This document shows positions 1 through 64,000 of a DNA stretch of 64,000 nt, piece by piece; the stretch's first letter is position 1, and every line of letters starts with the position of its first letter. The DNA lies in the NCBI RefSeq assembly GCF_007004725.1, contig NZ_ML660171.1:124001-188000 (forward strand), in the 5' to 3' direction. Below the pieces are notes generated by a model that saw only the letters and a list, made by a program, of their open reading frames with translations, did not search any database and was not told the DNA's origin. The stretch is from Aliikangiella coralliicola (GTDB lineage Bacteria; Pseudomonadota; Gammaproteobacteria; Enterobacterales; Kangiellaceae). Both the position numbers and the translations under genes were made by a program.

Positions 1-46
1 TAAAAAACTATTGAACGCAATCAGCTCATTTCAGAGGTTAAATTTC

Positions 47-454
47 ATGGCGTTAGAAACCCCCTTAAAAACCCCAAATGGCATTGAATTAAAAAAAGCC
101 TTACTCGTAATCACCATGCTTTCAGACAGTTGTACTGATAATTTCCATTATGCTGTTCAGTCTCAGATGGTTAAGGAACCCTCAGGCAATATGGTCACTA
201 AGTATGATCCCGTGAGCAAAGAAAACCGCCGGCGTCATACAAATTACCAGGTAAGTATTTTCGGTTCCGAAAAATTATTGAGAGAGGGGCAACCTCCTAT
301 TGGATTAATGATCAATGAAGAAAATCAGGAAGCCGGATTTCTGTTTGAGCCCGAGGATAATGATAAGCAGTTGATTGAACAGGCTTATGAACACTTAAAC
401 CAAATTTATCCTGATGCCAAGCAGATTAATATTTCTGACTTAGGGCTGTATTAA
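47..454 (+). CDS. Phage hypothetical protein, 135 aa
   Basis: I do not recognise this protein. The ATG at 47 is chosen over an upstream in-frame TTG at 11 because AGAGG at 33-37 is correctly spaced from it. The product is soluble and acidic toward its C-terminus, with no signal peptide or membrane segment. It lies at the start of a rightward series of genes that ends in phage virion-type proteins, so a phage role is inferred from position only. Confidence 0.6.
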   Translation: MALETPLKTPNGIELKKALLVITMLSDSCTDNFHYAVQSQMVKEPSGNMVTKYDPVSKENRRRHTNYQVSIFGSEKLLREGQPPIGLMINEENQEAGFLFEPEDNDKQLIEQAYEHLNQIYPDAKQINISDLGLY

Positions 455-510
455 GTTGGATAGATTTTCACTTTTGCTATTTTTGTTAGATTAACTGTGA
501 AGTCGGTTAA

Positions 511-927
511 ATGATTGAAATACCAGCAGCGACCGATATACGAATTCCAGAAACGCGCCAACGCGTTATGCTCGCATTATCGAAACTACATCAACGGTAT
601 AAAACGGACTGGAAACCAGAAGATGTATTCGCCGAGTGTGTGAATGGTAAAGCCGAATTATTCGAGAATAAGCAAGGTTTTATTATTCTTAAAGTAAATA
701 CCAATCGTTTTAACTTACACAAGACATTATTTATTTGGATTCTTCATTCATACCAGGCTTCTAACAATGTTTTGGCAGAAGAACGATATTTTGAGTGGCT
801 AAAAGCACTGGCAAAGGATGTTAATGCAAAGTCCATTCAATTTGAAACCTACCGAGCAGGCTATGAAAGAATATTACCGAAAGAATGGCAGACTAAAATG
901 ATTTCTTATAGTTGGAGCGTTGAATAA
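511..927 (+). CDS. Phage hypothetical protein, 138 aa
   Basis: Unrecognised soluble protein. The C-terminal part contains a Tyr-x-x-Gly-Tyr-Glu-Arg stretch followed by a short strand ending in Trp, loosely like the end of small GNAT-fold phage proteins, but no acetyl-CoA-binding motif can be shown. Its stop overlaps the start of the next gene (TAATG at 925-929), so it is translated with the virion-protein genes that follow. The Shine-Dalgarno sequence is weak. Function is not assigned. Confidence 0.6.
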   Translation: MIEIPAATDIRIPETRQRVMLALSKLHQRYKTDWKPEDVFAECVNGKAELFENKQGFIILKVNTNRFNLHKTLFIWILHSYQASNNVLAEERYFEWLKALAKDVNAKSIQFETYRAGYERILPKEWQTKMISYSWSVE

Positions 928-1511
928 TGGGCGGCGGTGGCAGTAACGAGGTTCCCGAAACCGAAGAAGAAAGAGAACTCGCACGAGTCGCAGGAGATAA
1001 GTGGAATGACTATGTTGGTCGCTATATTCCCTTTGAGAACGAATTTATTCAACGAATTGAAGTAACGAATCAAGATCGCGATAACTTAAGAGGAATTGCA
1101 ACAGCAGGGGTAAATTCTGCGTTTGGAAAAGCAAGGCAAAATGTTGTTAACCAGGAGCTACAGGCTGGCGCTAAACCTGGCTCGGGCCGATTTGATGGAG
1201 CGTTGGAACGAGTGTTAAAAAAGCAAGGTCGTTCACTGGGATATGCGAACACTGATGTAAACAATGACATGAATGAACAGCAAGTTCGCGGCTTAGAATC
1301 TGCAATTTCAATTGGCCGAGGAAAAGAAGCTGATGCGTTTCGTGGATTTGGCGAGCTTGCGGCTGACGCGCATAGTCAAGCTGTCTCAGATGCTGAATCG
1401 GCTTCGACTCGATCACTCGGTAATGCGCGCGCAGTAGGAACTCTGTTGGGCGGCGCCACTCGACTCTACAACAGCGATACCAAACCAGAGGATTCACCAG
1501 CGAATGGATAG
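927..1511 (+). CDS. Virion-associated phage protein, paralogue A (194 aa)
   Basis: Begins with a Gly-rich stretch and then a helical, highly charged sequence. The segment around residues 24-75 (W-N-D-Y-x-x-R-Y-I-P-F-E-N-E-F-I, then V-N-S-A-F) lines up with the same region of the next gene product (Y-E-D-Y-x-x-R-Y-L-P-L-E-I-E-L-M, then V-N-S-G-F). The two are therefore divergent tandem paralogues. Their position just before a coiled-coil virion protein and a giant polyvalent protein suggests internal virion or ejection proteins of a podovirus-like phage. That role is inference. The start overlaps the upstream stop by one base. Confidence 0.65.
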   Translation: MGGGGSNEVPETEEERELARVAGDKWNDYVGRYIPFENEFIQRIEVTNQDRDNLRGIATAGVNSAFGKARQNVVNQELQAGAKPGSGRFDGALERVLKKQGRSLGYANTDVNNDMNEQQVRGLESAISIGRGKEADAFRGFGELAADAHSQAVSDAESASTRSLGNARAVGTLLGGATRLYNSDTKPEDSPANG

Positions 1512-2091
1512 ATTGGAATACATGCGTTTGATGAACTATTTCAATCCGAATCAGTCACGTCATGTTTCTCGTATTAATGATGGTACGCATTTTGGTGGAG
1601 GGGCAGGAATTGGATATTACGGCGGCGGACAACTTATCGGTCCAGGTGATGCGAATAGAAGAAGCCCGTACAATCCGATCTCAAATGCCCGAACTATTAA
1701 TTATCATCCCAATTCAGATGCGGCAGACATTAATGCCGATTTAATTCGCGCCGAATACGAAGATTATCGACAACGCTATTTACCATTGGAAATCGAACTG
1801 ATGCGTTTAGCTTCAGATCCCGAAGAAAAAAGAGCGGCAATCAACAGGGCTGGTGATGAAGTAAATTCAGGATTTGAAAGTGCAGCTAAACAATCCGCAA
1901 TGACGGCTCAGCGGTATGGTATTCGTGATCCTTCTTTGCGAGTCGGCGCCGAACGCAACAGGAACCTGTCTAAATCTGCAGCGATTGCCCAAGCGAAGAA
2001 TCAAACGCGTGTTGCTCACAACGATCTACAAATGCGGATAATGGCCGGCTCTCATAATAACAGTTCTAATTCAAGATTAAGTGGAGGCTAA
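1504..2091 (+). CDS. Virion-associated phage protein, paralogue B (195 aa)
   Basis: Paralogue of the preceding protein. It has an extra N-terminal extension of about 75 residues rich in Gly, Tyr and Asn before the shared R-Y-L-P-L-E and V-N-S-G-F core. The start at 1504 overlaps the upstream gene by 8 bases. An in-frame ATG at 1522 with a nearer TGGA is a possible alternative start. The remainder is helical, with Gln/Asn-rich low-complexity at the C-terminus. A structural or ejection role is inferred from position; the function is unknown. Confidence 0.65.
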   Translation: MDRLEYMRLMNYFNPNQSRHVSRINDGTHFGGGAGIGYYGGGQLIGPGDANRRSPYNPISNARTINYHPNSDAADINADLIRAEYEDYRQRYLPLEIELMRLASDPEEKRAAINRAGDEVNSGFESAAKQSAMTAQRYGIRDPSLRVGAERNRNLSKSAAIAQAKNQTRVAHNDLQMRIMAGSHNNSSNSRLSGG

Positions 2092-2092
2092 T

Positions 2093-2350
2093 ATGGCAGG
2101 CGTTATTGGCTTAGGAAGACAAAACGCAACTGACGCAAGACAGGGCTTTTCTCGTGTTGCACAGATGCAAACACAACGCGAAAACCAAAATGATTTAAAT
2201 GAAGCTGCTGAAGATGCGGCCCAGACTTCGAATACTGCGACGGGCGCAACGGTTGGTTGGATGGCTGGCGCTCAAGCTGGATCGGTTGGTGGTCCCGCTG
2301 GAATGGCAATGGGTGCAGTCGCGGGTTTTTTACTGAGTGAATGGCTATGA
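2093..2350 (+). CDS. Small glycine-zipper phage protein (85 aa)
   Basis: The ATG at 2093 follows GGAGG at 2083-2087, whose bases lie inside the last codons of the upstream gene. The N-terminal half is polar and helical. Residues about 48-85 form a Gly/Ala-rich hydrophobic segment with GxxxG-type spacing ending in Leu-Leu-Ser-Glu-Trp, which is a glycine-zipper membrane motif. Small zipper proteins in virion modules may help form a membrane channel during genome ejection, but this is inference. The stop overlaps the next start as ATGA. Confidence 0.6.
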   Translation: MAGVIGLGRQNATDARQGFSRVAQMQTQRENQNDLNEAAEDAAQTSNTATGATVGWMAGAQAGSVGGPAGMAMGAVAGFLLSEWL

Positions 2351-3633
2351 GCACAAAAGCACAAGCGTTAATTGATGGAGCTATGAAAGGTTATGAGTTC
2401 GTTGATGGTATTCAGCGTCGTAATCAACGAGATAAAGAACGACAGGAAGATCGTGCGGAGCAAGCAAAAGATCGTGAGCAGCAGCGTCGCATGAACGATC
2501 AGAGAATGACTGAGAGTCAAACTCGTTTAGGATTGGCCAGGCAATCACATGAAATGCAGAAGAAGAATTTTGATCGCCAGGAAAAGATGCATGAGCGCAA
2601 AGATCGTGGACTAAGTGCAAAAGTTCTTTTCGACAGAATGAACAAACCAGATTATCGACCGACTAAAGCCGATAGGCGGCTGATAAAAGATCTCGATATT
2701 GAATTATCTTCTCTTGCTGATGATGCAACTAAATATAATGTTCAGCAATTGACTAATGGCGTTGCCGGTTATTTGTCCGGAAAAGATCGCGGTGCGATTA
2801 ATTCCCCAAAATTCTTGGGCGCCTTTAACAAAGTTTTCGCGACTAAAATCAATCGCGAATTCGAACCAGGTGTAACGCCGAATTACCCTGGCGGGAAAAT
2901 AACGGGCAAACAAGTTGCTGGAATCATGCCCGGTAAAAAGCCGGGAACTGTCGTTGTTGACTTATTAATTACCGGTGTAGATAAGGACGGTCAACCATTT
3001 GAATACCGTGCACCAGCGACCATCAATCGCTCAACTGACGAGAATGACAAGGTTAAACAAATCCCCGTCGAATTAATTTTAGGCGACATTCAAACCCGGC
3101 AGCATCTTGCGAATGATGATCAACAATTATACGCATTAAGAAATCAGCTCAGAGAGATGATGACGATGGGCGGCGTGGAGCCTCAGCCACGATTTAGCGA
3201 TCCAGAAAGGCTTGGTGCTGGTTTCGTACAAAAAGACCAAAATAATCGAGCTCATGGGATCAGGGGAGTAACGCGTTATGGTGGTGCAGGCTCTATCCCA
3301 AAAGACCAACAAATGATTGAATACTACGTCAAGCAACACGGTCTTAAACCTGATGACGCAATCAAGTTAGTCAATTCTAAAAACAGTCGGTCACTTGAGG
3401 AACTGGCTTCTGATATTTACCTGATGAAAATCAGGTCGGGTGGGGAGTTCGCCGGTCGCGAAGAAAAAGCAATATGGCTTGATGAGGCTAAAAATGAAGC
3501 CAAACTGCTTAAAAACTTCAAGAACGAGCATAGTGATAATTCGGGTAAAGAGAGCAAAAAAGAATCTTCAACTGATCGTAAAAAAGGCGAAAATGCCGAC
3601 GATTACATTAGCCGTGTTCTAGGTGCTGATTAA
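2347..3633 (+). CDS. Phage virion protein with N-terminal coiled coil (428 aa)
   Basis: Residues about 20-95 are a very charged Arg/Glu/Gln-rich helix predicted as coiled coil, followed by a mixed alpha/beta region and a Lys/Ser-rich tail. The start at 2347 gives an ATGA overlap with the previous stop; an ATG at 2341 is equally in frame. It sits directly before the giant polyvalent protein, an arrangement I associate with podovirus internal or ejection proteins. No enzymatic motif was seen. The virion role is inferred. Confidence 0.65.
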   Translation: MSTKAQALIDGAMKGYEFVDGIQRRNQRDKERQEDRAEQAKDREQQRRMNDQRMTESQTRLGLARQSHEMQKKNFDRQEKMHERKDRGLSAKVLFDRMNKPDYRPTKADRRLIKDLDIELSSLADDATKYNVQQLTNGVAGYLSGKDRGAINSPKFLGAFNKVFATKINREFEPGVTPNYPGGKITGKQVAGIMPGKKPGTVVVDLLITGVDKDGQPFEYRAPATINRSTDENDKVKQIPVELILGDIQTRQHLANDDQQLYALRNQLREMMTMGGVEPQPRFSDPERLGAGFVQKDQNNRAHGIRGVTRYGGAGSIPKDQQMIEYYVKQHGLKPDDAIKLVNSKNSRSLEELASDIYLMKIRSGGEFAGREEKAIWLDEAKNEAKLLKNFKNEHSDNSGKESKKESSTDRKKGENADDYISRVLGAD

Positions 3634-6600
3634 TGCAATGGAAAGAACTCGAGTCCTCAGAAAAATACAAAAATCTGAGTGAGTCAGATCGGGAAGTCGT
3701 TCGCGACCAGTATTTTCAAGATTTCATTTCACCCAACTTATCAGATGATGAAAAAGAGTCCGGTTATTCCAATTTTAGAAAGCTAACCGGCGGCGATATT
3801 CAGACAAGTGCGGAATCAACTGATTTTGGTAAACAACTCACCGGCTCAGCGATTCAAGGAGTCGGTCAAGTAGCCCGTGGATTGGCCGAAGGTGCGCGTT
3901 CTTTCTTGGGTGAACAATATATTCAACCAAATGATCTGAACTCGCTTTTAGCTGAATTTGAAAAAGAGGGAGTTGATATAGCAAAGCCAGGTTTTCTTCG
4001 TCAATCACTTGATCCACTATGGGACGGAGTTAAAAACATCGCAGTCAAAACATTTTCGGATGTGGACTATGAGAAACTTCCAAATTCTCACAAAGCCGCA
4101 GTGTTACTTAAGCCATATGTTGAGGAAGCTGAAGCCAGAGGGGAGGTAATCGATGCTGATGTTCTGAAGCGTCTTGCCATGCAGCACAACGCAAACATCA
4201 CTCAAGGTAAAGGGATTGAAAACAAAGTTGGTAATACCGTTCGTTCTTTCGCAAACGAATATATTTCGGAGCCATTAATAAATATTGGTGAAATAATAAA
4301 AGATGATACGAGCTATCGATTTAAAAAAGCGAAAGAAAATTCAATCCCTGATGGGGATATAAATGACCCTTCGACCTGGACTGCTGGTAAAGATCCTAGT
4401 TTGCTAGGGTATACGGCACAAGCTGCTGATTTGCTGGGTAATATGCTGCCTCAACTAGGAGCGGCCTATCTGACTCGGGGTCGAAGCTTAAGAGCGCAAA
4501 TGGGAATAGGTGCAGCAATCGGCTCGATGCAATCAGGAGGGGCAGCTAGTAGGGAAGTAGAAACTGTTATCGATAATCTCACAGATGAAGAATTAGCTGA
4601 GCAATCTGAATTCTTTAATCAAGTTGTCAAAATGGGAGCAAGTCCAGAGAATGCCAGAAATGATCTCAAATCTGTACTGGAGCGAGAAGTATTTTCTGAT
4701 GTTGCGGGAACAACAGCCATTACGGGGGCGTTAAGTGGTTATATATTTTCACCATTGACCAAGCTTGGAGGAAATTCACTGGGAAGTAATATCGCCACTA
4801 AAGGGGCCGCTGAAGCAATAACAGAAGGTGCTGAGGAAGTTACCGAAGGTTATACCGAAAAGAGCGCGTATAACGATGCAGGCGGATTTGAAAAAAATCC
4901 ATGGGAAGGATCGTTCGGGAATGCTGTTCTAGGCGCAATCGGCGGTGGAGTTGCCGGCTCCGTTGCGGGAGCTGGTGGACATAAAGCTCAACTAAGAGAA
5001 CAACAAAGGCTTAACCAAGAAAAATCTGAAAGTGAGCTGGATAATTCTGTTTCTGATTCATCTTCAGAAGCAATCATAAATCTTAAAGATAAGTTCTCTA
5101 AAACTTCATTGTCAATTGAGACCGAACAAGTAACCGTTCCTGAAAGCGATTTTGTTGTCGATTCGGAAGGAAATGCGATACCAAAAGATTACCAACAACC
5201 ACTTATTGAAAAAGAGGACGTTATTTTTGCTGGTCAAGAAAATAAAAAACAACGACCTGCAAAAGATGGAATGACCGATTCGTTTAGTGAAGAGTATAAA
5301 GGCGCCAATTTAAACGAAGATAAACAAGTAGCGGAACATTCAATCGGTAAAGATTTGGAGACTCTTTCAGAAAATGCAAATGAACCGCTTAATTCTGATC
5401 TTAGTCAAGAACAAAATTTAGAACAAGAGCCCGAAGTTAAATTAAACAAAAAAATTGAGGAAAAAGTTGCTGATGTTGAACTAAATCCCAGTGAAGCACA
5501 AAAAGAAGCAGGCAACTATAAAAAGGCACACGTTAATATTCAGGGTTTAAATATTTCCATTGAGAATCCTAAAGGATCTGAACGTAGTGGAATTGATCCT
5601 AATGGTAAGCAATGGAAGAGTAAAATCAATCATCATTATGGCTATATCAAGAGAACTCAAGGTGCCGATGGTGATCATGTTGATGTGTTTGTTGGTGATA
5701 AACCTGAAAGCGAAAATGTCTTTGTTATCGATCAAGTTGATGCTAATGGTAAGTTCGACGAACATAAGGTTATGCTCGGATTTGAAAACAAGCAAGAGGC
5801 TGTCAACGGTTATCTGAGCAATTACGAGAAAGGCTGGAAAGTCGGGCCAGTTACAGAATTAACTTCTTTCGAATTTAAATCCTGGTTAAAAGAAGGTGAC
5901 ACGAAAAACCCAATTGAGAATGAAGCCAGTCTATATCGCCTAGGACTACAGCTGGGTAACCCGATAACGAAAGGTGCAATTTCGAAATTTCGGGAGCGTG
6001 TTGAACATGAATTTCCAAATTCACCGATTTCTTATCATTTGACTGAAGCTGATTTGCCTAGTGGAATCCGAAACAAAATAAAAATCGATGGCAATGGCGG
6101 AAAAGTTAAAGGGATCTACTCTGATGGCAAAATCTATGTCGTGGGTGATAATCATAAAGATGTTCGCGACCTAACCAAAACGGTATTTCATGAGCTAGTT
6201 GGCCATCATGGTCTGCGGAACTTGTTGGGCGATAAACATAAAGAATTCATCAATAAAGTATGGGATTCAATGAAAGCCTCTGATCGAATCAATACCGCGA
6301 GGCGTCATGGTGTTAAGTTAAATAACAAAGAAGTGATTGCCGATGAATACATTGCTGAAATTGCCGAAAATAATACTAATCCTTCTGTACTTGATCGAAT
6401 TATCGTTTTTCTCAAGGAGTTGTTAAACCCACTTGTAGAGTTAGGAATTTCCAAACGAGACATTCGCATTGCTCTTTCAAAAGCTAAAAGTAAGCTTAAG
6501 AAAGGTGAGGTTGGCAATAATTCGCCAACAAGTGATACTCGTTATCGAACAGACGAAAACACCGTCATCACACCAGAAGTAAAAAGATATGATTCGCTAG

Positions 6601-9395
6601 TTCGTACTTTCCAGGATAAATACGTTAGTTTAAAGCGCACTCAGCAATCAATTGAGAAGCAGGGCAGAGTGATAACAGATGAGGCAAATGTCTACGAAAA
6701 AGAAACTTTGATGCATGGTAAAGTCGAGCGTGATCTCGAAATCTTCGAACGTCAACATATCAAGCCGTTAATGCAATACCTGCATAAGCACAAAATCGAG
6801 CCCGAAGAACTAGATTTATTTCTCTACGCCAAACACGCTCCGGAACGTAACAAAGCGTTGGTTGAGTTTTATCAGGAGCAAGAAGTAGAGAATGTAAGTG
6901 AATCGCTGTCTGGGATGAGCGACGCCGAAGCCAAGCAGATTATTGAAACATTTCAGAGCGAAGGTCGAATTTCTAAGCTCGAAGATGCGGCAAATAATGT
7001 CTATCGCATGCTCAATCATAAGAGAAACCTTCTCAAAGAAAATGGTTTATTATCGGATGAAGAATCTGACACCTGGAACAAAAAATATCAACATTATGTG
7101 CCATTAAAAGGATTCGCAGCTGATGAAGCAGACGCGTCAAAAGGTTTTATTAAAAAGTGGCTGGCACGTAAAAATGATAAGTTAAGACGTACCGGACAAC
7201 CTATTGTTGGCCGAGGATTTGCGATAAAAGGCAAAGAATCTCTAAAGGCGCTGGGTCGCCGTACTACCGCAGGCTCTATCCTGGCCCATACCTCAGCAGA
7301 TGTGGCCGCAGCTATTCTACGTTCTGAAAAGAATAAAGTTGCTCAGTCCTTATTAAAGCTCGTTGAAAATAATCCTGATAAACATTACTGGTCAATTCAT
7401 ACCGCGGAAAACGCCCCAGAAATTAAGTCTCAAAAGACCGGTATGCCAACCAAGATGAATGAAAAGAATATGGCTGATTCGAATGAATTCGTACCGGTCA
7501 AAAGGGATGGCAAGCAGTATTACATTAAAATCAATGATCCTGAACTAGTCGCTGCAATGAGAAACATGGGAGTTGATGAAGTTAATGCTGTGATCAGAGC
7601 CATGGGAGTAATTAATCGTTATCTTTCGACAGTCAGCACTTCATTAAGCCCTGATTTTATCGTCAGTAATTTCTTTCGTGACTTACAAACGGGTTTGTTT
7701 AATGTACTCGGGGAAACTACCAGGGAAGACGGAAAACTTAAATCAGGAAAGGTGAGTGAACTGTTAAATCTCGGCGCTCTACAAGGCGGGTACAAGAAAG
7801 CGCTACAAGCAATTTACCGGCAGGAACGCGGCAAACCCATTCGACAAAATAACGAATGGGATAAAGTTTATCGAGAGTTCCTTGATTCCGGCGCCAAGAC
7901 AGGTTTTTTTGACTCGAAAACTATTGAGCAGCAAGTCCGAGATATTAAGAGGTTAATCGAAATAGAGAAAGGAACCTTTAAAGGGAAAGCAATTAAATAT
8001 GGGAAAGAATCTCTTAAATTTGTGAATGATTTAAATGCCGCTGTTGAAAATACTACCAGGTTGGTGGCTTTCAAATACGCGCGAGATGTTGGCCTTAGTC
8101 AGCAAAAAGCCGCAGTTTTTGCCAAAGATTTAACGGTTAATTTCAATCGTCGTGGGAATTCGACTACGGTTCTAAATGCGACTTACATGTTTGCCAATGC
8201 TTCCATTCAAGGCTCGGCTAATTTTGTGCGCTCCTTAGGTCAAAACCCTATCAGTAGAGATCCATTTACTGGTAAACGAAATATCAAATTGACAGGAGCA
8301 CAGATGGCCGGAATTGCCATGGCTGGCGCTGGCTACATGCTATCCATGCTAGCGAGAGCTGTTGGTGGGCAAGCTGAGGATGGAGAGGATTGGTTTGACA
8401 AAATCCCAGACTACATCCTAGAGCGAAATATGGTGTTTTTCCTTCCATTCGAAAAGATGTTTAGCAAAGCATTTATCAAAAACAATCCTGGCTGGTTTGG
8501 TAACGCCGGAGAAAAGACCTACATTAAAATCCCATTACCTTATGGCTACAATATTTTTCACAACGTGGGTACTGGCATAGAGCAGACAATCAATGGAAGT
8601 AAGCGAAAGAGCAAAACCTGGCTTGGTAAGTTTCTGACATTTTCGGTCTTAGGCTCATTCTCACCCATCGGGACCGCTAATTCAGAAGAATTTGAGACCG
8701 GTGTGGTTAAGACAGTAACCCCAACAGTTGCTAAACCCTTTGTAGATATGGCACTTAATGAAAACTATTTCGGTTCTCCCATTTATCAAGACCGACGCTT
8801 TATTAATCCCAAAAAGCCTGACAGCTCACTAGGAAAAAATAGGACCTCAGAAGCCTGGAAGGACTTCGCCAAATCAATTAACAAGATAACCGGCGGCGAT
8901 GAATATGAGAAAGGTTATGTCGATATTGCACCAGAATCTTTCGAATACCTATTTAAGTACGCGACTGGCGGATTCGGTACATTCATCAATAATGTGGTAG
9001 ATACTAATAATTCCTTGAATGATTCTTATAAAGCTACCGATATTCGAAAATTTCCAATCGCTCGAAAATTAGTAGGCAAAACCCACCCATACCAAGACAT
9101 CAGTGATTTTTATGACAGAGTTGATGAAGTGATGTTAATTCACCAGAAATTTATCGATTTACCATGGAAGCAGCAGGCGGAATTTAGAGATAAAAACATC
9201 GCAGCTCTCAAATTAGCAAGCTTGGGCAAGGCATATAAAGCAAAACTAAAGAAATTCAGGGATAGAGTTAAAGTATTAAGCAGAAAAGATAAACTGACTG
9301 AATTCGAGAAAAAACAAATAAAACTTCTTGAGGATGAGCAAAAGAAACTAATTGATAACTTCAATAAAGAATACAGTAAAATCGATGCAAACTAA
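3633..9395 (+). CDS. Giant phage polyvalent protein (1920 aa): InPase-like, zincin-like and LPD38-like domains
   Basis: Polyvalent proteins are thought to be packaged in virions and injected with the DNA to counter host defences. Residues about 625-757 resemble the inorganic-pyrophosphatase-like domain of these proteins, including a D-G-D-H-V-D-V-F metal-site-like stretch and a conserved F-D-E-H-K-V-M-L-G-F block. Residues 853-858 are H-E-L-V-G-H, the HExxGH form of a zincin metalloprotease motif, with a following Gly-Leu-Arg. Residues about 1310-1700 match the kind of helical, partly hydrophobic segment named LPD38. The middle (about 450-620) is a Glu/Lys/Ser-rich linker, and the C-terminus (about 1850-1920) is coiled coil. 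The start overlaps the upstream stop (TAATG). Domain names come from memory of the polyvalent-protein families; catalytic activity is unproven. Confidence 0.8.
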   Translation: MQWKELESSEKYKNLSESDREVVRDQYFQDFISPNLSDDEKESGYSNFRKLTGGDIQTSAESTDFGKQLTGSAIQGVGQVARGLAEGARSFLGEQYIQPNDLNSLLAEFEKEGVDIAKPGFLRQSLDPLWDGVKNIAVKTFSDVDYEKLPNSHKAAVLLKPYVEEAEARGEVIDADVLKRLAMQHNANITQGKGIENKVGNTVRSFANEYISEPLINIGEIIKDDTSYRFKKAKENSIPDGDINDPSTWTAGKDPSLLGYTAQAADLLGNMLPQLGAAYLTRGRSLRAQMGIGAAIGSMQSGGAASREVETVIDNLTDEELAEQSEFFNQVVKMGASPENARNDLKSVLEREVFSDVAGTTAITGALSGYIFSPLTKLGGNSLGSNIATKGAAEAITEGAEEVTEGYTEKSAYNDAGGFEKNPWEGSFGNAVLGAIGGGVAGSVAGAGGHKAQLREQQRLNQEKSESELDNSVSDSSSEAIINLKDKFSKTSLSIETEQVTVPESDFVVDSEGNAIPKDYQQPLIEKEDVIFAGQENKKQRPAKDGMTDSFSEEYKGANLNEDKQVAEHSIGKDLETLSENANEPLNSDLSQEQNLEQEPEVKLNKKIEEKVADVELNPSEAQKEAGNYKKAHVNIQGLNISIENPKGSERSGIDPNGKQWKSKINHHYGYIKRTQGADGDHVDVFVGDKPESENVFVIDQVDANGKFDEHKVMLGFENKQEAVNGYLSNYEKGWKVGPVTELTSFEFKSWLKEGDTKNPIENEASLYRLGLQLGNPITKGAISKFRERVEHEFPNSPISYHLTEADLPSGIRNKIKIDGNGGKVKGIYSDGKIYVVGDNHKDVRDLTKTVFHELVGHHGLRNLLGDKHKEFINKVWDSMKASDRINTARRHGVKLNNKEVIADEYIAEIAENNTNPSVLDRIIVFLKELLNPLVELGISKRDIRIALSKAKSKLKKGEVGNNSPTSDTRYRTDENTVITPEVKRYDSLVRTFQDKYVSLKRTQQSIEKQGRVITDEANVYEKETLMHGKVERDLEIFERQHIKPLMQYLHKHKIEPEELDLFLYAKHAPERNKALVEFYQEQEVENVSESLSGMSDAEAKQIIETFQSEGRISKLEDAANNVYRMLNHKRNLLKENGLLSDEESDTWNKKYQHYVPLKGFAADEADASKGFIKKWLARKNDKLRRTGQPIVGRGFAIKGKESLKALGRRTTAGSILAHTSADVAAAILRSEKNKVAQSLLKLVENNPDKHYWSIHTAENAPEIKSQKTGMPTKMNEKNMADSNEFVPVKRDGKQYYIKINDPELVAAMRNMGVDEVNAVIRAMGVINRYLSTVSTSLSPDFIVSNFFRDLQTGLFNVLGETTREDGKLKSGKVSELLNLGALQGGYKKALQAIYRQERGKPIRQNNEWDKVYREFLDSGAKTGFFDSKTIEQQVRDIKRLIEIEKGTFKGKAIKYGKESLKFVNDLNAAVENTTRLVAFKYARDVGLSQQKAAVFAKDLTVNFNRRGNSTTVLNATYMFANASIQGSANFVRSLGQNPISRDPFTGKRNIKLTGAQMAGIAMAGAGYMLSMLARAVGGQAEDGEDWFDKIPDYILERNMVFFLPFEKMFSKAFIKNNPGWFGNAGEKTYIKIPLPYGYNIFHNVGTGIEQTINGSKRKSKTWLGKFLTFSVLGSFSPIGTANSEEFETGVVKTVTPTVAKPFVDMALNENYFGSPIYQDRRFINPKKPDSSLGKNRTSEAWKDFAKSINKITGGDEYEKGYVDIAPESFEYLFKYATGGFGTFINNVVDTNNSLNDSYKATDIRKFPIARKLVGKTHPYQDISDFYDRVDEVMLIHQKFIDLPWKQQAEFRDKNIAALKLASLGKAYKAKLKKFRDRVKVLSRKDKLTEFEKKQIKLLEDEQKKLIDNFNKEYSKIDAN

Positions 9396-9556
9396 GTCGC
9401 CATAAAAACTGTAATGACTATGACGATTATCAACCAGCTAACCATCAATACCGAAGGCTCAGTAATTAGATCCCATAGCTCCGAAAGAAAGGTCTCTTTC
9501 TTTTTGGGATAATATTTATCGACGTAATCTTGAAGTGTCTTATCGTCATGTTCCAT
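9392..9556 (-). CDS. Small single-TM protein antisense to the phage module end (54 aa)
   Basis: A minus-strand reading frame starts with ATG at 9556 and ends with TAG at 9392-9394, overlapping the giant gene's stop tail-to-tail. The first half is acidic and polar with a Lys-Lys-Lys patch; residues about 35-54 are a hydrophobic segment rich in Val, Ile and Leu that would span a membrane. No clear Shine-Dalgarno sequence is seen, so coding is uncertain. Holin-like or exclusion roles are possible but only by analogy of size and topology. Confidence 0.4.
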   Translation of the reverse strand: MEHDDKTLQDYVDKYYPKKKETFLSELWDLITEPSVLMVSWLIIVIVITVFMAT

Positions 9557-9639
9557 GAACACAATAATCGATTAAGTACCGAACAAATTCAAGTAGTAAT
9601 TATATTTGAATTACCTATTTTTTAGTCGGTGGCGAAAAT

Positions 9640-9668
9640 TTGGCAGAGTCGGCGAACCTGACTATAAT
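9640..9668 (+). promoter_or_regulatory. Sigma-70 promoter for the S1/P1 nuclease gene
   Basis: TTGGCA at 9640-9645 and TATAAT at 9663-9668 are separated by exactly 17 bases and lie 20 bases before the nuclease start. A perfect -10 with a 5/6 -35 is strong. A dedicated promoter inside phage DNA is a hallmark of a moron gene that can be expressed from the silent prophage. Confidence 0.75.
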
Positions 9669-9688
9669 AAGTACACTTCAAACTGGAA

Positions 9689-10615
9689 ATGGATGTCATC
9701 ATGCAGCTCATATTCGCTAAAGTAACTTTAATTTCATTACTCCTGCTTTTTTCGAATGGTACCCACGCACTGAGTCAAAACGGTCATCGCATTGTTTGTG
9801 ATATGGCTTTTCAACTTTTGAGCAAGAATACACAGAAAAAAGTTAAAGAACTGGTGGACTTGATGCCAAAATGGGATCGAGAGAAATTGAACGACTATCA
9901 GAAGGTAGGTGCTTCCTCTAAAGTTAAGTTCTCTAACGCTTGCGTTTGGCCCGATTCAATCAAAAATAACAATCCATGGAACAAGGTAAAGATTTGGCAT
10001 TATATTAATGTTCAAAGGGATGAATCTGAAGTTCAACTTGATGATTGCTTGGTTGGGTGTTTAATTACAGGTATTAACTTGCACTCTAAAGTAATTAAGA
10101 GTGAAAGTGACAAGCTCTCAAAAGCATACGCTCTATATTTTCTTGGTCATTGGTATGGCGATATTCATCAACCACTTCACGTTTCATTCGCGGATGATAT
10201 AGGTGGGGGTGACACTAAGATTCGAAATTTCAGTGGATGCTCAAATCTTCATAGTGTATGGGATGGTTGTATAATTAAAGAAACGAACCTATCCGAGTCA
10301 AAGTTAGCAAAGTCGCTACTTAAATCGATTGCTAACATGAAAGATAATGCTGACTTAAAATCAACATTAGATGAATGGAAATCGTCATCAGTTAAGGATA
10401 TGGCAAATGAGTCACTTCAAATCGCAATAAAGGAGAATACTGAGTATTGTAAATTGAGCAGCTCCGGAAAATGTGAAAAAATCCCGAATGATCCTGGTAG
10501 GCCTTCGCGGGCTTTGCCTGATGATTACTTTGAAAATAATTGGCCTATATTATCAGTTCGGCTTAAGCAGGCAGCTGTGCGGTTGGCTGCACGGATTGAA
10601 GATACATTGAATTGA
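9689..10615 (+). CDS. Exported S1/P1-type nuclease (308 aa)
   Basis: S1/P1 nucleases are zinc-dependent phosphodiesterases that cut single-stranded DNA and RNA. Family motifs appear in order: N-G-H near the mature N-terminus, C-V-W-P-D, W-H-Y-I-N, L-G-H-W-Y-G-D-I-H-Q-P-L-H, G-G-G-D with N-F, and N-L-H-S-V-W-D. Residues 1-27 form a signal peptide ending T-H-A. Cleavage there would leave the metal-binding His at mature position 6, as in P1, but the usual Trp1 is Leu. The start is ATG 9689; ATG 9701 also gives a full signal peptide. Several Cys in the mature part suggest disulfides. It is a stand-alone gene with its own promoter in the prophage cargo zone, so it may act in the periplasm on incoming or released nucleic acid. 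That biological role is inference. Confidence 0.88.
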   Translation: MDVIMQLIFAKVTLISLLLLFSNGTHALSQNGHRIVCDMAFQLLSKNTQKKVKELVDLMPKWDREKLNDYQKVGASSKVKFSNACVWPDSIKNNNPWNKVKIWHYINVQRDESEVQLDDCLVGCLITGINLHSKVIKSESDKLSKAYALYFLGHWYGDIHQPLHVSFADDIGGGDTKIRNFSGCSNLHSVWDGCIIKETNLSESKLAKSLLKSIANMKDNADLKSTLDEWKSSSVKDMANESLQIAIKENTEYCKLSSSGKCEKIPNDPGRPSRALPDDYFENNWPILSVRLKQAAVRLAARIEDTLN

Positions 10616-10623
10616 TTTTTGAA

Positions 10624-11103
10624 TCACTGAAAATATGAGTAGAGTATATACCTTCCCATGCTTAGTAACGCGACTAGAACTGGAAAGATAAAATCCCATG
10701 TTAATCTTCTCAACCCCCAAGCATGAATAGAGCTTTCAGCTTGTTCGCGTATTAGGGATTCCGTATCGACTCTGCTTGCGCGCAGGGCAGGCTCAATTTT
10801 TATCCTAGCGTTTTCCCTGGCTTTTAATGAGTTAGTCCCATTCTCAATTAGAGCTAAAGCTAAAAAAGCGCACAAACGATATAGTAGCAATACGAATAGA
10901 ATGGATGCTATCGAGAATGATTGTGCGGGTGCAACTGTGATTCCGATTCCGGCCAAAGATGCTTTGCCAATTGTTAGTTTTACATTAAAGTCTATGAGCA
11001 ACATAATAATTGACAGGTATAAAATCGCGGTTCGGTGTTTATAGGTTCGGTCGCCAATTTTACCCACACGCTTTTCGAGATTGTTTAATATATTAGTAAT
11101 CAT
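10624..11103 (-). CDS. Membrane protein of unknown function (159 aa)
   Basis: Not recognised. There are hydrophobic segments at about residues 26-46, 62-85 and 136-157, with a charged Arg/Glu-rich region (about 90-130) between the second and third. It converges on the nuclease gene with 8 bases between stops. The Shine-Dalgarno sequence is weak. It belongs to a run of small membrane-anchored proteins in the phage cargo zone, where superinfection-exclusion functions are common; no family evidence supports any specific role. Confidence 0.55.
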   Translation of the reverse strand: MITNILNNLEKRVGKIGDRTYKHRTAILYLSIIMLLIDFNVKLTIGKASLAGIGITVAPAQSFSIASILFVLLLYRLCAFLALALIENGTNSLKARENARIKIEPALRASRVDTESLIREQAESSIHAWGLRRLTWDFIFPVLVALLSMGRYILYSYFQ

Positions 11104-11190
11104 TTTTTGGTCGGCTCTTTTGATGGTTTTTTATACAGAAATTCTGACCTAATTCTAAGCACGAGTGCAATTTATAATTTGAGATATTCT

Positions 11191-11220
11191 TTGATTTTTA
11201 TCGATACTTAGGTCTAAAAT
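11191..11220 (+). promoter_or_regulatory. Likely sigma-70 promoter for the 11251 gene
   Basis: TTGATT at 11191-11196 and TAAAAT at 11215-11220 with an 18-base spacer, 30 bases upstream of the next start. The match is moderate. Confidence 0.4.
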
Positions 11221-11250
11221 AATACTACTCAAATAAGTAGTTATTGTTTT

Positions 11251-11604
11251 ATGCACTTTACACAGAAACCAATTGCGGAAAATTACCCGGTAACACCGAG
11301 TCAATGGAGAGACTTTTATAATGCTTCAGGGTGGATTGTCATCCCACACTATAAGTCAGGTCGTTTACATTATGTTCGGGTTAAAGAAGCTGTAATACCG
11401 CCAGTCAAAAACGAGCTTAACGAATATGCACCCAATTTTTATGGTGAAACAGTAAGCTTAATAGTGACAACTTGGTCAGGGAAAGAGATTGGTATTCGTT
11501 ACTGTAATGAATTACCCGACCTCGATCCGGTCAAATACCCGGTGTTACAGGTCGACATGAATAATGCTATTACGAATCAGCGATGGCTTAAGCCAGGTAA
11601 ATAA
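11251..11604 (+). CDS. Hypothetical protein (117 aa)
   Basis: Unrecognised soluble protein with several aromatic residues and a P-S-Q-W-R-D-F-Y-N stretch near residues 16-24. There is no signal peptide or membrane segment and no convincing Shine-Dalgarno sequence, but a plausible promoter lies upstream. Its stop is 2 bases from the stop of the convergent SRAP gene. It is part of the phage cargo zone; the function is unknown. Confidence 0.5.
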   Translation: MHFTQKPIAENYPVTPSQWRDFYNASGWIVIPHYKSGRLHYVRVKEAVIPPVKNELNEYAPNFYGETVSLIVTTWSGKEIGIRYCNELPDLDPVKYPVLQVDMNNAITNQRWLKPGK

Positions 11605-11606
11605 AA

Positions 11607-12293
11607 TTAATGAAATGAATCAATTGTGTTGAACTCATCCTCAACGTATTCGATGCAATGCTCATCTTTATCACCTGGTTTCTTTGCGTATTCTGGAACG
11701 CGGTAGGCAACTAATCCGGGGTATTCAGTGGGTGCAACAATAGCCTTTAAATCGTCGACATTCTTATTCGATGTATCGAGCCACGCGGCATGATGGTCAT
11801 TTAATATCACCGGTGCTCGATGGTGGAATGCTTCCATTTGAGAATTCGGTGAAGTGGTGAGAATGGCAAAGTTGTTATAACTTTCCTCTGGCGTCTCAAA
11901 TGCCGTCCAGATTCCTGCAAATACGAAAGGGCGCTTATCTTCATAACTAAAGTAATACCACGGCCTATACCCACCTGAGGGACCTTTAGGCTCAAAGAAT
12001 CCATCAGCAACCACTAAGCACCGGCGATTAAATGCGGAGTGCTTGAACATCTTCCCTTCAAACATGGTTTCAGACTTCGCGTTGATTTTCGCGAAAGATG
12101 GTTTAGCCCAGTAAGGCCGGAAACCCCAGCGCATTTGAGTGGTTACTATTTCCCCATCTTGTTCGATAATCACAAGCCCGGAATCAGAGGGCGCGATATT
12201 ATAAAGGCTATAGTCATTCTCGATAATCAAATCATCGATTTCTGACAGCTTCAAATCAGGGTATCGTTGAGTAAGGGTGTATCTTCCGCACAT
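11607..12293 (-). CDS. yedK: SOS response-associated peptidase (SRAP/YedK/HMCES family)
   Basis: SRAP proteins trap abasic sites in single-stranded DNA by forming a thiazolidine DNA-protein crosslink through the N-terminal Cys. Cys2 directly follows the initiator Met (M-C-G-R-Y). Asn71 (N-A-K-S-E-T), Glu101 (D-G-F-F-E-P) and His157 (H-H-R-A-P) match the active-site positions. The length of 228 aa is typical. It starts 4 bases after the stop of a leftward membrane-protein gene, so the two are probably one transcript. SRAP genes are common in phages and genomic islands as DNA-repair cargo. AGGA lies 9 bases before the start. Confidence 0.9.
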   Translation of the reverse strand: MCGRYTLTQRYPDLKLSEIDDLIIENDYSLYNIAPSDSGLVIIEQDGEIVTTQMRWGFRPYWAKPSFAKINAKSETMFEGKMFKHSAFNRRCLVVADGFFEPKGPSGGYRPWYYFSYEDKRPFVFAGIWTAFETPEESYNNFAILTTSPNSQMEAFHHRAPVILNDHHAAWLDTSNKNVDDLKAIVAPTEYPGLVAYRVPEYAKKPGDKDEHCIEYVEDEFNTIDSFH

Positions 12294-12297
12294 TGCT

Positions 12298-12816
12298 TTA
12301 TTTCCTATTAACTATTTGGTTAATTGAATCCTTGACCGGTATGACGAATTTCCACTCAACTACCTTACACGTCTTTTCTATGACCGGGTCACAGTTGGGC
12401 GCTTGTGATTTCGCTGACCAATAAATCAGGTAGGAATACAACAAAACGGTGGCGACAACCCCTAGCGACCATCTCACTATTTTTGAAAACCAAGGAATCC
12501 ACGCATAAATTGCTTCTTTTATAGTCGCTGCCCTTTTTTTTTGAAATTCTATCTTCTGTTGTTCTAATTCGTTTTCGAAGTAGCGCTCTGTAATTTCTAA
12601 GTAGTTGTCAACAGAAGACATTAACTGGTATAACTCATTCGACATTTGTTGATTATTATTTTCTGCATGGCCAAAAAAACCAACAAATAAACGCGAGCTC
12701 TTATTACGTTCATTCCCCATGGTGGAATTTTCTAGTAGATTGTCAATTGAATTACGTGAGTTGCGTATGTTTGTCACAGCGCCTAAAAAAGTTTTATATT
12801 CTGGTTTTTTACTCAT
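12298..12816 (-). CDS. Coiled-coil membrane protein upstream of yedK (172 aa)
   Basis: The start at 12816 is preferred to an in-frame ATG at 12834 because GGAG lies 7 bases before it. Residues about 55-105 are helical and charged, then one membrane segment (about 113-132) is followed by a short domain containing two Cys. The topology suggests a long cytoplasmic N-terminus and a periplasmic tail. It is co-transcribed with the SRAP gene (4-base gap). No family is recognised; a link with DNA damage is suggested only by the neighbour. Confidence 0.6.
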   Translation of the reverse strand: MSKKPEYKTFLGAVTNIRNSRNSIDNLLENSTMGNERNKSSRLFVGFFGHAENNNQQMSNELYQLMSSVDNYLEITERYFENELEQQKIEFQKKRAATIKEAIYAWIPWFSKIVRWSLGVVATVLLYSYLIYWSAKSQAPNCDPVIEKTCKVVEWKFVIPVKDSINQIVNRK

Positions 12817-13215
12817 AAATGTACTCCATTTCATATTTATTTTTATTAGGAAAGAGCGGTAAGGCTGAGTTATGAAAATCTTGGTCTATATAAATTGGTT
12901 AAATTAATGATTAAAAATAGCAGAATAGCCATACTCTCACAAATAACTCAGAAATCGGCTATCTACAATATTATGCGTTTGCAGTATTATCAATTTTGCA
13001 GGTGCTAGTGAGTGTACAGCTGATGCCGGGGCGGGTGAAACCGTCCCTTTCACTTAAGTAGGAGATTTTGAAAACATGAGTATGTTTTTACCCAAAATTT
13101 TGGTGGAGTGGTGATCAGAGTAAGCTATACTTTGCGTACACGGAGTGAAGATAGCGATGAAAAAGTCTGAACAGCGATTACGCATGGTATAAGCAAAAAG
13201 ATTGGGATGATTAAA
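12817..13215. other. 399-base gap between divergent cargo genes
   Basis: No convincing gene. It holds a GC-rich block at about 13027-13047 that resembles one at about 14105-14123 (see findings), and two very short frames (starting 13076 and 13157) that stop after 11 codons. Promoters for both flanking divergent genes must lie here, but I see no strong -35/-10 pair. Confidence 0.4.
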
Positions 13216-13935
13216 ATGGACGAAGCGGAATCAAAACTTGTACTTGAGCTACTGCATGAACTAAATAAAAAGCAAAGAGTAGCACGGGAAGAGAGTCTGG
13301 TAAATCGGCATTTCGGCGCAATCATCACTGCTGTAGTGTCGATTGCTGCTGTTATAGTTTCTTATGTACAAATTGAAGTTGCTAAAGTCAATAAATCTAA
13401 GGAATTAGATGTAAAACGACTTGAAAGCGAAAGGCTTTGGAAAATCGAAGCTGCAAAATTTATAGGTCAACACCGAGAGACGATATTTAGTGAAGACGAT
13501 AGACAGAGACAGATAATGCGTCATGTCATTTCAGTTGCTTTTCCTAAGGAAATTGGTGTAACTCTGCTGGTTAGAGTTAAAAAAGCTAAGAGTGGTGATT
13601 TGTTGCGACGTTTCTGGAAGCCCGATGGTATTAATGTCGAAAAGAAGAATGAAGAAAAACTAAAAGCATGGTTAGAAAATTCCGAAATCTCTGGCCCAGG
13701 CTCAATAACTATGCTCCTCCATGCAGAATCTTTTGAAGATGCGCGAGTTCGTGCAGTAACTGAGCTAAATTTAGAAGGCCGACAATCCACTATGACAAAT
13801 GTACCGAATGAACAACTTTCCGAAGTTAAAAATTCTTACTTACAAGAAGGCGCTCAAGTCACTGCTCGACTACAAGTAAATGGAACTTGGACTGTGACTG
13901 TAACTTATCCAGATTCAAGTGATGGGGTGATGTAA
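13216..13935 (+). CDS. Membrane-anchored coiled-coil protein of unknown function (239 aa)
   Basis: The ATG at 13216 is preferred to 13207 because GGGA at 13204-13207 is better spaced. A short charged N-terminus is followed by one membrane segment (about 35-53), a charged helix (about 55-90), and then a soluble alpha/beta C-terminal domain of about 140 residues rich in strands toward the end. The layout resembles sensors or effectors anchored in the inner membrane, but no family is recognised. It is a single gene with empty flanks, like a moron. Confidence 0.55.
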   Translation: MDEAESKLVLELLHELNKKQRVAREESLVNRHFGAIITAVVSIAAVIVSYVQIEVAKVNKSKELDVKRLESERLWKIEAAKFIGQHRETIFSEDDRQRQIMRHVISVAFPKEIGVTLLVRVKKAKSGDLLRRFWKPDGINVEKKNEEKLKAWLENSEISGPGSITMLLHAESFEDARVRAVTELNLEGRQSTMTNVPNEQLSEVKNSYLQEGAQVTARLQVNGTWTVTVTYPDSSDGVM

Positions 13936-14177
13936 ATAATAGTCACAATCGGCTATTACCTAGGTGTATCTCAGAGGTTTACTATCCACAAATGCAACAA
14001 TAAATCGTATTATTCTCTCACCGGCTAGTTGTCAGACGCAGCAAATACTAGTAAATGCTCTGTAGTCAGGCTTGTCTCTATTAAAGGGAACTAATCAGGG
14101 ATATGGGGCGGGTAATACTGTCCTTTTTGGTTTATAATCTCGTTTTGAGTTAATTGGCTACAAATATAGGAAAAACT

Positions 14178-14528
14178 ATGAAATATTGTTGGCTCGTATT
14201 TTTTATGATTATTTCATTAAAATCTTTTGCAAAAAGTGTTGATTCTGGAACTGGTTTGCAAATATCTAAAATAACCGTTCACAGTAATTCAAATGCAATC
14301 GGCACTGATTGGGAAGGTGTTACCGGAGTTTACCCAAGTAGTTATATTGTATGGAGTGCTGAGACAAATTGTTCGACTAGTATCGTGCTAGTAAAAAAGG
14401 ACGATTCTCAAATATTGTCAATGATCTTAGCTGCAAAGATGGCAAAAAAAGCCGTGCGTTTTTTTGTTTTTGATAATATAAATATTGATGGTCAGTACTG
14501 TTTTGTGAGAGCTATCACAGTTGAATAA
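14178..14528 (+). CDS. Small secreted two-cysteine protein (116 aa)
   Basis: The ATG at 14178 is preferred to an in-frame start at 14154: AGGA lies 6 bases before it and it gives a clean signal peptide of 18 residues ending S-F-A. The mature part of about 98 residues has exactly two Cys (in N-C-S-T-S and Q-Y-C-F), consistent with a single disulfide, and an A-A-K-M-A-K-K helix before the final strand. It resembles small periplasmic proteins of unknown function seen in gammaproteobacteria; I cannot name the family with certainty. It is a stand-alone cargo gene. Confidence 0.6.
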   Translation: MKYCWLVFFMIISLKSFAKSVDSGTGLQISKITVHSNSNAIGTDWEGVTGVYPSSYIVWSAETNCSTSIVLVKKDDSQILSMILAAKMAKKAVRFFVFDNINIDGQYCFVRAITVE

Positions 14529-14549
14529 TGTTCCTTTTAAATGAGAACT

Positions 14550-14574
14550 GAAGCCCCGCACTAAGCAGGGCTTC
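14550..14574. terminator. Hairpin between convergent genes 14178 and 14693
   Basis: GAAGCCC at 14550-14556 pairs with GGGCTTC at 14568-14574, extended by an inner GC pair. It lies 21 bases after the upstream stop. There is no T-tract after the stem on the plus strand, so it may be a weak or factor-assisted terminator for the two converging genes. Confidence 0.45.
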
Positions 14575-14692
14575 AATAACGTCGTTAAACTCCAGCCAGG
14601 AGAGTTATAAATATAGACTTACGCGCAAATTTCGTTCGGATTTTCGTCGTGAGGAACTGTGCGTCAAAAATAAGCACCTCAAAACTTTCTTG

Positions 14693-15157
14693 TTAAGTTT
14701 CTTGCCTCTGCACTTGTACTGACCCATGTACGATATTCTCAGACAAAGGGCCCACTCCTAGAAAGTATCCTGATAGATCGTTTTTTGTACCGCTTAATTG
14801 AAGAACTAAAGATCCGTGTTGAAGTGTAGCCTTGTCAATATTTTCATAGTGCAAACTCAAATATCTATCTTGAACAAACCCACCAACAACTTTAAGAGTG
14901 TATTCTTCGCCTTTGTACATTATTGTCCCGTAAACAACTTTGAGAAAAGTTTTTAATTCAAAGACTATCTCATTATTTCCTTTTACACCTTTTTGTTGAC
15001 TTACTTTACCAGCCCAAGTCCCAGGTAGTACTGACACGTAATCGTGGTGTTTTCCTCGAATTAGCGCTTCTACCCAATACCGCGAAATGAATCCAATTAT
15101 TCCAGTTGCAATGCCGATAATTAATGCTGCGATACTACTAAACAAAAAGTTTTCCAA
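14693..15157 (-). CDS. TM-anchored beta-rich protein of unknown function (154 aa)
   Basis: The start is TTG at 15157 with GGGAG 8 bases upstream. Residues 6-28 are one hydrophobic helix; the remaining 110 residues alternate hydrophobic and polar positions with many Gly and Val, typical of a small beta-barrel or beta-sandwich (L-P-G-T-W-A-G near its start, G-Y-F-L-G-V-G near its end). This shape, a short membrane anchor plus a small beta barrel, is also seen in Cap15-type CBASS effectors, but no cyclase gene is nearby and no sequence motif proves kinship. Function unknown. Confidence 0.55.
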   Translation of the reverse strand: MENFLFSSIAALIIGIATGIIGFISRYWVEALIRGKHHDYVSVLPGTWAGKVSQQKGVKGNNEIVFELKTFLKVVYGTIMYKGEEYTLKVVGGFVQDRYLSLHYENIDKATLQHGSLVLQLSGTKNDLSGYFLGVGPLSENIVHGSVQVQRQET

Positions 15158-15250
15158 AATCTTAACTCCCTTTAAAGTCGGTGTGATTATTATAAACGTT
15201 AAACCTCATTAATATTCATAGGAATTCTACAGCAGGATTGCAAATATAGT

Positions 15251-15574
15251 CTAGCTGCCAAATTTCTCAATTATTGGCCTTGCACCATTCCACGTGCCTT
15301 TCTGAATACCCAGAGCCTGATAGATTTCTAACACCGTCGATCGCTGCGTTCTGGCTTCCATTGCGTGTGTTTGGGCTTCTTGTTTTAAACGCTCAACCAG
15401 GTGTTTAAGTTCTTCTATTTGTTTGTCTTTTTGTTTAACTTCTTCCTGTTTCATTTCAACATAGTTTTCAAAGTTAACCTCTGTCATGGCCATGCAATTT
15501 TCAAGTTCCTCAATCCGCTCATTAGCCTCAACCAATAGTTCCTGATTCTTTTTCATCATCTTTGGGGATAGCAT
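15251..15574 (-). CDS. Coiled-coil phage protein (107 aa)
   Basis: Residues about 5-80 form a continuous charged heptad-like coiled coil (Glu/Lys/Gln/Met rich), followed by a short C-terminal tail with Trp. AAGGAT precedes the ATG by 8 bases. It is the last gene of the leftward phage operon and starts 14 bases after the upstream stop. No family is recognised. Confidence 0.6.
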   Translation of the reverse strand: MLSPKMMKKNQELLVEANERIEELENCMAMTEVNFENYVEMKQEEVKQKDKQIEELKHLVERLKQEAQTHAMEARTQRSTVLEIYQALGIQKGTWNGARPIIEKFGS

Positions 15575-15588
15575 TGTTATTTATCCTT

Positions 15589-15816
15589 TTATATATTGAT
15601 GCCGGTGGTTCGGGGAAACTCGCTCTCTACCAACGACTTTGAAATTGTTTTCCCGCACGAACTGCATTTATAATGGCCCGCTATTACTTTGTGAGGGGAC
15701 GTCCTGTCTCCTTCGGTTATGCTCTTCCCAAAAATATAGATCTGGTGATATTTTTCCGTTATATGGCGCTCAAAAGATTCTTGGCTACCACAATGAGGGC
15801 AACAATCCATTATCAC
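15589..15816 (-). CDS. Small zinc-ribbon phage protein (75 aa)
   Basis: Two Cys pairs, C-P-H-C near the start and C-S-S-C about 40 residues later, form a four-Cys zinc ribbon. The GTG start at 15816 overlaps the upstream stop (GTGA); an ATG at 15810 is in frame and may be used. GGGGATGAG before it comes from the last codons of the upstream gene. Small zinc ribbons of this kind in phages often bind DNA or RNA polymerase, which is inference here. Confidence 0.6.
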   Translation of the reverse strand: MIMDCCPHCGSQESFERHITEKYHQIYIFGKSITEGDRTSPHKVIAGHYKCSSCGKTISKSLVESEFPRTTGINI

Positions 15817-16049
15817 TCATCCCCCTGTACTGGGTTATCTCTTCGCCATTCATCAACGCTTTTGCCAAAATGAATCTCAGCGCATTCTTTGCAATAAATC
15901 TCCGAACAGTAGAGGCACCGATAAGAATTAAGAGGTGTTATGTAATGCCCACAACTGCAGCGAGTATTTTTGTTAGGGTTGCGCTTAATGTCCTTTGTTT
16001 GCTGATAAACAGTGTTTAGTTTTGATTGCCATTCTTCTGCCGAGACCAT
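15813..16049 (-). CDS. Small multi-cysteine zinc-finger phage protein (78 aa)
   Basis: The central part has C-S-C-G, C-L-Y-C and C-K-E-C, enough ligands for one or two zinc sites, followed by a Trp-containing helix. The ATG abuts the upstream stop (TGAATG). It ends in Gly-Asp-Glu, whose codons GGGGATGAG act as the ribosome site of the next gene. The function is unknown. Confidence 0.6.
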   Translation of the reverse strand: MVSAEEWQSKLNTVYQQTKDIKRNPNKNTRCSCGHYITPLNSYRCLYCSEIYCKECAEIHFGKSVDEWRRDNPVQGDE

Positions 16050-16412
16050 TCACTCATCCCCCTGCATTAACAGATAAACAATACAAATAGCGCGGTAAGG
16101 ATCATCTTTGCTTATAGATTCAAACCGGACAAATGGTCCTGGCTTCCTTTGTGTGCTTCCTTTCGCTTTCCAATAATCGCTGATACCTTCGAAATAGGAC
16201 CATGCGGAGCCTATTCTACTTCCAAGCGCTATTGGCATTATTTGAGCAGGGTTATTGCAGTAGTTAATCTCTGACTGGTCATTGACATCATGAATAGTGC
16301 ATTCAGCATCTATATGGTGAAAAATGTCATAATCAACATTTTCATTGTCAGCGACTAGTCGATTAATTTCATAATCACTCATCGCCTCTAACTGTTCTTG
16401 TGTGTATGACAT
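16050..16412 (-). CDS. NinX-like (DUF2591 family) phage protein (120 aa)
   Basis: The pattern M-S-D-Y-E-I-N-R near the start, C-N-N-P-A-Q-I-M-P-I in the middle and D-D-P-Y-R-A-I-C-I-V-Y-L-L-M-Q at the end follows the NinX/DUF2591 family, found in lambdoid and other temperate phage early regions; its biochemical role is not known. The ATG at 16412 is chosen over an upstream in-frame ATG at 16427 because GGGAGGG lies in the ideal place before it. It ends in Q-G-D-E like the next gene product, owing to a shared junction sequence. Confidence 0.75.
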   Translation of the reverse strand: MSYTQEQLEAMSDYEINRLVADNENVDYDIFHHIDAECTIHDVNDQSEINYCNNPAQIMPIALGSRIGSAWSYFEGISDYWKAKGSTQRKPGPFVRFESISKDDPYRAICIVYLLMQGDE

Positions 16413-16414
16413 TA

Positions 16415-16669
16415 CTAACCCTCCCATTCAGCGTAGGTTTGACCTCGATTAAACATACCTTCATCAAACTCAAGGTTATTGTCGTCGATAGCCGATTTTT
16501 GCATTGCTTCGTAACATTCAAGATGCTGATAAGCACTGTGAAAAACACCTTCCCACACGTAAGCTCTATACATACATTTTTCACCGGCAGGTATTTTTTC
16601 TGCACACCATTCGCAATTGTGAGGTTTTCGCGGGTTTACCTGGTGTTCTTTAAGTCCGACGCACGACAT
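16415..16669 (-). CDS. Small Cys/His phage protein (84 aa)
   Basis: Contains C-E-W-C, a later Cys after G-E-K, and H-L-E-C, together a plausible treble-clef or ribbon zinc site. The start ATG at 16669 is preceded by GAGGAA lying in the last codons of the upstream gene (3-base gap). Similar small zinc proteins occur in prophages. No function assigned. Confidence 0.6.
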   Translation of the reverse strand: MSCVGLKEHQVNPRKPHNCEWCAEKIPAGEKCMYRAYVWEGVFHSAYQHLECYEAMQKSAIDDNNLEFDEGMFNRGQTYAEWEG

Positions 16670-16672
16670 AAT

Positions 16673-16876
16673 TTATTCCTCGTTACTAATTTCAACTGCC
16701 TTATTCCATAGTCGATTCCACAGATATTTATCGTCTTTCCCTTCCTCTGTGATGCAACGACCATCCTTTACCATTGATACAAAAAGGCGCTTTTCTCCGT
16801 CAATGTGATAATGGTTCATGCCACAGATGGACCACTCATCAAGTGGCTTCATTTGCCATTTAGGTTTGTATGACAT
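16673..16876 (-). CDS. Small phage hypothetical protein (67 aa)
   Basis: A compact protein with many Trp and a conserved-looking M-N-H-Y-H-I-D-G turn, of a type often found in prophage early operons but without a name that I know. GAGG for its ATG is provided by the 3' end of the upstream gene (3-base gap). It ends in Asn-Glu-Glu, whose codons serve the next gene in turn. Confidence 0.6.
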   Translation of the reverse strand: MSYKPKWQMKPLDEWSICGMNHYHIDGEKRLFVSMVKDGRCITEEGKDDKYLWNRLWNKAVEISNEE

Positions 16877-16879
16877 TGG

Positions 16880-17320
16880 TTAAGCCTCTTTGTCGTGTGT
16901 AAGTGCAGCGAAACCTGATTGTTCAATTGATTGATACAAGGTCTTTCCGTCAGCTCCTTGGGCGTAAGGTAGAAATACTTCTGTCAGGTCTGCCATTTCC
17001 GCATCAACTATTGCCAATTGAGCTTCGACCCAGTCCTTAATTATTCGCCAGGCGACGCGCGCAGCTTGCTCTCTTGTTTTCTTTTTCCAAGGCACTTTAG
17101 CGTCGCGTTTTAACGCTTTGAGAACACCTTGGATATTTGCTGGCAGTCTAAAAAATACTTGCCCATGAGGCGTTGCGATTCGAAATGACATAGCGCTCAT
17201 AACTGCGTCATCGTCATATTCGCAGAGAACCGCTTGAGCTTTTGCCTGAGCTAACTTCTTTTGAATTTCAGCCGCGGTTTTTTCAGTGCTAATTGATGTT
17301 GTGTAATTCAATATTGGCAT
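16880..17320 (-). CDS. Conserved phage/mobile-element hypothetical protein (146 aa)
   Basis: Begins M-P-I-L-N-Y-T-T and contains V-F-F-R-L-P-A-N and T-R-E-Q-A-A-R-V-A-W-R-I-I-K-D-W, a pattern I recall from a very common unnamed protein of prophages and conjugative elements in Proteobacteria. It is soluble and probably alpha/beta. AAGGAG just after the upstream stop serves as its ribosome site. The function is not known. Confidence 0.7.
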   Translation of the reverse strand: MPILNYTTSISTEKTAAEIQKKLAQAKAQAVLCEYDDDAVMSAMSFRIATPHGQVFFRLPANIQGVLKALKRDAKVPWKKKTREQAARVAWRIIKDWVEAQLAIVDAEMADLTEVFLPYAQGADGKTLYQSIEQSGFAALTHDKEA

Positions 17321-17332
17321 TGGTTAATCTCC

Positions 17333-18121
17333 TTAAGCCGCCCAGTTGTCAATTTGAGTAGTTTTGATTAATTTGCCTTTCTCTATGATTTCAGCCATCG
17401 ACAACCCCTGTTTGAATTTATGCCCAATTCTTGATTCAACAGATTTATATTCAAGGGCTAAATTTGGCCGCAATTGACTGGCGCGAATTAATGCTGATTC
17501 ACTGGCAAGAACACAAAAGCAACAAGAAAGACGTGGCATACCTTCATCATAAGCCCAGTGGTATCGAACCCCTGATTTATGAATATTTTCCCAGACTTCG
17601 TCTTCACTCCAGTCTAGAATTGGGCAATACTCATAAACATGACGCTTCGTTTTATTGCTGGCCGATTCATCTTTTTTGAAAAATAGCTTCTTCGCTCTTG
17701 CTGGTGATTCCTGACGGCGGAATCCCATGCAATTCAATATTCTTAATGGACGTTCTCCAGTGAATGTTTCAGAGGTTATTTGCGTTAGTAATTTACGCCC
17801 TTGGCCTCTTTTATGATCACTGGTGCAGTATCGACGAGCTGAATCTGGGAACTTTCCGCGCTGTTCAATATGTGTCAATAAATCTCCTTGAGGGCGCGCT
17901 ATTTTCTCGAATCTGAAACCGTAGCGATTGGCTTGTTCTTCTGCTAGTTCTGCGGTTCCAGGCCATTCCACGCGGCCTAAGTCTGCGTGAAACACGACAA
18001 CTCTATCTTGAATGCCAAGTTCGATGGCTTGCTTTCCAACTACATCTAAAATGGTTTGGCTATCTTTCCCTGCTGAGCTGTTGATTACAATCCAATCGAA
18101 GTATTTGAGATTGATAGTCAT
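17333..18121 (-). CDS. Phage PAPS-reductase-like PP-loop enzyme (262 aa)
   Basis: The PP-loop S-S-A-G-K-D-S at residues 15-21 binds ATP or a phosphosulfate. The later G-F-R-R-Q-E-S block and a C-C-F-C cluster are typical of the PAPS reductase/DndC-like superfamily. Phage members of this group are widespread, but their substrates are unknown; by analogy with DndC and thiolation enzymes they may activate a base or transfer sulfur. It lies 3 bases after the 2OG-oxygenase-like gene in the same operon, which hints at nucleic-acid or nucleotide modification. Length is close to other phage members. Confidence 0.85.
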   Translation of the reverse strand: MTINLKYFDWIVINSSAGKDSQTILDVVGKQAIELGIQDRVVVFHADLGRVEWPGTAELAEEQANRYGFRFEKIARPQGDLLTHIEQRGKFPDSARRYCTSDHKRGQGRKLLTQITSETFTGERPLRILNCMGFRRQESPARAKKLFFKKDESASNKTKRHVYEYCPILDWSEDEVWENIHKSGVRYHWAYDEGMPRLSCCFCVLASESALIRASQLRPNLALEYKSVESRIGHKFKQGLSMAEIIEKGKLIKTTQIDNWAA

Positions 18122-18124
18122 TGG

Positions 18125-18592
18125 TTAAGCCTCTTCAGTTTTAAATTGATTCTTTTCATTCCCCCAAATCACAAGAGAATATCGGGTGCTGTTACCTGGT
18201 GTAATTTCGTGCGGTGTACCTTCGGGCAGGTGATAGCCGAGAGTAGGGGATTCAGACATTTCACGATTGTTAATTTTTAACCGGCTCTCTCCACAATCCA
18301 TTCTGATGATAATTGTGTCGTTACCTGGGAATGCGTTATCAACGTGCTCGACTGCGTGTTGCTCTTGATTAAACTCGTGAATGCGAACGACATTGAGTTG
18401 ATAACCTGGAAGCTCAGCGTTGAGCATTTTCAAAACAACAGAATCAGTATCAGGTTTTAATTCGAGCAGTTTAAAATTTGTACCGGATGGCTTTTCTAAT
18501 ATCCGCGTGGAATGAATATTTCGTTTGAAGTAAGCCAGTAATTTATTATTTAAATCTGCGGAAATTGAAATCGGTTTTATGAGTGCATTCAT
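18125..18592 (-). CDS. 2OG-Fe(II) oxygenase-like phage protein (155 aa)
   Basis: H83-x-D85, H128 and R137 have the order and spacing of the iron-binding facial triad and the 2-oxoglutarate-binding Arg of the double-stranded beta-helix oxygenases; the segment between them is strand-rich. AlkB-like and prolyl-hydroxylase-like members use this layout. ATG 18592 is preferred to TTG 18613, which lies inside the GGGAGG ribosome site. It is the first gene of the leftward operon and overlaps functionally with the PP-loop enzyme that follows. The substrate is unknown. Confidence 0.6.
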   Translation of the reverse strand: MNALIKPISISADLNNKLLAYFKRNIHSTRILEKPSGTNFKLLELKPDTDSVVLKMLNAELPGYQLNVVRIHEFNQEQHAVEHVDNAFPGNDTIIIRMDCGESRLKINNREMSESPTLGYHLPEGTPHEITPGNSTRYSLVIWGNEKNQFKTEEA

Positions 18593-19122
18593 TTGCTTGA
18601 CCAAGCCTCCCAATTAAAAAATACGATTAAAATCTTCCCCAAAAGGGGTTTGTAACCTATTGATTTTGTTAGAGTGGGTAAGGGTATTTTTACTGTTTTT
18701 GTAAGGTTGGGTTTTACACTTAACTCTTTGAAATAGAAGTAGAATGTCTTAAAACTTGAGATATACGGATATGGGACAGTAATATAGTGTGGGTTAAACT
18801 AACACTAGACTTCCAGAGCCAATCAAATTGGAATTATCGGCGATTTGGGTTTCCCAAAGATAGTCCTGTTTCTAAGGTTGCTCCTACCCATTAAGTTAGC
18901 GAAATAATTCGAACGATAATATGCAGCTAACTATAGTGAGAAAAATGAATTAAACAGAACTCTTACATTGAGCCTTTTTGTTTCTGTCACAAAATTTCCC
19001 CTTTATAACTAATGCGAAACCATTAGTGTTGTTTCTGATAATAAGAGCTGTCTGAAATAGCTAGGCTGAAATCGGCGTTCTAACTGGATGCGGTTTTATT
19101 ATGGAAAATAGTTAGCTATAGT
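18593..19122. other. 530-base gap with the divergent promoters of the leftward phage operon and the 19123 gene
   Basis: No gene seen on either strand. A small CCCC-AAAA-GGGG hairpin lies at 18637-18648. The region is AT-rich and probably holds the early operon promoter and its operators, but I cannot point to a convincing -35/-10 pair. No tRNA or phage attachment repeat is visible. Confidence 0.35.
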
Positions 19123-19656
19123 ATGAAAATTAGACCTGTACAGGAAAAGGACTTGAGTCGCGATCCTTATAAAGCACCAGATACCCATCAAGAGTTATTA
19201 GTTAAAGCAAAAAGAAACCTCATCACACGATTAATATGTTGTGTATTGTGGTTTTTTTTCCTTGGATATGTGATTTCTACTGCAACTAACTTTGTCGTTG
19301 TATTAGAAACTGCACAGGAACCACATATTCAGAAAAGTGTAGATGCTTTAGATGAGCATTTCGAGTTAACACATGACCAAAAAGCCTCCTTGGCGGCTGG
19401 AATGGCAATTAACCAGTTTAAGGATTCCTACGGCTATATAATTTGGGGAGGAAATGTACTGTTAAGTTTTATTTTATTCTACTTCGGGGTTTTGCCAGGC
19501 ACATCTAAATTCAAATATATCAAGTGTGATGATGTTGATGAGCTTTGGGTCGAACCGCCCACAAAAGTCAATATTGAAAAAACTGATGATGTTAACGAAA
19601 ATATACGTCGATATAAAGAAGCGCAAAGAAAAGCCGTGTTGAACTCGAAACAATGA
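19123..19656 (+). CDS. Two-TM protein of unknown function (177 aa)
   Basis: Hydrophobic segments at about residues 35-60 and 107-127 enclose a roughly 45-residue loop; the C-terminal 50 residues are charged. There is no clear Shine-Dalgarno sequence. A strong intrinsic terminator follows 29 bases after its stop, marking it as a single-gene unit. Not recognised. Confidence 0.5.
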   Translation: MKIRPVQEKDLSRDPYKAPDTHQELLVKAKRNLITRLICCVLWFFFLGYVISTATNFVVVLETAQEPHIQKSVDALDEHFELTHDQKASLAAGMAINQFKDSYGYIIWGGNVLLSFILFYFGVLPGTSKFKYIKCDDVDELWVEPPTKVNIEKTDDVNENIRRYKEAQRKAVLNSKQ

Positions 19657-19684
19657 AAATAAAACTAAAATACTTCATCTTATT

Positions 19685-19708
19685 AAGCGTCAATTAGGCG
19701 CTTTTTTT
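19685..19708 (+). terminator. Intrinsic terminator after the 19123 gene
   Basis: AAGCGTC at 19685-19691 pairs with GGCGCTT at 19697-19703 (one G-T pair) with loop AATTA, followed by a run of T. Confidence 0.8.
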
Positions 19709-20023
19709 ATGCCTGAAAACTTTTAAGTAACTCCACATTAAAACTATTAACGTAGCGCAATATGTTCGCAGTTGTCGGTGTGTTTTTTGGCTTGGAAAAT
19801 TGTCCGAACATAAATTCCAATATCGATAATGATTTAGTTTTTTGCACGAATTAGAATTTATAGAAACAGAATTTCAGTAGTTTTTTTAAAATAGAGCTGG
19901 TTAAAGTTCTCTGCTAACTAATTATAAACTAAAGACTATTTCTCGAGGAGATAATTTAATTTAAACTTTTTTTAAAATGAATTATCTAAATAATTGTCGT
20001 TTAGACAAGCTAGTGAGGTAGTT
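19709..20023. other. AT-rich gap before the 20024 gene
   Basis: No gene seen. Several T/A runs and a GAGGAG at about 19945-19950 that is not followed by a useful start. Probably promoter and leader DNA of the next gene. Confidence 0.3.
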
Positions 20024-20464
20024 ATGAAAATTCCAGATTCTGCAATCGGACTTCTCGCAGCAATACTAATTGCTCTTTTTTATGCCGGATTTACTTACCC
20101 GACAGTTGTAATAGAAGCGACCGGTAGCGTTATCTCGTACACAACCAAAACCAAAGGAAGTGGTTTTAAAAATGCTGAAATTACAGGTAAGCGATTTAAT
20201 GATTGGAAGTACGTGATGCTCTTTATTTCTTTTAATCAATTGAGGGATGAAATTGATTTGCTTAATTCAAAATTTGAAGACTTTTATTTAAATGAAATTG
20301 ACGGAACAAATCCATCGGATGCTGACACAGAGATTCTCAGAAAATACCAGGACAACCTGATATCGAAATCACAAAACCTGATTTACACCTGGATCGGAAT
20401 AGTTCTATTTATGGCTTTGTTAATATTCATTTATATTCAAAAAAATAAAAAACAAAGTAAGTAA
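20024..20464 (+). CDS. Two-TM protein of unknown function (146 aa)
   Basis: The ATG at 20024 follows GTGAGG at 20013-20017. A membrane helix near the start (about 8-28) and another near the end (about 120-140) flank a polar, helical middle that would lie on one side of the membrane; the tail is Lys-rich. Unrecognised; part of the low-information stretch between phage operon and host genes. Confidence 0.5.
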   Translation: MKIPDSAIGLLAAILIALFYAGFTYPTVVIEATGSVISYTTKTKGSGFKNAEITGKRFNDWKYVMLFISFNQLRDEIDLLNSKFEDFYLNEIDGTNPSDADTEILRKYQDNLISKSQNLIYTWIGIVLFMALLIFIYIQKNKKQSK

Positions 20465-20524
20465 AATTTAACTTATTTGAATCGTAATTTTTCCGACGAT
20501 TAAGCCGCGAGAACAACCCTGTTT

Positions 20525-20779
20525 TTAACCTTTGCAATTTTTAGCCCGGTGCAGTCGCTTGTTGGCATATTTCGTTAAGACAATTGAGCCAACAACGCCA
20601 CCAATACCGACTGCTATCACACCTGGTACAAAAATCCAAAAAACGGCCACAAATATAACACTCGAATCGACCAATAGGCTTACCAATATAAAGATGACAT
20701 AAATACACACGTATGCTGACAGGGTACCTAACACAAATCCTAAAATCACACTTCCAAGGGTTATGAAGAAGTTACGCAT
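20525..20779 (-). CDS. Small three-helix membrane protein (84 aa)
   Basis: Almost wholly hydrophobic, with segments at about 5-28, 29-50 and 50-70 rich in Val, Ile and Gly, and a short basic tail. AGAG lies before the start. It converges on the 20024 gene. No family recognised. Confidence 0.45.
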   Translation of the reverse strand: MRNFFITLGSVILGFVLGTLSAYVCIYVIFILVSLLVDSSVIFVAVFWIFVPGVIAVGIGGVVGSIVLTKYANKRLHRAKNCKG

Positions 20780-20969
20780 GATTTTTCTCTGGCTTATTAA
20801 TTTAGAAGAATTATATGAATTTACCGGATTGAAGTATCTGTCGTTAGTCAGTGTCTAATATGTTAAGACTAAAGGTATCAGGCAGTTTTAACCCAATTTT
20901 TAATATCGATAATCTCTCAGGCTAGCTATAATGTGCCCAATATCAATTCAATCCTAGAAATGGCAGTTT

Positions 20970-21452
20970 ATGAAAATAGAAAATGATAAGGTTGTTCAGT
21001 TTAACTATAAGCTATCGGACGCTAACGATAAGGTACTTGAAGAGTCTGGAGAAAAAGTACCAATGGCTTATTTGCATGGCCATAAGAATCTATTACCGGC
21101 GCTAGAGCGAGAAATGGAAGGTAAACAAGCTGGTGACCAATTTAGCGCGATACTAGAGCCCAGTGAGGCTTATGGTGAAATTCGACCCGATCAGGAACAG
21201 CGCATCCCAGTTAAGCACTTACAAGGCGCCAAAAAGTGGAAAAAAGGAATGGTTGGTGTCGTACAGACTGAAAAGGGCAGACGCCAGGTGACTGTAGTTA
21301 AAGTTGGGAAATTTATGGTAACCGTAGATTTTAACCATCCATTTGCCGGTAAAACGCTAAAGTTTGATGTTGAAATTGTTGACGTCAGAGACGCGACTAA
21401 TGAAGAGATCGCTCACGGCCATGCCCATGGCGTCGGTGGACATCATCATTAG
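20970..21452 (+). CDS. SlyD-like FKBP-type peptidyl-prolyl isomerase (160 aa)
   Basis: SlyD-type FKBPs catalyse cis-trans isomerisation of prolyl bonds and act as chaperones and metal carriers. The N-terminal FKBP strands, the Y-L-H-G-H turn, the E-A-Y-G-E segment and the inserted flap domain are recognisable. The C-terminus is His-rich (H-G-H-A-H-G, then G-G-H-H-H), suitable for nickel or zinc binding, though shorter than in E. coli SlyD. It is the first clearly chromosomal gene after the phage region; a TATAAT at 20927-20932 lies in its leader. Confidence 0.88.
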   Translation: MKIENDKVVQFNYKLSDANDKVLEESGEKVPMAYLHGHKNLLPALEREMEGKQAGDQFSAILEPSEAYGEIRPDQEQRIPVKHLQGAKKWKKGMVGVVQTEKGRRQVTVVKVGKFMVTVDFNHPFAGKTLKFDVEIVDVRDATNEEIAHGHAHGVGGHHH

Positions 21453-21524
21453 CTGAGCAATCCTGCTCAAGGTTATATTGAGTCAGCTATAACTTGAAGC
21501 AAAAATATTAGAATAGGAGTTACT

Positions 21525-22190
21525 ATGTCTAACAATGTCTTAATCACCGGTGCAAATCGCGGGGTTGGTTTAGCACTTTGCCAGGAATATCTTTCGAGAG
21601 GCGATAATGTTTTTGCGGTATGTCGTCACGTTTCAGATGAAATTAAAGCCCTGCCAGTAACTATCATTTCAGGTGTTGATGTGGCTTCTGCTTCTGATAT
21701 GGAGAAGCTTAAGCAAGGTATCGCATCAGCTGAAATTGATATACTGATCAACAACGCTGGTATTTTAAGAAGCATGACATTTGATCGTCTCGATTTTGAT
21801 CAAATTGATGAGCAGTTTCAGGTTAATGCGGTAGCACCGCTACGAGTTGTTCAAACTCTCGCTGATAATTTAAAGAATGGCAGTAAAGTCGCAATGATCA
21901 CCAGTAGAATGGGCTCAATTGACGATAATACTTCTGGCGGCTCTTATGGCTATAGAATGTCAAAGGCTGCTCTGAATGCAGCGGGAAAATCTCTGGCGGT
22001 TGACTTTAAATCGAAAGGCGTATCGGTGGCACTTTTGCATCCAGGCTATGTGAATACTGAGATGGTTAATTATAGCGGCCAGATCGAACCTGACTTAGCA
22101 GCGGAGCGATTGGCGCAGAGGATCGATGATTTAAACCTGGAAAATACTGGCTCTTTCTGGCACTCCAATGGAGAAGTGTTGCCCTGGTAA
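21525..22190 (+). CDS. Short-chain dehydrogenase/reductase (221 aa)
   Basis: NAD(P)-dependent oxidoreductase fold: T-G-A-N-R-G-V-G nucleotide-binding loop at the start, N-N-A-G, the catalytic Ser of I-T-S-R-M-G and Y-x-x-x-K in Y-G-Y-R-M-S-K. AGGAG precedes the ATG. The length is typical of classical SDRs of the cytoplasmic type. The substrate cannot be predicted; the start follows slyD-like by 72 bases, so they may be co-transcribed. Confidence 0.88.
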   Translation: MSNNVLITGANRGVGLALCQEYLSRGDNVFAVCRHVSDEIKALPVTIISGVDVASASDMEKLKQGIASAEIDILINNAGILRSMTFDRLDFDQIDEQFQVNAVAPLRVVQTLADNLKNGSKVAMITSRMGSIDDNTSGGSYGYRMSKAALNAAGKSLAVDFKSKGVSVALLHPGYVNTEMVNYSGQIEPDLAAERLAQRIDDLNLENTGSFWHSNGEVLPW

Positions 22191-22209
22191 AAAGGAAATA
22201 GGTAGCGAT

Positions 22210-22229
22210 TAAAAAACACTGAGTTTTTT
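22210..22229. terminator. A/T-flanked hairpin between convergent SDR and GGDEF-EAL genes
   Basis: AAAAAC and GTTTTT arms around ACTGA lie 20 bases after the SDR stop and would read as an A-run, stem, T-run in both directions. The stem is short and AT-rich. Confidence 0.35.
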
Positions 22230-22299
22230 GACCAGGGAAGGTTTCGAAACTGAACGATTACTCTTCGTTTTATCTATTCAGAAATCAGATGTAAGAACG

Positions 22300-24345
22300 T
22301 TATTTGCAGATTACCAATATTTCCTCTGGCGAAACCGGTTTCGAAAGCAGAAATCCTTGTACCAGATCACATTGATGTTTAGTTAAAAAATCTAACTGGT
22401 ATTGATCCTCAACACATTCTGTCACCAGTTCCAACCCTAAACTGTGAGCAAGAATGATGGTCGAACGGACGATCCCCTGACTAGCTTTGCTTTCTTTCAG
22501 ATTTTTAATAAACATGCCGTCAAGTTTTAGCGTATCGGCAGGGAAATTTTGAATATACTGTAAGGAAGAATACCCGGTACCAAAATCGTCAATTGCAATG
22601 CGAGCGCCAATTTTCTTAATGGCTGTAAGATTTTCAATGGTTCTTTGAGTATGCTCGACGAAAACCGCTTCGGTAATTTCTATTTCAAGTTGTCGGGCGA
22701 CAATCTGATTCAGTAATATTTCTTTTTTCAAATGCTCAAGTAATGTATCGCTGATTAAATGACCGGCGGATACATTGATGGCGACGGTAATATCGTTCAT
22801 TCCCTGTTCTCGCCAGAGCCTGAGTTGTTTACACACTTGCGAGATTACCCAGAGATCGATTTGATTGATAATACCGGTTTCTTCAGCGATAGGGATGAAA
22901 ACCGCGGGAGATATTTCGCCAACATCGCTATTGTTCCAGCGGATTAGCGCTTCAACATTTTTATATTGATTGTCCTTTAAGCGCATTTGGGGTTGGTATA
23001 CCAGGTGAAACTCGTTGTTCTCGATAGCGTTTCTCAGGTTACTCTCAATCGCTAATCTTTCGAGTGAGGTCTGATTCATGTCGTCGGAATAGAAACTATA
23101 GTTACCGGGGCCTTTCTCTTTTGCATGGTACATGCTGATATCAGCATTTTTTAGCAGTATTTTGTCATCAGAACCATCGTTAGGGTAAATGCTAATTCCG
23201 ATACTGGTAGAGACATGTAAAATGTGTTCCTGCAGTCGAAACGGCGTTTTAAAACTATCGATAATTCTTCTTGCTGTAATGGCTGCGTCTCGCGGAGAAT
23301 TGAGGTTTTCGAGTAAAAATACGAATTCATCTCCACCTAATCTGGCCACGGTATCGCCTTCGCGGGCCATTTTTGATAGTCGCTTTGCCACTTCTTTAAG
23401 AAGCTGATCACCGTTTTGATGACCTAGGTTATCGTTAATGACTTTAAATCGATCCAGATCCAGAAAGAGCAGGGCGAGAATAGATTGGGTACGAGAGGAT
23501 TTTGAGATTGCTTGATGTAATCTGTCGACCAATAAATATCGATTCGGTAGTCCGGTTAACGAGTCAAAGTGAGCTTTTTGGTAAAGTTGTTCGGTACGCA
23601 CTTCAACCAGTCTTTGTAGTTGCTTTCCATGCATGGTGAGTTCGTTTTCTCTTTCCTGAACGGCATCTAACATCTTGTTAAATCCCTTTATCAGCCGACC
23701 TATTTCATCGTCGCTTCGCGGATTTAGTCGCTTTTCGAAATTTTTGGATTTATAGACATTGTTAACGTGACGAACCATCCGCCTTATGGGGAGTGTCAGT
23801 AGATTCTGAAAATACCCTGCGAGGATAATTGAAACGATTATTGAAGCAACAAATAACCCGGCAATAAAGAAAATAAAGAGGTTTTCCTGTGACAGGAGTT
23901 GCTGCAGGTTGTGGTTAACATAAACGTAGCCAACTAACTGTTCGTCATCAAAAATAGGCTCGGCGATAAAAAGCTCGGTTTCTGTTCTCTCCAGGCGTTG
24001 ACTAATATCCATTTCAGGCAACGGCATACCTTGTTGGTCGGTGTAATAACCGAGCAAACTACCATTGGCGAGCAGCAAAGCTGCCACATGAACCGACTGT
24101 GAACTACCCAATTGTTTGACGACTTGATTAGCAGCTGCATCGTCTATTGATTTGACCGCTGCTTTAGCTTTTTCACCAGTGATATGTGCGTGTTGAACTG
24201 CTTTATCGATGGTGTTTTGTTCAAGTGTTTTATTGACTGTCAGATACAAAAATAAGACAAACGCAATAGTCATGACAATAACAATGATTGTCATCATTAA
24301 CGTCAGTTGAGCTCGAAATGATAAAGGTGGTCGCTTTCGTTTCAC
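22300..24345 (-). CDS. Membrane GGDEF-EAL cyclic-di-GMP protein with HAMP (681 aa)
   Basis: Two membrane helices (about 13-35 and 153-178) enclose a periplasmic sensor region of about 115 residues; a HAMP segment follows (about 180-232). The GGDEF domain has an intact G-G-D-E-F at 337-341 and an R-E-G-D I-site five residues before it, so it can make and be inhibited by c-di-GMP. The EAL domain has E-A-L at 465-467, D-D-F-G-T-G-Y-S-S and Q-G-F, so it can probably also hydrolyse c-di-GMP. Net activity cannot be told from sequence. Convergent with the SDR gene. Confidence 0.92.
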   Translation of the reverse strand: MKRKRPPLSFRAQLTLMMTIIVIVMTIAFVLFLYLTVNKTLEQNTIDKAVQHAHITGEKAKAAVKSIDDAAANQVVKQLGSSQSVHVAALLLANGSLLGYYTDQQGMPLPEMDISQRLERTETELFIAEPIFDDEQLVGYVYVNHNLQQLLSQENLFIFFIAGLFVASIIVSIILAGYFQNLLTLPIRRMVRHVNNVYKSKNFEKRLNPRSDDEIGRLIKGFNKMLDAVQERENELTMHGKQLQRLVEVRTEQLYQKAHFDSLTGLPNRYLLVDRLHQAISKSSRTQSILALLFLDLDRFKVINDNLGHQNGDQLLKEVAKRLSKMAREGDTVARLGGDEFVFLLENLNSPRDAAITARRIIDSFKTPFRLQEHILHVSTSIGISIYPNDGSDDKILLKNADISMYHAKEKGPGNYSFYSDDMNQTSLERLAIESNLRNAIENNEFHLVYQPQMRLKDNQYKNVEALIRWNNSDVGEISPAVFIPIAEETGIINQIDLWVISQVCKQLRLWREQGMNDITVAINVSAGHLISDTLLEHLKKEILLNQIVARQLEIEITEAVFVEHTQRTIENLTAIKKIGARIAIDDFGTGYSSLQYIQNFPADTLKLDGMFIKNLKESKASQGIVRSTIILAHSLGLELVTECVEDQYQLDFLTKHQCDLVQGFLLSKPVSPEEILVICK

Positions 24346-24819
24346 TATTGTTTCTTATTTTATGTCCTGATTTGTTATTTCGCACCCTGGGTGTCTAACA
24401 CTATCCAATATCATATGCCTAACGTCATATGCCAAGGCCAGCGGTCGGTATTTTGGGGTAATAATTAGCCATAGTGCTTCGTTTGTTAACTATTACTGAC
24501 AACACCGCAAATTTGTGCCGGTCAGATATACCGATTATAGATTTAAGAATAGCTGATTTTACTTATCTGACAACAGATTATTCGAGTTTTGCCAACAAAA
24601 TCTGCATCTTGTGGTGATTTTAAGGCATTGATTAATTGGCTTAAATTAGTATTGAGTGCGATCTGAAACCAATAGTGTTTTTGGAATCAATTTACTCTGA
24701 GAGACAAACCCGAAAAGGATTGATATCAACAGCTAATCTGGACTAGGGGTATATAACCAAATGTGATAAAGTACCCCGGTCGAAAAATAGCGTGGCTTTA
24801 GCCGTTGTATGGAGTATCA
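24346..24819. other. 474-base intergenic region between divergent genes
   Basis: No gene seen. It holds a palindrome CACCC-T-GGGTG at about 24383-24393, a repeated TCATATGCC at about 24411 and 24425 (14-base spacing) and TTGATATCAA at 24720-24729. These are candidate operator sites, but no known motif is recognised. Confidence 0.35.
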
Positions 24820-25803
24820 ATGAAACCGTTCGAAACGAACCAAATACACAGTAATATTCTGAAAATGATTGGCAATACGCCGATGGTCGAGCTTACTCAT
24901 CTCGACACGGGTTGTTGTCGTTTATTTGTGAAGTTGGAGCTTAATAACCCAACAGGCTCAATTAAAGATCGTATCGCACTCAAAATGATTGAGGTGGCGG
25001 AAGCCAATGGCGAATTAAAACCGGGTGACACCATAATTGAGGCAACTGCCGGTAATACGGGGCTTGGCCTGGCATTGGTTGCCGGTCAAAAAGGTTATCC
25101 ACTTATTATCGTACTGCCCGATAAAATGAGTATGGAAAAAGAATATAATTTGCGCGCGATGGGGGCGGAAGTTATACGCACCCGTTCAGATGTTAACAAG
25201 GGTCATCCTGAGCATTATCAAGATTTGGCGGCAAGGTTAGCCAAAGAAAAAGGTGCATTTTTTGTTAATCAATTTGCTAATCCTGCCAATGTACAAGCCC
25301 ATTTTGAAACCACAGGCCCTGAAATATGGGAGCAAACAGAAGGCACGGTTGATGCCTTTGTGTGTGGCGTCGGTTCAAGTGGAACTTTGTCAGGCGTGGG
25401 CAGCTATCTTAAATCGAAAAAGCCGGACGTCCAGATGGTTCTGGCAGATCCAGAAGGCTCTATTCTTGCCCCATTGCATAACACCGGGCATGCGCCTGAG
25501 CCCGGTCGTTGGTTAGTGGAAGGAATAGGTGAAGATTTTATTCCTAGTATTTGTGATATGGACTTGATTGATGTGGCTTACCCCATATCAGATAAAGATG
25601 CCATGCTAACTGCGCGAGAATTGTTGCTTAAAGAAGGTATTATGGCAGGATCGTCCACCGGAACCTTGTTGAAAGCAGCGCTGAATTATTGTTTGCAACA
25701 AACCGAACCAAAAAACGTCGTATCCTTGGTATGTGATACGGGCAATCGATATTTATCCAAGTTGTATAATGACAACTGGATGAAAGAAAAAGGGTTTCTC
25801 TAG
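24820..25803 (+). CDS. Cystathionine beta-synthase/cysteine synthase family, PLP enzyme (327 aa)
   Basis: Fold-type II PLP enzyme that condenses serine and homocysteine to cystathionine (or makes cysteine). N-P-T-G-S-I-K-D-R places the PLP Lys at 49; A-T-A-G-N-T-G and V-G-S-S-G-T-L-S-G bind the cofactor and phosphate. It closely follows the PA0399-type CBS pattern of Pseudomonas. There is no C-terminal Bateman domain. The ATG at 24820 is preferred to 24805 because GGAG is 5 bases before it. The cystathionine gamma-lyase gene follows 135 bases downstream, giving a reverse-transsulfuration pair. Confidence 0.88.
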   Translation: MKPFETNQIHSNILKMIGNTPMVELTHLDTGCCRLFVKLELNNPTGSIKDRIALKMIEVAEANGELKPGDTIIEATAGNTGLGLALVAGQKGYPLIIVLPDKMSMEKEYNLRAMGAEVIRTRSDVNKGHPEHYQDLAARLAKEKGAFFVNQFANPANVQAHFETTGPEIWEQTEGTVDAFVCGVGSSGTLSGVGSYLKSKKPDVQMVLADPEGSILAPLHNTGHAPEPGRWLVEGIGEDFIPSICDMDLIDVAYPISDKDAMLTARELLLKEGIMAGSSTGTLLKAALNYCLQQTEPKNVVSLVCDTGNRYLSKLYNDNWMKEKGFL

Positions 25804-25938
25804 CCAGTCACTCAATGAATTTGTATGGTTTGTTAGGCAGAATTGCTTTATGAAATTGTAACTTTCAGGTTATTGATGAGTTTTGAATAAAGAATCTGTG
25901 TTGAGTTTTTAATAAAGAATCAGTTTTGAGAAAACATT

Positions 25939-27105
25939 ATGAATGATGAAATGAAGTTAAAATTTGATAGTTTGGTGATCCATGGTGGGCAGAGTCCTGA
26001 TCCGACAACGGGTGCAGTCATGCCGCCAATATACCAGACTTCTACCTATGTTCAGTCCGCGCCGGGTGAACATCAGGGGTTTGAATATTCTCGTTCACAA
26101 AACCCCACTCGCTTTGCCTACGAAAGGTGTGTCGCAAGTTTAGAAGGCGGCACTCGCGGATATGCTTTTGCTTCTGGGATGGCGGCGACTTCGACTATTC
26201 TCGAATTAGTTAATACTGGCGATCATGTTATTGCTATGGATGATTTATACGGCGGCACTTTTCGACTGTTCGATAAAGTCCGTAAACGGTCCGCCGGAGT
26301 ACACTTCGACTTTGTTGACTTAACTGATATTGAAAAGTTGGAAGCAGCGATTAAACCGGAAACCAAGATGATTTGGGTGGAAACGCCGACAAACCCAATG
26401 TTGAAATTAGTTGATTTGCAGGCGATTGCAGAAATAGCGAAGTCGAAAGGGATTATTACCGTTGCAGACAATACTTTCGCAACGCCTTACAATCAAAAGC
26501 CACTCGATTTTGGTATCGATATAGTTATGCATTCTGCGACCAAGTATATTAATGGACACTCCGATATGGTCGGTGGTGTGGCAGTGGTGGGAGATAACGC
26601 TGATTTGGCTGAACAGCTGGCATTTTTACAAAACTCTTGTGGCGCGATTGCTGGACCATTCGATAGTTATCTGGCGCTTCGAGGATTAAAAACGCTCGCA
26701 ATTCGGATGAGTCGACATAATGACAGCGGTATTCGAATTGCTCAATGGTTGACGGCACATCCAAAGGTTGACGCGGTTTATTTTCCAGGCTTACCTGAGC
26801 ATCCTCAATTTGATCTTGCTAATCGACAAATGAAGGGCTACGGGGGAATGATTTCTATCCTGGTGAAAGGCGGGCCAAAAGCGGCCAGTCAGTTTATGCA
26901 AAACCTTAAAATTTTTGCGTTAGCTGAAAGTTTGGGCGGGGTTGAGAGCCTGGTTAATCACCCAGCAATAATGACTCATGCGTCCGTGCCCAAAGATGTT
27001 CGTAAAAAGCTTGGTATCGAGGACAATCTTGTTCGTTTATCGGTAGGAATTGAAGATGTTGAAGATCTGATTGAAGATATTCGACAGGCACTTGAAAAGC
27101 TTTGA
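25939..27105 (+). CDS. Cystathionine gamma-lyase/gamma-synthase family PLP enzyme (388 aa)
   Basis: Cys/Met-metabolism PLP enzyme. The Schiff-base Lys is K202 in S-A-T-K-Y-I-N-G-H; the phosphate-binding R-x-x-N-P-T segment and the S-L-G-G-V-E-S-L block are present. With the CBS-type gene before it, the likely job is splitting cystathionine to cysteine, ammonia and 2-oxobutyrate, allowing homocysteine to be turned into cysteine. A gamma-synthase or homocysteine-producing role cannot be excluded by sequence. The leader lacks a strong ribosome site. Confidence 0.88.
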   Translation: MNDEMKLKFDSLVIHGGQSPDPTTGAVMPPIYQTSTYVQSAPGEHQGFEYSRSQNPTRFAYERCVASLEGGTRGYAFASGMAATSTILELVNTGDHVIAMDDLYGGTFRLFDKVRKRSAGVHFDFVDLTDIEKLEAAIKPETKMIWVETPTNPMLKLVDLQAIAEIAKSKGIITVADNTFATPYNQKPLDFGIDIVMHSATKYINGHSDMVGGVAVVGDNADLAEQLAFLQNSCGAIAGPFDSYLALRGLKTLAIRMSRHNDSGIRIAQWLTAHPKVDAVYFPGLPEHPQFDLANRQMKGYGGMISILVKGGPKAASQFMQNLKIFALAESLGGVESLVNHPAIMTHASVPKDVRKKLGIEDNLVRLSVGIEDVEDLIEDIRQALEKL

Positions 27106-27115
27106 TTAAGGCTCC

Positions 27116-27138
27116 CCGGTTAACGCAACGTTAGCCGG
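27116..27138 (+). terminator. GC-rich hairpin after the cystathionine gamma-lyase gene
   Basis: CCGGTTAACG at 27116-27125 and CGTTAGCCGG at 27129-27138 form a 10-pair stem (one G-T) with loop CAA, 11 bases after the stop. The T-tract after it is poor. Confidence 0.5.
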
Positions 27139-27435
27139 CGTCTTGTTACTAAATAATAGTTGTGGTTGTCAAAGTGCCGACTAAATGTATTGCTGTAACT
27201 AACTAGTCGAGAATATTCGAGATTAATTAACTTAAGTAAACCTGTCAAATAAGCCGGTGGTTTTGTTATTTGTATTGGTGAATCAGTTATCGAGTAAGTT
27301 ATTTTTGAGCGGTAGTTGTGGTTTTTATTCCACTGTTTTTTTATTTTGCGAGTGATAACTTGCTACTTGCGTGTTTTGCTCAGTAGCGGGTTATTCGTTA
27401 TTTGGCTTTGTGTTAATGACGTCTCTTAAATGATA
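27139..27435. other. AT-rich gap between hairpin and small minus-strand gene
   Basis: I see no gene, repeat or strong promoter here. It is T-rich and separates the transsulfuration operon from genes on the opposite strand. Confidence 0.3.
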
Positions 27436-27612
27436 TCAACTAACACGTTTTAACTTATTCATACTGCGTAAGTAAAACGAAATTTCATGTTCGGCGGAGC
27501 GCCTGCTTGGAAACGGGCCCATATCCAGCCCTTCTCTTGTAGCAAAGTACCAGCCACTGGATTTATGAAAAATACGATCACTCTTTGGAGGGTCTTGTTT
27601 TAATGTAGCCAT
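27436..27612 (-). CDS. Small conserved protein, DUF6316-like (58 aa)
   Basis: A minus-strand frame from ATG 27612 to TGA 27436 with AAGGA 8 bases upstream. The pattern S-D-R-I-F-H, G-W-Y-F-A-T-R-E-G, then M-G-P-F-P-S-R and an E-H-E-I helix follows a small family of about 60-residue gammaproteobacterial proteins that I recall as DUF6316. The function is unknown. It is read in the same direction as the following EAL gene but lies beyond its end. Confidence 0.7.
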   Translation of the reverse strand: MATLKQDPPKSDRIFHKSSGWYFATREGLDMGPFPSRRSAEHEISFYLRSMNKLKRVS

Positions 27613-27703
27613 CTTTCTGATCCTTTATCTTTTAGTCCATTATACATCTGGTCCAATGATAGAATTGTACCGAGACTAAACGTTGTTGACTAGCGGACAT
27701 TTG

Positions 27704-30325
27704 CTAGCTGGTTTGTGAGACATTGTCCATTGTTTCACTTTTTAACGGTAACCAAAGCTCTGGTTTGTGAATATGGTACCCTTGAGCGTAGTCTATTCCG
27801 ATGTTTGTCAATTGGTTAAGAATCGTCTCGTTTTCTACGAACTCGGCGACGGTTTTAATGCCCATCTGGTTCGATATTTTATGAATGGCCTCGATAAATG
27901 CGTAGTCATTTGGGTTCGATTCAATGTCTTTAACAAAAATTCCGTCGATTTTTAGATAATCGATCGGTAGTTTTTTCAAATAATCAAACGAGGCGAGACC
28001 TGTTCCAAAGTCATCCAGGGAAAAGGAACATCCTTTAGATTTCATTGCGTGCATAAAATCAAGTGCATTATCCAGATAGGAGATTGCTGAAGTTTCGGTC
28101 ACTTCAAAATTAATTCTATCGGGGGATATTCCATATTCACTAAACAGTCTATTCACAAATGAAATAATCTTTTTATCACTTAATGTTTTACTGGAAATAT
28201 TAATATTGTAATGGGCTTGATCGTCTGAGTTAAGTTCTGCTAAGTGGGCAAATGTATTTCGAATAACCCATTGGTCGATTTTTGCCATTGAACCATATTT
28301 TTCTGCTGCCGGAATAAAGTGAACAGGGGCGACAGTTTTACCTGTGTTATCCACCATTCTAATGAGTATCTCATATTTTTGCGGACCGTTTTTTGAAGAG
28401 TTTGTCGGTGTTATTTTTTGACGATAAAGTATGAACCTTCCGGTGTTAATGGCCTTTTTTAAATCGACGAATTGAGTAATTTCTTCGGCATGCTTTTTAA
28501 CTTCAGGATCATCGGTTTGATAGTACTGGGTTATATTGGTACCTTTCGTTTTGGCGAGTCGGCAAGCATGGTCGGCAGCAGATAATATCTCGTTAATATC
28601 TGAAAAATTCTCATCGATGATAACGACTCCTAAGCAAATGCTCGCCGTTAGCGTTTCGTTTTTCCAGATGAATTTGAAGTCTCGTATTAGTTTTTTAATA
28701 GTGTCACAGACCGCTTTAATTTCTTCGGTATTCGTTTTTTGTAAAATAATAGCGAACTCGTCGGCGCTTAAACGTCCAAGGTTATGATGAGGATCGACTG
28801 ATTGGCGTAGCAAAATAGCTATGCGTTTTAAGAACTCATCTCCTGCTTCAAATCCGTGAGATGAATTTAAAAGCTGAAATTTATCCAGGTCAATTAAAAT
28901 GATGGCCGATTGCTCTGCAGTATGATTTGATTTAGTGCTGAGAAGTAATTGGCTGAGTATTTTTTCTAATTGTCTGCGGTTGATTAAACCGGTTAAACTA
29001 TCACGACTTTCGTGAAATACTAAACGCTTTGACAACTCAATTGCAGTTGAAAGATCTTCTAGTGTAATGGTGTAACCATCGAGTTGGTTTTGCTGATCAT
29101 AAATTGACGATATTCTGACAGCAACCTGGATGTCACTTCCTGATTCAAGCCTTAGTGTCAAATTGGCATATTCGGTTATTCTATTATTTTTAAATGCATC
29201 AAGTATTTGCGGAAATTGAAGTGACTCATCGTTTGAGAGATTAAATAATTGACAGGCATCAGAGAAAACGGAACCGATGATTTCACTTTTATTTTTGTTA
29301 ATCAGAGTTGCAGCTCTACTATTGGCAAAGGTAATTTTACCGTGACAATCAATCGAGAAAACTGCTTCATTAACTGAGTTGATGATTGTTTCTGCTTGTT
29401 TCCGAGAATGACTTAGCTGAATTTCAGCCTGGTATTTTGATTCGAGGTTTCGTTTTATCAGGTTTAACGCAAGATAAAGTAAAATAGTGACGACACTCCA
29501 GGTGGTAAATGATTGCATGAGTGCCGTTTTCAATAACCCTGACTTGGTTTCCGGGTCGAGTCTAATTGCAATATTCCATCGTGTATCCGGGATTTTTTGC
29601 GCGTGTTCAAACTCGGCCAATGCATTTGGACTCAAGTGGCGTGACTGAGTGAGTTCACTTTCAGGCTCAGTAGAGACTTCAATGAAGCCTTGTTTATCGT
29701 CGCGTAATAAAAATAATTGCTGGTAGGGTAGTTGGTATTTATTCAGTAGCTCGGTAATAAATCCGATATTGAAAGCGACAAACAGGTAACCGTCACTTGG
29801 CTGCTTCTCGTTTCTCGGCTGAATGAGGTCATAATGAACCGAGGTTTTACTTCGGTGTAGAAAAAGTCTTTGTTGTCTGCCTGAGTTGACTGTTTCCATC
29901 ACTTCTTCCTGGCAGTCGTCTAAAAAGTTTCCTGTTATGTGCTGTAGCAAGTTTTTGCCAGTGGGAGAGATTAAAGTGAATAGACGACTGCTTGGAAAGT
30001 CCTTTCTTATTTCTGCTAGCAAAGTTAAATAGGTTTTTTCATCGATGTTATTGTTATCATTATAAGCATTGTCAAAATTCACTTTATTGTTACTATGAAT
30101 TAGTGCCATTTTGAGCCGTTGAGTATTGAGTTTCTGTGAAAGTTCTTTGAGTATGGATTGGCTCACCGAGGCCATCATGTCTTGTTGATAATCATACTGA
30201 ACTCGGCTAATAAATACCGCCTGCAATAGCAATAAAATGGCAAAGCAAAATACCGCTAGCGCAAATAATCGGCGAAGTGCTTTTATCTGGTTTTCTTTTT
30301 GTGACAGCAAAAAATCGGTAGGCAT
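27704..30325 (-). CDS. Membrane PAS-GGDEF-EAL protein with degenerate GGDEF (873 aa)
   Basis: One membrane helix near the start (about 20-40) and another around 275-300 enclose a large periplasmic sensor; a PAS-like domain follows (about 325-440). The GGDEF signature is S-A-D-E-F at 520-524, so cyclase activity is probably lost and the domain may only bind GTP. The EAL domain keeps E652 (E-I-L), D-D-F-G-T-G and Q-G-Y-H, so it probably hydrolyses c-di-GMP. Start ATG 30325 is preferred over GTG 30352; neither has a good ribosome site. Confidence 0.88.
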   Translation of the reverse strand: MPTDFLLSQKENQIKALRRLFALAVFCFAILLLLQAVFISRVQYDYQQDMMASVSQSILKELSQKLNTQRLKMALIHSNNKVNFDNAYNDNNNIDEKTYLTLLAEIRKDFPSSRLFTLISPTGKNLLQHITGNFLDDCQEEVMETVNSGRQQRLFLHRSKTSVHYDLIQPRNEKQPSDGYLFVAFNIGFITELLNKYQLPYQQLFLLRDDKQGFIEVSTEPESELTQSRHLSPNALAEFEHAQKIPDTRWNIAIRLDPETKSGLLKTALMQSFTTWSVVTILLYLALNLIKRNLESKYQAEIQLSHSRKQAETIINSVNEAVFSIDCHGKITFANSRAATLINKNKSEIIGSVFSDACQLFNLSNDESLQFPQILDAFKNNRITEYANLTLRLESGSDIQVAVRISSIYDQQNQLDGYTITLEDLSTAIELSKRLVFHESRDSLTGLINRRQLEKILSQLLLSTKSNHTAEQSAIILIDLDKFQLLNSSHGFEAGDEFLKRIAILLRQSVDPHHNLGRLSADEFAIILQKTNTEEIKAVCDTIKKLIRDFKFIWKNETLTASICLGVVIIDENFSDINEILSAADHACRLAKTKGTNITQYYQTDDPEVKKHAEEITQFVDLKKAINTGRFILYRQKITPTNSSKNGPQKYEILIRMVDNTGKTVAPVHFIPAAEKYGSMAKIDQWVIRNTFAHLAELNSDDQAHYNINISSKTLSDKKIISFVNRLFSEYGISPDRINFEVTETSAISYLDNALDFMHAMKSKGCSFSLDDFGTGLASFDYLKKLPIDYLKIDGIFVKDIESNPNDYAFIEAIHKISNQMGIKTVAEFVENETILNQLTNIGIDYAQGYHIHKPELWLPLKSETMDNVSQTS

Positions 30326-30419
30326 AGTGGTAAGTATAGATACAAATACCACTTTAAGTAGTAGTGTATGTTAATTATTTGTCCATAATCGTTAATAAGT
30401 ATTAGCAGCTATAAAGTAA

Positions 30420-30767
30420 TTATTCCAGCTCTTTGTTTTCGGTTAATCGACTGTCAATGCTTATCGATTGATCAGGTTTATGTTCGGGGTGTTTGCCTTG
30501 AAGGAAGTAGGCGAAAGCAATTATTTTTGCCACAGCTAAGTAGAGTTCTCTGGGAATTTCTTCACCGAGTTCGAGTCGGCCGAGAACGTCAATTAGCAGC
30601 GGATCATTGTGGATGTGAATGTCGTGCTCTTTGGCTGAGTCGATAATTTGCCGGGCAAGTTCGCCGGTTCCTTTAGCCACCAGTTTAGGGGCGTTTTCAC
30701 CATCATATTTAAGCGCTGCTGCCTTTTGCGACCCCAGCTTTTGATTGCTTGAGTTGCCGGCGTTCAT
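30420..30767 (-). CDS. FlhB C-terminal-like protein (FlhX type), 115 aa
   Basis: Corresponds to the cytoplasmic C-terminal part of the flagellar export switch FlhB: the A-L-K-Y-D strand, G-x-G-E-L-A-x-x-I and P-L-L-I-D-V-L are recognisable. The N-P-T-H autocleavage motif and the membrane part are absent, as expected for free-standing FlhX proteins that can substitute for the FlhB fragment. It overlaps the upstream FliK-like gene by 4 bases (ATGA), so the two are co-expressed. Probable role: modulating export substrate choice. Confidence 0.85.
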   Translation of the reverse strand: MNAGNSSNQKLGSQKAAALKYDGENAPKLVAKGTGELARQIIDSAKEHDIHIHNDPLLIDVLGRLELGEEIPRELYLAVAKIIAFAYFLQGKHPEHKPDQSISIDSRLTENKELE

Positions 30768-32668
30768 ACTCGGATATCCACGGAATGCTCATCATTGTTA
30801 AGCAGGTTATCAGGGACTATACCTTGTTGCCCGGAAATTTCATCGATATCGAGTCCAGAAAGAAATAGCGTGTTTTTTAGTCGATGTAAGTTATCTTCTA
30901 AAAGTTTAGCGGTGGTTTCTTCTTGCGCAAAAAAGTGAGTGGTAATCCGCTGGTTTTTCAGGGTCACTCGAGCAAACATTGGGCCGAGCGGCTCTAGGTC
31001 AAACTTGATTGTAACCGCCCAGCTTTTACTTGATTTTGATTGAGCTTCGTTTTGTTTCAAGTCAAACAATAATTCAAAGGAATCAATTTGACCATCACGT
31101 AAAATTGGCAGGTCAAAGAGAAACTGTTGAAGCGGCATTAATTCGCTTCTCAAGCTGAGTAGTTGGTTGGTTTCAATGCGGTTAATAACGGCGCTGGCAG
31201 CTTTTATCAATTCGTTAATATGTTTTCGTTGTATATCGAGCAGAACTGTTTCTTGCTCTTTAGTTAATCGCTGGTTTTTTCCGATTAATAGTGATTTTTG
31301 AGAGTCTATCAATTTTCGCAATAGCGGAGAACTAACGTTTGATTGTTCCGCCTTTGCGGAAGACGAAACGCCACTATTGCCTTCCGCTACAGAAGCGCTC
31401 ACAGGTGTTTGTGCATTTTGAGTGGTAGATGTTTGCGGTTGCGAATTTGGGCTAAGCTGGGAAATCAATTGACTGATGAGGTTTTGAATTCTGATTGGTT
31501 GTGAACTCGTCCCCGTTAAACTCTTTAAAAGCGTTTGTAGTGATTGCTTAAGTTGGAGTGTTAAAAGTTTTAGATCCTCCCCGACCTTTACTGCCGTTCC
31601 ATTTTGACTATTAGACTGATGGAGTTGGGACTCAAAAAAATTACCACTTGATGTTAACCGTTGGCTAATTGCTGTTGGCTGGTTGCTTTGATTAAAACCA
31701 ATCACCTGGCTAATTTTTTCAGCTGTTCGAAATAGTATTTCTAGCTGCTTAACCGTTGTTTTGTTAATAGCCGAGCCAACGATTGGTTGGCGCTCAGAAT
31801 TTTCAGTCTTTAGATTTTTAGACGAGGGGACAGGTAAGTTGAGCGTTTTAGTGAGTAACTCGCTTAATGCCGCTTTATCAAGATTGATTGGCGGGTTACC
31901 AGGTTTGCCCGCCACTTGGTTTTCGTTCTGATTCGCAAGTAATTGATGGATGCCTGTTGTTAATTTTGACAGGTTGTGAGCCAGTTGGTTTGATTCAACA
32001 GGTTTACTTTTTAATAACAATGATATCGCCTGCTTAATTGTTAAATTATCGCTTTGAGTTAATATTTTATTGGAGTCTATTTGGCTATTCGGGGAAACGG
32101 ATTTTGACTGAGTGAGCGAGGCACTTCTAGCTGTCAAAGTTTTGTTGAGCGCGGCTTTGTCAACGCTGGGGGAATTGGTTGATTTAACCAAAGGTGCATT
32201 TTCCGACAAGCTCTTTTCTGATGAAGGATTTGCTGCAAGCGTCGTTTTTAAAGATTCTGCTAATTTCGGATTGCCCGCCAATTTTAGTTGTTTGGTGAGT
32301 TGAATGGTTTGAGCGTCAATTAATTTCGCATTTTGAAAGACTAGTCGAGCTATTGGTGATTGTTTCGCCCGATTATCTGGTGTAGTCGAGATATCAATTA
32401 TTACCAGGTTGTTTTGCGTTGCTATTTTGACGCTTGCGTTATTCTGGGTGATATTCGCGAAATCCTTGATAGCGCTAGTTGGCAGCTGTAATTGACGTAA
32501 AATGGACGACGGCGTTAAATCTAGCTTAACAGGCGAGTTTGAATTGATAGCCAGACGTTGAATTAGCAGCGGATTATTGGCTAGTTTTTCGATCAGCTGG
32601 ATGATTTTAGGGTCCAGAGGCAAGTTTCGAAGCTGTGAGATTTCGTTTTCAAGGCTAGAAATTTGCAA
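30764..32668 (-). CDS. FliK-like flagellar hook-length control protein (634 aa)
   Basis: The long Ser/Gln/Asn/Thr-rich N-terminal part of about 480 residues is low-complexity, as in FliK rulers. The C-terminal 120 residues have the FliK-type globular domain with L-G-P-M-F-A-R-V-T-L and an amphipathic helix after it. FliK measures hook length and triggers the export switch through FlhB. Coupled with the FlhX gene. No other flagellar genes are nearby, so this is an orphan pair away from the main flagellar cluster. Confidence 0.8.
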   Translation of the reverse strand: MQISSLENEISQLRNLPLDPKIIQLIEKLANNPLLIQRLAINSNSPVKLDLTPSSILRQLQLPTSAIKDFANITQNNASVKIATQNNLVIIDISTTPDNRAKQSPIARLVFQNAKLIDAQTIQLTKQLKLAGNPKLAESLKTTLAANPSSEKSLSENAPLVKSTNSPSVDKAALNKTLTARSASLTQSKSVSPNSQIDSNKILTQSDNLTIKQAISLLLKSKPVESNQLAHNLSKLTTGIHQLLANQNENQVAGKPGNPPINLDKAALSELLTKTLNLPVPSSKNLKTENSERQPIVGSAINKTTVKQLEILFRTAEKISQVIGFNQSNQPTAISQRLTSSGNFFESQLHQSNSQNGTAVKVGEDLKLLTLQLKQSLQTLLKSLTGTSSQPIRIQNLISQLISQLSPNSQPQTSTTQNAQTPVSASVAEGNSGVSSSAKAEQSNVSSPLLRKLIDSQKSLLIGKNQRLTKEQETVLLDIQRKHINELIKAASAVINRIETNQLLSLRSELMPLQQFLFDLPILRDGQIDSFELLFDLKQNEAQSKSSKSWAVTIKFDLEPLGPMFARVTLKNQRITTHFFAQEETTAKLLEDNLHRLKNTLFLSGLDIDEISGQQGIVPDNLLNNDEHSVDIRV

Positions 32669-33178
32669 TGTAAAGGCCCGAGGTTGGAAGTCATAATGAT
32701 GATATTAAAATTATAGCTGTAAAAAGACTTTTTTGCGCTCCAAAATATATAAATTCTTTAAAAATCAGTTGGTTGGTCGTTTTTTTGAGTACGCTATTTT
32801 TGCGATGAAAAGCTCATAAAAGCCTTGATATTAAGAATTTTTGGTGAAAACTTGATATTTTTGTGATTGTGTCTACCTTGATTGATGGTGCTTAAGACAA
32901 GGATTTTTCAGTATATTTACTGAGTTTAGCCTTCTAGATAGCAAATCTTTTGCTAGCTGCGTTGTAACGAGTGACATTTGTGACGAATTGCACGTTTTTC
33001 TGTTGCAAAATTCCCTAGTCTGATGCATCTTAAGTTATGGGTATTTCCGACATACTCATAATTTAATAATAATATTCTAATAATTGTAGTGGCGGTTCTC
33101 GTCTAATTATTTACATAACAATGAATTACCTGGACGGTGGGAGATATATTCAATATCGGCAGGTGTAACATTTAGAGA
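32669..33178. other. AT-rich intergenic region between divergent fliK-like and Cys-rich genes
   Basis: No gene seen. It is strongly AT-rich with runs of T and must hold promoters for both divergent genes. No specific operator was recognised. Confidence 0.3.
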
Positions 33179-33217
33179 AAGCCCGACTCTTTGAGATACC
33201 CAAATGAAATCGGGTTT
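33179..33217 (+). promoter_or_regulatory. Leader hairpin before the EGKCG-repeat gene
   Basis: AAGCCCGA at 33179-33186 can pair with TCGGGTTT at 33210-33217 (one G-T pair) around a 23-base loop, followed by TGTTTATTT. This looks like a terminator or attenuator in the leader, 32 bases before the start codon. Function is inferred. Confidence 0.35.
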
Positions 33218-33249
33218 GTTTATTTAATAATATTAGGAGCAAAACTCTC

Positions 33250-33633
33250 ATGAAAAAACTATCTAAAATTGCGGCACTAGTCGGTTCAATTTTGTTAGCG
33301 ACGATGTATTTCGGCACAGCGTCAGCTGAAGCTAATCCTTTTGCAAAAGCTGATCAGGTTCAAACTGTAGCCGGAGACGGAAAAGACGCCAAATGCGGTG
33401 AAGGCAAATGCGGCGGAGACAAGAAAAAGAAAGGTGAAGGCAAGTGCGGCGAAGGCAAGTGCGGCGGCGACAAAGCTAAGAAGAAAGGCGAAGGCAAGTG
33501 CGGCGAAGGTAAATGCGGCGGCGACAAAAAGAAAAAGAAAGGCAAAGAAAAATGTGGTGAAGGTAAATGCGGAGACAAAAAGAAAAAGAAAGGCGAAGGT
33601 AAATGCGGCGAAGGTAAATGCGGCGGTAAATAA
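33250..33633 (+). CDS. Exported EGKCG-repeat protein, HvfA-like copper-binding RiPP precursor candidate (127 aa)
   Basis: A 26-residue signal peptide ending A-S-A is followed by five near-identical units of 13-18 residues, each with two K-C-G motifs and, in units 1-4, a poly-Lys linker. There are 10 Cys in total; 8 of them sit in exact E-G-K-C-G pentapeptides and 2 in variants (D-A-K-C-G, K-E-K-C-G). E-G-K-C-G is the motif that in Haemophilus HvfA is turned into oxazolone/thioamide copper ligands by the MNIO enzyme HvfB with HvfC. No such partner lies in this window, so this is an orphan precursor or a plain metal-binding protein. AGGAGC lies before the start. Confidence 0.85.
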   Translation: MKKLSKIAALVGSILLATMYFGTASAEANPFAKADQVQTVAGDGKDAKCGEGKCGGDKKKKGEGKCGEGKCGGDKAKKKGEGKCGEGKCGGDKKKKKGKEKCGEGKCGDKKKKKGEGKCGEGKCGGK

Positions 33634-33662
33634 TTAATTACCCACCAAATTTATTGAGTGCT

Positions 33663-33699
33663 AAATCCATAGTTTGAGTTTCAAGCTATGGATTTTTTT
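33663..33699 (+). terminator. Strong intrinsic terminator after the EGKCG-repeat gene
   Basis: A 15-pair stem (33663-33677 with 33681-33695, one G-T pair) with a 3-base loop, followed by a T-run. It isolates the gene as a single transcript. Confidence 0.9.
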
Positions 33700-33994
33700 A
33701 TGTCACCTATCTCTCGATATTTGCTTTTCTGAATTTAGGAAAAGGTTCTTTAGTTCATGATAAGTTCTCAATTTTAGTGCAAAATATAATGCGCAAATTT
33801 TAATCAATTCGATAATCTTTTTTACTGTAATATTTAATTGAAGTTGATCATAAAAATATCACCTTTATTGACTAGTTGAAGTGTCAATTTTCAAATACAA
33901 TGCAAAGTTTCGTGTTCGATGAAACTGTCGGGGCGTTTTTGTGTCGAATATGAAAATTAATGCAGTTGCTAAAAATCTCAGGACTACAAACACA

Positions 33995-34735
33995 ATGAAC
34001 AAAAGAATTACTACGATTGGACGAATAGCAGTACTAGTTACTTTTGCTGCGTTAGGCGGATGCGCCACTACCACAGAACCTAATAAGGATGACCCTTGGG
34101 AGGGATGGAACCGAGGAGTTTATAAATTTAATAAGGCACTTGATACTGCAATAGCAAAACCAGTTACCAAGGGTTATAAAGCGATAACACCCGATGTTGT
34201 AGAAAAAGGTGTTTCAAATATTTTCTCAAACCTGGCTGACGTGCCAACAATGATTAATAATTTGCTTCAGGGTAAGGTTACAGACTCTGCTTCTGACCTG
34301 GGTCGCTTCGTCTTAAATACGACGGTTGGGCTCGCTGGCATATGGGATCCGGCGTCAAAATTAGGGTTGGAAAAACATGATGAAGATTTCGGGCAGACCC
34401 TTGGCGCATGGGGAGTGGGCAGCGGGCCTTATGTAATGTTACCTTTAGTCGGGCCTTCAACATTAAGAGATACTGCCGCATTGATTGTCGACGCTCAAAT
34501 GGACTTAATCAACGAGATTGATCACAAGCGGACTCGCTATGAGGTTAAAGTACTGCAGATGATTGATGGTCGCGCCAGGTTAATGGCGTTAGAAGATCAA
34601 TTGGAAGATGCAACCGATGAGTACGCGTTCATTCGGGATGTCTATTTACAAAATCGACGCTACAAAGTGTTGGATGGAGACATACCATTCGAAGAAGAGT
34701 GCGAAGAGGAAGATGAGGAAGATTGCGAATTTTAA
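33995..34735 (+). CDS. mlaA: MlaA (VacJ) outer-membrane lipoprotein (246 aa)
   Basis: MlaA removes mislocalised phospholipids from the outer leaflet of the outer membrane and passes them to MlaC. The lipobox L-G-G-C puts the lipid on Cys23. The D-P-W-E-G-W-N-R segment just after it, F-V-L-N-T-T-V-G-L-A-G-I-W-D-P-A and G-P-Y-V-M-L-P-L-V-G-P-S-T-L-R-D are the family core. ATG 33995 gives a compact lipoprotein signal; an ATG at 33950 is in frame. The C-terminus is unusual: about 14 residues, nearly all Glu/Asp, with two Cys. Confidence 0.92.
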   Translation: MNKRITTIGRIAVLVTFAALGGCATTTEPNKDDPWEGWNRGVYKFNKALDTAIAKPVTKGYKAITPDVVEKGVSNIFSNLADVPTMINNLLQGKVTDSASDLGRFVLNTTVGLAGIWDPASKLGLEKHDEDFGQTLGAWGVGSGPYVMLPLVGPSTLRDTAALIVDAQMDLINEIDHKRTRYEVKVLQMIDGRARLMALEDQLEDATDEYAFIRDVYLQNRRYKVLDGDIPFEEECEEEDEEDCEF

Positions 34736-35144
34736 ATTTCGCGTTTTTCCTGATTGTATGCGTTTTTCTTGATATGTCTTTGTTGATGGTATATCCGTCT
34801 TGATGTAATCCAGTATCGGTCCGGTACGGAATTTAATCTGTAATTTATCCCGGGCCTCCTTATATTTATGCACTCATCTGTGAAAAATAATCATGAAATT
34901 TTGCTGTTAAACTCCACGAGCAAGAAACCAGGTCCCCGAGATTAATTTAAGAGTGCTTCTGTTTTGAAATTTTGACATTCAGACACAGGCTCCAGGATGG
35001 AAGCAGATCGTATTTAGCTTCATTAGATAGGGTTATTTCAGTAGGATAAATTCGGCGGGGGAGAGTGCGTTTAAATCGGTAAAGAAGTTAAATCATATAG
35101 CAGTCCAGGAACTGCTATATTCGTTGTTTAGAAATACATCGCTA
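34736..35144. other. 409-base convergent gap between mlaA and the PilZ gene
   Basis: No real gene seen; a minus-strand frame here overlaps mlaA and lacks a ribosome site. Near the PilZ end lies the hairpin described next. Confidence 0.4.
35095..35120. terminator. Perfect 10-pair hairpin downstream of the PilZ gene
   Basis: ATATAGCAGT at 35095-35104 and ACTGCTATAT at 35111-35120 with loop CCAGGA, 25 bases after the PilZ stop on the minus strand. No T-tract, so it may be a 3'-end-stabilising hairpin or weak terminator. Confidence 0.45.
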
Positions 35145-35450
35145 CTAGCGAACGCGGCTAATCCTGCCGGCTACTTCGTATCGACCATTTCCAATACTTT
35201 TCGTTCTAACCACCTCAAACTCAGCGCTGAGTGGAGATAGCTTGCTTTGTTCAGAGCGAATGTCCACATTAAGTTTTTGATTTTCTTTGAAATCTTGGTT
35301 TGTTGTAAACATCACACCATCACCGCTCAGATTTTTGCTATCACCCTCAAAAGTTTGACCTGTTTCAGGATCGGTGATACTAACCGTCGCATCTACAAAC
35401 ATGCGAATAAAGTTTCGTTTTTCTTCATAGTCTAGGTTGACTGAAGACAT
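35145..35450 (-). CDS. PilZ domain protein (101 aa)
   Basis: PilZ domains bind cyclic-di-GMP. Both signature parts are present: R-N-F-I-R (RxxxR) at about residues 12-16 and N-L-S-G-D-G (D/NxSxxG) further on. The protein is a single PilZ domain, so it probably acts as an adaptor whose target is unknown. GGAGGAC lies 4 bases before the ATG. It is transcribed divergently from the HsbR-like gene. Confidence 0.9.
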   Translation of the reverse strand: MSSVNLDYEEKRNFIRMFVDATVSITDPETGQTFEGDSKNLSGDGVMFTTNQDFKENQKLNVDIRSEQSKLSPLSAEFEVVRTKSIGNGRYEVAGRISRVR

Positions 35451-35618
35451 GAAGGTCCTCCAGCAGGTTATCGATTATTATTGGCTTGCAGTTCATACTA
35501 GAAAAATAAGCTCTTCGCGTCAATCAAAAAGACACAACAATTCACTTGTGATTATTTATGGTTATGCTATAAAACGGTATTTCCCGCACAATTATTAATA
35601 ATAGGGTTTATTATAACC

Positions 35619-36824
35619 ATGGATTTTAGCTTGCAAGGGCGATATGCAGCGCTGGACCAAAGCAAGATTTTAGTGATTGACGATGAAGACCTTGTTCGGG
35701 AAAGTATTGCAATTTACCTTGAAGACAGTGGTTACAGGGTATTTCAAGCAATGGATGGAGCACAGGGAGTTGAGCTTTTTTGTGAGTACTATCCAGATCT
35801 TGTACTTTGTGATTTGCGCATGCCAAAAATGGATGGCCTTGAGGTGCTTAAGGTCATCAGTGAAATGTCTCCTGAAACACCTATTATTATCGTATCCGGT
35901 GCAGGACAAATTCATGATGTCGTTGAGGCCTTAAGACTCGGAGCGCTTGATTACCTGGTGAAACCGGTTACTGATATGGCTGTGCTCGAAAATGCAGTCA
36001 TCAATGCGTTACGTCGCCACCAATTAGAAGAACAGAATAAAACCTACCGAAAAGAACTAGAGCTTGCCAATCTGGAGCTTGAGCGAAACCTCGAATTATT
36101 ACAGCAAGATCAGGAAGCGGGGCGCAGAGCGCAGCTACAACTCTTGCCCGAGCCAGATGCAAATTTGGGCGGCTTTAAGTTCCAGCATATCATAATCCCA
36201 TCGCTTAATTTGAGTGGCGACTTCATCGATTACTTTCAAATTTCGGAGCGATACCTGGGCTTTTATATTGCTGATGTTTCAGGTCATGGTGCGGCGGCGG
36301 CTTTCGTTACCATGACATTGAAAAGTTTGATTAATCAGCCGTTACGCCATTATCGGACGGGAAATAGTGACTCTATCATTAATCCCGCCGATTTTATGGG
36401 CTATCTTAACCGCGAATTAATCAGCGCCAACCTCGGCAAACATATCACCATCTTTTATGGTGTAATCGATTGCTCTTTGATGACATTAACCTATTCAGTG
36501 GCCGGTCAATATCCTGCGCCTGCGCTGGTCAATGGCGGAGAGGTCAGATTGCTCAAAGAAGGTGGGTTTCCAATCGGTCTGTTTGATTGGGCTAATTTTC
36601 AAAACTATGAAATTGAAATCTCCTCAGACTTTCAGCTGCTGATGGTTTCAGATGGTTGGTTAGAATTGATTTCGGGGCAAAGCGGACCCACCGGGGAATC
36701 TTTTTTATTAGATTATGTCAAAGATAATCAGATAAGTATCCCTTCTTTTATGCGTCCGGTTAAGCAATATCCAAGTGATAATATGCCAGATGATATAACA
36801 GTTTTTATTGTGACTAAGGAATGA
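35619..36824 (+). CDS. Response regulator with PP2C phosphatase output, HsbR-like (401 aa)
   Basis: An N-terminal receiver domain (phospho-acceptor D65 in C-D-L-R-M-P) is joined by a coiled coil (about 130-165) to a SpoIIE/RsbU-type PP2C serine phosphatase (G-D-F-I-D-Y, A-D-V-S-G-H-G and D-D-I-T metal-site motifs). In Pseudomonas, HsbR switches the anti-anti-sigma factor HsbA between FlgM and a diguanylate cyclase. The next gene is a STAS protein, which supports this role. The upstream phosphotransfer protein HptB is not in the window. Confidence 0.88.
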   Translation: MDFSLQGRYAALDQSKILVIDDEDLVRESIAIYLEDSGYRVFQAMDGAQGVELFCEYYPDLVLCDLRMPKMDGLEVLKVISEMSPETPIIIVSGAGQIHDVVEALRLGALDYLVKPVTDMAVLENAVINALRRHQLEEQNKTYRKELELANLELERNLELLQQDQEAGRRAQLQLLPEPDANLGGFKFQHIIIPSLNLSGDFIDYFQISERYLGFYIADVSGHGAAAAFVTMTLKSLINQPLRHYRTGNSDSIINPADFMGYLNRELISANLGKHITIFYGVIDCSLMTLTYSVAGQYPAPALVNGGEVRLLKEGGFPIGLFDWANFQNYEIEISSDFQLLMVSDGWLELISGQSGPTGESFLLDYVKDNQISIPSFMRPVKQYPSDNMPDDITVFIVTKE

Positions 36825-36826
36825 TA

Positions 36827-37303
36827 ATGGACGGGGCAATTTTGGCGGCAAGGGTTGACGATATTGAGTACATCAAATTTCGAGGTACTGTTAGATATTC
36901 TCATTGCGCCGGTTTAGAGGCTCATATAGATAGTTTGTTTGATGTGAAGGATTTTTCTGAGGTTGTCATTGACCTCGAAAATGCTGATATTCTTGACAGT
37001 ACCGCTCTCGGCTTGTTGGCAAGAATAGCCATAGAACTCAGAAAGTACAGTGAGCGTTTGCCCGTGATCTTTGTCAAAAAGGGAGAGCTGTTTAATATAT
37101 TAAAAAGGGTATGTTTTGATCAGGTGTTCAACATTTTTGTCGATGACTTTTCGCCGTTGAAAGGGGAGTATAGAGAGCTGGAAAACACGCCTCAAAATGA
37201 ACAACAGATTTTAAAACGAGTGATTGAGGCTCATCGTAGCCTGGCATCAATTGATGATCAAAATGAAAAGTTTTATAAGGATATCACCAGCGCACTAAAA
37301 TAG
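36827..37303 (+). CDS. STAS-domain anti-sigma factor antagonist, HsbA-like (158 aa)
   Basis: A STAS domain (about 1-110) with the regulatory Ser58 in D-S-T-A-L-G, the residue that is phosphorylated by the anti-sigma kinase and dephosphorylated by the PP2C partner. A C-terminal extension of about 50 residues, helical, matches HsbA-type proteins. The start at 36827 is preferred to 36821: AAGGA is 6 bases before it and lies in the end of the phosphatase gene, so the two are translationally coupled. Confidence 0.85.
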   Translation: MDGAILAARVDDIEYIKFRGTVRYSHCAGLEAHIDSLFDVKDFSEVVIDLENADILDSTALGLLARIAIELRKYSERLPVIFVKKGELFNILKRVCFDQVFNIFVDDFSPLKGEYRELENTPQNEQQILKRVIEAHRSLASIDDQNEKFYKDITSALK

Positions 37304-37337
37304 GTTACTTTTAGCGCAGAGTTGATTAGTTAATGTT

Positions 37338-38120
37338 TTACCATTTTTTTCGTGGCCCAAACAAATCATCGTGAGACCCATTTTCTTCCGTTTCATGTTG
37401 TGGTTGCTGCTGTTGATCCCCTGGTTGCCCAAACGAAAGTTCAGTATTCATCGCTTCGGTAGGAGAGCTTTTGATTAGTTCGTGTAGTTCTACTTCAAGT
37501 GTCTTCAATCGTTCATTTTTATTTTGTACTTTCACGAGCATTTGTTGTGCCATAATAAAATTGCGCTGAGCAGGCACATACTCGTGTTTACTGAGAGACT
37601 CCTTTCCCTGTTGAATGTAAGCACAAATCTTTGACTCTGAAATGAGTGCCATTATTTTATTTACGGCTACCGCCGAAAGGCTAGGCGTTACCATATTGGT
37701 TTTACTGAGCTTTAAGATAAACTTTGCTAGTGTTGACAGTTGATTGACTTGCTGGGTGAGCAAGTTGAGATCGCTCGGAATCGAGAGCTTTTGGTTATCG
37801 GCAGCTGCTTTGGGGTTATTAATATTTTGTTTGAGCGCCTCAATACTTTTTTTCGCATTGAGATCGCCCGGCGCTAGTTTTTCTATTGCCTTCATATTAG
37901 CAAGGCAATACTGTAGCAATATCTGACGGGCCTCAGGTCCAATCGGTTGTTGGCTAAAATTACTTAAGATATTGGATGCCTGGTTAGCCCTATACCGGTG
38001 TTGCGCTATTTTTTGGCGGAGTGCGGCTTTTTCATGTTCTCGTTTCTGAATAATCGAAATTGCGGCGACGCAAACCACCAATATAGCCAGTATCACTGCG
38101 AAGATGACAAAAGAACTCAT
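37338..38120 (-). CDS. Single-TM protein of unknown function (260 aa)
   Basis: An N-terminal membrane helix (about 5-23) is followed by a helical, largely polar cytoplasmic or periplasmic part, with a Gln/Glu-rich tail near the C-terminus. There is no signal for export beyond the anchor and no catalytic motif. It converges with the HsbA-like gene (34-base gap). I do not recognise a family. Confidence 0.6.
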   Translation of the reverse strand: MSSFVIFAVILAILVVCVAAISIIQKREHEKAALRQKIAQHRYRANQASNILSNFSQQPIGPEARQILLQYCLANMKAIEKLAPGDLNAKKSIEALKQNINNPKAAADNQKLSIPSDLNLLTQQVNQLSTLAKFILKLSKTNMVTPSLSAVAVNKIMALISESKICAYIQQGKESLSKHEYVPAQRNFIMAQQMLVKVQNKNERLKTLEVELHELIKSSPTEAMNTELSFGQPGDQQQQPQHETEENGSHDDLFGPRKKW

Positions 38121-38262
38121 TAAATTATACTTAGTTTCCCAAACAGTTAGTCAATATTGAAACGACCTAGCATAGTGTCTGGTGGAAAGAAAGCTCCAGG
38201 TACGTGCAGGTCGATTACATAAATTTTGCTAATGGATAGCTATTTTAAGTCTAGTTCAAATT

Positions 38263-38952
38263 TTATGGTAGGGTTATTTTAAATACACCACCACCTAATG
38301 GGCCGCCATTGGCAAGTTCAACGTGGCCTGTTTTATTTCCATGACGATGCATAATCGCAATTTTTTGAGCGAAAAATAATCCAAGCCCAGTTGAACCAGT
38401 ACTTTGATTGATGCCCTGAATGTAGTTGCCGCTGAGCTCTATCATCTGGGCTGGGTAACCGGGGCCGTCATCGCAAATATTAATGGTAACACCGTCATCA
38501 ATTTCTGCTGTTAGCAAGATCTCGGAATGAGCGTAGCGAATAGCGTTACCGATAATATTAGATATCACCATTGCGAGTAAAGCTTCATCAAATACGACTT
38601 CCAAACTTTCGTCTATGTCAATTTTATAACTAAAACCCTTGGCATCTAACAAAGGAGAATGTTCAAGAATTTGTTCCTCGATAAAATCATACAAGTGATG
38701 ATAACTAGGGTTAAAAGGTAATTGATTGTTTTCAATTTTGTACAAGGCTAATAGCTGCATCAGAGAGTTATTTACCCTTGATGATTCGTATTGAACGATA
38801 CCATACTGAGTATTACCTGGACCTTGCTGTGAAACCGGCAACTCCGCTAAAATAGAATTGAGTGCATCGAGCATCATTCCTAAAGAATTTTTCATATCGT
38901 GAACGGTTGACGCAAGAATGATGCTAAACAAATTGTTATTGTCTTTATTCAT
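38263..38952 (-). CDS. Soluble sensor histidine kinase (229 aa)
   Basis: Short HisKA-like region with S-T-V-H-D-M-K-N-S (His18), then an HATPase_c domain with N-box N-I-I-G-N-A-I-R-Y, D-D-G-P-G-Y and G-L-G-L-F-F. It has no membrane segment or sensor domain, so it must be driven by a partner. It lies 38 bases downstream of the TPR response-regulator gene in the same direction, and the two are likely a cognate pair. Confidence 0.88.
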   Translation of the reverse strand: MNKDNNNLFSIILASTVHDMKNSLGMMLDALNSILAELPVSQQGPGNTQYGIVQYESSRVNNSLMQLLALYKIENNQLPFNPSYHHLYDFIEEQILEHSPLLDAKGFSYKIDIDESLEVVFDEALLAMVISNIIGNAIRYAHSEILLTAEIDDGVTINICDDGPGYPAQMIELSGNYIQGINQSTGSTGLGLFFAQKIAIMHRHGNKTGHVELANGGPLGGGVFKITLP

Positions 38953-38990
38953 TGTTATCTTTTACTGCTATTTTTCATGTTAATTGGGCC

Positions 38991-40649
38991 TCATAAACTT
39001 TGTAATATTAGTTGAGTGAGGCGGGAAAGTTCTGAATATCTTTCATACCTTGGGTCGTCAAACGGAAGGCGAGTTATTCCACTTAAGATGGATTCGGCTT
39101 TTTCGAGTAACGCTTTATTTTTTTCCCCAGACTGGTAGTTTTTGAGTAAAGTTTGCACATGATTAAGGTTGATATTAACATTATTGGGTGCAATCTGAGT
39201 CGCTTTGCCAAAATAATCGGCGGCTTGTGTGTAGTCTTTTGCGGAAAAAAACTTGATCGCCTTATTATTCATCTGATTAGCTTTTTTACTATTCTCAATA
39301 AGATTTTTATTGGTCGTTAGTTTGGCTGCTTTTTTGATAAACTCAGGGTCGTCAAAGTATTGTTCGACAGCTTCTTCTAAAATACATTCAGCAAGTTCCT
39401 GCTGACCTAACTGCTTAAGCGATTCTGATATTTCGATACTTTCACTAGAGCCCATATGTTCTTCTATTCGATCGTAGAGGCGATTTGCAGTGGACAGGTA
39501 TTTATCGACTTTTTTCTCATCATTACTAATTGAACTAAAGTCGGCATGTGCCACCGCGCTTCGAAATTGAACGCTTGGATTATTTTTGAATCGGTTGTCG
39601 AGTTTGCTAAAAACAGATTCAGCCTCATCCATTAATTTTTGTCGATCAACATCAGAGTTACCTTTTAATTGGCGGCCAATCGATTTAGTGAGCTTGATAA
39701 ATTCGTCTGGGCTGGCAAAGGCTGAGTTAGCGCCGAATTTGACCGCTTGCCTGAATGCAGAAGTCATGGTTTCGATATCTTCATTTTCTTCGGCAATTTC
39801 TCCCAGTAACTTTTGTCGTTTTAAAGCTTTGGGTGAGCGTTCGACTGCCTTCGCAAGCGTTTGTTGAGCTTCGACCGGGCGACCTAGTAAGTATTGAACT
39901 TTTGCCAGCCAGTCATACCCTTCGAGAACCATAGGAAACTCAAGTATCATATCGTTGAAAATCTCAATGGCCCGCTCGTATTCTTTTTTGGCAAAGAATA
40001 TCTCGCCGACTCCTAACATTGCCCAGGGAATAGGTCTTTCGTTAACAATTTTAGTGGTTAACTCCAAGGCTTTATCATACCGTTTAAGGGCTTTGTAACA
40101 GACATACTTATGTCTCAGACAAGCCATTTTAAACTTGGGATTTTCCGCAATAATTAGATCACACTGCTCTAGTGCTTCGTTCCAGGACTTTTTACGTTCG
40201 AGTCGGGCTATAGGTGCCAGCAAATCTTTTTTGTATATGGCTTTATCCAGTCTTGATTTGAGAATATGTCCGTTAAAGGGTTTTGTCAGGTAACTATCGG
40301 GCTGATATTCTAGCGCTCCCATAACCATCGCAGTTGTATTTTCCGCGGTGACCATAATGAAAACTGAGTTAGTTTTGAGGACTTTAAAGCTGATGAGTTC
40401 TTCCAGAATTTGCTGCCCATCTTTTCCATCGCCTAAATTATAATCAGATAGAATGATGTCATATTTCTTTTCTTTGCAAGCTTGAACAGCATCTTCACCG
40501 TTATAGACAAGATCAATTTTCTTGCTACCCATGGTTATCATCATGCCGCGCAGCGAGCGGGCAAACTCGGCAAAATCTTCGATGACCAGAACTGATTTTT
40601 GCGAGTAGCGAACTAGCGGTTTTTTCATTAACAGTGTTGGTTCTTGCAT
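38991..40649 (-). CDS. Response regulator with TPR repeats (552 aa)
   Basis: The N-terminal receiver domain (acceptor D69 in I-L-S-D-Y-N) is followed by about 400 residues of helical TPR-like repeats (for example A-L-E-Q-C-D-L and the A-x-x-Y-x-x-A-x-E pairs) that act as a protein-interaction scaffold. There is no DNA-binding output. It is first in a two-gene unit with the soluble histidine kinase. What it binds is not known. Confidence 0.85.
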   Translation of the reverse strand: MQEPTLLMKKPLVRYSQKSVLVIEDFAEFARSLRGMMITMGSKKIDLVYNGEDAVQACKEKKYDIILSDYNLGDGKDGQQILEELISFKVLKTNSVFIMVTAENTTAMVMGALEYQPDSYLTKPFNGHILKSRLDKAIYKKDLLAPIARLERKKSWNEALEQCDLIIAENPKFKMACLRHKYVCYKALKRYDKALELTTKIVNERPIPWAMLGVGEIFFAKKEYERAIEIFNDMILEFPMVLEGYDWLAKVQYLLGRPVEAQQTLAKAVERSPKALKRQKLLGEIAEENEDIETMTSAFRQAVKFGANSAFASPDEFIKLTKSIGRQLKGNSDVDRQKLMDEAESVFSKLDNRFKNNPSVQFRSAVAHADFSSISNDEKKVDKYLSTANRLYDRIEEHMGSSESIEISESLKQLGQQELAECILEEAVEQYFDDPEFIKKAAKLTTNKNLIENSKKANQMNNKAIKFFSAKDYTQAADYFGKATQIAPNNVNINLNHVQTLLKNYQSGEKNKALLEKAESILSGITRLPFDDPRYERYSELSRLTQLILQSL

Positions 40650-40887
40650 TTTATTAGCGATAGTAGATACTTGTCATAGTTAATTGAAGGGTGTCTGCCT
40701 GCGTACTTTTACCATGTTCTTTAGGGTACCTCTACTTGGATTTAATAAAAGGGGGTTTAAAAAAAGACATTATTAAAGAATTATAGTTAGATTCTGGGAT
40801 AAAATAGAAATAATAGCGTAATTAACGGTACCAGGAAATTTGATTCAGTTAAACAAAACCAATCAAACATTGAATTATGGAAAGAAC

Positions 40888-41790
40888 ATGTCTTCAAAAC
40901 TTGGTGATAAATTAGTCGTTGCAATCTCTTCCCGAGCATTATTTGATCTGGATGAAAGTCACGCAATCTACGAAAAGCAGGGGGTAGAGGCTTATTCACG
41001 CTATCAGATAGAAAATGAAGATAAACCTTTGCCACCCGGCGCAGCCTATCAGCTGGTGAAAAAACTACTTGCATTAAATAACGATAAATCTGATAACCCA
41101 GTGGTTGAAGTGGTGTTGTTGTCACGTAATAGTGCTGACACCGGCCTGAGAATATTTAATTCAATTCAGCATTACCAGTTAGATATTACCAGGGCTGCTT
41201 TTACCAGTGGTAGAAATCCGTACGGCTATGTTTCAGCATTCGCTAGTCATTTATTTCTATCAACCAATCCTAATGATGTCAGAACCGCACTGGATAATGG
41301 GCATGCAGCGGCAACCATTTTGCCCAGAAATAATCAACATAATGAGTCAAATACTGAGTTGCGATTCGCATTTGATGGAGATGCGGTCATTTTTTCCGAT
41401 GAAGCAGAGCAGATATATAAAAAACGTGGTCTCAAAGCATTCACTGAAAATGAAACTACTTCGGCAAACCAGCCCCTAATGGGCGGCCCCTTCAAAAGTT
41501 TTCTGGCGGCGCTACATCGATTACAAAAGGAATATAGCGTCGAAAAATGCCCGATTAGAACTGCGCTAGTTACCGCGAGATCGGCTCCTGCACATGAACG
41601 GGTTATTCGAACCTTAAGAGACTGGCAAATACGAATTGATGAGGCATTATTTTTAGGAGGCATGCCAAAAGGGCAATTTTTGCGGTCTTTTGAAGCAGAC
41701 GTTTTTTTCGATGATCAAACCACCCATTGTGACGATGCGGCAGAACATGTTGCAACTGGCCATGTACCCCACGGTGTCGCCAATAATTAA
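40888..41790 (+). CDS. 5'-nucleotidase, cN-I family (300 aa)
   Basis: Cytosolic nucleotidase that hydrolyses AMP or IMP-type mononucleotides. The HAD-like D-L-D-E-S near the start, the L-L-S-R-N-S loop, F-D-G-D-A-V in the middle and F-F-D-D-Q near the end are consistent with the cN-I/YjjG-distant fold. The ATG at 40888 is preferred to an upstream 40840 start because GGAAAG precedes it. It is transcribed divergently from the TPR regulator. Confidence 0.8.
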   Translation: MSSKLGDKLVVAISSRALFDLDESHAIYEKQGVEAYSRYQIENEDKPLPPGAAYQLVKKLLALNNDKSDNPVVEVVLLSRNSADTGLRIFNSIQHYQLDITRAAFTSGRNPYGYVSAFASHLFLSTNPNDVRTALDNGHAAATILPRNNQHNESNTELRFAFDGDAVIFSDEAEQIYKKRGLKAFTENETTSANQPLMGGPFKSFLAALHRLQKEYSVEKCPIRTALVTARSAPAHERVIRTLRDWQIRIDEALFLGGMPKGQFLRSFEADVFFDDQTTHCDDAAEHVATGHVPHGVANN

Positions 41791-42065
41791 CTCATGAGAT
41801 TGCACTGCTCATAGATTAGTTGCACATAATCAGTTTCAAATAATTCATCAGATTTTACAGGATTTAGCCTGATTTTCTTGTGAAATAGGAAATTGTGACT
41901 ATGCTTATAGGAAATCGAGGTCTTAAAAGTTTTAACTATAAGGGACACTAAGGGGGTTGAGCTGCGTCAAGGTTTACTGGTGTTCAGCGCCTTCAACTTC
42001 TAGTTGCAACTTACTATAAAGGAGTGGTTAATAGTTGTGTATAGTTATTTGATTTTGGTAACCAC

Positions 42066-43040
42066 ATGAAGCTTCAACAAATCAAGTATATTTATGAAGT
42101 TGCGCGAAATCAGCTGAACGTGTCTGCAACAGCCGAAAGCCTGTTTACTTCTCAACCGGGAATCAGTAAGCAGGTTCGCTTGTTGGAAGACGAGTTAGGG
42201 GTTGAGATTTTCGTGAGGAGTGGAAAACACTTAACCAACATCACGCCTGCTGGTAGAGAAATTCTACCGGTAGCCGAGCACATTCTGAAACAGGTTAGAA
42301 AAATTCAGGATATCGCTGCAAGCCATGTTAATCACAAAGAGGGTCGCTTAAACTTATCAACAACCCACACTTTTTCTCGTTACTTTTTGCCAGATGTGGT
42401 AGAAAGTTATCGGAAAAAATATGCCAAGGTGGCGATGCATATTTTTCAAAGTAGCGGACAGAGAACCAATGCCGATTTAGACGAAGGAAAACTGGATTTT
42501 GCGTTGGTTCACGAAAGTGAAAATGGTTTTGTCGAGAAAATTCACTTACCCTGTTTTTATTGGAAACGCTGCATTGTTGTTCCTTCAAGCCATCCCCTGG
42601 CAAAAAAAGAGTCGATTAATTTTGATATCCTGGCGCAATATCCGTTGTTAACCCATACCAGCATGGGGGGAGATAGAAACCCGATTTTATTAAAGTTTAA
42701 AGAACACGGATTTTCTCCCGAAATCGTGTTTAGCGCCACAGACTGCGAAGTGATCAAATCTTATGTTCGTATGGGTCTTGGCGTGGGGATTATTGCGAAT
42801 ATGGCCTATGAGGAACATCTTGATTCAGACTTAGTTAAAATCCCAATTGAGCACTTGATTAGCCCTTCCTTAGTTAATATCGTATTTGACCGTAACTTCT
42901 ATTTCAGAGAATATATTTTTGCCTTTATGGAAGCATTGGCGCCACAGCTTTCTAAGGAGCTAATTCTTCAGGCACAACAAACTAAATCTGCAAATAAAAT
43001 TGCCAAAATGGTCGACATTGATTCAATCCCCGTATTGTAA
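42066..43040 (+). CDS. cysB: CysB, LysR-type regulator of cysteine biosynthesis (324 aa)
   Basis: The N-terminal winged helix-turn-helix (M-K-L-Q-Q-I-K-Y, then S-Q-P-G-I-S-K-Q-V-R) and the effector domain (T-T-H-T-F-S-R-Y, G-L-G-V-G-I-I-A) follow CysB rather than generic LysR proteins. CysB activates sulfate uptake and assimilation genes with N-acetylserine as inducer. The length matches. Its neighbours here are not cys genes; the nearest sulfur genes are the CBS/CGL pair 15 kb away. Confidence 0.93.
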   Translation: MKLQQIKYIYEVARNQLNVSATAESLFTSQPGISKQVRLLEDELGVEIFVRSGKHLTNITPAGREILPVAEHILKQVRKIQDIAASHVNHKEGRLNLSTTHTFSRYFLPDVVESYRKKYAKVAMHIFQSSGQRTNADLDEGKLDFALVHESENGFVEKIHLPCFYWKRCIVVPSSHPLAKKESINFDILAQYPLLTHTSMGGDRNPILLKFKEHGFSPEIVFSATDCEVIKSYVRMGLGVGIIANMAYEEHLDSDLVKIPIEHLISPSLVNIVFDRNFYFREYIFAFMEALAPQLSKELILQAQQTKSANKIAKMVDIDSIPVL

Positions 43041-43111
43041 AAATACAAACTCAGAGAGCTGGCTTACACTAAATAAAGTTTATCTTATTGATCTATCCCT
43101 GCCTGAATTTG

Positions 43112-44260
43112 TTAGCCATTTTGTCCAGGTATGAGCTGATCAACGTAAGACTTGATAGCCTTTCTCGCAGGGTCTTCAATTGCGGTAAATTCCAGGTGGC
43201 TTTCAAAACAGTCAGGAGTTTTTTTGCAGGTTAGTACTCGTGCGTAAATTTCGCTGTTTCCACCACCCATCAAAGATAACGAGACTATTACTTTTATTTC
43301 GGAAAAGGGTGCAAGTGGCTCGGTTGTTTGAGTAAAAAGTCCGCCATAGCTCATATCGATAATTCGGCCGGTAAACTGCGTTGATAACACTTGTTTGCCA
43401 TCAATTTTTTGATAGCTCAGCGGAATATTAACTTCAACCCGAGGGCTTCTACGTATCTCTCTTCGGGGGACTTTGAGGTGGCTTGGTTGAGTGATGGCTA
43501 ACAGTTCATACATTTTTACAGGGTGAGATTTACCCTTAACTTGCACTTCATTGACTTCGCCTATTTCGACAATATCCTTTGCCAGACGATAAGTATTTTC
43601 ACTCAAAAGAATCTGGCCTCTAAGGCTATGGGCCTCAACACGGGAAACCAGATTCACCTGATCGCCGATAACCGTATATTCACGATAAATATCTGACCCC
43701 AGAGTGCCTGCGACAACCTCGCCTGTGTTAATGCCAATTCCCATGTAGAGGTTAGCCATCCCTAGTGCATCGCTGATCTCATTTATTTCATTCATCGCGA
43801 TTTGCATTTCGATGGCGCAGGCCAGCGGTTTTTTGATATCTGACTTAATATCAGATCCGATATCAGAACTTTTATTATCATTTGCGCCAAACAAAACCAT
43901 GATCGAGTCGCCCATGAATTTATCAATAACCCCCTGGTGACTATCAATGACCTGACTCATTTTCTGGAAGTATCGATTGAGTAGTTCGATAACTGTCAGT
44001 GGTGAATACTTTTCTGCAATACTGGTAAAACCTCTCAAGTCTGACAGCAAAATACTGATATTTTTGGTTTCTGCGAGTTTTTCTTGCTGTCGGCTTTGTT
44101 CAACAACATCAGCAAGTTGGCGACGAAACTTTTCATCTAAATCGATATTTCCGGTATGATCTATATTGCGCTTAATCAATGAGATTAAACTGTCAACTAA
44201 TTCAGCATGATTGTTAACTTGCAATGGTTTCACCCGCGTACTTTGCTCTGTAATAAGCAT
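43112..44260 (-). CDS. Class III adenylate cyclase fused to a PilZ domain (382 aa)
   Basis: The cyclase domain (about 68-210) has both metal Asp (D74 in L-S-D-L-R-G, D118 in F-M-G-D), the adenine-selecting Lys114, and N203/R207 in V-N-L-V-S-R for transition-state contact, so it should make cAMP. The C-terminal PilZ domain begins at about 265 with R-R-S-P-R and D-M-S-Y-G-G, so c-di-GMP probably regulates it. A short S-D-I repeat stands between the metal site and the core. ATG 44260 is used; an in-frame TTG lies at 44275. Confidence 0.88.
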   Translation of the reverse strand: MLITEQSTRVKPLQVNNHAELVDSLISLIKRNIDHTGNIDLDEKFRRQLADVVEQSRQQEKLAETKNISILLSDLRGFTSIAEKYSPLTVIELLNRYFQKMSQVIDSHQGVIDKFMGDSIMVLFGANDNKSSDIGSDIKSDIKKPLACAIEMQIAMNEINEISDALGMANLYMGIGINTGEVVAGTLGSDIYREYTVIGDQVNLVSRVEAHSLRGQILLSENTYRLAKDIVEIGEVNEVQVKGKSHPVKMYELLAITQPSHLKVPRREIRRSPRVEVNIPLSYQKIDGKQVLSTQFTGRIIDMSYGGLFTQTTEPLAPFSEIKVIVSLSLMGGGNSEIYARVLTCKKTPDCFESHLEFTAIEDPARKAIKSYVDQLIPGQNG

Positions 44261-44426
44261 ATACCCAAATACCAATTAAGCAAGTGCAGAGCAAGTCCAG
44301 TAAAGTTAGCATTGTTAGCTTGGTAGTAGTTGATTAACAAAGAAATATCGATTTAAATTGTCAATATGATTGGTTGTCTAGCGACCGCGAAAAGATATCA
44401 ATAACCAGATGATTGGAGAAAACTCA

Positions 44427-44879
44427 GTGGTATTGAAGAAAAAATTAGAAAACAGGAAAAGTGCTGCGAGTGACAAACATCACCCGGTGCGTAGACTCTT
44501 GGTGTTTCAACTAAAGCTGGCAATTGATGCGCTTCGGGATATCCTATTAAGTCCTGTATCTATTATTGCCACTGTGCTGGATCTAATCGAAGGTCGGAGC
44601 GGCAAAAAAAGCTATTTTGAAACATTGCTAAAATTTGGAAGAATGAGTGAGAAAAGAATTAATCTGTTTGATCAATATGATGGAGAAGGGCGAACAGTAG
44701 ATAGCGTTCTGGCACAGGTTGAAGATGTTCTGGTTAAAGAGTATAAAAATGGGGATATTTCAGCCAAAGCTAAATCAGCAATTGAAACGTCGCTCAAAAT
44801 CAAAAATAAAACCCGGCACCCGGATAATGACAAGAATCGGGATAGTGAAAAGGATCAGGATAAAAAAGCTGGGAAGTAA
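44427..44879 (+). CDS. Conserved hypothetical protein (150 aa)
   Basis: GTG 44427 is preferred because GGAG lies 8 bases upstream; ATG 44409 is in frame but contains the ribosome site. The middle (L-K-L-A-I-D-A-L-R-D-I-L-L-S-P-V) is a mildly hydrophobic helix; the tail is extremely charged. Similar unnamed proteins occur in marine gammaproteobacteria. No function assigned. Confidence 0.65.
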   Translation: MVLKKKLENRKSAASDKHHPVRRLLVFQLKLAIDALRDILLSPVSIIATVLDLIEGRSGKKSYFETLLKFGRMSEKRINLFDQYDGEGRTVDSVLAQVEDVLVKEYKNGDISAKAKSAIETSLKIKNKTRHPDNDKNRDSEKDQDKKAGK

Positions 44880-45049
44880 GGAAAACACAAGAAGTGATTT
44901 AAAGTAGAGAAAATGTATGCTGTTTTTTGTACTCGCTCCGCTAGGTTAGTTACATTTTCTTGTGACTAACCCAGCGTAATCAATTGGCGTCTTAATGGCT
45001 CAATAGTAACTTTCTTTTTCCTGAACCAATCAATCCTTTCATCGAATAA

Positions 45050-48000
45050 TTAACGTTTTAACTCTGAAGAGATACGAAAGTTGCGAAAGCTCCAGCGAGT
45101 TCCTGAGCGGCCGGTCGCATGCCACAAACTGGCGAAAAAGACACGTGTATAATCTAAAAACAAATAGATGACCGGCAGACAGATTAAAGTTGCGATAGTC
45201 GAGTAAGCCAGGCCGCCAATTACTGCTCGAGCCATTGGAAAGTAGGGTGGACCACCGCCGCCTAATTGTGTTTCTCCCAGACTAAGTGGTAACAAGCCTA
45301 GAATGGTCGTTAACACCGTCATCATGATCGGTCTGAAACGATCATTCGCGGCATGTAAAATGGCGTCACGCTTATGGTAGCCTTCTTTACGGTAATGATT
45401 AATTCGATCAACTAACACAATACCATTATTGACGACGACGCCCATCAGTACCAGGATACCAATCCAGGCCATCATCGATAATGTCGTTCCGGTTAAAAAG
45501 AAGTACCAGAATACACCGACAATCGCGTAGGCAATTGACGTGATAACCGCTAGCGGAAATATTAATGATTCGAACAGGGCGGCCATGACGATAAATATCA
45601 TCAACACAGCGAGCAACATGTTGGTCATCATAATTCTTCCGATTTTCTTTTCTCTATCCGTACTTCGACCAAACCCCCAGCTATAGCCATTCGGTAGCGG
45701 AACGCTTTCCATTAGTTCGTCTGCTGCCTTACGGATTTCTTGGGCGGTGGTGTCAGAATAGTCGATTTTTAACCTGACAGAAGTGCGGCGATCATATCGC
45801 GTAATGCGCGGTAGTGAGCGTTTTACTTCTAACTTGGCGACAGTATCAAGTCTGACATTTTTACTACCACCTGGTTTTGGATTTGGTAGTTCAACCGGTA
45901 GTCCGGCGAGGTCCTGGATAGAAGCTTTCTTCTGGCCAGCAAAGGTTAATGTTATATCGGTCTCGCCCAGCTCCGAACGGAAAGTTCGAAGTTGCTGTTT
46001 GCGTAAAGCGATCGAGATTGTGGTGGCGACGTCTTGTGGCGTCAATCCTATCTGATTAAGTTTTTGAGAATTCAGTACTACGCGAACTTCCTGGGTGCCA
46101 TTTTGTGATGCCGGCGTCACCTTGGTGACTCCTTTGATATTCCCCAGTAATGGTGATACCTGTTGCGCGATTTCGAGCAATGTTTCTGTGTCTTCTCCAT
46201 TGAGTCCGACGGTTAGCGCATCTTGCCCACCGGATCGGCGTCGTTCAAATCCGGGACTTCCAATGGCAATCTTGGGCATGTTTTTCTCGATAAACTCTCG
46301 AATTTGTTTATTGGTTTTGGTTCTTTGGTCATCATCGATTAATAACAGAGTTGAGCCTGCCTGATTGTTGACATAGAAAGAATAAACATTCTGAATATCG
46401 AGTTCTTTTTGATTGGCGTACAAGAAGTTTTCGATGGTTGTAACCGCGCTTTCCACTTTTTCCAGTTCATAAGTACCACGAATGTTATAAGTGATAAATA
46501 ACCTGGAATCTTCTTCATCGGGAAACATATCTTGCTTCACAAACATTGCGGGAAAGATAACCGAAAGCAAAAGTACCAGAACAATGATTCCTGACCAGAA
46601 TGGATGAACCATCAACCACGAAAGAAAGGCTGAATATCGGCCGTGCTCTTTAACCGTATCAGTATGGCTGATTTCCATGGTGCGCGACTTCATTTTGCTC
46701 AGGCAAAGCGGAATGATCGTTGTTGCAATAAACAGCGAAGCGACCAGAGAAATGACAATGGTTATTGCCACGTGACTGAGAAATACTGTGATATCGACTT
46801 TTTCTCCAATGATGTTAGGCAGAAATACAATACCGGTTGTGATGGTGCCCGCTACCACTGGTATGCCTACATCTTTAACGCCTTTTAAAGTTGCTTCTAA
46901 CGGTTTATCGGGCATTTGTTGACGATACCCAAAAATACTCTCACTCACCACGACGGCATTGTCGACTAACATACCGATTGCCAACATCAGTCCCATCATA
47001 GTTAACAGATTAATGCTGACATTTAAAAAGAACATTGCCGCAAATGTAATCAGTAGTGAAAAAGGCACTGCTAAAGAAACGATCAAGGTCAGGCGGATAT
47101 CCCTTAAAAATGCGAACAGAACGATTGAGGATAAAACGAAACCGATAAGCCCTGACTGGGCGATATCTTGTAGTGAACTGACGACACCATCGGCCTGGTT
47201 TTCCATGACAAAAAGTTTTATCCCCTCAAAGTCGGGCAGATCTTCGATTTTTTTCATCTCTTCGACAATGGCGTTCGCAGTGTTCACCAGGTTAGCATCG
47301 GCTTCACGCGTGATTTGAATGCCCACGGCGTATTTGCGGTCAAGGTGTCGACCAACTTCAATTTCTTCCTTTGCAAAAGAGACTTTAGCAATATCAGACA
47401 GTTTGAGCCCGCGTTCATTGACGACAAAATTGGCAATATCATCTCGGTTAGCAAATTGTTGATCGATGGTGATGCGAATACTTTCTTTGTCGCTCTTTAC
47501 CTCGCCGGCAGAAACCAGGCTGTTTGAATTTTGAAGCTTGGCTAAAAGCTGGTTGGTATTAATATGGTAAGCGGCAATTTTTTCGGGTAGCAGTTCAATT
47601 TGGTAAGTTTTCGGTGCAACGCCATGAATATTAACCCTGGAGACGCCAGGAATTCGTTCCAGCCGCTGTTTTAGCTGACGGTTGAGCACCTGAAAAGAAT
47701 CACTAAGGTCGGTCTCTGCCGATAGTCTGGCTTCTACGATGGGTTGATCGTTAGTACTACCGGTAAAGATAAAAACTCGGCGCAAATCAGAAGGTAGTTC
47801 GGCTTTGATGCCGTCCACTTTCTCTCGTGCTTCGACACCTTTCAATTTCGCGTTAATCCCCCAGTCGAAAAGCATAAAAACCGAAGCCTGATTTTGATTA
47901 CTAAACGACTGCATTTGCTCAATTGAGCCGATGGTCGATAAAGCTTCCTCAAGCGGTTTCGTAATGTTTTTTTCAATTTCTTCGGGAGTCGATCCAGGGT

Positions 48001-48151
48001 AATTTGCCTGAACAAATATCCCTGGAAACTGTACTGTCGGAAAAAACTCCAGCGGTAGTAAACGACTGCTGGCCAACCCCATGACTACTGCACAGACAAA
48101 AATCATGGAGATTGTAACCGGGCGTTTTAATGCGAGTTTAGTGAACCACAT
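45050..48151 (-). CDS. RND-family efflux permease, second in operon (1033 aa)
   Basis: A full-length inner-membrane pump of the AcrB superfamily with 12 membrane segments and two large periplasmic loops; R-P-V-T-I-S-M near the start and M-L-V-D-N-A-V-V-V in TM4 are diagnostic. The TM4 Asp pair is D-N, as in SwrC/NolG-like subfamilies. The start lies 2 bases after the first permease gene's stop, with GGAGG inside that gene's last codons, so the two are made together and may form a mixed trimer. Substrate not predictable. Confidence 0.92.
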   Translation of the reverse strand: MWFTKLALKRPVTISMIFVCAVVMGLASSRLLPLEFFPTVQFPGIFVQANYPGSTPEEIEKNITKPLEEALSTIGSIEQMQSFSNQNQASVFMLFDWGINAKLKGVEAREKVDGIKAELPSDLRRVFIFTGSTNDQPIVEARLSAETDLSDSFQVLNRQLKQRLERIPGVSRVNIHGVAPKTYQIELLPEKIAAYHINTNQLLAKLQNSNSLVSAGEVKSDKESIRITIDQQFANRDDIANFVVNERGLKLSDIAKVSFAKEEIEVGRHLDRKYAVGIQITREADANLVNTANAIVEEMKKIEDLPDFEGIKLFVMENQADGVVSSLQDIAQSGLIGFVLSSIVLFAFLRDIRLTLIVSLAVPFSLLITFAAMFFLNVSINLLTMMGLMLAIGMLVDNAVVVSESIFGYRQQMPDKPLEATLKGVKDVGIPVVAGTITTGIVFLPNIIGEKVDITVFLSHVAITIVISLVASLFIATTIIPLCLSKMKSRTMEISHTDTVKEHGRYSAFLSWLMVHPFWSGIIVLVLLLSVIFPAMFVKQDMFPDEEDSRLFITYNIRGTYELEKVESAVTTIENFLYANQKELDIQNVYSFYVNNQAGSTLLLIDDDQRTKTNKQIREFIEKNMPKIAIGSPGFERRRSGGQDALTVGLNGEDTETLLEIAQQVSPLLGNIKGVTKVTPASQNGTQEVRVVLNSQKLNQIGLTPQDVATTISIALRKQQLRTFRSELGETDITLTFAGQKKASIQDLAGLPVELPNPKPGGSKNVRLDTVAKLEVKRSLPRITRYDRRTSVRLKIDYSDTTAQEIRKAADELMESVPLPNGYSWGFGRSTDREKKIGRIMMTNMLLAVLMIFIVMAALFESLIFPLAVITSIAYAIVGVFWYFFLTGTTLSMMAWIGILVLMGVVVNNGIVLVDRINHYRKEGYHKRDAILHAANDRFRPIMMTVLTTILGLLPLSLGETQLGGGGPPYFPMARAVIGGLAYSTIATLICLPVIYLFLDYTRVFFASLWHATGRSGTRWSFRNFRISSELKR

Positions 48152-48153
48152 TA

Positions 48154-51100
48154 TTATGCCTCCGCGTCTATTTGAATTGAGTTTACTTCTACTATTTTAG
48201 AATAATCTTTTCGATCCAGTATCTGGTACATCACCGGAATAACTATCAAGGTTAAAAGGGTAGAAGCCAATAGTCCACCGATTACGGTGATTGCCATGGG
48301 CGCACGAATTTCAGTTCCTTCGCCGATTCCAATTGCTAACGGAATCATGCCGAGTGTTGTGGTTAGCGTCGTCATCAAAATTGGTCTTAATCGAGATTCT
48401 GCAGCTTCCGTTATCGCTTTTATTTTTTCGACACCGGCGACTCGTAATTGATTGATTCGATCAATCAAGACAATCGCATTATTAACCACGATTCCTGCCA
48501 GCATAATAAGCCCAAGAAATACCACTACGCTTATTTCTGTCTGCGTAATAATCAGCGCAAAAATAGCGCCAATTACAGCTAATGGAATACTCAACAGAAT
48601 GATAAAAGGGTGCAGTAAAGATTCAAATTGTGAGGCCATTACCAGGTAAACCATAAAGATAGCCAAAGCCAACGCCATCATCAAAGAGTTGTAGCTATTT
48701 TCCATTTCTTCGCCTTGACCACCAAACTGGAAGTTGGTGCCAAAGGGGAGACGTACGCTATCGAGTATTTCTTTTGCTTCTGCAACGGCTTCACCGATTC
48801 CACCTGTTCGCAATTGACCTTCAACCAGGATGACGCGTTGTTGATCAATTCGCATGATTTCGCTGGGCCCCTGAGTTTCTTTTATTTCGGCGACAGCATG
48901 TAGTGGGATTGGTCTGGGTGATGCAGGATTAATAATCAAATTTCTAACATCGTCCAATTCGTCGCGTGCCGAGTCTTCCAGCCTGACTAAAACTTCAATT
49001 TGTTGCTCACGTAATCGATAGCGAGTTGCTTTGTTACCTCGAATGGCGTTAACCACGGCGCGATTTGCCTGCTCAATTGACAGACCAAGCTGAGCCATTT
49101 TTTCTTGATCGAAAGTAATTTGGGCTTCTGGATATCCTTTTTTCATGTTGCTGTGTAAATCAATAAATCGATCAGATTTAGAAAGCGCTGCAACGGTCAT
49201 TTCAGCGGCGCGTTTAAGCGTATCGATATCGTAACCGTAAATTTGAATACTTAACGGGGTTGAGAAACTAAATAATTGTGGTCTCTCTGCATCTGCAGTA
49301 AGCCCGCCACTTTCTTCGGCCAATAGCTCCCTCAGTTTTCCGAGTAACTGGTTTTCCTGTTCTCGGGAAATTCCAGACTCAAGTAGTAAGGTAAACTCTG
49401 CTTGGTTTTCACCTTCTTGTTCTGGATTTGCAGTCAGTTTGTTACCGACGCCGGCAGTGGCGAAAACTTCTTTAACGCCATCAACGGCAACCAGACTTTC
49501 AGATAATGCGACTACCTTTCTATCAGTTAACTCGATTGCGGTTCCCGGTGAATATTGTACTTTAACAACGAACTCTCCTTGCGCCATTTCCGGGAGTACA
49601 ACCTGGGGAATTTGTTTCACAAAAAACAAACTCAGCGCCAGAATACCGAAAGCTAAAATTAAGGTAATCGACTTAGCGTTGAGAGACGCTCGTAATAGCC
49701 CCTTGTAGAATGAAGCAATGGTGTTGAAGAAAGCTTCAAACACTTTTCGAGCAGGAACAAAAACGAACCCTAGAACTTTGCTGATACCAAAGACCGTCAT
49801 TTTTATAAGGAAAAAAATAGTCGTAAAAATGAGAATTAATAACTCGAATGGAAAGATCAAAATTCTCAGCCAGATTGGTTTTGTTGTTCTTTCTAAAACG
49901 GGAATTTCTTTTGACTTTTTTAAGCCATAGGCTGCCATTGTTGGTATTAATGTCAAAGCAACAGCTAACGAAACAATCAGAGAAAATGTGATGGTTAAAG
50001 CTTGATCACGGAAGAGTTGCCCAGCAATTCCTTCGACAAAAACTAATGGTAAAAATACGGCGATTGTGGTCAATGTTGAAGCGGTTATAGCACCTGATAC
50101 TTCAGTAGCACCTTCGAGGGCTGCCTGGGCGAGAGAGGCTCCTTGTTCTTTTTTTCTGGCGATGTTTTCGAGCACGACTATGGCGTTGTCCACCAGCATA
50201 CCGACAGCTAAAGCGAGCCCACCCAGTGACATTATATTCATGTCAATCTTCGCGCCAAACATCAGGTTAAAGGTAATGATGATTGACAATGGAATTGTCG
50301 CAGAGATGATCAAAGTCGGCATAAATTCGCCAAGGAATAAATAGATAATGATCATCGCCAACAAGCCACCAATTATGGCGGATGAAATGAGCTCGGAAAT
50401 CGCTTGTTCAATAAATTTAGATGCATCGGTCAACATCACTAATTGCATGCCTTCGGGCAGTGATTTTTCTAATCGTTTTAGTTGAATCTTAACTGCTTCT
50501 GCTACCTTGACAGTATTGGCGTCTCCTTCCTTGTAAATGGCAAGTTCGACCGCTTGTTCTCCGTTATGTCGGATAATTGCGGTGGGATCTTTATGAGTAA
50601 AACTGACATGAGCGACATCTTTTAGCCGCACAACTCGTTGGCTTTTTGACAGAATTATCGTATTGGCAAAATCTTCAATTGAACGGTATTCATTAAAGGT
50701 TCTTACCAATAACTGTTGTTGGCCATTGCGAATCTGGCCGCCGCTCATATTAATATTTTGCGTTTTCAACCGATTGGCAATATCAGCTACAGAAACATTG
50801 AGCTGGGCGAGTTGAGATTGATCTAAAAGTATTTGTATTTCGTCTTCTAATCCACCGCTGGCTTTTGATGCCGCCACGCCTTCAACAGTTTCCATTCGGC
50901 GAGAAAGTTGTAAATCGGCATAACGTCTTAGTTGAGCTAATGAGGCAATTGGATCTTCGTCTTCGTTTAACTTTTTACTTAAACTCATGCGAATGATCGG
51001 ATCATTATTAGGATTAAAGCGGAGTAGTGAAGGGGCCGCTACTTCGACTGGTAATTGTACCTGTTCCATTTTTTCACGGACATCTAAGCTGGCAACGTCA

Positions 51101-51402
51101 ATATTCGTGCCCCAGTAAAATTCCAGATAGATATCGGAACGACCGGCTTTAGAGACTGAACGTAGTTGGCGAAGTCCTTTTATTGTGCCTAAAACGCCTT
51201 CAAGTGGACGCGTAATTAAATTTTCAACTTCGGCTGGTGCAGCGCCTTCGAAGTCTGTTCGCACGGTCAGGGTCGGGTAGGTGAGTTCTGGTAGTAAGTT
51301 GAACCCAAGTCGATTCACTAGTACGAGCCCAAAAACTAATGCTGCTAAAGTGAACATAGCAACAGTTACAGGACGTCGGATCGCAGTAGCAATGATGTTC
51401 AT
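48154..51402 (-). CDS. RND-family efflux permease, first in operon (1082 aa)
   Basis: Same family as the following gene but divergent; R-R-P-V-T-V-A near the start, M-L-V-D-N-A-I-V-V in TM4, and the second half repeats the domain. The length is slightly above usual because of a hydrophobic insert (about 500-560) between the two halves. The ribosome site AGGAAA follows a strong hairpin in the adaptor-permease gap. Powers export with the lipoprotein adaptor; the outer-membrane partner (TolC-like) is not in the window. Confidence 0.92.
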   Translation of the reverse strand: MNIIATAIRRPVTVAMFTLAALVFGLVLVNRLGFNLLPELTYPTLTVRTDFEGAAPAEVENLITRPLEGVLGTIKGLRQLRSVSKAGRSDIYLEFYWGTNIDVASLDVREKMEQVQLPVEVAAPSLLRFNPNNDPIIRMSLSKKLNEDEDPIASLAQLRRYADLQLSRRMETVEGVAASKASGGLEDEIQILLDQSQLAQLNVSVADIANRLKTQNINMSGGQIRNGQQQLLVRTFNEYRSIEDFANTIILSKSQRVVRLKDVAHVSFTHKDPTAIIRHNGEQAVELAIYKEGDANTVKVAEAVKIQLKRLEKSLPEGMQLVMLTDASKFIEQAISELISSAIIGGLLAMIIIYLFLGEFMPTLIISATIPLSIIITFNLMFGAKIDMNIMSLGGLALAVGMLVDNAIVVLENIARKKEQGASLAQAALEGATEVSGAITASTLTTIAVFLPLVFVEGIAGQLFRDQALTITFSLIVSLAVALTLIPTMAAYGLKKSKEIPVLERTTKPIWLRILIFPFELLILIFTTIFFLIKMTVFGISKVLGFVFVPARKVFEAFFNTIASFYKGLLRASLNAKSITLILAFGILALSLFFVKQIPQVVLPEMAQGEFVVKVQYSPGTAIELTDRKVVALSESLVAVDGVKEVFATAGVGNKLTANPEQEGENQAEFTLLLESGISREQENQLLGKLRELLAEESGGLTADAERPQLFSFSTPLSIQIYGYDIDTLKRAAEMTVAALSKSDRFIDLHSNMKKGYPEAQITFDQEKMAQLGLSIEQANRAVVNAIRGNKATRYRLREQQIEVLVRLEDSARDELDDVRNLIINPASPRPIPLHAVAEIKETQGPSEIMRIDQQRVILVEGQLRTGGIGEAVAEAKEILDSVRLPFGTNFQFGGQGEEMENSYNSLMMALALAIFMVYLVMASQFESLLHPFIILLSIPLAVIGAIFALIITQTEISVVVFLGLIMLAGIVVNNAIVLIDRINQLRVAGVEKIKAITEAAESRLRPILMTTLTTTLGMIPLAIGIGEGTEIRAPMAITVIGGLLASTLLTLIVIPVMYQILDRKDYSKIVEVNSIQIDAEA

Positions 51403-51419
51403 AGAGTTTCCTTTTTATT

Positions 51420-51452
51420 AAGCTTTGTAGCGGTGTTTTTGCTACAAAGCTT
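51420..51452 (-). promoter_or_regulatory. Perfect 12-pair hairpin in the adaptor-permease gap
   Basis: AAGCTTTGTAGC and GCTACAAAGCTT form a 12-pair stem with a 9-base loop, followed on the transcript by AATAAAAAGG, the permease ribosome site. It is probably an mRNA-stability or partial-termination element that sets adaptor-to-pump ratio; the role is inferred. Confidence 0.6.
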
Positions 51453-51496
51453 TATTATTAGACGACAGGAGTAGATTATCTTATGGATTAACAGCT

Positions 51497-52762
51497 TTAT
51501 GGGTTAACAGCGACGCTGCCCGGTGACTTTGCTTCTTGTTTTTCTGCGACCTGTTCTTCTTGACCAACAATTTCAACCAGAGTTTCATGTTTTAGAATTT
51601 GCTGACCTGTGCTAATTACCTGGTCTGATTCAGCGAGGCCGTCTAGAACCTCTACCATACCATCGTGTCGGAAACCAACCACAATTGGCGTTTGGATAGC
51701 TTTATTATCTTTAACAACAAATACATGCGAACGGTTATCCTGGGTCACAATGGTTTGTTGTTCGAGTAGCAGTGTATTCTCGTGAACATCGAACACTACT
51801 TCGACCTTTCCAAACATTCCTGACTTCAGTAAGTTTTCTTCGTTATTCAGATTAGCGACAACTTTAAAAGTACCTGTGTCTGTATCGATTGAAGGTCTGA
51901 TACGTTCAACCAGTCCAGTAATGATTTTGTTTTCGAATGCGTCAACGCTTAGTAAAATTCTCTGCTCTTTTTTAACATTACTCAGCTCTTTTTCTGGCAG
52001 ATGAAGTACCGCTTTTAATGATGATGGATTGACTATTTTAAACAAAATATCGTTGTCACGAATTAAGTTTCCTGGCTTGACCATTCTTTCAGTAATGACA
52101 CCATCGATTGGCGCTTTAATGCTCGCGTAATTCAGTTTTAATTTTGATAATTTGAATTGCGCTTGTTGAGCTTGATATTCAAATCTGGCTCTATCTAATG
52201 CGTCAGAACTTCCCAGTTTTCTGTTGAATAATGTCTGTTGACGTTCTAACTCTTTTTTCAGCTTTTTGGTTGTTGCTTCAAGTTGTGCAACTTCAAGTGC
52301 TAATTGCTCGACGTCTAGCTGGGCAAGAAGCTGTCCTTTAGTGACTTCATCGCCTTCTTCAACCAAAATGTTTTGTAGAAGCCCGGTTGAGCGAGCGACA
52401 ACTTGGGCGTCTTGTTCTGCTTCCAACGTGGTAATTGTTCGATAGGTTTGTTGAATATTTCCCCTGCTAACAGTAACGACTTCTACTGGAATTGGTGGTT
52501 TTTCTTTCTTTTTGTCTTTTCCTTTGCCGTCTTTTTTATCTTCTGCCTCTGCGGTTTTATCGGTTTGCTTTTTATCGTCTTTTTTATCATTTTTGTTTTT
52601 CTTATCATCTTTTTTGGATTGTTCTGAACTGGCTTGCTTATCATCTTTTGCACTATCATCGGAACACGCTGTTATTAACATTGACGTGCTTAGAATGCTC
52701 GATATAAGTGCCAACTTAAATAAACTGGTTGTCTTTTTAAAAGTAGAGGTAGAAGTTTTCAT
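51497..52762 (-). CDS. Lipoprotein RND adaptor (membrane fusion protein), 421 aa
   Basis: Periplasmic adaptor that joins the permeases to an outer-membrane channel. Lipobox I-T-A-C puts the lipid on Cys33. Residues 34-88 are a Lys/Asp/Glu-only low-complexity linker that is unusual in the family. Then follow the barrel/lipoyl halves (P-I-P-V-E-V-V-T-V, A-T-T-K-K-L-K-K coiled hairpin, Y-A-S-I-K-A-P-I-D-G-V-I, V-K-P-G-N-L-I). It is first in the operon (94-base gap to the first permease). Confidence 0.9.
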   Translation of the reverse strand: MKTSTSTFKKTTSLFKLALISSILSTSMLITACSDDSAKDDKQASSEQSKKDDKKNKNDKKDDKKQTDKTAEAEDKKDGKGKDKKKEKPPIPVEVVTVSRGNIQQTYRTITTLEAEQDAQVVARSTGLLQNILVEEGDEVTKGQLLAQLDVEQLALEVAQLEATTKKLKKELERQQTLFNRKLGSSDALDRARFEYQAQQAQFKLSKLKLNYASIKAPIDGVITERMVKPGNLIRDNDILFKIVNPSSLKAVLHLPEKELSNVKKEQRILLSVDAFENKIITGLVERIRPSIDTDTGTFKVVANLNNEENLLKSGMFGKVEVVFDVHENTLLLEQQTIVTQDNRSHVFVVKDNKAIQTPIVVGFRHDGMVEVLDGLAESDQVISTGQQILKHETLVEIVGQEEQVAEKQEAKSPGSVAVNP

Positions 52763-53501
52763 TGTGTTTCCTATGGCAAAATAAAATCGTCATTAATTTG
52801 CAGGGATTTTTTTATTATCAGCATTACAAACCGTTATTATTTTTACGTTAATTACACGTCTGATAGCTGTATGTCATATTCCCACTTTAGTTTGTTTCTT
52901 AACTTATTTTTCAAAACTCGCTATTCGAGATGAAAAGCAGAAATTGTGCCAAGTGAGATATTTTTCCCTTTTTGCTCATTAACATCAGCTAGTCTGCTGC
53001 TGTATGCTGTATTATATGACTATAACACCTTTCAAACTGTGTGCTATTTGTAACAAAAGATGTGTTCTGTGGTCCAATTCTTCTGTCTTAAGTTTTTTCT
53101 GGTCTGGGAAAACTTGTCAAAATTCTGATTTTGCGCATGCTGAGCCGTGTTTTTATGCGTTTCGAACTAAGATGGTGCTATTGCTCGATAATCTGTTACG
53201 CTCTCTATAGAGCACAGCCCAGAACCTACAAATTATAGCAAAAATGTTATTTGGTAATGGGAAGATTCTGGCTTTGAAGCAATATTACACTCACTATTAA
53301 GGCGAGTAATTCCAGCGTAATCTTCTATTGATTGTGGGAGAGGGGGTCGGTGGATATCGCAATATGAGTAGTAATAAATGCTAAATCTTGGTCTTTTTGG
53401 CTAAAGGCTATCAAGCCGGTAAGCGAGATCGGAAGCCAACGAAAATTGTTGGCGTTTAAGTAGGTTATCAATATTAATTGGGAATGGTCATTGACTATAA
53501 G
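52763..53501. other. 739-base intergenic region between the RND operon and the CheZ-like gene
   Basis: No supported gene. It contains the RND promoter region and a weak hairpin GCCAAC...GTTGGC at about 53433-53451. A 68-residue plus-strand frame here is Cys/Phe-rich with no ribosome site and was rejected. Confidence 0.4.
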
Positions 53502-54008
53502 TCAAAACAATTCAATATCAGACTCGATGGCGTCTTTTTGCTGAGTTTTAGAAATTAAGTTCTTCACCGCAGTTTCAAAACCTTCGCCACGCTTAATTGC
53601 CAGGTAAAGCTCTTTTTCCTCTTGCATCGTGTAACTTTCTTCAATTTTATTGAATATTTTTTCCCACTCATTTTCATCCTGAAAACTCTCATTGTCATTA
53701 AGTACCAGGATTGCTTGCTGAAGGTTGCTTAGGATGTGATGCAACCGCTGGCTCATACGATCATAAAACTGAAAATCCATCACTGATGTTTTAACTTTAG
53801 CTTCGGTTTGCTTGTGTAGCTCATGCAAAAGCTGGATGTCGGGAGCTGGAGTTTGCTGTAGTAAATCGTCAATTTGTCGGTGATGTTGAACAATTTCCAG
53901 GAAAAGTTTGGTCAAATCGTTAAATGGTTTCTCTGTTTCTTGAAGTGATAATGCGAGTTGGGCGGCAGCCAACTGTAGAAGCATTACTTGATTGCAAGAT
54001 GGATCCAT
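53502..54008 (-). CDS. CheZ-like small helical protein (168 aa)
   Basis: All-helical and soluble. The central F-Q-F-Y-D-R-M-S-Q-R-L segment resembles the catalytic Gln-containing helix of CheZ-type proteins, and the C-terminus is a short acidic-hydrophobic peptide ending D-I-E-L-F, reminiscent of the CheY-binding tail of CheZ (or of a sliding-clamp peptide). No chemotaxis genes lie nearby, so function is uncertain. It is transcribed divergently from psrA. Confidence 0.55.
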   Translation of the reverse strand: MDPSCNQVMLLQLAAAQLALSLQETEKPFNDLTKLFLEIVQHHRQIDDLLQQTPAPDIQLLHELHKQTEAKVKTSVMDFQFYDRMSQRLHHILSNLQQAILVLNDNESFQDENEWEKIFNKIEESYTMQEEKELYLAIKRGEGFETAVKNLISKTQQKDAIESDIELF

Positions 54009-54350
54009 GACTACCCCGGTTTATTGGTTTTTTTCTGAAATGGCAAATCGTTCATTAAAACTTCTTTGAGTATAGACAACTAAATCTAAGATAGTGATTT
54101 TTTATGTCCATCGATTCTTTCTTAATCTTCGCTCACTGTCAGCTGCAGGCGGCCCCACTATATAAGCGTGAAGGTGCAAGGTTAATCGGCAATATTGAAG
54201 TCTGGCGGAGGTTGTTTCTATCAGAGATACGCTGAGCTGAAATGAAGTAACAACATTTGAAATGGAAAATGTCGCCGTGGTTGTTTAAAAGAATAGGCTG
54301 ATTTTTAGAAAGATTGGCTGAATGGCGGGCGTTTGGAGGGATAATTATCC

Positions 54351-54393
54351 TTGACATAAGTTTAATTTGAACGTATGTTTCAAACAAGTGTTT
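54351..54393 (+). promoter_or_regulatory. psrA promoter with overlapping PsrA-type operator
   Basis: TTGACA at 54351-54356 and TATGTT at 54374-54379 with a 17-base spacer. The sequence CAAAC-AAGT-GTTT at 54381-54393 just after the -10 fits the reported PsrA site (C/G)AAAC-N2-4-GTTT(G/C), suggesting autoregulation by the downstream TetR protein. The match to the consensus is from memory. Confidence 0.7.
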
Positions 54394-54414
54394 AATAAAT
54401 TCGCGAAACGATTA

Positions 54415-55080
54415 ATGTCTAATCAGGTATCTACTAAAAATAGAATCCTCGACGCAGCTGAAGAACTCTTTGCCGAGCATGGTTTCTCCGAAACCAGTTT
54501 GCGCGTGATAACTGCGAATGCGGAGGTGAATCTCGCGTCAGTCAACTACCATTTTGGCTCAAAAAAATCGCTAATTGAAGCCGTTTTCGATCGATATATG
54601 GAATGCTTTACCAATGAGTTGATGAGTGAGATGGTTAAGGTTGATCGACAAGATCAGAAAATTACTGTCTCTAAAGTGCTCAACACTTTGGTGAGACCTT
54701 TACTAGAAATTGATAACGTCAGACCCAATGGCTCATCGGTTTTTATGAAACTACTCGGTAGAGCATACGCAGAAACTCAAGGCCATATTCGACGTTTTGC
54801 CATGGAACGATATTCCCATGTTTTAGCCCGTTTCACCCGTTTACTGCACAAAGCCAGTCCTGAATTAAAGCCCTCGGAAATGTTCTGGCGACTGCATTTT
54901 ATGTTAGGGGCATTTATTTTTACCCTGGCGGGGCACGAAGCGCTACAAGAAATTTCTGAGAGTGATTTTGGTGAAGTGGTTGATGTTAAGGAAATTATCG
55001 CTCGCCTTATTCCGTTTTTATCTGCTGGTTTTTCTAATACTGATATACCAGCTAACTATTTGTCTGCAGGAGAAGCATAA
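54415..55080 (+). CDS. psrA: PsrA-like TetR regulator of fatty-acid degradation (221 aa)
   Basis: Starts with a TetR helix-turn-helix (I-L-D-A-A-E-E-L-F-A-E-H-G-F, L-A-S-V-N-Y-H-F-G-S-K-K) and has a C-terminal domain matching PsrA (F-W-R-L-H-F-M-L-G-A). PsrA binds long-chain fatty acids or acyl-CoA and represses beta-oxidation genes. ATG 54415 fits the promoter at 54351; an in-frame start at 54367 lies inside the promoter. The stop is 2 bases from the fadE start, so both genes are one operon and fadE is its likely target. Confidence 0.88.
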   Translation: MSNQVSTKNRILDAAEELFAEHGFSETSLRVITANAEVNLASVNYHFGSKKSLIEAVFDRYMECFTNELMSEMVKVDRQDQKITVSKVLNTLVRPLLEIDNVRPNGSSVFMKLLGRAYAETQGHIRRFAMERYSHVLARFTRLLHKASPELKPSEMFWRLHFMLGAFIFTLAGHEALQEISESDFGEVVDVKEIIARLIPFLSAGFSNTDIPANYLSAGEA

Positions 55081-55082
55081 TA

Positions 55083-57542
55083 ATGGTTATTTTAACCCAA
55101 ATACTTGTTTTAATTGGTGTTATCTGGGCGTCGGCCTACATGCGCGCACGCATGGGGACGGCATTGACCGTTGCTGGTGCAGCGCTCGTACTACTAACAA
55201 TGTTTGGGGAGTTTAAAGTCATTCCCTGGTTGTTATTCGGCGCTGTTGCCTTGCTATATTTTGCCGACGATCTTCGTAAGGACAAAATTACTCGCCCAAT
55301 TTTTAAAATGTTCCGATCCGTTCTTCCGCCGATGAACCAGACAGAGCGCGAAGCTTTGGAGGCCGGTGACGTATGGTGGGACGGGGAGCTATTTAAAGGT
55401 AACCCAAACTGGAAAGAAATGCTGGCATACGAAAAACCTGAGTTAACTGAAGAAGAACAGAGCTTCGTTGATAATCAGGTTGAGACTGTTTGCAATATGG
55501 TTTCTGATTGGGATATCAACTTTAAAGACAAAGATTTACCGCAAGAAGCTTGGGACTATCTGAAAAAAGAGGGCTTCTGGGGACTGATTATTCCAAAAGA
55601 GTACGGTGGTAAAGGGTTTTCAGCACTAGCTCACTCTACCATCGTAAGTAAGTTATCCACCCGAAGCGGCGTATTGGGTGTGACGACAATGGTTCCAAAC
55701 TCTCTGGGACCAGCTGAACTTTTACTTCATTACGGCACTGAAGAGCAAAAGAACTTTTATCTGCCACGACTGGCCAAAGGCGACGAGATTCCTTGTTTCG
55801 CGTTAACAGCACCTAAGGCTGGCTCTGATGCGGGCGCTATTCCTGACACTGGCATTATCTGTAAAGGTGAACACGAAGGCGAAGAGGTTCTCGGCATTCG
55901 CTTAAATTGGAACAAACGCTATATTACGCTGGCGCCGGTTGCGACTGTACTTGGACTTGCATTCAAGATGTATGACCCAGACGGTTTGATAGGCGATAAA
56001 GAAGATATCGGCATCACCGTTGCTTTGATTCCAACTAGCCACCCAGGCGTTGAAATCGGTGAACGTCATTATCCGATGGGACAGGCATTTATGAATGGTC
56101 CAACCCGGGGTAAAGATGTATTTATACCCTTATCCTGGATTGTCGGTGGTCAAGACTATGCCGGGAAGGGCTGGCGTATGTTGGTTGAGTGTCTGTCTGC
56201 GGGCCGTGGTATTTCATTACCTTCGTCTTCAACTGCGACTGGAAAGCTGGCTTACCGAGCTACCGGTGCTTATTCTGTACTGCGAGAGCAATTCAAGACG
56301 GAAATTGGTAAGTTTGAAGGGGTGGAAGAAGCTTTGGCGAGAATTGCCGGCTCAACCTATCAATTAGAGGCAACTCGACTAATGACTGCCGGTGCGGTAG
56401 ATGCTGGGGTTAAACCTTCAGTGGTCACTGCAATTGCCAAGTACCATATGACTGAAGCCGCAAGAGATATTCTCAAGGATTCTATGGACGTTCACGGTGG
56501 TCGTGGAGTCATTATGGGAGAACGAAATTACCTCTCCAGTGGCTATATGTCGATGCCTATCAGCATTACTGTAGAAGGTGCTAATATCCTCACTCGTAAC
56601 CTGATGATTTTTGGTCAGGGTGCTGTGCGATGTCATCCGTTTGTCTTCCGTGAGATGCAAGCAGCTGCCAACCCCAATGAACAGCAAGGTGTAGAAGATT
56701 TTGATTCGTTGTTTTTCCGCCATATCGGCTATGGCCTGAGCAACTTTATCCGTAGTATCAGCATGGGACTAACTTCAGGCCGGATAGTTAAAAAACCGGT
56801 ACCAGGACCAACTGGCAGGTATTATCAGCAACTCACGCGAATGAGTTCGGCGCTAGCCTTGGTATCTGACCTGTCAATGGCTGTACTCGGTGGTGAATTA
56901 AAGCGCAAAGAGCGACTGTCTGCCCGTTTAGGTGATGTTTTAAGTTATCTCTATTTAAGTTCCGCAGTGTTGAAATATTACGAAGATAGCGGCCGTCAGG
57001 AATCTGATTTGCCTTATGTGGAGTGGAACCTGAAAAATAATCTTCACCTGATGCAAAAAGCATTTCTTGAGTTTTTCGAAAATCTCAGACCAGCCTGGTT
57101 GGGTAAAGTGTTGAGAAGAGTCGTATTCCCATATGGAATCTGGTACAAAAAACCGAGCGATTACTTAGACCATACAATTGTTAAGTCGATGTTTAACCAC
57201 AATGAATTGCGTGATCGATTAACTTGCAACATCTTTGTTGGTGACGAGAATGATCCGGTGGGTAGAATTGAAAATGCGTTTAACAAAGTATTGGCAACAA
57301 AAAGTGTAGCGCAGAAAATCAAGAAAGCGGTGAAAGAGGGCAAGCTGGCTCCAGCGAGAGAGCTTGAAGAAACAGTTGCTACTGCACTTGCCGCCGGTAT
57401 TTTGAGCCAGCAAGAAGCAGATGATTATCTAGAGTCTGAAGCACTTCGTCTGGATGCTATTCAAGTTGATGAATATTCTAAAGAATATATTGCTGGTCAA
57501 TTTGAAGAAGGGCTTAAATCAGCGCCGGAAAGAGCTGCCTGA
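55083..57542 (+). CDS. fadE: FadE acyl-CoA dehydrogenase (819 aa)
   Basis: The first enzyme of beta-oxidation: forms trans-2-enoyl-CoA using FAD. The size is that of E. coli FadE (814 aa), with a hydrophobic N-terminal region of about 60 residues, the acyl-CoA dehydrogenase core (G-F-W-G-L-I-I-P-K-E-Y-G-G-K, D-V-H-G-G-R-G-V-I-M-G), and the extra C-terminal FadE domain. AGGAGA for its start lies in the end of psrA, giving translational coupling. Regulated by PsrA, by inference from position and operator. Confidence 0.94.
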   Translation: MVILTQILVLIGVIWASAYMRARMGTALTVAGAALVLLTMFGEFKVIPWLLFGAVALLYFADDLRKDKITRPIFKMFRSVLPPMNQTEREALEAGDVWWDGELFKGNPNWKEMLAYEKPELTEEEQSFVDNQVETVCNMVSDWDINFKDKDLPQEAWDYLKKEGFWGLIIPKEYGGKGFSALAHSTIVSKLSTRSGVLGVTTMVPNSLGPAELLLHYGTEEQKNFYLPRLAKGDEIPCFALTAPKAGSDAGAIPDTGIICKGEHEGEEVLGIRLNWNKRYITLAPVATVLGLAFKMYDPDGLIGDKEDIGITVALIPTSHPGVEIGERHYPMGQAFMNGPTRGKDVFIPLSWIVGGQDYAGKGWRMLVECLSAGRGISLPSSSTATGKLAYRATGAYSVLREQFKTEIGKFEGVEEALARIAGSTYQLEATRLMTAGAVDAGVKPSVVTAIAKYHMTEAARDILKDSMDVHGGRGVIMGERNYLSSGYMSMPISITVEGANILTRNLMIFGQGAVRCHPFVFREMQAAANPNEQQGVEDFDSLFFRHIGYGLSNFIRSISMGLTSGRIVKKPVPGPTGRYYQQLTRMSSALALVSDLSMAVLGGELKRKERLSARLGDVLSYLYLSSAVLKYYEDSGRQESDLPYVEWNLKNNLHLMQKAFLEFFENLRPAWLGKVLRRVVFPYGIWYKKPSDYLDHTIVKSMFNHNELRDRLTCNIFVGDENDPVGRIENAFNKVLATKSVAQKIKKAVKEGKLAPARELEETVATALAAGILSQQEADDYLESEALRLDAIQVDEYSKEYIAGQFEEGLKSAPERAA

Positions 57543-57595
57543 TAACTGGCTTCGGTTTTTGACTGACAATAACTATATAACCATCACAAAGACTT

Positions 57596-57624
57596 AAAAG
57601 CCACTCAACATGAGTGGCTTTTTT
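57596..57624 (+). terminator. Intrinsic terminator after fadE
   Basis: AAAAGCCACTC and GAGTGGCTTTT arms around loop AACAT, ending in a T-run. Confidence 0.88.
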
Positions 57625-57832
57625 GACCTGGTACATAAATTCACAACAAACTCGTTTTTTCTTGAGTTTGACGGTGCTATTATTGCCCCATCAGTTCAGC
57701 CTGGATTAAGCTAACAACGCTAAAATCCAAATATCAACTGTGTTTACTGTAGATTAAAACGTGGCTTATTTAAGCTGTGAATGATTGCAGTAATTCAGGA
57801 CTCAAATTTTAACAAAGAAAAGGTTTTTCGAT

Positions 57833-58498
57833 ATGTCTGCAAAAAAACTTCAATTTATTTCAATCGCGCTTGCCAGTTCTTTAGCTTTTGTCACCGGGTG
57901 TCAAACCCTTGACCCATACACTGGCGAAAAGAAAACCAGTTCCGCGGTTAAATATGGCGCTATCGGTGCAGCTATCTGCGGAATCATCGGATCAAGAGAT
58001 TCGGGGAAACACGCACGGAACGCGGCTGTTGGATGTGGGGTCATTGGCGCTTCTATCGGTGCTTATATGGATTCGCAAGAATCAAAGTTGCGCGAATCAT
58101 TACAAAATACGGGTGTTAGCGTGCAACGTGAAGGCGATCAAATTCGCTTGATTATGCCGGGCAATATCACATTCGCGACAAATAAATCTCACGTCCAATC
58201 TGATTTTTACCCAGTACTTGATTCAGTTGTTACGGTATTAAAAGAGTTTGACGAGACTATTGTTGAAGTTCAAGGATTTACCGATTCTACCGGTTCTTGG
58301 GAACATAATATGAAACTGTCAGAGTCTCGCGCTCGCGCGGTTGCTGGTTATCTTGAAAGTGGCGGTATCATTTACCAGCGACTGGTGACTTCAGGAAAAG
58401 GCCCATCTAATCCTATCGCGTCAAATAGCGATGCGGCAGGACGTGCACAGAACCGACGTGTTGAAATTCGATTAAGAGCAATTGAAGCCCAGGGATAA
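57833..58498 (+). CDS. OmpA-family lipoprotein (221 aa)
   Basis: The signal peptide ends in V-T-G-C with lipidation at Cys23. Residues about 40-80 are a glycine-zipper-like membrane-associating stretch, and the C-terminal 110 residues are an OmpA peptidoglycan-binding domain (V-E-V-Q-G-F-T-D-S-T-G and N-R-R-V-E-I-R-L-R). The layout matches YiaD-type lipoproteins that link outer membrane and peptidoglycan. It is a single gene bounded by terminators. Confidence 0.9.
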   Translation: MSAKKLQFISIALASSLAFVTGCQTLDPYTGEKKTSSAVKYGAIGAAICGIIGSRDSGKHARNAAVGCGVIGASIGAYMDSQESKLRESLQNTGVSVQREGDQIRLIMPGNITFATNKSHVQSDFYPVLDSVVTVLKEFDETIVEVQGFTDSTGSWEHNMKLSESRARAVAGYLESGGIIYQRLVTSGKGPSNPIASNSDAAGRAQNRRVEIRLRAIEAQG

Positions 58499-58512
58499 TC
58501 AACTGCTTTGAG

Positions 58513-58540
58513 AAAAAGCCACTTTTCAGTGGCTTTTTTT
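58513..58540 (+). terminator. Intrinsic terminator after the OmpA-family gene
   Basis: AAAAAGCCACT pairs with AGTGGCTTTTT with loop TTTC, followed by T. Confidence 0.88.
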
Positions 58541-58776
58541 ACGGCTTTTTTTTGCCATTTTTGCAGAAAAACCTTTTTCTCTAAGAAATAGGATGATTTA
58601 AGCAAAAAGTGTAAAATTCGAGTATAGTAGTTCCGTCTGCCATCGCGCTATTTATAAACTGAGTGCTCAGCAAAAGATACCTTAACAGATAAGCACATTT
58701 AAAAAAGAAAACTGGCTAAATTCAACCATAACCCTTTGAAATTGCTGTCAGTTTAATAGAACTCATAAAAATATCC

Positions 58777-59616
58777 ATGGGAAAAAAACTAAAAAAATAT
58801 AGTCAGGGAGAACCCTTAGCACCCTGGCGAGAGAAAATTCACGAAGTAATCTTTGAAGCCGACACGCCAGCAGGAAAAACATTTGATGCAGTATTAATTG
58901 CAGCAATAACGCTGAGTGTTATTGCAGTAATGCTCGACAGTGTTGAGACGATAAAGTATGAGTATGGCCATATACTCGATATTCTGGAATGGGGATTTAC
59001 TTTCCTATTTTTGGTTGAATATATCCTCAGATTAATTTCTGTTAGAAAGCCATTGCTGTACGCCACGAGTTTCTTAGGTGTCGTTGATTTACTATCGATT
59101 CTTCCAAGCTTTGTGAGCCTTTTTTACACCGGGGCGGAAACACTGTTAGTTATCAGGGTTTTGAGAGTTTTAAGGGTTTTCCGCGTATTTAAGCTGGCTG
59201 AATATCTTGGTGAAGCTGATTACCTGATGAGAGCGCTTCGCTCGAGTCGGCGTAAGATAGCCGTTTTTCTCTATACTGTATTTATATTCGTGGTGATTTT
59301 TGGCTCGATCATGTACTTGGTGGAAGGCGAAGATAGTGGCTTCACCAGTATTCCAAAGGCTGTTTATTGGGCAATTATTACACTAACGACCGTGGGTTAT
59401 GGTGACATAGTGCCACAAACTCACCTGGGGCAAATGATTGCATCGACGGTGATGATTATGGGGTACGCCATTATTGCTGTGCCCACCGGAATATATAGTA
59501 CTGAATTAGCCAAAGTTTATAAACAAAGTATCACTAACAATGCTTGTATTAACTGTGGTGAAGAGGGACACGATGAAGATGCAATTTTCTGTAAATTTTG
59601 CGGTGAAAAATTATGA
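58777..59616 (+). CDS. Voltage-gated-type potassium channel with C-terminal zinc ribbon (279 aa)
   Basis: Six membrane segments; S4 carries repeated Arg (R-V-L-R-V-L-R-V-F-R) and the pore loop has T-T-V-G-Y-G-D. This is a Kv-type channel subunit likely forming tetramers. After S6, a short tail of about 35 residues holds C-x-x-C and C-x-x-C (a zinc ribbon), which is not typical of bacterial Kv channels. The stop overlaps the next start by 4 bases (ATGA), coupling it to a HolD-like gene. Confidence 0.88.
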   Translation: MGKKLKKYSQGEPLAPWREKIHEVIFEADTPAGKTFDAVLIAAITLSVIAVMLDSVETIKYEYGHILDILEWGFTFLFLVEYILRLISVRKPLLYATSFLGVVDLLSILPSFVSLFYTGAETLLVIRVLRVLRVFRVFKLAEYLGEADYLMRALRSSRRKIAVFLYTVFIFVVIFGSIMYLVEGEDSGFTSIPKAVYWAIITLTTVGYGDIVPQTHLGQMIASTVMIMGYAIIAVPTGIYSTELAKVYKQSITNNACINCGEEGHDEDAIFCKFCGEKL

Positions 59617-60506
59617 ATGAGTCAAATGCATTTCAGCCATTATCCGAGGCACAGCGCCTGGCCTATTTGCAAGCGATGGAAGTTCCGCTATGGATACCAA
59701 GAGATTTGCCTGAGTATGAAGTAGAACTTGAAATTGAGTCTGAAAATGCTCAACAAATTGCAATGGCACCGGTTGAAAGTGTTGCGCAAAAGATTGACCA
59801 ATCAATTTCTGAAATTAAAGCGTCTGCTGCATCTGACAAGATGCCAACGGAAAATTTTGCCGGTGTCAATGAAAGTAAGGAAGTTGAAGCTAAGCATAAC
59901 AATACAACAAACACGCATAAGACCAATCACGCACAGTCACAAATTGGTGAAACTGAACAACCGGTTGTTCATGCTGTCAGTCAAACTACCGCTCAAAAGA
60001 AGCTGGTGAGTGGAAGCTATCTAAAGTTAATTTCCTGGCGATCCACTAACAAAGCGGACAAGCGACTTCTTATTATTTGCCGGCACCATAAAGATCAGCC
60101 CGCACAAAGTTTTGCACGATCAAACGGGCCGAGCCAGTTTATGTCCGATTACCTGAAAGCATTACAGGAATATGTTGCGGTTTCGGGCGCTGAAATTGAA
60201 ATGCGTTTAGCACATTTAACTGAGGCTGGATTAGGAAGTGACTGTGAGCCTATGACGCAGAAGTTAACTGAATTGAAACCTGATTTGGTGTTAGTGCTTG
60301 GCGAAGAAGGTGTACGTCATTTATTTGATAAAGATGCGACCGTGTCGGAGCAGCGAGGAAAGCTGCAACAAATGGAAGGTGGTTTTGAGGCCTTAGTCAG
60401 TTATCACCCGTATAGCTTAATTTCCGACCCGCCACTTAAGAGAAATGCGCTCGAAGATTTGAGGTTGGTTGCTAAAGCTTTACTAAGAGAAGAAAAGTTA
60501 ATTTAA
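59613..60506 (+). CDS. HolD-like protein (DNA polymerase III psi candidate), 297 aa
   Basis: Position immediately before rimI is the holD position in E. coli and matches the psi-subunit gene described for Pseudomonas. The N-terminal R-L-A-Y-L-Q-A-M-E-V-P-L-W resembles the psi start; the C-terminal S-Y-H-P-Y-S-L...L-K-R-N-A-L-E-D-L resembles the psi end (also the end of UDG-fold proteins). A long low-complexity Ser/Thr/Glu stretch (about 45-130) lies between. Assignment rests on gene order plus weak motifs. Confidence 0.55.
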   Translation: MNESNAFQPLSEAQRLAYLQAMEVPLWIPRDLPEYEVELEIESENAQQIAMAPVESVAQKIDQSISEIKASAASDKMPTENFAGVNESKEVEAKHNNTTNTHKTNHAQSQIGETEQPVVHAVSQTTAQKKLVSGSYLKLISWRSTNKADKRLLIICRHHKDQPAQSFARSNGPSQFMSDYLKALQEYVAVSGAEIEMRLAHLTEAGLGSDCEPMTQKLTELKPDLVLVLGEEGVRHLFDKDATVSEQRGKLQQMEGGFEALVSYHPYSLISDPPLKRNALEDLRLVAKALLREEKLI

Positions 60507-60556
60507 ATTTGGCAGGTTTTGATTTGTGAGGCAAATAGTTTGAGCGATTTTATTCA

Positions 60557-61012
60557 GTGATTAATTCAAATGATTTGGTTATTGTCCCAGCTGATATTCT
60601 AGATTTAAAGTCAATGCTTGCGGTCGAGCAGGCAAGCCATCAACACCCCTGGAGCGAAAATATGTTAGCCGAGAGTCTCAACGGCGAGCATCGCTGTTGG
60701 GTGCTCAAGCACAAAAAGCAAGTCATTGGACATTTAATCGTATTACCTGTTTTTGACCAGGTCGAATTGCTGGATATTGCTGTTTGTCCACAACAACAAG
60801 GGATGGGGTTGGGTCGTTTGTTGATGGAGCATTTAATTCAATTTGTTAAAGACAATCACATTGTGAGTATTTTTCTGGAAGTTCGACAGTCGAATAAAAC
60901 AGCGATGAAACTGTATCAAAATTTTGATTTTGAAGAAATTGGTGTACGAAAAAATTATTACCCCTGCAAGCAGGGGAGAGAAGATGCCGTGGTAATGCAA
61001 TTCACTTTATGA
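60557..61012 (+). CDS. rimI: RimI ribosomal-protein-S18-alanine N-acetyltransferase (151 aa)
   Basis: GNAT enzyme: V-C-P-Q-Q-Q-G-M-G-L-G-R-L-L-M is the acetyl-CoA loop; A-M-K-L-Y-Q-N-F-D-F-E near the end is typical of RimI. It acetylates the N-terminal Ala of ribosomal protein S18. The start is GTG 60557, with no ATG upstream in frame and a weak ribosome site. It follows the HolD-like gene in the same order as in other gammaproteobacteria. Confidence 0.9.
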   Translation: MINSNDLVIVPADILDLKSMLAVEQASHQHPWSENMLAESLNGEHRCWVLKHKKQVIGHLIVLPVFDQVELLDIAVCPQQQGMGLGRLLMEHLIQFVKDNHIVSIFLEVRQSNKTAMKLYQNFDFEEIGVRKNYYPCKQGREDAVVMQFTL

Positions 61013-61044
61013 GCAGGTTTAAGCCTTTACAAGTAGAGGTTGAA

Positions 61045-62268
61045 TTAGGCGACTTTTTTCAACAACAAAGAAGCATTGGTACCACCAAAGCCAAATGAGT
61101 TTGAAAGGGCATATTCAATGTTTTGAAACTCGGCGGCATTAGCGGTGTAATTCAAATCGCAATCTGGGTCTGGCGTTTTAAGATTTATCGTCGGTGGAAT
61201 TTGACTCGCCTTTATTGCTTCAATGCAATAGATCAATTCAACTGCACCCGCAGCCCCGAGTAAATGACCTGTCATCGATTTAGTCGAACTGATGGCAACT
61301 TCAGATGCTCCGTCACCAAATACATTTTTAATCGCCAGTGTTTCGATTTTGTCATTAAGTGGCGTTGAAGTTCCGTGAGCATTAATATAACCGACTTGCT
61401 GCGGCGTAATATTTGCCATATCAACGGCTTTTTGCATTGCTAAACTTTGGCCGACACCGTCTGGACAAGGTGCGGTAAGATGGCTTGCATCTGAGGTTGC
61501 CCCAAAGCCGGCGATTTCGCCGTAAATAGTTGCGCCACGTCGAATAGCGCTTGCCATATTTTCTAATACAATAATACCGGCACCTTCTCCTGATACAAAT
61601 CCACTTCGTTGTAAGTCAAAAGGGCGAGAAGCATTTTGAGGATTTTCTGTTTCAGTGTTGAGTGCATTGAGCCGAGAAAAACCGGCCAAACTCAGCGGAG
61701 TAATGGTTGCTTCCGCACCGCCGGTAACAACCGTGTCGACTTCGCCGACAGCGATCATTTTACAGGCGTCCATTATCGCGTGAGCGGAAGTTGCACACGC
61801 TGAACTGACACCGTAGCTTGGGCCGCGAAAACCAAATCGGGAGGAGATAACCCCTGATGCCATGCCAATCACTGACGATGGTATAAAGAATGGCGTAACG
61901 CGGCGAATTTTTCCATTGATAAGCTTAGAGTGTTCGCGCTCAATATTGCTAATTCCACCCTGGCCCGAACCGATGACAACACCAACATCTTTAAGGTCTT
62001 GAATGCCAGCGTCAAGTACCGCTTCTTGAGTTGCAATTAAGGCGTACTGGATGAATGGATCAAAGTGTTTTATTTCCTTGCCTTCAATAAAATCTTGTAC
62101 GTTAGCTTTAACTTCTCCTGCGATTTTTATCGGGAAGTTTTCTGTGTCAAATTTCTGGATAAAATCGATACCTGATTTACCGGCCACGACACTCTGCCAA
62201 TTTTCTTCAACGGTATTACCGGCGGGCGTGATAGCGCCTAAACCTGTGATTGCAACTCGATTTAACAT
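61045..62268 (-). CDS. fabF: FabF-type 3-oxoacyl-ACP synthase (KAS II), 407 aa
   Basis: Condensing enzyme of fatty-acid elongation. Catalytic Cys158 in S-S-A-C-A-T-S, His in N-A-H-G-T-S-T-P-L-N-D, and His/Lys in K-S-M-T-G-H-L-L-G-A-A-G-A complete the triad. No other fatty-acid genes lie next to it, so it may be a stand-alone or second copy. Its start faces an intergenic region with three direct repeats. RimI is convergent (32-base gap). Confidence 0.9.
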   Translation of the reverse strand: MLNRVAITGLGAITPAGNTVEENWQSVVAGKSGIDFIQKFDTENFPIKIAGEVKANVQDFIEGKEIKHFDPFIQYALIATQEAVLDAGIQDLKDVGVVIGSGQGGISNIEREHSKLINGKIRRVTPFFIPSSVIGMASGVISSRFGFRGPSYGVSSACATSAHAIMDACKMIAVGEVDTVVTGGAEATITPLSLAGFSRLNALNTETENPQNASRPFDLQRSGFVSGEGAGIIVLENMASAIRRGATIYGEIAGFGATSDASHLTAPCPDGVGQSLAMQKAVDMANITPQQVGYINAHGTSTPLNDKIETLAIKNVFGDGASEVAISSTKSMTGHLLGAAGAVELIYCIEAIKASQIPPTINLKTPDPDCDLNYTANAAEFQNIEYALSNSFGFGGTNASLLLKKVA

Positions 62269-62408
62269 AAGTATTTCTCATACTGCTAACATATTACATA
62301 AATTATCAGCTTGTAATGTTTCAGCAATGTGGCTAAATTATGTACGTTTGGTGACAACGAAAAACGATTTTAATACGTCTAAGTTGCTGACGGTTTATTA
62401 AATGATAC

Positions 62409-62453
62409 TTGGCAGGTGAGTGTTTGGTAGATGATTGCTTGGCAGGTGGTTAG
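62409..62453. repeat. Three imperfect 15-base tandem repeats
   Basis: TTGGCAGGTGAGTGT, TTGGTAGATGATTGC and TTGGCAGGTGGTTAG follow one another with an exact 15-base period, between the divergent fabF and MBOAT genes. It may be an operator for a regulator that binds on one face of the helix with about 1.4-turn spacing. No known motif is recognised. Confidence 0.65.
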
Positions 62454-62596
62454 ACTGTCACTTTCAGATATCGATTGAGGAAATTAATCGATTATAAAGT
62501 CGGTGGCTATCCTGAGCTTGCTGAATAAGTGGCTGTGAGAAACTGATTCAAAGAATAAAAATTTTATTTCAAACATTTTCTGGGGAATAACCAACG

Positions 62597-64000
62597 ATGA
62601 TATTTAACACCCCGATATTTTTTGCTTTCTTTATTATTTTTCTATTTTTTTATGGTTTTGTCTTTCTCAGACAGACACCAAAAGTTTACTTTACTCTGGT
62701 GGCAAGCCTCGTTTTCTACGGTGCGTGGAATTATAATTTTATTCCGCTATTGGTCGGCAGTGCCATCGCTGATTATTTCATCGCTCAAGCGATTGGTGCG
62801 TCGTCGGATAAGCGGGCTCGAAAAGGATTGGTGACGCTTTCAATTGCAATCAATCTCGGTATTTTAGGCTTATTTAAGTACGCTGACTTTGTATTAGTTT
62901 CGGTTGCAGATTTTTTAACACTGTTTAATTATCAGGCTTCCTTACCGGCGCTTGAATGGATATTACCTGTCGGTATTTCTTTTTACACTTTTCAAAGTTT
63001 GAGTTACACCATTGATGTCTATCGTGGTGATATGAAGCCGCGTAAAGGACTCGTTGAATTTACCGCAGCATTATCTTTTTTTCCGCAGCTGGTGGCGGGG
63101 CCAATTTTAAGGGCGCGACAAATATTGCCACAAATGCATGCCATAAAGGTTCCTCAATGGGAGCAGGTAAAGCATGGCTTTTTATTAATAACTGTTGGGC
63201 TGATGAAGAAGACGACTGCCGACTTGTTAGCGGGGCCGGCGCAACTTGCATTTGATGCTGAACAATCGGTTAGTCTTATCGAAACATGGACTGGTGTGCT
63301 GGCATTTGCCGGTCAGATTTATGGGGATTTTTCTGGCTACAGCGATATGGCTATTGGGCTCGCCTTGCTACTAGGATTTCAAATTCCTTTAAACTTTCGT
63401 GTTCCTTATTTTGCATTGTCCCCAGTTGATTTTTGGCGTCGTTGGCATATCTCGCTGTCTACCTGGCTGCGTGATTATCTGTATATTTCATTAGGTGGAA
63501 ATCGAAATAACCGATATCGCAATGTGATGCTCACCATGTTATTGGGTGGATTATGGCACGGAGCTGCGTGGACTTTTCTCGCTTGGGGAGTATTTCATGG
63601 CATTATTATTAGCGTCACTCATTATTTAGCGGGATTACCGAAATTCGCTAGCTTTGTCGAAAATAAATCCAAAGGAATTGTAATCATAAAGTGGGCGATG
63701 ACCTTTTACTTGGTATTGCTCGGATGGGTATTGTTCCGTGCGCCAGATTTATCAAGTGCCTGGTTAATGCTTATCGAAATGCATGGATTGAGCGCGCCGC
63801 TACCTGAATCTGGAAATGTTGCTTTGTTAATTTTTGGATTGGCGATACTCGCTTTGTTGTTAATGCATTTGTTAGATTATTTTGTATTGAATCACTCGGA
63901 AAAATTGAAGAAAAAAGCTTGGCTATTCTGGTCTTTATTGGTGATTGGTCAAGGCTTATGTTTACTCGTTGGAGAACCCAGTAATGAATTCATCTATTTC
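62597..64000 (+). CDS. MBOAT/AlgI-family O-acyltransferase, cut by the window end (at least 468 codons)
   Basis: Membrane-bound O-acyltransferase that uses an acyl carrier to acylate exported sugars or polymers, as AlgI does for alginate. Repeated membrane segments, G-I-S-F-Y-T-F-Q-S-L-S-Y, F-F-P-Q-L-V-A-G-P-I, D-F-W-R-R-W-H-I-S-L and G-G-L-W-H-G-A-A-W are family hallmarks. ATG 62597 follows GGGGA by 10 bases. The frame is open to position 64000 and, judging by the final residues, nearly complete. The target polymer is unknown. Confidence 0.9.
   Translation, partial: MIFNTPIFFAFFIIFLFFYGFVFLRQTPKVYFTLVASLVFYGAWNYNFIPLLVGSAIADYFIAQAIGASSDKRARKGLVTLSIAINLGILGLFKYADFVLVSVADFLTLFNYQASLPALEWILPVGISFYTFQSLSYTIDVYRGDMKPRKGLVEFTAALSFFPQLVAGPILRARQILPQMHAIKVPQWEQVKHGFLLITVGLMKKTTADLLAGPAQLAFDAEQSVSLIETWTGVLAFAGQIYGDFSGYSDMAIGLALLLGFQIPLNFRVPYFALSPVDFWRRWHISLSTWLRDYLYISLGGNRNNRYRNVMLTMLLGGLWHGAAWTFLAWGVFHGIIISVTHYLAGLPKFASFVENKSKGIVIIKWAMTFYLVLLGWVLFRAPDLSSAWLMLIEMHGLSAPLPESGNVALLIFGLAILALLLMHLLDYFVLNHSEKLKKKAWLFWSLLVIGQGLCLLVGEPSNEFIYF

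Follow-up and report, generated by a model that had tools for sequence, protein, structure and literature searches.

The EGKCG-repeat gene of Aliikangiella coralliicola described here probably encodes a former HvfA/oxazolin-type RiPP precursor whose enzymes were lost in place, so that the protein would now buffer metals in the periplasm through its unmodified thiols. The finding that tells most is that the enzymes disappeared in place in two families whereas their substrate was retained; this loss is well supported by comparison of the loci. Homology, positional orthology, the absence of the enzyme pair and the retention of the precursor under a changed constraint were all computed.

Both 5-thiooxazoles and Cu binding have been shown for modified EGKCG peptides (PMC13097082; PMC13419390). 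The modification of HvfA, given as oxazolone/thioamide in the initial annotation of this DNA, is out of date in that form and has been reassigned as 5-thiooxazole, still at -4 Da per Cys (PMC13419390; PMC13097082). HvfBC acts poorly on HvfA lacking its signal sequence (PMC13419390), and FonBC accepted substrates with single Ala substitutions ahead of the core (PMC13097082). A protective copper role even of modified EGKCG peptides is disputed (PMC12538549): Microbulbifer MmrA-C were undetected whether or not copper was added, and co-expression gave E. coli only a slight benefit. Lipidated oxazolins have been described together with their enzymes (PMC12636315). PMC12452194 defines Buf_EGKCG, counts a precursor without MNIO in 67 of 2583 genomes (Table 3) and mentions EGKCG units that consist of one stand-alone gene, with the remark that such peptides either require no modification or are dead.

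An EGKCG-repeat protein encoded before mlaA is related to HvfA

The window, the whole 64-kb stretch of DNA that was analysed, lies on contig C12 of the A. coralliicola genome (G000; 7.04 Mb in 22 contigs, 99.88% complete). The features of the gene and its surroundings are as follows; type II denotes the subgroup defined below.

33164..33172, + strand: TGTAACATT element at the start of a 5' leader that is conserved; may serve as promoter element or as regulator site (TGTAACA in relatives)
33179..33226, + strand: hairpin with a T-rich run behind it, immediately upstream of the ribosome-binding site; may be an attenuator (MFE fold)
33250..33633, + strand: type II EGKCG-repeat protein, 127 aa, probably exported (ORF, NCBIfam match, motif counts)
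33250..33327, + strand: putative signal peptide, residues 1-26 (hydrophobic segment and AxA-type site ASA/EANPF, by eye)
33328..33384, + strand: leader segment past the signal peptide, retaining NPF but lacking a GY motif (leader comparison, families f1 and f7)
33385..33630, + strand: five double KCG units with Lys-rich linkers between them, 10 Cys (motif counts)
33634..33979, + strand: gap between precursor and mlaA, where sister genera hold the MNIO and HvfC (DUF2063) genes; no remnant (synteny, remnant search)
33663..33695, + strand: terminator-like hairpin past the gene (15 pairs, only 4 of them G-C)
33980..34735, + strand: mlaA, right-hand synteny marker, context only and outside the system (PF04333; synteny)

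The open reading frame starts with ATG behind an AGGAG-type ribosome-binding site recognized by eye. All 10 Cys of the product stand within KCG and eight of these within exact EGKCG, the contexts of the remaining two being DAKCG and KEKCG. Their layout is five KCG-x2-KCG pairs. A recount confirms the five units, 10 Cys and eight exact EGKCG reported initially. In 10,000 shuffled versions of the protein, no more than one EGKCG arose, versus the eight observed. Since the eight EGKCG units of the gene use four different DNA spellings, the repeat is kept at the protein level.

Homology of the window protein to HvfA/oxazolin precursors is supported at the sequence level. NCBIfam model NF050137, which is named for HvfA, matches it at 91.4 bits (cut-off 19.5). 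The HvfA equivalog NF050188 scores 78.2 bits, under its cut-off of 95, but four MNIO-linked relatives likewise fall under that cut-off (48.4 to 75.7 bits) and it therefore does not separate the types. A Pfam search of the protein returned no family at E<=1, and no DUF2282 (the Buf1 domain). Searching the whole genome with NF050137 at E<=1 gave four matches, all within the window gene, and no further match elsewhere. An AlphaFold2 model built from eight sequences is disordered (pLDDT 40), shows no beta-helix and places an N-terminal helix at residues 4-20 with low confidence; because of its disorder, the model lends no support to a metal site.

The MNIO genes of the genome belong to bufferin clusters

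No MNIO (PF05114) or DUF2063 match was found on contig C12, and two DoxX-like tblastn queries detected no DoxX gene in the window (E<=1e-6 and E<=1e-5), which bears out the earlier observation that MNIO, HvfC (DUF2063) and DoxX genes are missing from it. The rest of the genome contains two MNIO genes (contigs C7 and C5) and three DUF2063 genes (contigs C7, C5 and C9). Before the C7 MNIO gene stands one whose product has two 6-Cys units and 13 Cys overall. The C5 MNIO gene is preceded by a DUF2282 bufferin precursor, and DUF2063, sigma-like and anti-sigma-like genes follow (the latter two by eye). The label Buf1 derives from Pfam for the C5 gene only, and all other Buf1 and Buf2 labels derive from sequence pattern. 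On contig C9, which has no MNIO match, a lone DUF2063 gene is divergent from a gene for an ECF sigma factor and a likely anti-sigma gene (L012:4572-6676, by eye) and is perhaps the leftover of a third bufferin cluster.

In an MNIO tree of 102 entries, 99 of them distinct (three repeat another entry), all 61 EGKCG-neighbouring entries (60 distinct) fall in one clade with a support of 0.948. This clade also holds three entries that the labels had missed, all from EGKCG loci (L035, L055 and L169, the last from family f6 and showing no precursor ORF by the pattern used). Of the two MNIOs of the window genome, one is placed in the Buf2 clade (31 entries, 0.965) and the other in the Buf1 clade (7 entries, 0.764); an MNIO of the EGKCG-linked clade was not found in this genome. 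A distant HvfB-type enzyme serving the window gene, proposed at first as one of three alternatives, was rejected as the main reading on these grounds: both MNIOs have bufferin-type precursors of their own and lie in bufferin clades, and close relatives that carry the gene show no MNIO. A distant-locus HvfA system is unlikely. The suggested genome-wide check for DUF692 (MNIO) and DUF2063 genes does find both, two and three respectively, yet none of the EGKCG-linked kind, and taking the absence of any MNIO as the decisive test would have misled, because MNIOs are present but of another kind.

A related explanation is modification in trans, whereby a bufferin-type MNIO-DUF2063 pair elsewhere in the genome would make 5-thiooxazoles on the window protein. 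The genome offers two MNIO and three DUF2063 genes as candidates, FonBC is permissive (PMC13097082) and modification from a different locus is named as a possibility for such precursors (PMC12452194, in the part cited). We nevertheless consider it quite unlikely, as both MNIOs sit with their own bufferin-type precursors in bufferin clades, the ortholog is retained in 10 genomes that yielded no MNIO, and 6/6 MNIOs of five further type II genomes also adjoin bufferin-type precursors (a count that leaves out G006, which has an MNIO fragment only, with neighbours not resolved).

EGKCG genes without MNIO are found in two families

To describe the distribution of the gene, seven genomes of the genus Aliikangiella were searched for EGKCG repeats. 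Four passed: G000, G001 (with two copies), G002 and G005, of which G001 is very likely Aliikangiella marina. An MNIO search gave no match in G001, G002 or G005. A fifth genome of the genus, G006, carries the gene with fewer EGKCG units, was found by synteny and has a short MNIO fragment match. G003 is unreadable at the locus, its contig starting 275 bases before the mlaA match, and G004 has no EGKCG, MNIO or mlaA match.

A sample of 394 genomes of the order contains 107 with EGKCG and 218 with MNIO; 98 have both, 9 have EGKCG alone, 120 have MNIO alone and 167 have neither, counts whose Fisher test ignores shared ancestry, as do the rank tests of leader and core below. MNIO lies within about 1.5 kb in 30/30 best-scoring EGKCG loci. 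The nine EGKCG genomes without MNIO are G001, G002, G005 and G343 in family f1, to which the window genome belongs, and G078, G153, G166, G200 and G359 in family f7. A 14-sequence MNIO profile at E<=10 found nothing in these nine, nor in G377 and G004 (G006 being outside this sensitive search), and DUF2063 at E<=0.01 was absent from the nine (G377 and G006 being outside that search). An assembly gap hiding MNIO was rejected as an explanation: six of the nine genomes are listed as 100% complete and the others as 99%, 94% and 92%. G377, the tenth MNIO-less genome, is 93% complete.

We classified 55 EGKCG genomes of f1 and f7, 40 with MNIO beside the precursor (type I) and 15 without. The two genomes found by synteny, G006 and G377, bring the latter subgroup, type II, to 17 genomes and 18 loci in the two families, A. 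marina having two. Adjacent MNIO is present in 0/18 type II loci, and no MNIO at all was found in 10/17 type II genomes. The others contain MNIO or a piece of it (G000, G012, G326, G385, G140, G240 and, as a fragment, G006); the first six of these genomes have eight complete MNIO genes in all, every one beside a bufferin-type precursor.

Type II proteins differ in leader and core but keep every KCG

GY after NPF or a like motif is present in 39/39 readable MNIO-linked leaders versus 0/18 type II leaders of f1 and f7. L055, whose contig starts inside the repeat and lacks the leader, was left out of the 40 MNIO-linked loci; L153 and L154 were counted as MNIO-linked, their contigs breaking in the repeat with MNIO and more repeats on another contig. 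The cores differ as well. The EGKCG share of Cys is 396/418 in MNIO-linked proteins versus 102/196 in type II, the KCG share 411/418 versus 196/196, and the median net charge per 100 aa 4.7 versus 12.0 with overlapping ranges. The poly-Lys linkers pointed out in the initial annotation are present but not odd, since they fit a subgroup with this higher median charge (12.0 versus 4.7). With an NPF leader lacking GY, no adjacent MNIO and KCG at 10/10 Cys, the window protein falls within type II as defined, and its EGKCG share of 8/10 lies at the high end of the subgroup, among the least drifted. The genes of G377 (L185:2440-2808) and G006 (L184:2456-2767) have 0 and 2 exact EGKCG, respectively; they were missed by the NF050137 searches, occupy the syntenic place and still have every Cys in KCG. 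The second type II gene of A. marina (L046:8202-8573 in G001) lies in an unrelated place and is without the conserved 5' element.

Among named genomes, GY is found in 9/9 loci with MNIO nearby (L030, L031, L032, L035-L040) and is absent from L029 and L034, which have no MNIO match in about 20 kb (in this set L028 is A. marina and L033 ends in the repeat). L029:9986-12874, from a Planctomycetia MAG, and L034:9941-12701, from a Sulfurimonas MAG, contain KCG repeats with a PF13618 and GMC pair downstream, and L034 also a DoxX gene; the two may represent a different partner system. Family f8, presumably Pasteurellaceae judging from its HvfA-like sequence, is an exception, as 6/6 loci examined (of 10 EGKCG genomes) lack NPF-GY and yet have an adjacent MNIO. 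GY is consequently a marker within lineages and not a universal rule. Loss of GY alone need not prevent modification, because FonBC tolerates single Ala changes (PMC13097082) and f8 is MNIO-linked without it.

Locus comparison points to loss of the enzyme pair in place

In family f1, type I loci have the order ccm - precursor - MNIO - HvfC - mlaA in 8/8 inspected of 24 (G221, G317, G307, G154, G113, G013, G277 and G179), followed by PilZ and response regulator genes in five loci (genera g3 and g4). At L138, L139, L199-L203 and L206, the loci of the eight MNIO-linked members inspected, the oxazolin cluster stands directly between the ccm genes and mlaA. Type II loci show precursor - mlaA in 9/9 mlaA-linked cases. 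Four of them (G001, G343, G385 and G326) read ccm - precursor - mlaA - PilZ - response regulator, and the short loci of G006 and G377 read ccmI - precursor - mlaA - PilZ - response regulator. In the window, G002 and G005, FliK-like and FlhB-like genes replace ccm while the right side is unchanged.

Family f7 shows the same kind of difference at another place. Its type I order is precursor - MNIO - HvfC - apt - dnaX - ybaB in 6/6 inspected loci of 16, with a response-regulator match in between in G351. The type II precursor lies before apt-dnaX without the enzyme pair in 5/8 loci (G359, G166, G200, G078 and G240), in some of which a response regulator or DUF1456 gene intervenes. The remaining three (G140, G012 and G153) have Dus on the left, as some others do, and no apt in the stretch seen. 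The 900 bases after 13 type II genes contain no MNIO or HvfC remnant at E<=1 (one query each).

Neighbour-gene trees (FastTree, unrooted) split type II from type I in both families with a support of 1.000, and type II genomes group together (9/9 in f1, 4/4 used in f7). The f1 trees comprise 14 genomes without genus g2 or 12 with it, and the f7 tree 10 genomes including 4 of the 8 type II. Precursors of the GY type that are linked to an MNIO are likewise present in named genomes of beta- and gammaproteobacteria, which makes loss once per family the simplest reading; a gain of enzyme pair and leader motif in both families would be less simple. The MNIO-HvfC pair was thus apparently lost separately in each family. 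Of the initially listed alternatives, an unmodified Cys metal sponge or a new variant fits best.

The precursor itself could instead be a dying relic, a functionless leftover. Its enzyme pair is gone, and loss of expression or function has been offered for such genes (PMC12452194, in the part cited). The frames, however, are open in 17 genomes of two clades, the units vary synonymously from one to the next without loss of Cys, KCG is kept at 196/196, the 5' element recurs in 9/9 mlaA-linked genes and A. marina has two copies, and we regard a relic as highly improbable. In terms of use, the open frames, the synonymous variety between units, the lack of any Cys outside KCG, the two A. marina copies and the conserved 5' element in 9/9 mlaA-linked f1 genes all speak for a gene in use.

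The complete conservation of KCG (196/196) is stricter than a bare thiol sponge needs and could indicate an enzyme or structure that reads K-C-G. One version of this is that an unrelated K-C-G-recognizing enzyme replaced MNIO after the loss and that the two lineages separately kept the substrate for it. KCG is invariant in type II while the upstream E and G drift, and KCG-repeat loci with no MNIO nearby and a Gluconate_2-dh3 and GMC oxidoreductase pair downstream exist in one Planctomycetia and one Sulfurimonas genome. On the other hand, comparison of type II neighbours revealed no linked gene common to f1 and f7 beyond response-regulator domains, which are present in MNIO-linked relatives too. 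A linked replacement enzyme was rejected on this comparison, and replacement by an unrelated enzyme is unlikely overall.

A conserved element precedes the gene in family f1

The sequence TGTAACA is found between -78 and -97 relative to the start codon in 9/9 mlaA-linked type II genes of f1, followed by ACC...GGT arms, a T-rich run and then the ribosome-binding site. Neither the second A. marina copy nor any f7 type II gene (0/8) has it. The 64-kb window contains three copies on the + strand and one on the - strand. By eye, the ACC...GGT arms have a matching place in relatives, and RNAalifold gave no consensus structure for the 5' leader. The 5' hairpin is for this reason, and because the element is missing from the second copy and from f7, only a lead. 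Positions 33164-33226 and the same place in eight relatives may constitute a regulator site and attenuator. The downstream terminator described as strong corresponds to a terminator-like hairpin, but that strength reflects its length (4 G-C of 15 pairs), and the region has three terminator-like hits versus 1.3 expected. One sub-threshold Rfam match overlaps the gene at its 3' end together with the terminator-like hairpin.

Proposed function and relation to known systems

The sequence of events that we favor would begin with deletion of the MNIO gene and its DUF2063 partner from the locus in an ancestor of the window genus and its sister genus, the precursor staying in place and intact. The type II precursor would then have lost its GY leader motif, its E-G positions drifting and basic linkers being gained while every Lys-Cys-Gly was kept. 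The disappearance of the enzymes while the protein was kept suggests that it works without modification. It would most likely be exported by Sec and act unmodified, a disordered chain of paired thiols (Cys-x4-Cys) binding soft metal ions in the periplasm, the metal being probably Cu(I). We infer that the enzymes were lost rather than gained, that the protein is exported unmodified and that it binds a metal, as well as which metal this is.

The same Cys-x4-Cys pairs might cycle between dithiol and disulfide, making the protein a periplasmic thiol-disulfide buffer and not a metal buffer. Probable export, paired Cys and an oxidizing compartment are compatible with this, and the ancestral spot adjoins the ccm cytochrome c maturation genes. 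That adjacency, however, is common to MNIO-linked genes and absent in the window genome, and no redox partner is linked; a redox role is very unlikely.

Unmodified thiolates bind soft metals in metallothioneins and copper storage proteins. The mechanism proposed here is the same, and no sequence relation was found (Pfam, E<=1); unlike these proteins, the window protein is probably exported and is predicted to be disordered.

The window protein resembles HvfA/oxazolin and Buf_EGKCG proteins (NF050137, NF050188; PMC12452194, PMC13419390, PMC13097082) in its signal-peptide-like N-terminus, its Lys-rich linkers and its EGKCG pairs in repeats of about 17 residues, and its gene occupies the same chromosomal spot as the MNIO-linked genes of sister genera. 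It differs in having no adjacent MNIO/DUF2063, no MNIO of the corresponding clade elsewhere in the genome, a leader without GY and a score under the NF050188 cut-off. The bufferins Buf1 (DUF2282) and Buf2, both present in the window genome, are likewise signal-peptide-bearing, Cys-rich copper RiPP precursors, but they have another Cys pattern and each its own MNIO-DUF2063 pair. The stand-alone Buf_EGKCG genes of PMC12452194 share with 10/17 type II genomes a precursor in an MNIO-less genome. Beyond the counts in the cited part of that paper, we describe a defined subgroup, a conserved locus, in-place loss in two families and a changed leader and core. In the literature on EGKCG, HvfA, oxazolins and bufferins, with subscription journals barely covered, we found neither a separate leader type nor in-place loss described.

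Significance

RiPP precursors are usually taken as useless without their enzymes. Two bacterial families seem to have dropped an enzyme pair in place and kept its substrate, with parallel changes in that substrate. The GY leader motif is suggested as a marker of MNIO-coupled members in many families, though not all. The NCBIfam name 'oxazolone/thioamide-modified RiPP metallophore' also matches proteins of genomes in which no MNIO was found, and its 'modified RiPP' falls on the six type II proteins tried. Should the reading with an unrelated enzyme be true, the same peptide scaffold would be served by a second, non-MNIO modification. The open remark of PMC12452194, in the part cited, that such peptides need no modification or are dead becomes accessible to a direct test in a culturable marine bacterium. 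Type II genomes represent a natural knock-out for asking whether the EGKCG chain itself, rather than its thiooxazoles, carries the function.
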